Positions 1 through 41,467 of a stretch of 41,467 nt of DNA are shown one piece after another. The stretch is taken from positions 1-41,467 of the forward strand of contig BRYA01000578.1 in assembly GCA_030267965.1 (NCBI GenBank), given 5' to 3'. The position numbers and the translations under genes were made by a program. A model generated the notes under the pieces. It was not told the origin of the DNA. It was given only the letters and a program-made list of their open reading frames with translations, and did no database searches. Every line of letters begins with the position of its first letter. The first letter of the stretch is position 1. Source of the stretch: Triparma columacea. Taxonomy: Eukaryota > Sar > Bolidophyceae > Parmales > Triparmaceae.

Positions 1-100
1 TTACTTCTCTTTACTTCTCTTTACTTCTCTTTACTTCTCTTTACTTCTCTTTACTTCTCTTTACTTCACTTTACTTATATTCACTTCTCTTTACTTCTCA
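1..100. repeat. Decamer simple repeat (ttacttctct)n
   Basis: About six perfect and then several decayed copies of the 10-mer ttacttctct open the window and run off its left edge. The sequence is not a TTAGGG-type telomere. It adjoins two further simple-repeat blocks, so the first 600 bases are non-coding low-complexity DNA. Confidence 0.95.
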
Positions 101-185
101 TTACTACACACTACCACACACACATACACATACCACTCTACCTAATACTCTTCTTTTCTCTACTCTCTTTTCTCAACTCCTTTAA

Positions 186-462
186 CACACTCACACTCTC
201 ACATTCTCACACTCTCACACTCTCACACTCTCACACTCTCACACTCTCACACTCTCACACTCTCACACTCTCACACTTCCACACTCTCACACTCTCACAC
301 TCTCACACTCTCACACTCTCACACTCTCACACTCTCACACTCTCACACTCTCACACTCTCACACTCTCACACTCTCACACTCTCACACTCTCACACTCTC
401 ACACGCTCACACTCTCACACTCTCACACTCTCACACTCTCATACTCTCATACTCACACTCAC
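186..462. repeat. Octamer microsatellite (acactctc)n
   Basis: More than 30 head-to-tail copies of an 8-mer acactctc, with a few single-base variants. The plus strand is almost free of G here, so the strands are strongly pyrimidine/purine skewed. Open frames across it are translation artefacts of the repeat. Confidence 0.95.
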
Positions 463-598
463 ACTCACACTTACACAAACACAAACACAAACACAAACAC
501 AAACATAAACACAAACACAAACACAAACACAAACACAAACACAAACACAAACACAAACACAAACACAAACAAAAATACAAACACAAACGCAAACACAA
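463..598. repeat. Hexamer microsatellite (acacaa)n
   Basis: About 20 copies of acacaa (acaaac in another register), joined to the preceding octamer block through a few acactc units. It ends about 110 bases before the stop codon of the START-domain gene, so it lies in or near that gene's 3' flank. Confidence 0.95.
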
Positions 599-706
599 GT
601 CTCCCCACTCTGTGCCGATCCCGAGGATACGCCTGCTATAATATTTACAAAATATTCCCAACAATAACAAATCAAATCAATTTCTCCTACAAATGTTGCT
701 GCCCTA

Positions 707-3700
707 TTAATCACTCCCCATCCCCTCATCCTCTACCGGCATAACACTGCTTACTTTAGTCTTTCCACCTCCTACCTTTATTATATCTCCACCATCAGCG
801 CCTCCAACACTTGCTCTCCTAATACTTGCTCTCACAGCGCCTGCTAGACCACCCTCAGCTTCAGCATCAACACTTGCCCTCCTCAAACTCTCTCTTCTTC
901 TAGCATCTCTATCTGCTGGAATGAAGTCAACTGGGACCCTAGCTTTAAATACATCAGTAAACCACTCTGGCTGCTCCTCTTCCCATTTAGCCCAATTTAG
1001 CTCAACCCATTTCTTAACTTCTCCTTCAATTGAGACCCAATGTTTCCTAGATCTGTCTAAAACTTCAAACTTAGTTTTGTCACTTTCTCCTTCAAGGAAA
1101 AATGCCATAGAATAGTCCTTTGATCTCTTTGTACTCCAGAAGGTGTGCCAGTACTTTCTCTCAATATTCCAAAAGAAGACAGCAAAGCATAGGGTAGTTG
1201 TTGGTATGAAAATGCGCGCAATTGATGATGCAATACTGATAGCCTGCTTATCTACATAAGGTGAAGCTACATATATGGACATTGGAAGGCTTCCCATTGT
1301 CAACAAAAGACCAAACAACCAATAGGCTCCTCCTACCTCATTAGGATGTCTAAACTGCACAATTGAAGTGAAGTCAACAATGATCTTTACAACCACTCTC
1401 ACTAGAATGCTACTCACAATTTCTATGTTGCCCCCGAATGGCAACCAGTACCAGAAGTCACCTCTCAATATCTTAACCAAAATATACAGGCCAAGATCGA
1501 CTTCAATGTAGACAAAAGCCCAACTACCCCCAATCAACCCAAGAAGAAGTATTGTTGTACACCTTATTAGAAGCATTCCTGCAGTGAACAGCAACATAGA
1601 CAGAAACACTACTGTTCTCTTGCTTGCTTTTGCTGGTATATATCCATAGAAGTCTGGTGCATATTCTCTCCTTTCAGGGTCTGTGTCCCAGTCATAACTA
1701 ATTGTTGCAGAGGCAAAGCCTGTTGTAATTGCTGACACTGCAACTGAAAGCCATGCTGAAGTTCCAACATCTTTGTCACTTGTTACTATAGCCATAAGTT
1801 GGATAATCACTCCAGGGATTGCCTCAGCAAACATCTCACTAACTTTCATAAGTGTCAGCTCTATCATTGGGTGAATTACAGTCCCAACCTCTTGCTTTGC
1901 TCCAGTTGCCACCCTGTATGCATCAACAGCAGGCTTGTACCCAAGCAAGATTGGAATCCACTCCCGCACCACCCTCTTCATACCCAACTTCCTGTTTTGT
2001 GCCCAGACACAAAGCATCTGAAACCCAATTGACACTACCAAGCTTGCCAAAGATGCCTTAAAGTATCCATACTTCTTATCTTTCCTAAACATGTACGTCA
2101 CATACACATCAGTCAGCAAATCAGTCATGCTTGTGACAGCACCAAAGGTTACCCTTGCCTTCAAGCCAATCTTTGAGTTCTTAAATAGATCCACAGCAAT
2201 TGTCTCAATCATTGGCCTAAACCATTTGTATTCTCTCATTACTTCTTGTACTTCAGTGTATTGATGGGCCCACTCGTCTACAGCATGCTTTGCAGTAGCT
2301 GTTTGCAGTGTAATCATCTTCAGTGTGCTCCCAATCTCCAATCCTCTTGCTTCCTCCAAACTCCCAACTTCTCCTTCGTTTGTCGCTCGTCTTCTCAGCT
2401 TGTTACGAACAATGGCACACAACATTGTTTTGACAAACCTATTTTGCTTCTCAAGCTCTTTCATTGCCCTATTTTTTGCCATGAACTCCTTTACTACCGT
2501 ATCTTTAATACCTCCAACTTTCATCTCCTTGAGCCTTGACATCAACTGTTCTCCAAACCTCCTGCCATCTTCTTCATTGGCTTCTGAGCTGCTTAAAAGA
2601 TTTTCAAAGTACATGGCACTATTACTAGCAATATTAAGGCGCTTCCTAGCACTAATCTTTGCAGCAGCCTTTGTGATCTCCTTTCCCAGCTCCAGCCTTG
2701 TGACAATATTTATCTTGGTCTCTTTTTTACCAACCCTGCAAAATCTTACTGCAAAATCTTCTCTTGCTAGAGACTGCAACCCTCTCTCTTTGATTGCTTC
2801 ACTCATGATAACAAGAGTGCTCTTATCTGCTCTATACAAACGCATCTTTGAGACAAAGTTCACATTGAAGCTTTGCAATGTTGTTTTGATGCACTCCTTT
2901 GCCTTGACCTCTAAATCGAAGTCGTTACCTGCATTTGCAGATTCCCTCACTAAGCCCTTGGTCTGAAGCCTGTCAACATCCCAAAAGTATGCTGCTGCCT
3001 CCTCAAAGCCTATCCTCAAGGTAACTGAAATCATCCCCCAGCTCTTTCCTCCTCCTTCTGCTCCAACAGTTGCTCTAATCATGTCAAACAGTGGCAAGAA
3101 TTTTGTGTCACCCATCACCTTGAGATCTTTCATCTTCTTGACAATCTCCATCCTCCTTGGCTTGTTAATCTCATTGGTCTTATCAAACTTTTGGCGTAAT
3201 TTTGATGCAGCAGTTAGGAACTTTGTACCGAACTTTTCAATGACTGAATTGGGTATGGGGCTGTGAAAATCTGCTTGTGATTGTAGTGTAGCTCTTGTTT
3301 GTGGAACACCACCCAAAGGAGGTAAAGATTCAAACATCCAGATTGTGTGCACAGTGCCAACAACATGGCCAAACTTGACGGGGTGTTCTTTTGCCAAGTC
3401 ATCTGTTCTCTGAATATTAATCCACACAACATCTCTGCCGTCCACAGTTTCCCTTTTCCATGTCATCTTGGTTCTGAAGTCCCTGTAAGCAAATCCAGGA
3501 ATGCCAAGATCTCTAATGGAGAAGTAGTATAGTGAGTGATTGTTGATGTTCTTCACAGTCAAGTCAACTATACCATCTTGTTTTAGTGTTTTCATTGCAT
3601 AGCGGCTGTTGATGTCTAAATACACATGAGCTGCGCATTCATAAACATTTGCATCTACTATTGTAGTTGCTACTGCCACACCATGGGAATCTCCATCATT

Positions 3701-6325
3701 TTTGGAGCCTCTCATCTCAACATGTTCATCTGGGCTTTCGAGTTCACGTGACCCAGATCCTTCCTTGCACTTCTTGTAGAATTCCTTTGCACTCCTGATA
3801 GCCTTCTCCTCCTCTTCTGTATAAGTTTGCTGCTCTTTTTCTATAATTTTGGCAAGCAACTCTAGTGTAATCGAGTCCTTTTCATCATCAGTTTTTGCAA
3901 ACTTGTTCCTGATGTCAATAATGCTCTTTGCATAGCTATATGACAAGCGATTCATGACAAATTTGGGCACAGAACCCTTGATATCAACCCTTGAGGCAAA
4001 TGTGACGCGGCACTGAGGGGTTCCCTTATCAGTTGGTAGCGCTTCAAACATCCATGTCGTTGTTGCAGATGCAAGAATAGTCCCAGAGCTTAATGGGAAG
4101 CGTGCAATGCCTGTTTTTGCACGAGCTATTCCCGATTTTGCTCGTTTATTACCTGCACTCAATGGGAAGTCATTATCCAACAGGTTGGTGTCTTTGTACA
4201 CAGTCCAACAGACCTTGTCTCCTTCCTCCTTTTGCCAGCAAATTAAGCTTCTCCACTCCCTATCAGACAATCCTTGCACCCCAAGACTCCTCCTGTTTAA
4301 ATAAAGTTGTGAGTGGTCATTCAATTTCTTTGTTTTGATCGCCTTGTACTTCTTTCCAAGCTTGGCCTTTCTCTCCTTTGAATCCTTGATGAAATCATAT
4401 GCCACGCATTCTTCGAAGGAAGCGTCTACAACTGCTTCAGCCATACCAATCACTAGGCTTTCACCATCAAGGTGCCCAGTTTTCAACTTCACCCTGGGAT
4501 CTGGAAACTTCGCATCTTTGAAGGTCTTGCTTGCCTTGCATTTCATGTAGAATTCCTTGCCTTCCTTGATTGCCTCCTCCTCCTCATCGGTGTAATGTTG
4601 GGGCTCGTTCTTTATAATATTTTTGAGAGTCAGCAGTGCTTCCATGTCTATCTCGTCGTTGCTCTTGATTTTAGGGTGCTCTTTTGGCACACCGTCCTGG
4701 GCAGTGCCTCCGGACGTAGTCAGCCCCTTCTTTCCATTTCCCTGAGGCTCAACATGCCCGATCTCGATGTCGTCGTCCATGTCGTGTACGATAGCCTCTT
4801 CTTCGTCGAGCCCCTCGTTGCCGTAATCTTTGGTAACAATTCGTTCGTAGTCCTCTGAGTCTGTTGAAGGAGAAGCTTTTGTAAGGGCTGCAGTGCCCAT
4901 CTCTTCTGCAGCAGCCCTGAGCGCATCGTTCTCCTTCATCAACTTATCGTTGATATCTTTGAGGTTCTTTGTCTCAACGAGGTGTTCGGCGGCGACCCTT
5001 ACCGCGGATGCCTTGAGTTCTGCAATTTCTATCCCTTGAGCATTGACGAGGTTCGCTAATCTTTCGATTTCCTCCTCCATCTTTGCAACGTTTACAAAGC
5101 TGTCAGGATTCATTGGTACGGTTGAAGCAGTGGTCGTACGGCCGGTGGACGGCGGCACGACACTAAAATTATTACTGTCCGCAACCAGACCGGCGGCGTC
5201 CTCATGACCGTTTTCAGAGTCTGCGGTAATTGCGATTATGGCGTTTGTAAGTCAAAATGAAAAAGAATTCCACTCGATGATGCATGCGGTCGCCGTAGAA
5301 GCGCCCCACGCGGTCGCCGCAGACGGAACCCATGCGGTCGCCGGGGACGGATCCCATGCGGTTGCCGGGGATGGATCCCATGCGGTCGCCAGAGACAGAT
5401 CCCATGCGGTTGCTGCAGACCGGCGTGTACACGCGTGCGCCGCGGCTGCCGCCCGTCGAGCTTGGCGCCGAGGGCCAGGCCCTCCGCGAACGGCTCCGCG
5501 CGTTCCTCACGCAGGCAGTGAGAAAAAACTACAAAGTTTCAACGCGCCCTCCCGCGACTCTCCCGCTCTCCCCTAGAGTATTTATATGTATTTTTTTATC
5601 CGGCGCTCGACGCACAACTTACCTCGTCCAGTGTCCTCATGTGACATTTCAGTTGCTGCAGAGGAAACGACAGAGACGGAAAAGTGAGTAAAAGTGGCAA
5701 AGTTCATCTTGTCCTCCCACACATCTCCCGTCCTCTCCTAAAGTATAAAGATGTTCTTTTCCTCCTCAAGCTCTCGACGTTTACCCACCTCGTCTGGCTT
5801 CCCCATGATCATTTTCAGATTCTGCGGGTGTGGAAATGTTGATGTTTTTGAGTTTTTTTTAATCATTACATCAGGCTTCCCAACGACCTATCTTATTCCC
5901 ACTGCACCACCAAATTGGCAACCTTCTCATCTGACCCCCTACGCAAACTCACCTCGTCCGGCGTCTCCATGAGACCTATCAATATCAGCAGTTGCCCCAA
6001 GGTTGACAGCATAGTCATTTGCCTTAACGACATCAGCGGCACTTTTGTGGTCTTCGGTTGCCTCAGTAGCAGACTGATCCGCGGCGGAATCAGCGGCTGC
6101 TGCAACGAGGACAGCAAGGTCAGTTGCAGCACTGACAATGTCAGCAGTTGTGCCATCGTGCGCAGTGCTCTTGACGGCGGCAACAAGGTCGTTAGCTGCC
6201 GATGCTGTAGATGTAAGATCGGCAGTATGTTGAGCTCTTGTTGCCCTCAAGTTCGCCTTCAATCCAGCTATCTCCTTGTCCCTCTGCTTCAGGAGAATGG
6301 TTAAATCCATCTCACTGTCGGTCAT
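707..6325 (-). CDS. Multi-START-domain, multi-pass membrane protein with 33-nt mini-exons
   Basis: Model: exons 6325-5953, 5821-5789, 5655-5623 and 5220-707, all joined in phase 1, giving 1650 residues. An unspliced reading would have to start at the GTG at 5158, but the frame stays open upstream to a good acceptor at 5221. The N-terminus has two coiled-coil stretches (exon 1 and just after residue 170). Two START-like lipid-binding folds follow (about 380-560 and 640-825), each ending in a WMFE..LP..G.PQ.R pattern; a third, weaker copy lies at about 860-1045. Residues 1170-1500 hold six to eight membrane helices; a [10 protein letters not shown] segment and an E.IPGVIIQL segment resemble XK-related proteins, which is tentative. 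The tail has two RRAS sites, likely kinase targets. A 21-nt duplication gives [14 protein letters not shown] near 4100-4150. Probable role: lipid sensing or transfer at a membrane. Fold calls are from pattern only. Confidence 0.75.
5308..5427. repeat. 24-bp minisatellite inside an intron
   Basis: Five consecutive 24-bp units of the form ccatgcggtcgccggggacg, each diverged by a few bases, lie inside the longest intron of the START gene. Because 24 is a multiple of three, frames on both strands stay open through it (HAVAGDGS on plus, RMGSVPGD on minus), but flanking splice sites put it in an intron. Confidence 0.85.
5623..5960 (-). repeat. Tandem exon+intron units with 33-nt mini-exons
   Basis: Two complete 33-nt exons (5821-5789, 5655-5623), the end of exon 1 (5985-5953) and the start of the last exon (5220-5188) encode the same 11-residue motif: [33 protein letters not shown] and [11 protein letters not shown]. 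Each complete unit has an AG acceptor before it and a GACGAG|GT donor after it, all in phase 1. The intron starts after the two mini-exons are alike (both have cgtcgag, then a purine-rich ggagag..gggag tract). Intron lengths are 131, 133 and 402 nt. Tandem copying of a roughly 165-bp exon+intron unit explains this. Confidence 0.8.
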
Positions 6326-7250
6326 CAGCCTGCAAAAGCGTGAGGCGGAGAAATTTGTTTTCACGACAAAGATGTTGGGTGAGCCGAGACGAATACAATT
6401 TGCGCATGTACGTCGCCGCTGCTGCCCGCAATATTCTTTTAATTTCTCAGGGGTCTAAACCCCAAGGAAGTTGGGCCATGCAGTTGTGTCCTTCCTCCCT
6501 CCCTTCCCCCTCGTATCCTCCCTCCCCGACAATCCCTCCTCCGCCTTCGCCTTCTATACAGCCCTCACCTTGTTTCCTCCCTATCCACTCCACTTCTTCA
6601 CAGAGTCCCTGTTCCTAATGACCTCGTCGAGAATCACTTGCCCTGCTTTAGAGCTCTCACAGTAACACAGGCGATAAAAATGGTTATTGAGGTGCGGAGT
6701 AATAAGTAAAGGATAGCAGCAGTGCGAAGAAGAATGTAATTATAACTTGCCAAAAGCCAATAACCCTAAAAATAAAAAATGTCCCTAAATTCCTTGGGAC
6801 GGGCAGAGGGCCAGAGGGCCAGATCAAGAAGTAAATTTAAATTTACGCCTAAGCCCAAGGTTATCGTATCCCCCAACCACCTAACTTTATTCCCTCCTGC
6901 TGCCTGTGTGTTTTTGTGCCTTCAAGCTCAACTCTCTTGTATCCCAACATTTTTCAACCCACTATTTCCACTTTCTGTGTTGAGCAAATGATCCCACATC
7001 TTTACATACAAAATATACCACAAATACGTAAATCTGCGCTATTAAAAGACAATCGAGCGATTCATCTGACATGTGAGTAATCTGTGGGAGCTTATTGACG
7101 TTGCGTGTCCCTAGTATCCCTAGTAGAACAGTCTTCTCCAAACTCCCCCGTCCTTTTTTGGGTCTATTCACCTCGCAACGCCCACCTCGCATCACAACGC
7201 CCCTCTCACCTCTCCTCTCTCCCTCTCTTGCTAAACGTGTTGTCTTCCAG
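6326..7250. other. Intergenic region, no gene recognised
   Basis: About 920 bases between the divergent START gene and the gene at 7251. It may hold both promoters. A strong donor-like site (gtgagtaat at 7073) with an acceptor at 7250 suggests a 5' leader exon of the plus-strand gene, but I could not join a start codon in frame. Otherwise I see nothing. Confidence 0.5.
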
Positions 7251-8303
7251 GTCCGCTTTTGACGGTTCTGCACCCTCCCCTCCCAAAGAAGATGGTGCAT
7301 GTGGAATCCCATGTGGAAGGGCCTGCAATGGCAACTGGTATTGCCACTGCAGTGATGGATGCCACGGATTCCACCTGGTTTTTGACTCAGGTGAGGACTA
7401 CGGTTTCATCTACACGAACGGGGTGAAGGGGAAGGAATTCATACTTAGGAGTGCACCGAGGTTCATGGCTATGCCGGTCGTGAGCCTCATGAGCTATCTG
7501 GCTAAGAGAGTAGTCATCGATCAGCAGAATGCGGAGGTGAGGAGCGTTGGAGTGGGCGTTCGGAGGGGCGTGGGAGGGAGCGAGGAGCATGGCGAAGAGC
7601 GAGGAGCATGGCGAAGAGCAATCAGCGAAGAGCACTCTGCCGTGATGATGACGCTTGCCAACGAAGCGCTCTGACCATGTTCGCTTTGTCGCATCTCTTT
7701 CAGGGTCCTGACGGCATGTGTTTCCAAATCCACAAGATCTCCGACGGGGCCTACAAGGACCACATCCTCGAAAAGGAGGCCTGCCAGTGTTCAATGGACG
7801 GCCCCGACGGCCCCAAGGACCTCTTTGAGCTCAAGTTGATCGGCCGACAGATCAAAATCCCTGACGAATGCAGCTCCCCTTTGTCCCCTTTCGTTTTGGA
7901 GATGTTCTCGGCCTGGGTTTGCGTTTCCGCAGAGATGGATGACAACTACCATCCCCCCCCCGACTTCCTCTTCGCTGCCCTCCCCACGACTGCAGACGAA
8001 TGGTACGAGGCCCTAGCTGCCGACACCAAGACCCCCCAACAGAAGAAAATACTCGAGGCCGTGCTGGACGTGCAGTACCCTGGGCTCATGGGGGACCTTG
8101 GGATCGAGTACGGCGAGGACGACGGGTCGGTGAGCATAAGTCATGCAAAGTGGGATCACGCGAAGGAGAACACGCGGAGGTTCCAGATCAAGGTACCGGA
8201 GGGATTCGACAGGAAGCTAGACGTCGAGAAGGTACTGGCGAGGGAGGTGGAGGGGGAGGGAGAGGGGGAGAGAGAGGAGGACCAAGTGCCGGGGACAGAG
8301 TAG
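7251..8303 (+). CDS. Unrecognised protein, 5' end unresolved
   Basis: Two exons can be supported: 7251-7536 (opened by acceptor TTCCAG) and 7704-8303, joined in phase 0 over an intron with a GTGAGG donor. There is no usable in-frame ATG in the first exon before 7464, so the start codon must lie in an upstream exon I could not place. The first exon carries a Cys-rich patch (CGIPCGRAC, then WYCHCSDGC) followed by an aromatic-rich stretch (YGFIYTNGVKGKEF). The second exon encodes a soluble 199-residue part with a second Cys pair (EACQC), a PPPDF segment and an acidic GEGEGE tail. No signal peptide or membrane helix is visible. GC-rich third positions support it as coding. An alternative ATG frame at 7291 is less likely because it closes at a donor-like site inside well-coded sequence. 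I do not recognise the family. Confidence 0.55.
7578..7615. repeat. 19-bp direct repeat in an intron
   Basis: Two perfect tandem copies of a 19-mer beginning gagcgaggagcatggc lie within the intron of the 7251-8303 gene, followed by a partial third copy. It looks like local slippage. Confidence 0.8.
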
Positions 8304-8343
8304 GGTTGAAAGGGGGGTCGCAATCAACCGCTTCACAAGGCGA

Positions 8344-8346
8344 NNN
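8344..8346. other. Assembly gap (NNN)
   Basis: Three N bases lie between two convergent genes, only 7 bases from the TAG stop of the glycosyltransferase. The true gap length is unknown. Neither coding end appears broken. Confidence 0.95.
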
Positions 8347-8353
8347 CTCCCTA

Positions 8354-10793
8354 CTACCAAAATGGCTTCCCGTTCTGGTCCTTGTTCGGGCTCCCCTCGC
8401 ACGGAATGACGCTTGGCTTGTCCTTGAAGTGGCAAGTGACCACCGGCTCCGCGCTGCAGCAGCCCAGCAGGCTCCCATCCAAATTCTCGGCGAGCCCTTT
8501 GATTTGCGAGTTACTGCAAGAGTCGGGGAGGTACCAGAGGCCGAGCTGCTGGAGGTAGTTGAGCTTATCGTCCTTGTTGGTGGTCCAGCACATGTGGAAC
8601 ATGAGGGGCTCCTCGTCTAGGGAACCCTTCATCCAGTTGAGCATGTAAGGCCTGTCGTGGTGGAAGTTCTTGCCGCCCGGGAAGAGGTCCTTCGAGAGGA
8701 CCTTGATGCTCAGGCCGAATTGGGCACTGTGGTCATTCAGGATGTGCGTGAGGGCCTGCTGGTGGCTGTGATGGTTGAGGATCTGGTCCGCGGAGTAAAG
8801 GAGGCTCGTGATTAGGTACCGGGTCCTATCGTTGTTTCGGAGGTAGTAGAAGCCGGAGTTAGCGAACCAAGGGGCGTAGCGCATCGACCGCGCCCCATCG
8901 TCCTCGAAGTAACAGTCGAAGTCTCCCACATTGGAGATGTCTTGGAGGTAGGGGAGGGGGTCCCTCATCCAGACCATGTCAACGTCCTGGAAAAGCACGT
9001 TGTACCCCAGCTCCATGCAGAGGTGCACGCTGATTACTTTGATCTGCATCATGGACTGGAAAGTGCTGTCTCCGTAAACCCGGGCGTGCTCCGTCGGCAC
9101 GTCCCCGAACATTCCCTCGTCATAGAACACCGTCATCCCCAGCTCCTCCGCCACCCTCTTCCCCTCCTCATCCGTTGCGAAAACTACGATGTGGTCGATG
9201 CCGATGCCTTTGCTCCTGGCCGCGCACACGAAGTTCGTGAGGAGCTCGATGACCCCCACGTTGGCGACCATCACAACCACCGTGTTGTCCCTGGCTATGG
9301 ACTGCAACAAGGGCTTCAGCCGACCCGTGACTTCGCTTAAGGCGCTGAAGTACTTGGTAAGCGCGGCCCAGTTCTTCCTGCTATCCATCGGGCTGGGAGG
9401 CCTTTCATCGCCAACCCCATTGGCACCGATCATTGCGGCTACCTTTGCGAATCTACGATATTGTGGGTGAAAAGAAGGGTGAGTGGGTGAGTGGGTGAGT
9501 GGGTTGCCGGGGTTGTGTTATTTGGTTTTGTTTTCGTTAGTGCCCACTCTAGCGCGTGCAGTGTCTCACCCCTTGTCCGGGCTCGCCTTGTCCCCCTTGT
9601 TGAGCCTAGGTCCCCGTGACCCATCTGCTTTGTTCTTTCCGATCCTCATGAATCGGTTGATGAACCCGCTCTTGTAGTGCTCCATGACAAGCAGGCACGA
9701 CCCCCTCTCGTCCCTTTTCGTTAACATTACCTGGGTCGCGCAAGCAGCGGGCGAGACGAGAGGGGAAATGGGGGGGGGTGGGCTTTTAGTTCACAGCATT
9801 TGCTTGCTCAAAAAAAGGACTGTGCGTGTGCACACTTCCTTCCTCGCTTCCCCTTAACATCCGAATCCTTGCCACCTTATTCTCTCTTACCTCCAAGTCG
9901 TTGCAATTATCAAACGGTCCCTGCCCCTCCTCTGGTACCGCTCCCTTATGGTGGAAGAGGATAGCCTCCTCGTCCCCTTTGTAGCCGTACATTGGGGGCA
10001 CCCCTATCTCGAAACCGTGGCTACCGGAGAGGACAGAGGAAACGAAGACCCGAGAGGTTGACACCCAAGATGTTTCACCAAAGTCAAAGGACCCGCCTGA
10101 GTGACTTTGGAGGGGGGGGGTGGGGCGGTCGGAGGAACCGGGAGACCCGTCGTTGTCTCCATGGTGCTGAAAAGTGAGCGAGGGTGGAGGTTGAAGGAGA
10201 GAACATTTTTGTGAGTTTAGGGGACGCGACCAAATAGCTGGGCGTGCAACTTAGCCGCCGCAGATCCAGCTCCAATCCACCTTCTCGCACTGCGCGTCCT
10301 TCCTTCTCACCTCCTCATCGTGCCTATCCTTCTCCTCCTTCATCCTCTCGATTTCCCCCCTCAGAGCCTCCACTTCAATCTCCGCCCTAGATTTTGTCAT
10401 GCCCCCCCCCCCCCCCTGCTCTCCCCCGCCCCTGTTTTTGTTCTCGTCGTCCTTTTCCCTTTCCATCTTCATCCTTTGATTCTCTTGTTTTAATAGCTGC
10501 ATCTCCCTCTCCATTTCCTTAAACCCTTCACACCCCCCCTCCTGCGTCATTGTCTCTTGTGTCTTGAATTGCGATGGCATATCCATCGCTGTAGGGTTAT
10601 CCATCGTTGCTGTTCCCCCCTTGAGGCCGAAGGATCTGAGTAGACCCGCGTAGAAGCTGAGGAGGCAGAGGAGGAGGACGAAGAAGATTTGTAACTTTGT
10701 CGGAGAGTGATTAGTTGTCATTCCTCTATGACGTGATGATGTAGGATGATGTCTGTATGCTGGTAGTGATCTCCTTTCAACCATCCTATTCAA
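8354..10793 (-). CDS. Type II membrane glycosyltransferase (nucleotide-diphospho-sugar transferase, GT77-like)
   Basis: Model: exons 10793-10256, 10096-9891, 9730-9570 and 9452-8354, phases 1, 0 and 2, giving 667 residues. The N-terminus has a short cytosolic part and one membrane anchor (about 34-54, LQIFFVLLLCLLSFYAG), then a long charged coiled-coil stem (about 90-170), the usual layout of a Golgi glycosyltransferase. The catalytic part (about 350-600) fits the Nucleotid_trans family: a VVVMVANVG strand, a HIVVFATDEE strand, and the metal-binding D458-V-D460 in NVLFQDVDMVW, followed by a FANSGFYYLR segment. It should use a nucleotide sugar and Mn2+ to extend protein or lipid glycans; the sugar cannot be told. 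The first intron appears to have a GC donor (gctaag at 10255). The gene is divergent from the ABC transporter at 10943 with only 149 bp between start codons. Confidence 0.8.
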
Positions 10794-10942
10794 TTTCTCG
10801 TAATTTTGTTGTTAATTTGTACCTTATTATTGAGACCCAAGATTTTTGGGGAGGCACGGATTGCAGAGAAATAAATAAATGATGAAACCCTAGCCCTCAT
10901 ATACAACCTTACACCACATAACATACACTCACACAATACACA

Positions 10943-13367
10943 ATGACATCACCATACAACATCTTCACCTACAACACACTCGCCAACCTCCTCGTAATCC
11001 TCCTCTCCTCCTCCCTCCTCGTATGTTCCCTTCTTATAACCTTCCCAAACTACGTTTCAAACTACCCCTCACCCTTCTTCAACTCCTCCATAGCCGCAGC
11101 CCTGTCATCCCTCCTTGCAACGGCGGCAGGGTCAATGCTCGTGCTCATGAACAAATCACAGACGAAGGATACACTGAAGCCCTTCCTGGCCTACATTTGC
11201 GTTTCCAGTGCCCTCGCAGTAGGGGCCAGCATAACAACGTCTCTTGACTTGTTTGAGGTGAGGTGCATTGGAGATACAACTTGTCTTCAACGACCGCTAC
11301 TTTTGGCACAAGAACTAAACCCCCCCTCCCTCCCCCACTCCTCCACTCCTTCAGGATTCCCCCCACCCTAATTACATAATTGAGATAGCCGGTGGCTCCA
11401 TCTTCACCCTCAGTACCTTGACTCTCATCGTCCTCTGCATACCCTCCCCCTCTTCCCCACCCCTTCCCCCCCAACAATCTTTTGGGTCTCAGTCCCTTAC
11501 TGACCTGTCTTCCCCACTCCTACCTTCCTCCCCCCCTGCCCCCCCTCCTCCTCCCCCCAATAAGAAGTCCAGAGGCACGCGGCGTCTCCTTTCCCTCGCC
11601 CTCCCCCACCGCCGATATTTATATTTCGGTTGCTCCGCCCTCCTCCTCCGCCTCCCCTTCTCCCTCTCCATCCCTCACTTTGTGGCGGAGACCATCGGGG
11701 CCCTGAACGATGAGGACTGGGACTACGCGTACGGCAACGTCCTCCTCCTCGTGGTTTGCGGGACGATCGACGCTTGTCTGGACTTCTGGTGCGTTTACCT
11801 CTTCGGACTCTGCCAGCTCAACCTAGTCAAGACTGTGAGGACTTCCCTCTTCACGAGAATCCTGGGCTTCGAGGTGGCCTTCTTCGACGGTACGACAGTG
11901 GGGGATCTAACCTCCCGACTCAACTCTGACACCTCAGCCATGAGTAGCGACCTGACGTGGTTCTTCAGGTTCTCCATAGAGGCGACCGTGAGGATAACGG
12001 GGATCGCGGGTTACATGTTCGTGCGGAGCAGGACTTTGGCGGGGGCGGCGTGCACGATCATACCAGTAGTAGCGATCGTCAACAAAAAGTACGGAGACTG
12101 GCTGGCCAAGAACAGCAAGGAGGTTCAGACCGCCCTCGCGGACGCGAACTCCGTCGCTCAGGAAACTCTGAGCTGCGCGCGCACCGTCATATCGTTCGCC
12201 AACGAGTCGTCGGAGTCAGAGCGCTACAACGAGAAGATCGAGAAACACTACCTCCTCAACGTCAAGCAGACGATCGCCCAGGGGATTTACTACATGGTTG
12301 TCTCAACCTTCCTCGTTAATACCTGCGTTCAGGCCGCCCTCTTATACATCGGTTCCCGCCTGGTCGAATCTAACGGCTTGTCCGTCTCTGTCCTCGTCGC
12401 CTTCATGCTCTACCAGGGGCAGCTGCAGGAGTACACGCTCCAGATATTTCAGAGCTACACGGCGTTGAGGCAGAGCAGCGGGGCGGGGGATAAGGTGTTT
12501 GAGATGATGGACAGGAAGATAGAGCCCCCTGGGGTTGGAGACTACAAGGAAGATGATAACGACGATCAGCGGAGGACAAGACTAAGCAGGGGAGGAATTA
12601 GGCCAGCAAGAGTATCCCTGAAGAATGTGTCTTTCACCTATAATTCGAGACCCAACGAGCCGGTCCTGAGAGACCTCAGCTTGGACATTGAGCCCGGCAC
12701 CATGGTGGCCTTGGTCGGAAAATCAGGATGCGGGAAGAGCACCATTTGCTCCCTCGTCGAGAGATTCTACGACCCCGACTCCGGCTCGGTCACTTACGAC
12801 GGCGAGGACCTGAGGAACTTGGACGTGAAGTGGCTGAGGGGAAGCATCGGGATCGTGAGCCAGGAGCCTGTGCTTTTCTCCGGCACCATCTTCGAGAACA
12901 TTTGCTACGGACTCAAGAGGGAAATAGAGGAGGAGGAGGTGGATGAAGGCGAGCTCAGGGAGCGTGTTGAGGAGGCAGCCAAGATCGCCAACGCCCACTC
13001 CTTCGTGATGGGGTTCGAAAAGGGGTATGATACAGTCTGCGGAGAGAGGGGTGTCTCGCTCAGCGGGGGTCAGAAGCAGCGGATCGCCATCGCCAGGGCT
13101 ATCGTGAAGAACCCCGCCCTGCTCCTCTTTGACGAGGCGACAGCGGCGCTGGATAACGAATCGGAGAGGGTGGTGCAGGAGGCGCTGGAGCGGGCAGCAG
13201 GAAACGCCACGACCATCGTCGTCGCGCACCGGCTCAAGACCGTGCAGAAGGCTGATAGGATCGTTGTTATAGAGGAGGGGAAAGTCGTGGAGAGCGGGTC
13301 GCATGAGGAACTCGTCAAAAGAGGGGACGGGAAATACGCTGCCATGCTAAAGATGAGCCGAGATTGA
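10943..13367 (+). CDS. ABCB half-transporter, TAP/TAPL-like
   Basis: Two exons, 10943-11257 and 11355-13367, joined in phase 0, give 775 residues. The N-terminal 130 residues contain about four hydrophobic helices (e.g. LANLLVILLSSSLLVCSLLI), resembling the extra TMD0 of TAP/TAPL half-transporters, followed by a proline-rich linker. A six-helix transmembrane domain follows (about 190-480; FFDGTTVGDLTSRLNSDT is a typical intracellular loop). The nucleotide-binding domain is complete: Walker A GKSGCGKST (about 560), Q-loop SQEP, signature LSGGQKQR (about 673), Walker B LLLFDEATAALD and H-loop AHRL (about 730). Such proteins work as dimers exporting peptides or other solutes, often into endolysosomal or ER lumen. 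Substrate and location are not shown by the sequence. The protein ends normally after the H-loop, with stop TGA at 13365. Confidence 0.9.
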
Positions 13368-13604
13368 TTGATTAAGTGAGTTTTACTGTTGTGTCTATTA
13401 AATTGCGTCTTCGTTCTCTTCTATTTTCCTAAAACTAATGGGGGTCCCAAAATAGCAAGAAAAAGTCGAACTGCTGCAGAGGTCGCCGCTGAGGCTAAGG
13501 CTGAGGCTGAGGAAGAGACCAGCTAGGCTTGCGCGAAGTAGGGAACAGGGGGTTCAACGAAGATTCCCAACGCGTTTTAGTAATAAACTGTTCTTTTCTA
13601 TCCC

Positions 13605-14367
13605 TTAGTGCATCTCACCACCAGCAATATCAATGCACTTACACGGCCCAGCAGAAGTCATGAAGCGGTGACCATCCCAGGTTCCCTCGAAGGCGTCATT
13701 CGTAACCATTGACTTGGCAGCCTCTATGAAGATCTTCTTCTTCTCAACCTGAGCAGCGCTGTGAGGGTGCGTGGGAGGGAGGCCTTCGAACTGAACCACT
13801 TCACCAAGCGGCGCATCTTCAGGAGGTTCAATGAACTGAACTTTGCCGTCCTTTGACGCACAGAGAACCATCCCATGAGACTTGAAGCCTTTAAGGTTCT
13901 TAGCCTTGAGATTGGCGACAACAAGAAGGCGATGCCCGAGCATCTGCTCCTCACTATAGTAGGGGCGAAGTCCACTGCAGATCTTTCGGGGCTCATCCTC
14001 ACCACAATCAATCTCCTCGCACCACAACTTGTCGGCATCGGGGTGTTCCCACACCTTTACGATCTTCCCAACCTTAAACTCAATTTGACAAATGGACCTG
14101 CGATGAAGGTAGATGGAATGTGAGATTAATATACGTATATTCTATTTTTGTATGCACTCACGGATAGTCAGCTGGAGGTGGAGTGGGCTTCCCAGCCTTG
14201 GGCTTCGCCCCCCCTTTCGCACCCTTAACCTTCTCCTTCTTTGAAGCCTTCTCCTTCTTCTTGTCGGCCTTGGGAGGAGCCGGAGGAGCAAGTTCAGGAG
14301 GAACCCCCCCGGGTCCCAAATTCAGCGAACCTTCCAAACTCATAATCATCTTATCGAGATCGTCCAT
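13605..14367 (-). CDS. EMAPII/Arc1-type tRNA-binding protein
   Basis: Two exons, 14367-14162 and 14097-13605, joined in phase 2, give 232 residues. Residues 1-68 form a short acidic start followed by an Ala/Pro/Lys-rich stretch (KADKKKEKASKKEK) like the basic linkers of AIMP1 and aminoacyl-tRNA synthetase appendages. Residues 69-232 are an OB-fold tRNA-binding domain with the family hallmarks: FKVGKIVKVWEHPDADKL, CSGLRPYYS, VVANLKAKNLKGFKSHGM(V)L and the C-terminal EMAPII extension (EAAKSMVTNDAFEGTWDGH). It likely delivers tRNA to a synthetase (MetRS or TyrRS in known complexes) as a cofactor in trans. No synthetase catalytic domain is fused. It converges with the ABC transporter across 237 bases. 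Confidence 0.9.
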
Positions 14368-15049
14368 TATTTTGATTGGCTGAAAACTTTAAGTATCTCG
14401 TAGTTTTATAAAAGAATATTCTACCGCAGAAAGGGTGTATCAAAGGTTTTGTGTTAAGCTATGTATATTTGGAGATGTAACTGAGTATTGAGTATTAGAG
14501 ATTGTGGGAAAAGGGCCAGAGGGCTGACATTTTGGAATGGAAATGTCACGAAAATCAGAAAAATTGAATTGTCTATTTTATACCTACCAAATTTACATTG
14601 TTATTTACAATCAATACTATATACTAATTTAGTATATAAGATAACATTAAACTTGATTTGACATGTCAAGAATATAATTTTATTAATGTCTCAAATGTAA
14701 CTTGATATATGCAATTATCATTATTATATTGTATATTGAATGTTTTCGTATGTTTATATCACCTAAATAAATATTTGAAATTTCTCAGGTGTAAGATATT
14801 TTGCTATATGGATTGTTGTACATTTTGAAATCAATTGAGGAAATATTGAACAAATATTAAGATATTGAGATATCAGTGAAGAATTTAGAAGACTTTTGAA
14901 AAATGTTGCGAGCAAAGCGATCTGTTACACGATCGTGATCGATTTGATTTTGTCGTAGAAACCGCTAAGGTTTACATCATGCTGATAGTAGTGGTAGTCA
15001 ATCGTAATAATATATATGAACAATTAATTCATCTACAATCTCTTATAAG
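14368..15049. other. AT-rich intergenic spacer
   Basis: About 680 bases with much higher A+T than the rest of the window, with no long open frame, no tRNA-like cloverleaf that I can see and no clear repeat. It contains the promoter side of the tRNA-binding gene and the 3' flank of the ankyrin-DHHC gene. Confidence 0.6.
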
Positions 15050-17918
15050 TCATACTTGTGTATGTGTGTGCCCCTCATGGTCGTGGGCGCCCCCCGTCCC
15101 GTTCTCCACCTCCCCCCCCCCCTCCCCTCCCCCAGTCCCTCCCTCGTTGACGAGAGGCTGCATCTGCAATACGTTCTCGGTTTCACTGCAGTTCGGGTCC
15201 TCGCAGCAGTGCCCTGAATGGAGAACGACTCCCTTTCTCATGGGCGGAAGTTCGAATTCCTTCCTGTAGTCCTTCCTCTTCAATATGAAGTCCATTGTGT
15301 TGGTCACTGCGCTTCCGCTGTCATACCTGTTGCAGAACTTCTCCTTGCTGTCATCCAGTAACCAGGAGTACCTCTTCCAGTTGATTCTCTCGTTTGTGGT
15401 GATGTTGCTGGTCATATTTCCGAGTTGCTGTGCTAAAAGAAATCCTAGTCCGCATGAGCACAAGACAGCGCACAGAGTCATGGTCAACATCCCGAAACCC
15501 CTATCCCCGTAAAGCCCCTCGAGCACCTTGCACCACTCAGCATCCATGCCCCCCTCCTTGAGATACGCCAGCAGGTTGATGATTCCAAACGCGGACCAGG
15601 TGAGGTGAGCGGCAACCTGGAAGAACACAAACACCATGAAGATCCTGTGGTTCCCGAATCCCACTGCGGTATCGAGCCAGACGCAGTAGTGGTCGTGCCT
15701 CGCCACGAGGAGCCCAGTCGGAGCGTCAAACTTTGCCCTGAGGGGTTTCTTCACTAGAGTTGTCTTGCACCATTTCCTGGAGTCTGGCTCCTGACCAGTC
15801 TTGGCCACCTCATCCAGAAGATCGGTGTAGGTGAGGTTCCTATTGGCGTACACGACCCCAGGGTCCCTGTAGACAAACACAAGCACGGCCCAGCTCACAA
15901 TCATGAGCACAATAAACGTAAAGCTGGCCATGAACAAAACGGGGGTGTTCTCTGCGGCTTCCGCCATGAGCACGAGGCTCGACCACCACCTCCCTCCCGC
16001 ACCCTCGTTCACAGGTCCGACGGTGAAACTACCTCCCTCGCCCTTCAAGAGATTTGGCTTAATCACGACGATGGCAATGCACACTGAGAGGAACGCGAGA
16101 GCGCAGCCGAACCAGAATCCAATTGCCAATTCGTTCGCCTTAAGCAGTTTGGGGATGAGTCCCCCCATCTTGATGACCCTGCCCTCCTTCTCGCTCATTG
16201 TCTTCTCCCAGTACCTGATGTTCCTGGTGAGGGTTGTGAACCCCTTGTACCCAACGAACACAATGAGGCCGTTAGCCCACCAGGGGAGCACAACCATTGC
16301 GACCCACACCCCGTAAACCAGGGCTGCGATGAAGAACAAATACCGAGCCCTCGTAGGGTTGTCCCTCATCAACGCGGGATTCACCCCCTTCTCCGACTCG
16401 TCATCGTCCAAGCCGCTCAGGCATCTCTGCGGGGAAAAGGTTGCGTTAGCGTTGAGAATACGATATCTATCTGTTACTCTCGGTTGAGCATCCTGCTGCT
16501 CAACTTCTCACCTGAACCTTCATACATAGGCTCTCAGCCCCGCTCTCTAGATCCCCCCCCTCTTTCCCCTTCCCTTCTCTTCCCTTCCCCCCCTTCCTCC
16601 TAACGACACTCCCGCAACAGCCCTCCTCGAACCCGCTCTCCACTCCCATAGTCGCCCCCGCCCTGTACTTGGAGGCCTTCCCCGGGTTGACCATCATGGC
16701 GTCGAAGAGCATGTAGTTGGATAGCGCGAACATCGCCGCGGAGTTGCCTTCCTTATCTTTCTCCATGGGGTCCATCCCGAGCGCCGTGAGGTACGCAGCG
16801 GTCTCTGGCTGGCCCTGCTTGGCGGCCCAGATCAGGCAGTTCCTGCCGTTACCGTCCTTGTGCTCGGGCCTCAGGCCCCTGAACATAAGGTACTCGGCGA
16901 CGTTGGTGTGACCCTTGTAGCAGGCCCAGTCGAGGGGGGAGTGGTCATCGATGTCGTTCTGGTTGAGGAGCTCCGTGGCGACTTGGGCGGGGCAGAGACT
17001 GAGGATGAAATGTAGGCACCAAAGGTGACCCCCCCTCGAGGCGTTGCTGACGATCGTGTTCTTGTTGGTGTCCATCGCGCCTAGGTTCGCCCCATACCTG
17101 ATTAGGCACTTAATGACGGGCAGGACGCCCCTCGTGGCGGCCCTGATGATGGGGGTCTCCTCGTCATCGTTCCTGCTGTCGATTATTTTGTACCCATCAG
17201 CATGCCCCCCGGTCTGCTGCATGATGAAGTCAATGACCTGGCCGTCATCTGCAAGCACCGCATAATGAAGGGGGTTGTTTCCTTCGCTGTCTTTGGTCAT
17301 AGGGTCCACGCCCCTGGCCTTGTACATTCCCCAGATCAGAGCCGTCACAGGAAGGTTTCCCTGGCTACAGGCCACGTGCAAGGTGTAGTCAAAGCCGCTC
17401 TGGGGGTCCTTGTAGATGACGGAGGAAAGGTCGAAGACGGGACTCTCGAAACCTTCATCGTCGTCTTCGTCAGATGAGGTCTGAGGGGGGGGAAAGGGGA
17501 GTTGTGGGATGGTTAGGAGGAAGAAGGGTACGATTTGGCCAAATTTGGCCCCAATTTCAAGCCTCGACAGCGTAATATCTCTCTTAAGCAACCCTTTCCT
17601 CAGCTCTTCCTTCCTTTCCACTACTCCATCGAAGACCCTTCGCATGTTCTAATCCCCCCTCTTCACCTCACAGCTTCCCACCCTCCTTACCTCCTCGTCA
17701 CTTCCGCTATCTTCCTCATCCTCACTCATTTTACTCTCATCACCACCGTTGTCCTTTCCCCCCATGGTCTCCTCATCTCCGTTGTTATCACTGGACCCTC
17801 TCAAAAGGTGCCCTGGGGTGTTAGGATCGGCAGCGGTGATCGACGAGATGTCCAATTCCGACGGGGAAGTCGGTCGGGAGTCGGGACCGACGGGATAATC
17901 AGGATTAGGTGTAGCCAT
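15050..17918 (-). CDS. Ankyrin-repeat DHHC-type S-acyltransferase (HIP14/Akr1-like)
   Basis: Model: exons 17918-17691, 17480-16512 and 16426-15050, all phase 0, giving 857 residues. Residues 1-95 are acidic and disordered. About six ankyrin repeats follow (about 100-330; HVACSQGNLPV, NPLHYAVLADDG, SPLDWACYKGHTNVAEYL). The C-terminal half has six membrane helices in the 4+2 layout of HIP14/Akr1. The catalytic motif lies between helices 4 and 5 and reads D644-H-Y-C, as in yeast Akr1. The cytosolic TTNE motif (TTxE) and an NRYDSGSAVTN.MDF segment match the conserved C-terminal parts of this family. The enzyme should palmitoylate cytosolic cysteines, probably at the Golgi, with the ankyrins picking substrates. 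Odd: most zinc-binding cysteines of the DHHC domain are missing (FDAPTGLL where HC..C..C is usual). The gene is divergent from the AlkB-SRA gene. Confidence 0.88.
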
Positions 17919-18378
17919 TAGAATTTGTCGCCAAACAGCCTCAAGTGAGAACCTCCGAACCCTTGAATTTTTCAAGGCCAAAGGGAGTGTGCTAAATGAG
18001 ATAGAAACGGGTGCAAAACTTACGAAAAAATACAGTTGCCAATTACGTAATGCCGATTGCGTTTCGCTCAAAATGCCGACAGAATCACGCCCTGGAAATA
18101 AACACAAAGGTAATGGTCGCAAAGAATATACAACCTGAAGTGTTCGGGAACGACGTTATCAGGGGCGGGGGCAGAGTGAAGGGGAGAGATAGGGGCGAGC
18201 TTACGAAGGGAAATAAAAGTTGAGTCAACGTTACCACAATCCGCCGATAATTTACGAACCCCTTTCCCCAAGACCTTCCCTTCCGCAAGACGCAGCCTGG
18301 GAAAAGAAAAAGAAAATACCTAGACTTTGGCGCATTTGTGCCTAATTTGGAGGCATCCAACACCATACTCTCCTATTT
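17919..18378. promoter_or_regulatory. Shared divergent upstream region
   Basis: 460 bases separate the start codons of the ankyrin-DHHC gene (minus) and the AlkB-SRA-Tudor gene (plus). Both promoters must lie here. I see no clear TATA box or repeat. Several GTAAT/GTTATC-like stretches are present but unsupported as sites. Confidence 0.4.
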
Positions 18379-21300
18379 ATGGCTTCAGACACCACTCCTA
18401 TCTCCCCCAACGGGACTGAATCAGGAGAATCAGCAATTAGAAATTCCCCGACTTCTTCATCGCTCTCTGATTTTCTAATTGATGAGGCATCTTCCTATCC
18501 AAAGCCTTCAATTGGAGAAGATCGTATTCTAGGGAAGAAGAGATTATGGAATGGGACGAAATTTGGTCCATGGATAAATATAATGGCCTCCGGTGAGAAA
18601 GATACTATCCAATACTACCATCTCAATTGTACTAACCCCTTGATGCTTAGAGGCGACTTTAGTAACACGAAACGGGGAGAGTATGCTTCGGTTTCAGCTC
18701 AACCTCCACCGAGGTGGCCCTCTAAACCTCTTCCCCAACATTCTTGCAGAAGGGGAGCTTGACGTTATCAAGGAGACCATGGCGACCTGCAGGCTGTACA
18801 GGCAGTACAGGTTTCACACCTATTCCGAGCCCCGCGTGCACGTCATGTTGAGCAGGAACGCGTCGGCAGGGGAAGGTTACTGCTACCACTCTGTGAAGAT
18901 GAAGTCCATCCCACTGGAGTGCGTGAGGGAGGTGGAGATGCTGGAGCAGAGGTGGTCAGGGGGCCTTGGGCTGGAAAGTGGCTTCAACATCGGCGTGGAC
19001 CTGATCTGCTATAGGTGAGAATGTGTGTGTATCAGTGTGTGAAATCAAGAGCTCAGAGCTGCACCGTAACAAGCAACAACCACTAACGCAGTCCTCCTCG
19101 CTCCCGCTTTGCTTCGCTCTCGCTCGCTCAACAGGAACGGGATGGACTCCATAGGCTGGCACGCTGACGATACGCAGGTGAGAATATGGTTGAAAGTTTC
19201 ATTGCATCTATGTAAGGCGCGACGACTGGCGACTGACACCCCCCGCAACCCGCAACCCCCCCCCCCCCCCCCACCAACCCCTGAATTGCCCTTTCAGAGC
19301 GAGACCAACGTCCTGGGCGTCGTGGTCGAGTCCAGGGCCTCCCGTCCTGTCTGCATCCGCCCCAAAGGTCCCAAGGTGGCCTACAACGTGGGGGACGAGG
19401 AGATCGAGCTATACATGGGAGAAGGGGATGGGTACGAGCTTACGAGTGAAGTGCAGGACCATTATGAGCACTGTCTGCCAAAGAGGAAGGAGGTTTCAGA
19501 AAGGAGGATGTGCATGATATTCCGCCACGGCAGGAGGAGGTCAGTGGAGAGGGACAGCGGAAAGCCCTGCGACCCGGCGGAGTGGCGGAGGTTCGGGTTG
19601 CACGAGGCTGGCAACGTCTCGGATTGCCTGAGCGCCCTAGTCGACGAGGTTGCCCAACAGTGCGAGCAGGGACCTCAGGATATACTGAAGGGAGCGGAGG
19701 GGAGGTGTGGGGTCAATTTCGGACACCCTACAGAGATATCGGGAATCACTGAAGGCTCCCTGACGAGCAGAACGGAGGTCTATCAGACTTTTGCTCACAA
19801 CAGCGACCAGAGGGGAGTCTCTGGAAACCTCGTCGCCGGTGCAGACGCCGTTGTCGTTGCCAGAGTCGACGGGAATGTTCGTGAGAGGGACGGTCTGAGC
19901 TGGCTCCGGTACACCTCAATGAGGAAGCAGGGCGGCGGCGCCATGGCAGTCAGCTTCAAAAACGGGAGCCCCATAAGGGTTTTCAGGAGCAGCTCTGCGA
20001 GCGACACTAAGTTCAGGCCCGTGATTCACGAGCGCTCATCAGGGCACCAGGCCGCTGTGCTCAGGTACGACGGGATCTATAAGATCGTGAGGATGATTGA
20101 CAATGAGGGGCAAGACACGGTGGAGTTGCCTCCTCCTGAACAAGGGGAAGAAAAGCCGCAGTGGACCTTCTTCTTGGATAGGGCACCGACCATCGACGAG
20201 TTTGACGGAAGAGGCCAGTGGAAGGATTGGAAGCTCGAGTACTGCAACCATATGCCCCTCAAGGACCTCTGGCAGCGGATCCAGGCTCTGAACAGGATTC
20301 CGGAACAAGATATAACCGAGGTTGTTCCTCACGTAATGGAAGAAGTCAATATGGTGATGCAGTCGGATGCCTCTGCTGTCAGGGCGATATCAGCTTGCGT
20401 GAACGACCTGGTGAACGCAGCCATAGGGAAACCAAGTAACGCAGGGAAGGTCTACAATCACGAGGTATACAGCCAAGCATGGTTGAAGGAAAAGAAGCAA
20501 GAGTGGGGATACGAGCGCTCTGAGAAGAGAATCGCAAGGACGGTGAATAGGCAATGGGTGAGGCCTGTCGTATCGTGCTGCCTAGCTAACATGTGTATGG
20601 AGTTAGAAAGAAGGGAGTTGGATGTTAGGGACTGCGTAGAAACGGTGCTTTCCGACGCAGTCGACGAAGTAGTGATAAGGTCGACGACCATGGTTCAGGA
20701 CAAGGAGACAGAATTCGGGTCTTGCTTTGGAACCTGGCTCAAGACAAGAAAGATCGAATGGCGGAAGGCTCGTCTTTCGAGTTTGCTCCGCGAATTCGAT
20801 GGGGTGATGATGGAGGACGAGGAACAAGAGTACGGCTTTGTGGAGAGCTTCCCCTTCGTCGCGAACGTTGGCGGTGGCAGTTTTTGTGAAGACAAGAAGC
20901 GAGATAAGCCGTTGATTGTGCGAACACCGTACCGGAATTTGACGGGATCTTATGCTGCACCATCGCGCCCCGCCACTGACCCCTTCAGCCGAGAATACAC
21001 CATCATGAAGAACTCCATCATTGCAGAAAAACTGAAAAGTACCGACCCTCTACTCGCATGCACCGTTAGCGTCAGCGTCAAAGGAAAACTCTTGGAAGGT
21101 GTACTTCCCTGCAGTACGGCTTGGTCAAGGATCAGGGGCAGCAAGTTGGTGACTGTGGAAAAGTTGAAGCTGGCAATGAGGGAGTGGCAGAGGAAATTTT
21201 TGGAGCGAGGTGAGCATCAACAGCATTGGGCAAGATATTATATATATATATATATGCATATAACACAGCCTTCCAGTCGCTCGATTCTAACGCATCACCA

Positions 21301-23036
21301 CAATTTCCTTCCCCCGACACGCTCCGCTTGTTGCAGTTGAAGCTGCGAGGAATGACGATGACTTCATGAAGAAAGTGAAGTCCTCCGAGAAGAAGAAGAA
21401 GAGCAAAGGGCTGGCAAAGTCAAGGTACACGTGCGTCGTGGTGTCTAGGTCGAGAGGGGACATATTCAAAATTAGGTCCGTCGACGACAGTTTCGAAGGC
21501 GAAAAGGAGTTGGATGCAGAGGAAGGGGACTGGTTTTACGAGGCCATCGACTTCGGAGATGAGGGTATGCCAGTCGCCCTACGCGCTGGCGATCGGATCT
21601 GCGTGCACTTCCCGAAAGATCCGTCAGCACTTGTCGACGATGAGGAGGTGAGGTTGGAGGTGCAAGGGTTGGAGGGCATGGGGAAACGATACTTGTGCAC
21701 TTGCAGGGTTGCCGACGACGGAGGGTGGGAGGTTCAATGTCTAAAAAGGAAGGACGACGAGATCGAGGTTACAGTCCCTGTGGATGAAAGAGCAGGGGAA
21801 GGAGGTCTTATCAAGAAAAAGGCGGCACCCAAGAAGAAGGAAAAACTAGAAGAATACTTCGAGAACAGCTTCCTGTTCAACCCCAAACATGACGCGTGGT
21901 GCTTCGCAGACGTCAAAAGGTTCATGGGAGAAGGGGCTAGAGAAGTCGTTTCGGGCGATAAAGTTTGGATATGCTGGCCTAACGTGGAGGTGGGAAATAG
22001 GGGAAGGAGGGTGGCAAGGAGAAAGAGCAAGGCAGTGAAGAGGAAACCCAAGTACACGAAGGCAGTGGCGGAGAAGGCCAAGATCGTGATTAAGAAACCA
22101 GAGCTAGAGTTCAAGTTCAAGGTCAAAGATAGGGTCGAGGCGCGGTTCCATGGTTGGAAACCTTGTGGCCCTGACAAACATCAGGTGTTGACGATGTTCA
22201 GTGGCGAGATCGTTAAGGCTTACGCGAGGTCTGGGAAGCAGAGTTACGAGATTCATTTCGACGACGGAACGAAGGATTCACGTGTGATGGAAGAGCACAT
22301 ACGGCTGGAGGGTGGAGGGGAGGGGGGAGGTTTTAGTAGCCCAAAGAGGAAAAGGATAAAGAAGGAGAAGGTCAAGGCGAAGGTCAAGGTTGAGGCGGAG
22401 GACTTCGTGGAGGGGCAGCGCGTCGAAGCTCTATGGGAGGCAAAGAACGGGGGGGAGGAGTGGTACGGGGGGAGGATAATCGCAGCGAAGGAAAAGAAGG
22501 GTGCGAAAGTTACTTATGACGTTATTTACGACGACGGAGAGACGGAGGGGGGGATAGAGCCAAGGTTCATTAGGAGGGAGATTCGGGGGAGTCGGGGGAG
22601 GGGGGGCGTCGCTGTCAAGATCGAGGGGGGGGGTTTCATTAAGGAGGAGGAGGAAAGGAATGTCTTGGAAGAAAATCCTTCAAAGTACAACCCAAAGTCT
22701 AACAAGAGGGGTAAAGGCGGAAGTAGCAGCAGCAGTAGCAGCAGCAGGGGCGGCAGCAGGGGCGGCAGCACGGGCGGTGGTTTTGCACCTGTCACACCTT
22801 CACCCTCAAAGAAGAGAGTTCGAGTCTCTGTTTTCAGCTCCGGCGATGAGGTTGACGCAGTTTGGAGGGGTGGGGAGGGTAGGACGTCATGGCACCACTG
22901 CGTGGTATTGAAGAAGCAGGAGAAGAGGGGTGGGAGAGGCGTGTTCTACGACCTCCGTTACGAGGACGGTGACATTGAAATGGGGGTAGAGGAGAGGTTC
23001 GTTAGGGAGAGGCTAAGGAGGGGGGGGAGGAAATAA
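18379..23036 (+). CDS. AlkB-SRA-triple Tudor fusion protein (2OG-Fe(II) dioxygenase with methyl-DNA reader)
   Basis: Model: exons 18379-18592, 18651-19014, 19135-19177, 19298-21209 and 21337-23036, phases 1, 2, 0 and 1, giving 1410 residues. AlkB dioxygenase, about 90-290: the iron triad is H202-x-D204 (GWHADD) and H265 (YEHCLPK), and the 2-oxoglutarate arginine motif is R277-x5-R283 (RMCMIFR); all are present. SRA/YDG domain, about 345-500: FGHP.EI.GI.EG, QRGVSGN..AGADAVVV, GSPIRVFR and RYDGIYK (463-469), the hallmark of UHRF1/KYP-type 5-methylcytosine readers. Residues 500-1090 are unrecognised, helical and charged. Three Tudor-like modules follow at about 1105-1165, 1199-1260 and 1344-1405, each with a W/F-rich start and a Y-x-I/L-x-Y/F-D/E-DG core. 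Lys-rich linkers suggest a nuclear protein. Inferred role: oxidising alkyl marks or damage on methylated DNA in chosen chromatin. The 43-nt third exon carries the HxD motif. Confidence 0.85.
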
Positions 23037-23160
23037 AGCGGGAATCTTGGACGTTGAAAAAAAGTGGAGTTTTGCTTCAAATGTAATGAAAATAAGCAAT
23101 TTGATGTACATCGAATTCTGAAAAAGTGCAGATAGCCGCCGCAGTACTGTATTGTTTCGT

Positions 23161-24453
23161 TCATTTCTTCTTACCCCTACCATACTTGCCCTTCTTCCCC
23201 TTCTTGCCCTTCTTCCCCGTCGCACCTGCTCCTTCCGCTACTCCCACATCCGCTCCTCCCCCCTTCGTCCCCTTCCCTGTCTTGGATCTTTCCTTGACCA
23301 TTGCCTCGCTTTCCCCCCTTTCGTTCAGAGGTCCTGTGCACTGTACCCTGTGCTCCCTCCAGTGCTTGAGCTGGCACTCCCTCGAGCAGTAGGCGACAGT
23401 ACGGCAGGGACACATATGGAGCTTGTCGCGCTCCTTGGCAGTTAGAGCCTCGCAAACAAAGCAGCAGAAGGGACGGCCTTGAAGGTAATGTTTCGTGATG
23501 TTGGTGATTGTAGGATCGCGATGGGAAGGTGGGAAAGAATCAAATTTGTCTCGAAGTACGTCGGAATCGGGCTTTCCGAGATGAAGAAATGTTGCGAACA
23601 TCTTTATTGCGCCATCTCTACTAAGCCTATCGTGTCCTCCTTTGCACGCTAGGTGGCAGTGACGAAACACATCATCCACGTCGTTGGTGGTTGGGATAGC
23701 ACCGCGCGTGAGAAACAGCCTGCATATGTCGGGTGCTCCATAACTCATAGTACGAGTAAGTGGTGAAAGTATTTCTCCACTTGTAGGGTGATTTATTGTC
23801 TTGTTCACATTTGCTCCATGATCAAGAAGTGCTATGGCCTGATCAATGTGTCCCACTTGAGCAGCAGACATTAAAAGGTTGTAAACGCCTTCCCTCGCCC
23901 CTTCCACTCGTAGGTCCATATTAGGGTCAAGTCCATGTTCTAAGAGCAATCTCAAAATTGTTGAATTGTCACTATTCCTCATTGATATCTCTGCGGCAAG
24001 GAACATGGCTTCCTTGTTGTCGAAGCCGGCCTCTAAGGTAAGCTTGACCATCTCAACGTTTTGGTGATCTGAGGCTTTTGTGAGAACTGAAATTATTAGC
24101 GAATTCCTGTCTCTACAAACGCCTAACAAAACCTCAGGACCATGTTCCTTGACATACCCCTTGATACGATCCCAGTCTTGCTCACAAGCCCTCATCAAGC
24201 ACAACTCCTGACCGTCTGTCAAACCGTCCAAACGCCAACCAACACTGCCAGCAGTGTCCACAAGGATGTCTGCGAGGATCGCCAGGCAGAATGCATCAAA
24301 GCCTCCACTTGCAGCACCCCCCCCCCCTCCTCCTGCAGCATCCCCTCCCTCACCCCCTGCATTACCACCCCCACTTCCTCTAGGGGCACCCCCAGTCCCG
24401 CCACCTGCAGGACCACCTCCCCCGGGTGGAGGCCCATCTGATCGTGATTCCAT
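23161..24453 (-). CDS. Ankyrin-MYND zinc-finger protein, paralogue 1 (Gly-rich N-terminus)
   Basis: Single exon, 430 residues. After MESRSDG there is a 45-residue Gly/Ala-rich insertion absent from the other three copies. Then come the shared parts: LTDGQELC..A.EQDWDRIKGY, about five ankyrin-like repeats (120-300; e.g. STILRLLLEHGLDPNMDL and AIALLDHGANVNKT) and a C-terminal MYND finger (about 345-385; CCFVCEAL, CPCRTVAYCSREC, HWREHRVQC). The tail is a basic GKKGKKGK..KKK run, possibly nuclear. MYND fingers bind proline-rich partners or accompany methyltransferases; no SET domain is present, so this is probably an adaptor. Here the second cysteine pair is C-x-C rather than the usual C-x2-C. 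It shares promoter and 3' flank with paralogues at 24756, 32665 and 34126. Confidence 0.9.
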   Translation of the reverse strand: MESRSDGPPPGGGGPAGGGTGGAPRGSGGGNAGGEGGDAAGGGGGGAASGGFDAFCLAILADILVDTAGSVGWRLDGLTDGQELCLMRACEQDWDRIKGYVKEHGPEVLLGVCRDRNSLIISVLTKASDHQNVEMVKLTLEAGFDNKEAMFLAAEISMRNSDNSTILRLLLEHGLDPNMDLRVEGAREGVYNLLMSAAQVGHIDQAIALLDHGANVNKTINHPTSGEILSPLTRTMSYGAPDICRLFLTRGAIPTTNDVDDVFRHCHLACKGGHDRLSRDGAIKMFATFLHLGKPDSDVLRDKFDSFPPSHRDPTITNITKHYLQGRPFCCFVCEALTAKERDKLHMCPCRTVAYCSRECQLKHWREHRVQCTGPLNERGESEAMVKERSKTGKGTKGGGADVGVAEGAGATGKKGKKGKKGKYGRGKKK

Positions 24454-24580
24454 TTTTGAGCGAACCTGCCCTAAATTTGAGTTTATAGCGGCAAATTACG
24501 ATGTGAAAGTGATCAACAAAGCCTTGAAGCTACTCCACTTTGGCAGAAGTGTCGTGTAGGTGCTAATATTGGAGTCAAAC
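24454..24580 (-). promoter_or_regulatory. Conserved promoter of MYND paralogue 1
   Basis: A TATAAA box (plus-strand tttata, 24482-24487) lies about 30 bases before the ATG, so the mRNA leader would be very short. The block out to 24580 is nearly the same as upstream of the other three paralogues, including a distal element tattagcacctacacgacac on the gene strand. Confidence 0.65.
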
Positions 24581-24755
24581 CAAAACTGCCACCAACCCCA
24601 AAATCTGTGTTCTGCTCCTCCTGGCCTCTGAAAGTTTCTTCTGAGAAATATGAAGTTGTTCATTTTCACTCTAATCGCAATAAAAAATAAGCAATTTCAT
24701 GTACATCGAATTCTGAAAAATTGATTTTAGCCGCCGCATTACTGTATTGATTCGT

Positions 24756-25907
24756 TCACTTCTTCTTACCCCTATTATTCTTGCCCTTCTTCCCCTTCTT
24801 GCCATTCTTCCCCATCGCACCTGCTCCTTCCGCTACTCCCACATCCGCTCCTCCCACATCCGCTCCTCCCCCCTTAACCCCCTTCCCTGTCTTGGATCTT
24901 TTCTTGACCATTGCCTCACTCTCCCCCCTTTCGTTCAGCGGTCCCGTGCATAGCACCTTGTGCTTCTTCCAGTGTTTGAGCTGGCACTCCCTCGAGCAGT
25001 AAGCTACAGTGCGACAGGGACACATTAGGAGCTTGTCGCGCTCCTTGGCAGTTAGAGCCTCGCAAACAAAACAGCAGAAGGGACGGCCTTGAAGGTAATG
25101 TTTCGTGATGTTGGTGATTGTAGGATCGCGATGGTAAGATGCTAAAGAATCGAATTTATCTCGAACTACGTCGGAATCGGGCTTTCCGAGATGAAGAAAT
25201 GTTGCGTACATCTTTATTGCGCCATCTCTACTAAGCCTATCGTGTTTTCCTTTGCACGCGTGGAGGCAGAGACCAAACACTAATTGCACGTCGTCGGTGG
25301 TTGGAATAGCACCGCGCGTGAGAAACAGCCTGAAAATGTCGCGTGCTCCATACTCCATAGTACAAGTAAGTGGTGAAAGAACACTTCCATCATCAGGGTT
25401 AAACATTATCTTGTTCACATTTGCTCCATGATCGAGAAGTGCTATGGCCTGATCAATGTGTCCCCATTGAGTAGCAGACACTAAAAGGTTGTAATTTCCT
25501 TCCAACCCTTTGCATTGTAGGTCCATATTAGGGTCAAGACCATGTTCTAAGAGCAATCTCAAGATTGTTGAATTGTCATATTTACTTATTGATATATTTG
25601 CGGCAACGTACATGGCTTCCTCGTTGTCGAAGCCAGCCTCTAAGGTAAGCTTGACCATTTCATCATTTTGGTGATGTGAGGCCTCTGTGAGGACTGAAGT
25701 TACCCTCCATTCCTCATCCTTATGAACGCCTAACAAAACCTCAGGACCATGTTCCTTGGCATACCCCTTGATACGGTCCCAGTCTTGCTCACAAGCCCAA
25801 TCTATGCACAATTCCTGACCGTCTGTCAAATCGTCCAAACTAGATACTGCCACATTTGTGGTCTCTGATGAATTGTGTGACGATTCTCGCTCTGATTGTG
25901 ATTCCAT
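24756..25907 (-). CDS. Ankyrin-MYND zinc-finger protein, paralogue 2
   Basis: Single exon, 383 residues. I place the start at MESQSERESS (25907) because it matches the other copies and sits 28 bases after the conserved TATA box; the frame is open a little further upstream but that part is promoter. Order: Ser/Thr-rich leader, DDLTDGQELC, about five ankyrin-like repeats, then a MYND finger with the same cysteine and histidine ligands as its neighbour (CPCRTVAYCSREC) and a Lys-rich tail. It differs from paralogue 1 mainly in the short N-terminus, in ankyrin surface positions, and by having GGADVGGADVG in the linker before the basic tail. It lies head-to-tail with paralogue 1, 302 bases apart. 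Confidence 0.9.
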   Translation of the reverse strand: MESQSERESSHNSSETTNVAVSSLDDLTDGQELCIDWACEQDWDRIKGYAKEHGPEVLLGVHKDEEWRVTSVLTEASHHQNDEMVKLTLEAGFDNEEAMYVAANISISKYDNSTILRLLLEHGLDPNMDLQCKGLEGNYNLLVSATQWGHIDQAIALLDHGANVNKIMFNPDDGSVLSPLTCTMEYGARDIFRLFLTRGAIPTTDDVQLVFGLCLHACKGKHDRLSRDGAIKMYATFLHLGKPDSDVVRDKFDSLASYHRDPTITNITKHYLQGRPFCCFVCEALTAKERDKLLMCPCRTVAYCSRECQLKHWKKHKVLCTGPLNERGESEAMVKKRSKTGKGVKGGGADVGGADVGVAEGAGAMGKNGKKGKKGKNNRGKKK

Positions 25908-26040
25908 TTTGAGCGAACCTATCCCAAATGTAAGTTTATAGCGGCAAATTACGACGTGAAACTTATCAACAAAGCTTTCAAACTGCTCCACGTAGGCAGA
26001 AGTGTCGTGTAGGTGCTAATATTGGAGTCCAACCAAAACT
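25908..26040 (-). promoter_or_regulatory. Conserved promoter of MYND paralogue 2
   Basis: The TATA box (plus-strand tttata, 25935-25940) is 28 bases upstream of the ATG. The block up to the ctaatattgg element near 26020 matches the other three paralogues' promoters with few substitutions. Confidence 0.65.
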
Positions 26041-26117
26041 GCATCTGTTCCTCCTCTCTCTGATTAAATTGGAGAAATATGAAATGGTTAATTCTCACGC
26101 TAATCAATGCCGTTCGA

Positions 26118-27969
26118 TTAGAAGACGCCAGTCTTAGTTAATTTCCAAACCATAATAACCCCCATCGCCGTCGCCCCCCCCAGTGTCCCCCAAACAACCT
26201 TCGGGAAAGCCCCTTCCTCTTGTTCAATTCCGTTATTAATATTCATCCCAAAGAAGCTCCCCACCAGTCCCGCAGCCGCCAAACACGCCGTAACCAAGCT
26301 AAGTAATGTGTTATACGCAAGCAGTCTATTCCTATTCCTATCCAGCTGCATCGACACAAGTTCCTCCGTGCTTTGAACTTGTCCTCTTAATAACTTCAAA
26401 CCGTTAAGCGTGCTTAACGACTGCTGTGAATACGCCTCGATTATCAACTCAGGTTCATCACCTTCCTCCTCCAGTACAGTTTTACTAACCGGTTGTATGA
26501 ATTTATCAGGTTCCGTTATGAGCTTTGTTAAATTCATCAACGCTAAATCCTCATCCTCACCTAGGACCTCCTCCATTGCACGATCCATACCTTCAGTACG
26601 TCCCTCGAGTATGCTTATCTCGTTCTTACATTGTCTTAATAATTCCTGTGCATTCTCAACCGCCCCCGCGCTTAACGTAGCACTTCTCTTAAGTGTATCG
26701 GTTGTAGCAATGACTTTGGAAGAGAGGGTTCGGAATTCCTTGTCCACGACCTCGCAGGCGGCCTGGAGGACGGAGTCGAGGCATACTAACTCGAAGGATA
26801 TGTCGGTTTGAATGTACGAGGACTCTTCGAGGGATGATGAACTTGGGGGTACGGGGGTACTCGCTGTGTGAGGTGGGTGTTTTGGAGGTGATGAAAGGGT
26901 GGTGGTGGTGTTAGGGTGTGTAGGGGTTAGGCGTCTCTCGTTGGTGTTAACTTTCAAAGTTAGGTGTTAATCCTTTCCCCTTACCTGATCCTCTCATCCC
27001 CTTCAATTCAACCTCCCCAAAGACGTCTTCAACCTTCTGTTTAATCCCTCCCCTCACGCTTTTCTCCAACCCCAGCACAACACCATCAGCACCATCAGGT
27101 ACTAACAGTAACACTCTATCGCGTAAGATAATCGCTCTAAGAGGATCGAAGTTAATTAATATAACATGACGACGTACGATCAATGCTGGGAGGTTGGATT
27201 TGGAAAACGGTGTCACCATCCTCCGCATGTCTCTCGGGTGTAAATACCCACCCAACGGACTGTGGTGATTCTTGGGGGTGGATGCAGGGGGACTTGAAGA
27301 GCTACCGTATGAGGCTGAACGTGACCGAGGAAGGGGGGAGGAGGTGGTTTCCTCAACTTGGACCATTCGCTGGATGTAGTTGTAGAGATCGCGGAGACGC
27401 ATCTCACGGAAGATACCAGGAGAAGCTGGGGAGGTGGGGGTTGGGGCCGTCAGCTGAGAATTGTGGGGGGGGAGGGAAGGGGGGGGGGGGGGTGTTATGG
27501 AGTTGGGTGGGCTAGCTCTTTGTGGAAGGGTGGAGCTAGGACGAAAGGGAGGGTTAGGGGATTCTCTCACCTCAAATACCATTATGTAGTGAAGCCTTTC
27601 AGTCAGGACTAATGCGGGTCGAAAGCGACGAGGCGGGGTTTTGCGGAGTGTAAGTTGTGGGGAGGGGGACTTGTGGCGTGATTTTTGGTGGCGAATATCA
27701 TACACGCTAGAAACATTGTGGGTATGGGTTCTTCTCTTCATTGGAACAATTAATACTGGTCTCAACAAACAACAACATCTCCCGTCTCCCCCAGTCCTCT
27801 TACCAGATTTCCTAACAGAGGCCTCTTTCCTTCCACCTCTAACAAACATTCCCTTCCCTGGGCTCATTGCGAATCTTGGTGGGCTTGGTGGTGTGCTATT
27901 TGTGATGTTATTAGTGCCGTTATTAGTGCCGTTATTAGGACTTCCTAATTCAATTTGTATGTGCGACAT
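26118..27969 (-). CDS. MRS2/CorA-type magnesium transporter
   Basis: Two exons, 27969-26985 and 26863-26118, joined in phase 1, give 576 residues. The N-terminal 220 residues are low-complexity (Pro/Ser/Asn-rich) with a basic stretch and may hold a targeting signal. The MRS2 core follows: HPRDMRRM....., PALIVRRHVILINFDPLRAIILRDRVLLL, a helical domain (SFELVCLDSVLQAACEV, then a long charged coiled region) and two C-terminal membrane helices. Helix 1 ends in the diagnostic G-M-N filter (SFFGMNINN), the loop carries the acidic E.EEGAF, and helix 2 is VVWGTLGGATAMGVIMVWKL. The family forms pentameric Mg2+ channels in mitochondrial, plastid or vacuolar membranes. Location here is not clear. Its 5' end faces the gene at 28297. 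Confidence 0.88.
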
Positions 27970-28296
27970 TTTAAGTTATGAGAAGACGATTTAAGAGAAA
28001 TATGGGGAAATGAAATGAGGAAAGCGGAGGGATGAAGTACAATGAGGAGCAATTTAAAGCTAATTTGAAGGTTATACGCACTGAATATCACTCAAGGGGT
28101 ATGTAATAGGTATATAATAGGTGTGTATGTAGATAGAATTGACGTATTTGCGAAAATGAATCAATAAAACCAGGAATTGAAATAACTACAAAATCCCTGT
28201 CTTTTTCCACTTCTCTTTGAAGTTTCCCTTACGTTCCTCTCTTCAGGCGCTCAACGCACAAGTCACCTCGTCCTTTCTTCAAGGAACCTTCCAATC
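27970..28296. other. Divergent intergenic region with a splice-donor-like relic
   Basis: About 330 bases between the MRS2-like gene and the tRNA-binding-like gene. On the minus strand, 28272-28246 (gacgaggtgacttgtgcg and onward) matches the mini-exon end and intron start of the START gene (5628-5602) at about 24 of 27 bases. No gene is visible that would use it. The rest is AT-rich, with nothing else recognised. Confidence 0.55.
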
Positions 28297-28812
28297 ATGT
28301 ATACAAACTATGCAATCGCAACCTGTATAACAATAGAAGATATGAAGTCACCTCTCCGTTTAACAACGATGGACATTGGTTCCTCTTCGCATCTATCAAT
28401 CGTAACTAACTCATCTTTAGTTAGGTCGGGTTCAAAGTACATCATAGCCATGTCAGGAGCCATAGTACCAGCAGGCTCCTCCGCAGAGGACGACGGTGTA
28501 ATCGTAGTCAAAACTACAACCGTTGGAGGAAGGAAAAGCGAAGGTATAATCTGCGACGCACCCATGCTTGGTTGGGGTAGCACTAACTCAGGTGTACCTG
28601 TATTCCTAACTGGTTCAGAGTACGTTAACGGTGACACACCACCCTCTAGTAAACCTGGTAGAGGTGTCGTCGGAGGAGGAGGGGAGGTGAGGGAGGATAT
28701 GAAGGTTGAAACGGAACCACTGTTCGAGAAGAAAATGACGAAGGAGGAGAAGAAAGCTGCAGCAAAGGCTAAGAGAGAAGCCAAGAGGGCAGCGAAGGAG
28801 GCGGGGAAATGA
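28297..28812 (+). CDS. Small tRNA-binding-domain-like protein
   Basis: Single exon, 171 residues from an ATG at 28297. The middle part (about 45-125) resembles the OB-fold tRNA-binding domain seen in PheRS-beta and EMAPII: KYIIAMSGAIVPAG, a VVVKTT(T)VGGRKSEGIICDAPMLGW segment like the V.G..SEGMLCS..LGW core, and a GSEYVNGDTPP close. It lacks the HPDADKL start of the 13605-14367 protein, so it is another branch. The C-terminus is a long Lys/Ala helix (KKMTKEEKKAAAKAKREAKRA), probably nucleic-acid binding. A further upstream exon cannot be ruled out. Role inferred: tRNA handling; it sits beside a translation-factor gene. Confidence 0.6.
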   Translation: MYTNYAIATCITIEDMKSPLRLTTMDIGSSSHLSIVTNSSLVRSGSKYIIAMSGAIVPAGSSAEDDGVIVVKTTTVGGRKSEGIICDAPMLGWGSTNSGVPVFLTGSEYVNGDTPPSSKPGRGVVGGGGEVREDMKVETEPLFEKKMTKEEKKAAAKAKREAKRAAKEAGK

Positions 28813-28938
28813 GGAGTGGAGTGTTAAGTAATGCTATAGAAGGCACCACTCCCATGAACGGTTATATCAAAGCTCTCGATTAAAAGTCTATATCCCTCTT
28901 CCCCCCCCCCCCCAAGCCTCCAGCTTCTGTAATCTCTC

Positions 28939-30269
28939 TTATAGTTCCTCTTCGTCCCAAAGTGTCCCGACATCCTCCAACCTAGTTTCCATAACCTTCC
29001 CCGCGTTCTGTCTTGGTGTCCATACGCAGTTATGTCTACCCATACCTTCCTTAACCAATCTCCTCCCTTCATTAACCATCCCATACCCTTCCAACGCCCT
29101 GCCAATATACTCATCTAAATCGAACATACATAATGGGTTAATATTAAGTTCCCTCCTCTTGGCTTGTAGTGTTATTTTTACTTGATGACCCTTGGAGAGG
29201 GATTGGATCGCACGGGTTATTAGACGATCGCGATCGTGGGTACCTATACCACCCCCAAACTTGAACTCTTTGACGGACTTTAAGAGGGTAAGGGGTGGGG
29301 GGGGGGAGAGGGAAGGAAGATGAGAGTTGGTGTGTGAGACGGTTTGAGTGACTGAGGTCTTTCTTTTCTCTGTCTTTGCCTCTGTTTCTGTCTCTCTTTT
29401 CTCTTCCCTATACGTTCATCTCACCTTCTGTTTGTTCTTCGGTGCATCCCTCGCTTCTCTTTCCTTCCTTCTTTTTTCCTTCTCAATTTCCTCCAAGTCA
29501 ACGCACTTAACAATAACCTCTTTCCCCGCCCTCACGTTACCCTCCGGTGTTATGAGTGTGAAATCTAAACCTAAGGACTTGCAGATATCCCAAGCCTCAC
29601 GCAAGGTACCTACCTTGCTCTCGCTTTTGTTTGTGGACTTGTTCTCGTATACCACCCTGCAGCTGTTTACCTTCCTACCCTCGAGGAACTTTACGAGCTT
29701 CACGTTGGAGAGCTGGACCTTGGACATTGCCAGTTTATGGGCGGCTTTAGCCTGCTGGTCCCGGGAGAGACGGACGGGGCGAGGCTTACCGGAGGGCCTC
29801 TTATTTACACGAGGGGCGGAGGCGGTGGTGTTGGAGTGGACTATGTCAAAGTCAGCGAAGGGATTGGAGGAGGGAGGAACCTGGGGGAGGGAGATATAAT
29901 TAGTCGGGACGAGGTGAGTAGATGCCTTGAGTTGAGATGACTTGTGCACGACTCCTGAGCCCATCTCACCTGTGTGTTGTTGTTGTTGTTTTTGTTGTTG
30001 TTGTTGTTATTTCTACCCCCTCCAGAATCTGGGCTCACACCCCCCTTCCTGAACGGTTTTTTCTTCGGGAAGTGTCCTTTGGTTACTGCCTTGCTTGAGG
30101 GCTTCTGAGGCACACCCGTTCGAAGGAGGACTGGGGAAGATTTATAGAGGGATATAGGGGTTGCATTTGCGTACGTACGGGAGGGAGGGAATGTAATGTG
30201 GGGGATTGAGGGACGAGATAGATTGAAGAGGGTCGTAGTGGGGCGTAACTTGAGGATATGGGAAAACAT
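28939..30269 (-). CDS. Organellar (probably mitochondrial) translation initiation factor IF-3
   Basis: Exons 30269-29970, 29880-29425 and 29277-28939, all phase 0, give 364 residues. The start (MFSHILKLRPTTTLFNLSRP) is an Arg/Ser/hydroxylated, acid-free helix typical of a mitochondrial presequence, followed by a basic linker and a poly-Asn run (NNNNNNKNNNNN) encoded by AAC repeats. The N-domain (about 165-235) has VGTLREAWDICKSLGLDFTLITPEGN, matching the IF-3 pattern G...L.EA...A...GLDLV...P. A Lys/Arg helix linker (EKEKRRKEREARD) leads to the C-domain: VKEFKFGGGIGTHDRDRLITRAIQ, GHQVKITLQAKRREL. IF-3 binds the small ribosomal subunit, keeps subunits apart and checks the start codon. It converges with the gene at 28297. 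Confidence 0.82.
29971..30011 (-). repeat. AAC trinucleotide repeat coding poly-Asn
   Basis: About 13 codons of nearly pure AAC (ttg/gtt on plus) at the end of the first IF-3 exon code for an Asn run interrupted by one Lys. It abuts the splice donor, so length variation would not shift the frame. Confidence 0.85.
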
Positions 30270-30467
30270 GGGGAATCGAGTAGGGATCAGGGCACTAAAT
30301 GGGGTTTAGGGGAGTGATTAGGGGGTAATTTGGGGGGATATAATGAAGAAAGAGGGTAAAAGAATAGTAGAAGGTCGTTCAAACGTCAGGGACTTTCAGT
30401 CTCAGTTTAATTCTGGAGCTTTTTCTCAAGCTCTTCTCTGCTCTTCGTCGGAGTCCCAATTCTTGAG

Positions 30468-32299
30468 ATGTCAATTGTTGGAAGCCCAGATGCCACCAAT
30501 GTCACAATTACGCTTGGTAAGTCCTTCAATTGCTTTGAGGTTACGATATCTTCGTCATGTGTTTAATAATTTGCTGATATGATGTAGGGAAGGGCTTTGA
30601 AATCCAAACCAAACACTCCACACTCAATCGTGTCATATTACAAGAGATTTAGTACTATATAGGTAATACTCTCAATTAAAACAGACACCAAGGTGAAAGA
30701 TAAACACTATAGTCATCACTGCAATAAGGACAGCGTCCAAGAAGAGGCCAAAATGCCACATTTTAGGGCACAGACATGGAGACGACATGGGTTGGATGTT
30801 GGTGGAATGATTGCAGAATGCTAACCCTGTTGAAAACAAAAAATACTCGTCTCATCACTTCGCAGTCGGGGGGGGAAACTCCACCCACTGTCTGGCCCCT
30901 CTAATCTGTGCAGCTGGTATTAATTACACTTGCAACATCTTGACAAGGAGGCCAGAGGATTGGGCAGAGGTTATCGAGATGACCAACGAGGACCAGGGAT
31001 GGATGAGAGTCGATTCCATTAAGGGAAGGTGAGCGACCACAATTTTCATAGTGGGATTGATGTCGACGCGCGAAACTAATCCCTCCTCTCCTCCCCACAC
31101 AGGCCCTCCATAATTACCTCCGACCCCTCACTCGTAATCCCCCAATCCGACATCGTCTGGTTTGCCGGCGTTCCTATCCACCACAACCCCGCCCTCTTAT
31201 CTTTAATCGCTCCCCACCTCGACTCCTCCCGTCACGTTTTCATCGGTTCCATCTGTTGCTACGGTGGTTTCAACTGGGTCGTCCGCTCCGTCCTCGGCCC
31301 AGGTAACTACACACCGTTCGGGACGAACCTCATCCCTTGGTGCTGTGGCACGAAAAAATACGGGAGAGAGGGGGTGGTGTTCGGTGCGAAGAGGCTACTG
31401 AGGATCGTGACGAGCGAGGGGAAGGACAGACTCAGGTTGAAGGAGGTGAGCATGAAGCAAGCATCACACTCTTTTGTCTCACCTTAGTTCCTAAATTAAC
31501 CCCCCACCATCCCTCAAGGTCCTCTACCCTGTCCTCCGTCAGCCTCTCGGCGACACCCATTTCCTCGCTTCCACCCTCTGGCCTAACAACGCCTCCCTCC
31601 ACCCTCCTATCCTCTACGGTTTGTTCAAGGACTGGGACGGTTCCAGCCCCTTCCCCGCCGACACCCTCCCCGTCTACATCTACAAGGAGCTCTCGAAAGA
31701 GAGCGCTGAGGCGGTCTGCAGGATGGACGACGAGCTGGTGGCAATCGTTAAAGCACTAAGGGAGAGATTCCCTGATGACCCGTTCCTTAAGCATGACTTC
31801 TCGATGAAGGAATGCATCATGGAAAACTACGAGGAACAGGTGAGAAAGGCGGACCGAAACATAACCTATACTCAACGAGAGAAACATATTTATCACGCCC
31901 TCAACCCCCCCCTTCCCTCATCACACACAAAATTGCCTTCCCCCCCCTTAGGTCCTTGATCCCAGTACCACCGCTACATGCATTTCAACGAACGCCGCGT
32001 TCTCTCAGCATAAGATCCCCTACACCTCTCTTGGCCCAAACTTAATCGTTCCCACCCTCGCCCACAAGTTCTTCGAGACCGATTTACCCTTCGGTATAAT
32101 AACCTTCAAGGACATCGCGACCATGGTTGGGGTGCCTACGCCTATGATGGACGAACTGGTGATGTGGAACCAGAGGTTGATTGGGAAGGAGTATGTTACG
32201 AAAGGGGAGGATGGGGTGGTTAGGATTGAGGGGAAGGATAAAAGGGAATGTGTTTGCCCGACGAGTATGGGGATCAAGGTTGAAGACCTTATTAAGTAA
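30468..32299 (+). CDS. Opine-dehydrogenase-like NAD(P)-dependent oxidoreductase
   Basis: Five exons, 30468-30516, 30866-31028, 31103-31445, 31519-31839 and 31952-32299, phases 1, 2, 0 and 0, give 407 residues. The 16-codon first exon ends within the first beta-strand, so the join creates TITLVGGGNSTHCLAPL, a Rossmann fold with a GGGN loop; the matching phase strongly supports this tiny exon. NILTRRPEDW follows as the second strand and cofactor-specificity region. The later part fits the octopine/nopaline dehydrogenase fold: IVWFAGVPIHHNPALL, FGTNLIPWCCGTKKYG, then a helical domain (NNASLHPPILYGLF with Asn-x-x-x-x-His-Pro, the family's substrate-site pattern) and a C-terminal cap. Opine dehydrogenases join an amino acid to a keto acid by reductive amination, or the reverse. 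The actual substrate is unknown. Confidence 0.75.
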
Positions 32300-32519
32300 G
32301 GGAAGAGGGGGAGGGGACATAAGAGAGATAAGGGGAAAAGATGGAAGATAACGATGCAATAATTTAAGAGAACATTAAAAAACAAAAAAACTTGATTACG
32401 AGGATTGCAATTAGCGTGAGAATCAACAATTTCATATTTCTCGGACGGAATGTTGTCCCCTCCTGCTTCCAAGAAGAAACTTTCTCAGAGGCAGGAGGAA
32501 ACAGAGCACAGATTTTGGG

Positions 32520-32664
32520 GTTGGTGTGGTGGCAGTTTTTGGTTGGGCATATTAGCACCTACACGACACTTCTGCCTAAGTGGAGTAGCTTTAAGGCTTT
32601 GTTGATCACTTTCACGCCGTAATTTGCCGCTATAAACTTACATTCGGGATACGTTCGCTCAAAA
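32520..32664 (+). promoter_or_regulatory. Conserved promoter of MYND paralogue 3
   Basis: ccgctataaactta with TATAAA at 32631-32636 lies about 30 bases before the ATG. Further upstream are gttgatcac, acttctgcc and the tattagcacctacacgacac element shared with the other three copies. Confidence 0.65.
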
Positions 32665-33819
32665 ATGGAATCTCAATCAGAGGTACGATCGTCACACAAT
32701 TCATCAGAGACCATAAATGTGGCAGTGCATAGTTGTGACGATCTGACAGACGGTCAGCAGTTGTGCTTCAACTGGGCTCTAGACAAAGACTGGGATCGCA
32801 TCAAGGGGTATGCCAAGGAAAATGGTCCTGAGGTTTTGTTAGGCGTTTATAAGGATGAGAATTTGACGGTAGTTTCAGTCCTCTCAATCGCCTCAAAACT
32901 CCAAAATGTTGAGTTGGTCAAGCTTACCCTAGAGGCTGGTTTCGACAACAAGGGAGCCATGTACATGGCCGCGATGATATCAATGCAGAATAGTGACAAT
33001 TCAACAATCTTGAGATTGCTCTTAGAACATGGACTTGACCCTAATATGGACCTACGAGTCGAAGAGTTGGAGGAAGGCCCTTCTAACCTTTTGATTCTTG
33101 CTGCTACTGCGGGCCACATTGATCAGGCCATAGCACTTCTCGATCATGGAGCAAATGTGAACAAGACAGTGGTTGACCCTGATGAAGGACTTGTTCTTTC
33201 ACCACTTACTTTTACTCTCTGTTATGGAGGACACGACATATGTAGGCTGTTTCTCACGCGTGGTGCTATTCCAACCACCAACGACATGTTTTATGTGTTT
33301 AATTTCTGCCTCAAAGCGTGCAAAGGAACACACCCTAACCTTAGTAGAGATGACGCAATAAAGATGTTCACAACATGCCTTCATCTCGGAAAGCCCGACT
33401 CCGACGTAGTTCGAGACAAATTCAATCATTTCAAGGACTACTATCGCGATCCTACGATCACCAACATCACGAAACATTACCTTCAAGGCCGTCCCTTCTG
33501 TTGCTTTGTTTGCGAGGCTCTAACTGCCAAGGGGCGCGACAAGCTCCATATGTGTCCCTGTCGCAACGTCGCTTACTGCTCGAGAGAGTGCCAGGTCAAG
33601 CACTGGAGGGAGCACAAGGTGCAATGCACGGGACCACTGAACGAAAGGGGGGAGAGTGAGGCAATGGTCAAGAAACGATCCAAGACAGGGAAGGGGACGA
33701 AGGATGGAGGAGCGGATGTGGGAGTAGCGGAAGGAGCAGGTGCGGGAGTAGCGGAAGGAGCAGTAGCGACGGGGAAGAAGGGGAAGAAGGGCAAGAAGGG
33801 TAGGGGTAAGAAGAAGTGA
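32665..33819 (+). CDS. Ankyrin-MYND zinc-finger protein, paralogue 3
   Basis: Single exon, 384 residues, start MESQSEVRSS. The layout is that of the paralogues at 23161 and 24756 but on the opposite strand: DDLTDGQQLCFNWALDKDWDRIKGYA, ankyrin-like repeats (about 60-240), then the MYND finger (CCFVCEAL, CPCRNVAYCSREC, HWREHKVQC). It shares CRNVAYC and QVKHW with paralogue 4, where 1 and 2 have CRTVAYC and QLKHW, so the copies group by arm. The C-terminal linker has a short duplication (GVAEGAGAGVAEGAVA) before the Lys-rich tail. Probably a protein-interaction adaptor; no enzymatic domain is visible. Confidence 0.9.
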   Translation: MESQSEVRSSHNSSETINVAVHSCDDLTDGQQLCFNWALDKDWDRIKGYAKENGPEVLLGVYKDENLTVVSVLSIASKLQNVELVKLTLEAGFDNKGAMYMAAMISMQNSDNSTILRLLLEHGLDPNMDLRVEELEEGPSNLLILAATAGHIDQAIALLDHGANVNKTVVDPDEGLVLSPLTFTLCYGGHDICRLFLTRGAIPTTNDMFYVFNFCLKACKGTHPNLSRDDAIKMFTTCLHLGKPDSDVVRDKFNHFKDYYRDPTITNITKHYLQGRPFCCFVCEALTAKGRDKLHMCPCRNVAYCSRECQVKHWREHKVQCTGPLNERGESEAMVKKRSKTGKGTKDGGADVGVAEGAGAGVAEGAVATGKKGKKGKKGRGKKK

Positions 33820-33974
33820 ACGAAACAATACAGTAATGCGGCGGCTGTAAGCAATTTTTCAGAATTCCGATGTACATGAAATTGCTTATTTTTAATTGCG
33901 ATTAGCGTGAGAATGAATAACTTCATATTTCTCAGATAAAACTTTCTCAGAGGCAGGAGGAACAGAGCACAGAT

Positions 33975-34125
33975 TTTGGGGTTGGTGTGGTGGCAGTTTT
34001 TGGTTGCGCATATTAGCACCTACACGACACTTCTGCCTAAGTGGAGTAGCTTTAAGGCTTTGTTGATCACTTTCACATCGTAATTTGCCGCTATAAACTT
34101 ACATTCGGGATAGGTTCGCTCAAAA
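33975..34125 (+). promoter_or_regulatory. Conserved promoter of MYND paralogue 4
   Basis: TATAAA at 34092-34097 lies about 30 bases before the ATG at 34126. The whole spacer from paralogue 3 (about 33,820 onward) is a near copy of the region upstream of paralogue 3, which shows the promoter was duplicated with the gene. Confidence 0.65.
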
Positions 34126-35265
34126 ATGGAATCACGATCAGAGAAACAATCTTCGTCACACAATTCATCAGAGACCACAATGTCTAGTTGGGACGATTTG
34201 ACAGATGGTCAGCAATTGTGCTTGAACTGGGCTCTAGACCAAGACTGGGATCGCATCAAGGGGTATGCCAAGGAACATGGTCCTGAGGTTTTGTTAGGCC
34301 TTTCTTCAGTGCTCGTTGATGGGGAAGGGAAGGCTTTTTCAGTCCTCTCAATCGCCTCAAAGCACGATAATGTTGAGATGGTCAAGCTTACCTTAGAGGC
34401 CGGCTTCAACAACAAGGAAGCCATGTACGCGGCCGCAGATTTATCAATGGAGAATAGTGACAATTCAACAATCTTGAGATTGCTATTTGAACATGGACTT
34501 GACCCTAATATGGACCTAGGAGTCGAAGGGGTAGAGGAAGACTTTTCCAACCTTTTGATGTCTGCTGTTCTTGTGGGACACATTGATCACGCCATAGCAC
34601 TTCTCGATCATGGAGCAAATGTGAACAAGACATTTGTTTCCCCTCATGGAGATGTTTATTCACCACTTGCTTTTACTTTCAGTTGTGGAGCACACGACTT
34701 CTTCGGGCTGTTTCTCACGCGCGGTGCTATTCCATCCACCAGCGATGTGCTTTATGTGTTTATGCATTGCCTCCACGCGTGCAAAGGAGGACACCCCAAA
34801 CTTAGTAGAGATGTCGCAATAAAGAAGTTCACAACATTTCTTCATCTCGGAAAGCCCGATTCCGACGTACTTCGAGACAAATTCAATTTAGCCGATCCTT
34901 CCAAAGTCGATCCTACAATCACCAACATCACGAAACATTACCTTCAAGGCCGTCCCTTCTGCTGCTTTGTTTGCGAGGCTCTAACTGCCAAGGGGCGCGA
35001 CAAGCTCCATATGTGTCCCTGTCGCAACGTCGCCTACTGCTCGAGGGAGTGCCAGGTCAAGCACTGGAGGGAGCACAGGGTGCAATGCACGGGACCGCTG
35101 AACGAGAAGGGGGAGAGTGAGGCGATGGTCAAGGGGAGGCACAAGACAGGGAAGGGAGCGGCGGCCGGAGCAACGGAGGGGGGAGTAGCGGAAGGAGCAG
35201 ATGCGACGGAGAAGAATGGCAAGAAGGGGAAGAAGGGCAAGAATGGTAGGGGTAAGAAGAAGTGA
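34126..35265 (+). CDS. Ankyrin-MYND zinc-finger protein, paralogue 4
   Basis: Single exon, 379 residues, start MESRSEKQSS. It has the shared WDDLTDGQQLC..WALDQDWDRIKGYAKEHGPEV opening, then a divergent patch (GLSSVLVDGEGKAFSV) where the others read GVYKDE or GVHKDE. Ankyrin-like repeats, the GKPDSDVLRDKF segment, the ITNITKHYLQGRPF lead-in and the MYND finger (CPCRNVAYCSREC, HWREHRVQC) are intact. The basic tail ends GKKGKNGRGKKK. Its stop lies 78 bases from the stop of the permuted ABC transporter on the other strand, so their 3' regions probably overlap. Confidence 0.9.
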   Translation: MESRSEKQSSSHNSSETTMSSWDDLTDGQQLCLNWALDQDWDRIKGYAKEHGPEVLLGLSSVLVDGEGKAFSVLSIASKHDNVEMVKLTLEAGFNNKEAMYAAADLSMENSDNSTILRLLFEHGLDPNMDLGVEGVEEDFSNLLMSAVLVGHIDHAIALLDHGANVNKTFVSPHGDVYSPLAFTFSCGAHDFFGLFLTRGAIPSTSDVLYVFMHCLHACKGGHPKLSRDVAIKKFTTFLHLGKPDSDVLRDKFNLADPSKVDPTITNITKHYLQGRPFCCFVCEALTAKGRDKLHMCPCRNVAYCSRECQVKHWREHRVQCTGPLNEKGESEAMVKGRHKTGKGAAAGATEGGVAEGADATEKNGKKGKKGKNGRGKKK

Positions 35266-35343
35266 ACGAAACAATCAAAGCAAACACTGACAGTGCAAAC
35301 CTACAATTAATTAACGCTCTTGCATTATACCCCAAAACATTTC

Positions 35344-38300
35344 CTAAGCCTTCTCCTCCGCCCCCTTCCCCTTGACCTTAACCCACTCGCCTTCCTTCTT
35401 CACTTCCATCCCGTCAATCTTCGTCTGAAGCTCCATTAGCCTAAACAGCCTAACACACGCTCGTTTCGCCTTATCCTTGTCGCCCACCCCCTGCATCGCC
35501 GCACCTAACCCGAACAAGGCGAACATAAGCGCAAAGAGAGCGACCAGGAAGTCGCTGAACCCGAAGGAACCAGGGTAACGACGGAGAAGCTCACCACCGG
35601 CCCAGAAATCCAGAGCGTTTACCATCTGCTGGATGAACATCGAAGAACCAGCAGTTAAACCAGTGATCATGCTAATTTGGAACAGTTGAGAATTAGACAT
35701 GGCTCGCAAGTACTTCACGAATTTCTGCATTCTCTATTACTCACCTCTTCTTACACTTCCCCCGAACCCTTGTGTCACGGAGGTACGAGCCGTGCAGCTG
35801 CTCTTGCAGCTCAAGCGCGTATACGGTGCGGATGTTGGTGAAGACCTCCGCGAGGACGTTGCCGCCGGAGCTTCGAACAAGCAGGGACACGGTTAGCTTG
35901 CTGAGGCTATTGACCTGAAACGAACCAATCCGAGCCAAATATCTCACCTGCTGGTATCCTCTTTCTCGTCGAGACCGAGGGTCATCTTCATCTCGATCTC
36001 CGTCGCGTAGGCCATGATGGGGAGGGTCGCAATGGAGATGAGGGTGAGAGGCCACATAAACACGAAGGAAATTATGACACCGGTGAGGACGGATGCAAGA
36101 GACAGCAGGAGCGTGGTGACAGGGGTTAGGGAGAAATCCTTAACGAGAGTCGCGTCGGAGGCTAGTTGCGAAGTCGTTTTGCCAACGGGATGAACATCGT
36201 GGTAAGCGGGCTCGAGGGAGCAGAGCTTGCGAAAAGCCTTATCACGAACGCGCTTGCTGATGTTCTCTGCAACCTTCCCGCCCCCCCAAAGCAACGATGT
36301 GTAGCCAACGAAGCAAGCCCCAATGAGGCCGGCCCAGTAGCCAGCGATGCGGTAGGAGAAGTTCTCCATATCCGTAGCCTCGGCATCAAAGTAGGCGCTG
36401 CAGGAAGGGTAGACCGCGCCGATACCGGCAGGGAAGCCGGAGTTGGGGACATTGAGCGTCGCAGGGGTGCAGCTGTATACGACGCGAAAGAGGAGCTCTA
36501 TCATAAGAGCGAACAGCCAGCCCCAGAAGGGAAAGACTAGACCACTCAAGCACGCGCCAAGTAACGTCAGGACGAGCCACTTGCCGTCCTTCTGGCGCAT
36601 GAAAGACCGAGCTTGCGCCCTGAACTCCTTCCCCGTCATCTCATCTCCCTCTCCCTGGTCTTCACCCTCCCCATCATCATCAACCCCCTTTTCTTTCTCA
36701 TTAATGACGTTCCCCTCTGCCTCGTTGACCTCTCTCTCCTCGACATTGATAAGGTTAATGAGCTTCGCATACGCCCCCCCTCTCGCGACCAGCTCATCGT
36801 GCTCGCCGTACTCGCAAAGCTTGCCGTCTTTCAAAACGGCGATCTCATCGGCGTCACGAATTGTGGACAGGCGATGGGAAACGACGACCACTGTCATCTG
36901 ACCGTCCGATATGATCTTGGAGAGAGCTTCCTGGACAACGGCTTCGGACGTAGAGTCGAGGGCGGAGGTAGGCTCGTCGAGAAGGAGGATGTCAGGCTTG
37001 GAAATCAGAGCACGCGCAATGGCAATACGCTGCTTCTGGCCGCCTGAGAGCTGGGGTGCGAGCGAGGTGGGAGCAAAGCCAACAACGGGTCGTGAGCAAT
37101 TTGCGAGGGAGCTGTTTCATCGGCACGCACACCGCTCACCTGCGTCGTCTCAGAACACGCCGTGTCGTACTTGAGAGGGAGCTTCTCTATGAAACCCCGA
37201 GCATTTGAAGCTTCGCACGCCGCTACAACCTCCTCCATCGTTGCCGTAGGATTGCCCAGGAGGATGTTCTCCTTTATGGTATAGTCGAAAAGCCTGGGCT
37301 CCTGTCCCACCATGGCCACTTTGGAGCGAAGCTCGGAGAGGTTGACGGTCGAGATATCGGCGTTTTGGATTCGTACGCTCCCGTTCAGCGGGTCGTAGAA
37401 GCGGGAAAGGAGGGATATGCACGTCGACTTTCCGCACCCTGAGCCACCGACAAGAGCAACAGTCCTACCTTTCTCGATCCCTAGGTTGAAGTCGGAGAGG
37501 ACAGTCATACCAGGACGGCTTGGGTACTCGAAAGATACGTTCCTGAACTCGATCTCATACGCCTTCCCCTTGACTATGTTCGTCCCCACAACAGGGTTGG
37601 CAAGAAGCTGCAGGTTGGAAGAAGATGTGTTTGGCGTTGAATCTGCGTTGGTGAGCGGAGAGATTGAGCGAGCGAAAAAATGATAAGCAGTAAGGTAAGA
37701 GAATTTGTTTAACCCCCGTTTCCTCCCTATCTCACCTCTCTCCAAGTGCTTGTGTTGTTGCGTGTACAGCTCCTCATAGAGCCCTCCATTCGCAAGGAGT
37801 TCTTCGTGCGTTCCACTCTCGACCACCCTTCCCTCATTGACTGCCACGATAACGTCAGCGTTGCGGATGGTCGAGAGCCTGTGCGCGATGACAAAAGTCG
37901 TCGCCCTGCTCGCCTCGAGTACGGAGTCGATCGCACCCTGGACCTGGCGCTCGCTCTCAGCGTCAAGGGCGCTGGTGGCTTCGTCGCAGACTAGGATTTT
38001 AGGGTCCTTTACGAGGGCACGAGCGATGCAAATGCGCTGCTTTTGGCCTCCAGATAGCTGGGCTGCGACGGAAGGCGCAACGCGCGAAAGGGTCGGGGAA
38101 ATGTGTGAGAATGTCACACACAGAAATTCGTAACATGTGCTTATAATGTAGTGTAAGTCGTTGACGCGTCAATTCTCACCTCCTCCTCCCTCCCCGCAGT
38201 TGGTGTTGTATTGCGCAGGGAATGCGCTAATGAAATCGTGAGCGTTGGCAAGTCTGGCAGCGTTGATTATCTCGTCCTCGCTGACCCCTATCCCGCAAGC

Positions 38301-39972
38301 TCCGTTGGCAATGTTCTCGGTAATAGTGGTGTTGAAAAGAACAGGCTCTTGGGATATTAAGGAGACGGCCTTGCGAAGCTCAGAGACGTTCATCTTCTTA
38401 ATGTTGACACCGTCGAAAAGGATCACACCAGCATCAGGGTCGTAAAAGCGGGCAAGAAGCTGGACTATCGTTGATTTGCCGCAACCGGAAGGTCCGACGA
38501 AGGCGACGGTTTTTCCTGGCTCGATGGCGAGCGAGAAGTTGTCGAGGACTTTTACGCTGGGGCGAGAGGGGTAGGAGAACGTGACGTTTACGAACTCGAT
38601 TGTCGGTACCTGAACCACCCCTTTGCCTCCCTCATCGGAGGAGGAGGTATCGATCTCAAACCCCTTCTTTACTTTCGCGACGACGCTAGTCCTCAGGTTG
38701 ACGTCGATTCCCTTTTCCTTGTCGATAACATCTATCGCTGGTTTGATAGCCTCCGTCGCGTTACCAAGCGCCTCCAGCCACGTTCCTATCTGCCCTGCTC
38801 CCTGGCCTGCGAATGCTACGCCGAGGAGGGCGGAGAACACCTTCTGAGCGGATATTTTGCAGGGACTGGCGTACTCGGAGACGTTCGTGTTGGCGGGGGA
38901 GCAGCTGGAACCGGTCCTCATCTCTTCGTATATTAAGTACGCACCGTAGAGGGTGAGGACAAGGTACATGGCTATGAAGGACCCGAACAAACAGCCGTTC
39001 GCGAGGCCGGCGTTGAAGCCGCGCTTCACCCCAACCTTCTTGGCCTTTTCTGTCTTCTCCTCGTACTCCCCGACGAAGTGCCCGGCGGCGTCGAGGGAGA
39101 GAATGGTCTTGAGGTTCGTGAGAGTCACGTATGCGACGTTGCCGGCCTTGGAGTAGTCCTCAACGGAAGCCTTCTTGGCAGTCTGGTTTACCTTAACAAG
39201 CCAGAATCCGCTGGCGGCGAGCATGGGGATGCACGCGAGGGACACGAGGGTCACCTGCCACGTGAAGTAAAACGCAACTCCTATCCCCCCGATGGCCATG
39301 GTGGAGAACTGGATGCCCTGCCCCATCTTCAAGCCGACGGCTCTACGATAAGACGAGCAGGTCTCCTGGATGAGGGAGGGTAAGTCCCCGACCTTAGTCT
39401 TGTCGAAATACTCCATGTCCTGGGCAAGGAGGGCAGAGAGCCAGGCTGAACGCAAATTGTGGGTGAGCTTGTCCGCGCTGGCTTCGAAGCAAAGGGTCTG
39501 CACACCACCAGCAACCAGGCCTATCGCTCCAGCAACAATGAAGGAGTAGACGGTGGTATTGACGTCAGAGGCCGAGTTTGCGCCACCAGCAGCAATGGAA
39601 TCAAAAGCGGAGGCGAATATGTAGGCTAGGGCGGGGTAGATCAGACCATTGACTGGGGAGTGACACGGGGAGGGGATTGGGAGGGGATTTGCAGAATGAG
39701 GCGGAGGTGTGTGAAAGGTTGGTTAGAGTACGGCGTTGAGGTAGGAAGGGCTTCACAGTGGGACAACAGAGACGTTTTAACGAGTCATAGTCAGAAAATA
39801 TAGAAGAAGATGTGAGTCGGACATTTTCATATTTTTCATGGAATAACACCAACTGTATGTGCAAGCGTTACACAACGTCATCCTTGTCCTCACCAATGGC
39901 TGCAATGACACCAACCGCAGTTACAGCCATCTGACCGCTGCTCGCAAAGCGATAGAGGTTGAAAAAAGACAT
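35344..39972 (-). CDS. ABCB-type transporter with permuted order TMD-NBD-NBD-TMD
   Basis: Model: exons 39972-39894, 39652-38180, 38062-37736, 37642-37140, 37050-35948, 35900-35745 and 35671-35344, phases 1, 1, 1, 0, 2, 2, giving 1322 residues. TMD1, about 1-340, begins [14 protein letters not shown] like P-glycoprotein. NBD-a: A-loop FSYPSRP, Walker [10 protein letters not shown] (about 412), signature LSGGQKQR (about 520), Walker [18 protein letters not shown]-b follows directly after a 30-residue linker: [16 protein letters not shown] (about 689), LSGGQKQR (about 796), [15 protein letters not shown]. Then an acidic linker and TMD2 (about 885-1270), ending LFRLMELQ...[12 protein letters not shown] with stop and no third NBD. 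Usual full transporters are TMD-NBD-TMD-NBD. Both NBDs have an intron just before the signature. Exons 5-7 have short introns (47 and 73 nt) that are less sure. Exports hydrophobic compounds or lipids in known relatives. Confidence 0.8.
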
Positions 39973-40447
39973 GAGAGAAAATGGATTGAAAAGTTAAAAT
40001 TTTCACTCATTTGGCCATGATAAATGCGAAGGCAACCAGTTGGGAGTGAGGTCAAGGCACTTGGAATTATTAGACGCGGTGTTGTATAGTAGGTACTTGC
40101 TCCTGACGGTCTTTTAGACATATTCGAAGTGTTGTTTAAAGGATTGGAATGTTGGGTTGAAAATAATGTTTGATAACCATGTTTGATCACAAACGATAAC
40201 CCTTAAACCAGTGCTTAGAGAACTCCAAACTGTCACTCTAGGTATTGTGTCTGTGTCTTAATCAAATCCCCCATTTCACGTCCATCCCCCATTTCGCGTC
40301 GTTTGTGGATTTTCTTGATTCGTACATGCGGGCACACTGGCAGAGTTTCAACATCCCTCTTTCAGTCCCTCACGACGTATCATTCCGCGCCCCGGCTCCC
40401 AAACCCCCTCTCATTCATTAATGTTGGCGGCGAGGTAGTTGGGGAAG
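39973..40447. other. Intergenic region, nothing recognised
   Basis: About 475 bases between the start of the permuted ABC transporter and the stop of the BspA-repeat gene, both on the minus strand. It should contain the ABC promoter. I see no TATA box, RNA gene or repeat I can support. A short direct repeat ccccatttc(a/g)cgtc occurs twice near 40,268-40,300. Confidence 0.5.
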
Positions 40448-41467
40448 TTACACTGAGGTGCAATTGTTTTGGCCCTCTACGTACTCTCCGGAGCCAGAGG
40501 TGGTACCGGCAGGGCATTCAATGCATTTTCCGTTAGTGTCGGGTACCAGATTAGTTGTTGGTTGGCCGGAGCCAACGAACATGCCACCAAAATCGTCGAC
40601 TTTGCATATGTTCCAGACTGTGACGTCCTGGTTGAAGTCATATGCGTTACTGCGTTTAAATCAAGGCCGAGTAAAGATGCGCGAGATGAGATTTGCGTGT
40701 GTGAATGTCAGAATGAGAAGCAAGTGTATTACTTAAAACAGAAAGCTACAAGGATAGCACGCAAACCACGAAGACCTCCCCTCCAAAGCATCTCTCAATA
40801 CTCACTAGAACATATCAGACATGTCAGTGACACTCGAGACATCCCAACTCCCAATATCCTGGTTGAAGGCATAAGCGCCACTGCGTTGAATTTGATATCG
40901 AGTGATGATGTGCGAGATGAGATTTGCGTGTGCGCGTGTGTGAATGTTAGAATGAGAAGCGAATATATTATTTAAAATGGAATGTGACAAAGATACCACT
41001 AAGACCTCCTCTCCAAAGCATCTCTCAATACTCACTAGAACATGGCATACATGTCAGTGACACTCGAGACGTCCCAACTCCCAATATTCTGGTTAAAATC
41101 ATATGCGCCACTGCGTTGAATGCAAGGCCAAGTGGAGATGTGCGAGATGAAATTTGCGTGTGCGTTTGTGAATGTTAGAATGAGAAGCGAGTGTATTATT
41201 CAAAATAGAATGCAGCTAAGATAGCACGCAAACCACAAAGACCTCATCTCCAAAGCATCTCTCAATACTCACAGGAACATATACGCCATGTTATTGACAC
41301 TGGAGACATCCCAACTCCCAATATCCTGGTTGAAGTCATAAGCGCCTCTGCGTTGAATTCAAGGCCGAGTGGTGATGTGCGAGATGAGATTTGCGTGTGC
41401 GTGTGTGAATGTTAGAATGAGAAGCGAGTATATTACTTAATATAGAATGCAGCAAAGGTAACACGCA
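40448..41467 (-). CDS. BspA-like (DUF285) leucine-rich-repeat protein, 3' part, one repeat per exon
   Basis: The gene enters from the right edge. Visible exons: 41347-41273, 41110-41036 and 40880-40806 (each exactly 75 nt, phase 2 to phase 2) and the last exon 40649-40448. Each 75-nt exon encodes one 25-residue repeat of the form GAYDFNQDIGSWDVSSVT.M..MF, the DUF285/BspA pattern found in surface proteins of many heterokont algae. The last exon has a diverged repeat (NAYDFNQDVTVWN) and a tail with CIECPAGTTSGSG, similar to Cys-rich growth-factor-receptor-like ends, then stop TAA. Tyr/Phe-Asn-Gln-Asp repeats stack as a solenoid for adhesion or binding. Signal peptide and total length lie outside the window. 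Confidence 0.85.
40650..41467 (-). repeat. Tandem array of exon+intron units, about 235 bp each
   Basis: Three full units and part of a fourth, each a 75-nt exon plus a 155-162-nt intron. The introns are also near copies: they start gtgagtattgagagatgc, hold cacacgcaaatctcatctcg in the 3' half and end with ttcaacgcag. Copying of exon and intron together, with symmetric phase 2, lets units be added or lost without shifting the frame. The array continues beyond the window. Confidence 0.9.

Follow-up and report, generated by a model that had tools for sequence, protein, structure and literature searches.

What would a single protein that joins an AlkB dioxygenase to an SRA domain and to Tudor-like modules do on DNA, and is it encoded by one gene at all? 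The question is raised by a spliced frame in the window, the whole stretch of 41,467 nucleotides of Triparma columacea contig BRYA01000578.1 that was analysed here. The original prediction described a five-exon, in-frame gene; the product is 1410 residues long, and the predicted domain set, coordinates and residues proved right (Table 1).

Table 1. Features of the AlkB–SRA–Tudor gene, in window positions
Feature	Position	Strand	Basis
Whole gene, five exons, 1410 aa product	18379..23036	+	Spliced frame; GT-AG introns; homology at joins
Exons	18379-18592, 18651-19014, 19135-19177, 19298-21209, 21337-23036	+	Join in frame
N-terminal conserved motif, aa 52-68, GKKRLWNGTKFGPWINI	18532..18582	+	P0005 match, E 4e-5; family alignment
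AlkB (2OG-Fe(II) dioxygenase), aa 98-290, split by introns 2 and 3	18728..19546	+	Pfam
Metal ligands H202-x-D204, exon 3	19160..19168	+	Sequence and family conservation
H265, third ligand; R277/R283, 2-oxoglutarate site	19469..19525	+	Sequence and family conservation
SRA/YDG domain, aa 346-505	19712..20191	+	Pfam and fold
Predicted DNA-contact/pocket residues: Q378 thumb, E403 acid, Y412 and T413 wall	19808..19915	+	Alignment/spacing against TagI
Middle region, aa 506-844, no Pfam domain; tail common to Triparma proteins	20192..21209	+	Pfam and homology
Exon 5 start, aa 845-1062, homologous to P0021 at corresponding place	21337..21989	+	Score 102, at most 66 in shuffles
Tudor-like copy 1, aa 1109-1160, probable	22128..22283	+	Tudor_5 E 2.9e-4, 21 bits, below cut-off
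Tudor copy 2, aa 1204-1248, firm	22413..22547	+	Tudor_5 32.2 bits alone, cut-off 31
Tudor/Agenet-like copy 3, aa 1347-1405, weak	22842..23018	+	Agenet E 0.031

All four introns are GT-AG and span 58–127 bases, and exon 4 lies within an open frame of 756 codons, for which a simple independent-base estimate gives a chance probability of about 6e-14. A second AlkB–SRA gene of the same genome, C704, crosses the exon 2–3–4 joins in one frame; because this paralogue is uninterrupted there, it confirms introns 2 and 3, and its AlkB and SRA domains sit inside one unbroken frame of 621 aa. The exon 1 motif matches P0005 alone among 21 relatives, and by eye a similar motif stands at the same place of other relatives in the family alignment. 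Exon 5 aligns with the corresponding place of Triparma strigata P0021 better than any of 300 shuffles, which supports the exon 4–5 join. The first part of exon 5 gave no hit in Pfam at E values up to 0.5. The stretches encoded by exons 4 and 5 occur together in Triparma proteins, and the exon 4 tail recurs at 98.9% in P0003, a protein from other contigs. Judged from sequence, the five exons are one gene, with homology backing its splice joins.

The AlkB catalytic core is intact, as had been predicted. The HxD...H metal ligands and the R-x5-R motif that binds 2-oxoglutarate are complete (H202, D204, H265, R277 and R283), and they are well conserved among the family proteins readable at each position: with the window protein included, the HxD histidine is kept in 67 of 75 and the aspartate in 63 of 75, H265 in 81 of 81, and R277 and R283 in 79 of 80 each. 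The Pfam AlkB profile covers residues 98–275 of the window protein (E 8.7e-6) at 26.5 bits, below the curated cut-off of 31.2; among ten relatives scanned, seven score above it (31.5 to 54.1) and three below. The fold comparison proposed with the original prediction, carried out for this domain on a close relative, found the AlkB double-stranded beta-helix nearest to ALKBH2/3, and profile comparison likewise gave an ALKBH2/ALKBH3-like result. By fold and sequence, the AlkB part belongs with ALKBH2/ALKBH3 and is a predicted dioxygenase. Membership of the TET family was rejected, as the Pfam Tet_JBP profile has no match in the window protein up to E 1; that TET is not among the fold matches listed carries no weight.

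The SRA/YDG assignment stands as well: the SRA fold is present, and the Pfam SRA profile matches residues 363–480 above its curated cut-off (E 4.2e-9). Q378, E403, Y412 and T413 align with, or are spaced like, TagI Gln35, Asp58, Tyr67 and Thr68, so that by alignment and spacing the TagI-type set for a flipped base (acid, Tyr, Thr and thumb Gln) is complete. We counted family residues on profile-based alignments, and set aside motif-first counts, in which Q, Y and T are predetermined by the search motif. An acid occupies position 403 in 97 of 101 family rows. The first pocket aromatic (UHRF1 Tyr466, TagI Tyr55) is absent, its place being taken, by spacing, by N400, and among the 97 family rows without a gap at this position, one has a tyrosine. 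At the level of sequence, the UHRF1 NKR finger is also absent, with a short loop, R-K-Q-G-G-G, following Y-T-S. With both features missing, the SRA may bind something else. Hence the proposal that this domain reads 5-methylcytosine (5mC) keeps the support of most pocket residues and lacks two UHRF1 features, and we regard it as likely that the SRA reads modified cytosine.

On the whole protein, the Tudor_5 profile scores 43.2 bits (E 3.5e-11), above its cut-off. The copies were also scored as separate pieces, and of the three Tudor-like modules originally proposed the second is firm, the first probable and the third weak, the latter two falling below cut-off.

The original prediction knew of no described protein with this set of domains, and had proposed a domain-architecture search. 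No paper on an AlkB–SRA fusion was found in the open-licence literature, and excerpts from papers dealing with plant and microalgal AlkB do not describe any AlkB protein with an SRA domain. The claim fits that literature, but the AlkB–SRA core itself recurs and is a family by sequence, not a peculiarity of the window gene. At least 43 of 120 relatives among those listed carry both domains, 22 of these 43 have a chromatin reader in addition among the matches listed, and in one relative search both domains were found in 12 of 20 matches. Named members come from bolidophytes, diatoms and pelagophytes, and the nearest named relatives among the matches listed are from Triparma, consistent with a heterokont source. 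The listing probably understates the family, because scoring was limited to the 8000 candidates with the most shared words. Counted by hand, both domains are under constraint.

Six proteins of one diatom clade have lost the metal ligands and retain SRA and chromo-type domains, so part of the family may serve a non-catalytic role; in this clade the SRA thumb and pocket are changed as well. Among the 52 of 76 two-domain proteins with every tested residue readable, the SRA pocket is altered in all seven with a dead AlkB and unaltered in 40 of the 45 with a catalytically intact one. On the tree, one trait changes twice and the other three times, mostly in one diatom clade, and a sign test is powerless, so the sequences give a hint that a dead AlkB is linked to an altered SRA pocket.

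Our leading explanation, held tentatively and at slightly less than even confidence, is that the protein is a chromatin-bound dioxygenase of the ALKBH2/3 type, positioned at modified cytosine and most likely reversing 3-methylcytosine (3mC). The SRA would flip and hold a modified cytosine and the Tudor domains would hold a histone mark, together retaining the AlkB domain on methylated DNA. There it would reverse N-alkyl damage, chiefly 3mC and also 1-methyladenine, the 3mC presumably arising from mistakes of DNA methyltransferases beside 5mC. DNA methyltransferases are said to produce 3mC, and ALKBH2 reportedly co-evolves with them. The genome encodes a DNMT5 homologue and has a DNMT3-like gene as well, and it contains repeats that are depleted in CpG. 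Five other AlkB loci were found in it, none of which matches ALKBH2/3 best, and a six-frame family search of the assembly (789 contigs) found no separate ALKBH2/3. Relaxing this search to E 10 gave no additional AlkB locus. The intron-split AlkB of the window gene itself was missing from the first search and reached only E 0.63 in the relaxed one; an ALKBH2/3 rich in introns might therefore have escaped, and the absence is weak. The weakness of this negative slightly lowered our confidence in the repair reading, against which the missing SRA features and the window AlkB score below the Pfam cut-off also count.

Of the two roles originally put forward, repair is better supported than a substitute for TET, because fold and profile are ALKBH2/3-like, Tet_JBP is unmatched and no ALKBH2/3-best match occurs among the other five AlkB loci found. 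The fold does not settle the substrate: a review excerpt (PMC8508711) credits both ALKBH2 and ALKBH3 with in vitro oxidation of 5mC as well. The second role, in which the SRA finds 5mC and AlkB oxidises it to 5-hydroxymethylcytosine (5hmC) and beyond, doing TET's job where TET is absent, is a less likely contender. The same excerpt extends the in vitro 5mC activity to AlkB, but describes that of ALKBH2 as small (at most 9% product) and that of ALKBH3 as larger. The genome has no Tet_JBP match, which would suit such an eraser, though the control genomes are equally blank, so this absence carries no weight. The missing first pocket aromatic would also suit it: in other SRAs the conformation of this residue reportedly determines whether 5mC or 5hmC is preferred (excerpt of PMC6212794). 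Against it, the AlkB fold lies nearest to ALKBH2/3, which repair N-alkyl damage, and a 5mC flipped into the SRA would presumably be hidden from the AlkB site. Nor was a TDG-type glycosylase seen in the genome, since the sole UDG-family match has GQDPYH, the motif of ordinary UNG. The wider proposal that ochrophyte algae independently built a second active DNA demethylation, in which an SRA reader together with interchangeable histone readers would recruit an AlkB enzyme that oxidises 5mC as TET does in animals, is unlikely.

We consider it improbable that the protein is a UHRF1-like maintenance adaptor, whose SRA and Tudor domains would guide DNMT5 to hemimethylated sites, with the dioxygenase in a side or regulatory role. 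The DNMT5 homologue, the confinement of SRA matches in this genome to the two AlkB-linked genes and the diatom proteins without metal ligands fit such an adaptor, as does a precedent in Cryptococcus, where DNMT5 is said to be assisted by a stripped-down UHRF1 homologue (excerpt of PMC13297926). But RING, ubiquitin-like and PHD domains are unmatched in the window protein in Pfam up to E 1, on which UHRF1 membership was rejected, the NKR finger is absent, the dead diatom clade has an altered SRA thumb and pocket, and most readable family members retain the metal ligands. Less probable still is demethylation of another mark, whether DNA 6mA or methyl groups on RNA at chromatin: ALKBH2/3 scores are clearly higher (21.9 and 21.7) and the SRA fold indicates cytosine marks. 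MT-A70 is also unmatched in the genome, in an uncontrolled search; control genomes are equally blank, so that absence carries no weight. That splicing wrongly joins neighbouring genes, for which the weak third Tudor copy and the predicted nature of the gene model might speak, is rejected as highly improbable on the C704 frame, the Triparma proteins, P0003 and the splice joins.

Diatoms and their kin have DNA methylated by DNMT5 and other enzymes. Those methyltransferases that have no chromatin domains may depend on accessory proteins, such as UHRF1-type ones, for their link to histone marks (excerpt of PMC9998398). The AlkB–SRA family is a candidate accessory of this kind, combining in a single chain a likely modified-cytosine reader, a predicted oxidative demethylase and a putative histone reader. 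The core recurs in diatoms and further algae, so the protein may act locally on DNA methylation, either cleaning up after it or erasing it. Repair, if true, would couple DNA methylation physically to the reversal of its own damage; erasure, if true, would be a new demethylation route.

Human ALKBH2 and ALKBH3 are compact single-domain enzymes for DNA alkylation repair; identity in the fold alignments is 16–21%, and the window protein differs in having SRA and Tudor domains attached. It resembles TET/JBP in concept, as an Fe(II)/2-oxoglutarate enzyme acting alongside readers of DNA methylation, but its match and fold are AlkB-type rather than Tet_JBP. TagI, the SRA-HNH modification-dependent endonuclease, cuts DNA with its HNH nuclease, and its Tyr55 is not kept here. 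Compared with UHRF1/UHRF2 and plant SUVH proteins, the window protein is without RING, ubiquitin-like or SET matches and without the NKR finger, and instead couples its SRA to an AlkB dioxygenase.

We consider the five-exon model of the AlkB–SRA–Tudor gene sound, judging from sequence comparisons. The exons join to a 1410-residue product without an internal stop, upholding the original prediction of a single spliced gene at 18379–23036, and all four introns (58, 120, 120 and 127 bases) are GT–AG. The predicted union of an AlkB core and an SRA in one frame was borne out by Pfam, which places 2OG-FeII_Oxy_2 (AlkB) at residues 98–275 (E 8.7e-6, under the curated cut-off) and SAD_SRA at residues 363–480 (E 4.2e-9) of this product. 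The genome (37.9 Mb, 789 contigs) contains two SRA matches, one in the window and one on contig C704, where AlkB and SRA lie together in one unbroken 621-residue frame, so that their link at C704 is independent of splicing. Because the C704 frame is continuous across the positions equivalent to window introns 2 and 3, it confirms both of these joins. A short motif in exon 1 matches the relative P0005 (E 4e-5; the sole match among 21 relatives) and, by eye, lies upstream of AlkB in other relatives too. Residues 845–1070 in exon 5 align with the corresponding place in the Triparma strigata protein P0021 with a score of 102 (300 shuffles: mean 40, maximum 66); the exon 4 tail aligns ahead of this match with a score of 70 (shuffles at most 53) and is repeated at 98.9% in P0003, from other metagenome contigs.

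Coordinates of the AlkB–SRA genes and of the repeat gene at the left end of the window
Feature	Position	Strand	Remark
AlkB–SRA–Tudor gene, exon 1	18379–18592	+	exon joining
AlkB–SRA–Tudor gene, exon 2	18651–19014	+	exon joining
AlkB–SRA–Tudor gene, exon 3	19135–19177	+	exon joining
AlkB–SRA–Tudor gene, exon 4	19298–21209	+	exon joining
AlkB–SRA–Tudor gene, exon 5	21337–23036	+	exon joining
Second AlkB–SRA gene	L009:4327–6189 (contig C704)		621-aa frame
Repeat gene, 1514-aa open frame	707–5251	-	within repeat family region 1–5251

Three Tudor-like modules had been proposed, and when the pieces were scored separately against Pfam the middle copy proved firm and the first probable, while the third was weak. 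The middle copy (residues 1204–1248), the strongest Tudor_5 stretch of the whole protein (E 3.5e-11), alone reaches 32.2 bits against a cut-off of 31; the first (residues 1109–1160) scores 21 bits (E 2.9e-4), and the third has no better match than Agenet at E 0.031. The first 216 residues of exon 5 have no Pfam match up to E 0.5. Residues 506–844 (window 20192–21209) are likewise without a Pfam match and carry a W-L-x-x-R-K-x-x-W-R motif that Triparma relatives also have.

Over 501 codons the C704 gene shares 64% identity with its window counterpart, and a genome search with it returned only itself and the window gene. By eye, its frame ends in an acidic tail, with no Tudor noticed. Between the two copies, with synonymous sites saturated, dN stands at 0.20 for AlkB and 0.21 for the SRA, compared with 0.48 for the linker and 0.54 for the part beyond the SRA.

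Searching with the C704 protein brought up 20 relatives, of which 12 have both domains in precomputed annotation; residues 45–1130 of the window protein, used as query, gave at least four, every one of the AlkB–SRA type. A profile search with a threshold of E 1e-8 extended the family to at least 123 proteins; both domains appear in the precomputed table for 43 of 120 among the matches listed. Named sources are Triparma, Thalassiosira, Stephanodiscus, Cyclotella, Aureococcus and Chrysophaeum, in this order a bolidophyte, three diatoms and two pelagophytes. A chromatin-reading domain is added in 22 of these 43 two-domain proteins (chromo/MSL3-type in 11, PHD-like in 8, CW in 2 and SGF29 in 1). 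Tudor_5, present in the window protein, was found by Pfam in none of ten relatives scanned. P0002 ends in an F-box-like domain in place of a chromatin reader (residues 510–553; 25.8 bits, over the cut-off), which would tie the AlkB–SRA core to ubiquitin ligases. By eye, residues ~1050–1120 of P0021 have the look of a linker-histone (H15) winged helix, with no Pfam match at E 0.05. In a tree of 52 members and 292 columns, the window gene groups with P0001 and P0002 (support 100/100), and this group joins Triparma proteins, P0005 and P0012 (99/95). The larger Triparma group adjoins a clade of 12 including the pelagophytes (100/99) and a clade of 28 including the diatoms, itself weakly supported (80/66). 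From the tree and the distribution of readers, the core in these algae seems to be old and to have been passed on mostly by descent, while the reader modules change.

The genome encodes several candidate DNA methyltransferases. The cytosine methyltransferase on contig C142 matches the Cryptococcus enzyme 7r76 (table label Rad8), which we take to be DNMT5, at E 1.7e-190 over 753 residues, and is a DNMT5 homologue. Contig C267 encodes a DNMT3-like cytosine methyltransferase (E 3e-23) whose CW-like finger falls narrowly short of the cut-off, and contigs C378 and C467 give additional matches. The window opens with a member of a repeat family: positions 400–2800 have 49 further long matches elsewhere in the genome, and many of these lie less than 5 kb from the start of their contig. 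In window bins 501–4500 CpG falls to 0.04–0.48 of expectation and TpG is raised; for comparison, 13 three-kb bins from 3001 on have CpG at 0.65–1.05. Such CpG loss with TpG gain is the footprint expected from methylation of CpG in repeats, and the family looks subtelomeric and methylated. Nearer the gene, by eye, two minus-strand frames of 444 and 419 residues (23161–24495 and 24756–26015) look tandemly duplicated, carrying ankyrin-like repeats and, at the C terminus, a MYND-like zinc finger, and two adjoining minus-strand frames (15050–17648) resemble an ankyrin-repeat and DHHC palmitoyltransferase gene.

DNA methyltransferases produce 3-methylcytosine. Plausibly, the SRA and Tudor parts would hold the AlkB enzyme on methylated chromatin. 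We tentatively favour, with confidence a little short of even, a role in removing N-alkyl lesions, above all 3-methylcytosine left by the methyltransferases, because the AlkB domain is ALKBH2/3-like, another ALKBH2/3 gene is apparently absent and methyltransferases are present. Five further AlkB loci have as best match ALKBH1, ALKBH8, ALKBH6, a 6mA demethylase and, for one, none; ALKBH2/3 was top match for none of the five in a family search that found the window's own intron-split AlkB only weakly (missed at E 0.001, recovered at E 0.63). An intron-rich ALKBH2/3 could therefore escape it, and we weight the repair reading slightly down accordingly. Oxidation of 5mC by the AlkB domain, which would make the protein a TET substitute, seems to us less likely; PMC8508711 reports this activity in vitro for ALKBH2, ALKBH3 and AlkB. 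The genome gave no TET/JBP match in a search run without a control; it also holds a single UDG-family gene, which has the UNG motif, and one HhH-GPD match.

The catalytic residues are widely kept: among readable proteins, window included, the metal ligands are present in 67/75 (H), 63/75 (D) and 81/81 (H), and each of the two arginines in 79/80. In a nine-member diatom clade (100/100) the SRA thumb and pocket are altered, and six of the nine (96/96) have lost metal ligands as well. These six (P0030, P0033, P0035, P0037, P0042 and P0054) keep chromo-type modules and are probably catalytically dead paralogues. P0043, an MMETSP transcript with both AlkB and SRA, belongs to the altered-pocket clade. 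The pocket is intact in none of seven proteins with lost ligands and altered in 5 of 45 with intact ligands; since independent events are so few, we read this co-loss as no more than a hint of cooperation between enzyme and reader.

Our searches of an openly licensed body of literature found no published account of an AlkB–SRA fusion. Family members bear database names such as 'YDG domain-containing protein' and 'alkylated DNA repair dioxygenase AlkB', so pieces have already been annotated automatically. The architecture appears new, the enzyme kind (an AlkB dioxygenase) is known and the function is predicted. Among solved structures the SRA is nearest to that of TagI, a 5mC/5hmC-dependent endonuclease (E 1.8e-13), followed by UHRF1 (5.7e-6). 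The TagI SRA has, according to PMC6212794, thumb Gln35 and pocket residues Tyr55, Asp58, Tyr67 and Thr68. Q378 of the window protein aligns with Gln35 (Gln in 59/93 family rows), and by spacing E403 corresponds to Asp58 (acid in 97/101) and Y412/T413 to Tyr67/Thr68 (Tyr in 74/99, Thr in 80/99). The first pocket aromatic is absent, being N400 in the window protein and Tyr in 1 of 97 rows. Of the two aromatic walls the window SRA thus retains one and has lost the other, while acid and thumb are kept, and it likely binds some modified cytosine. No NKR finger was seen in it; its short R-K-Q stretch is similar to K-K-Q in TagI, as given in PMC6212794.
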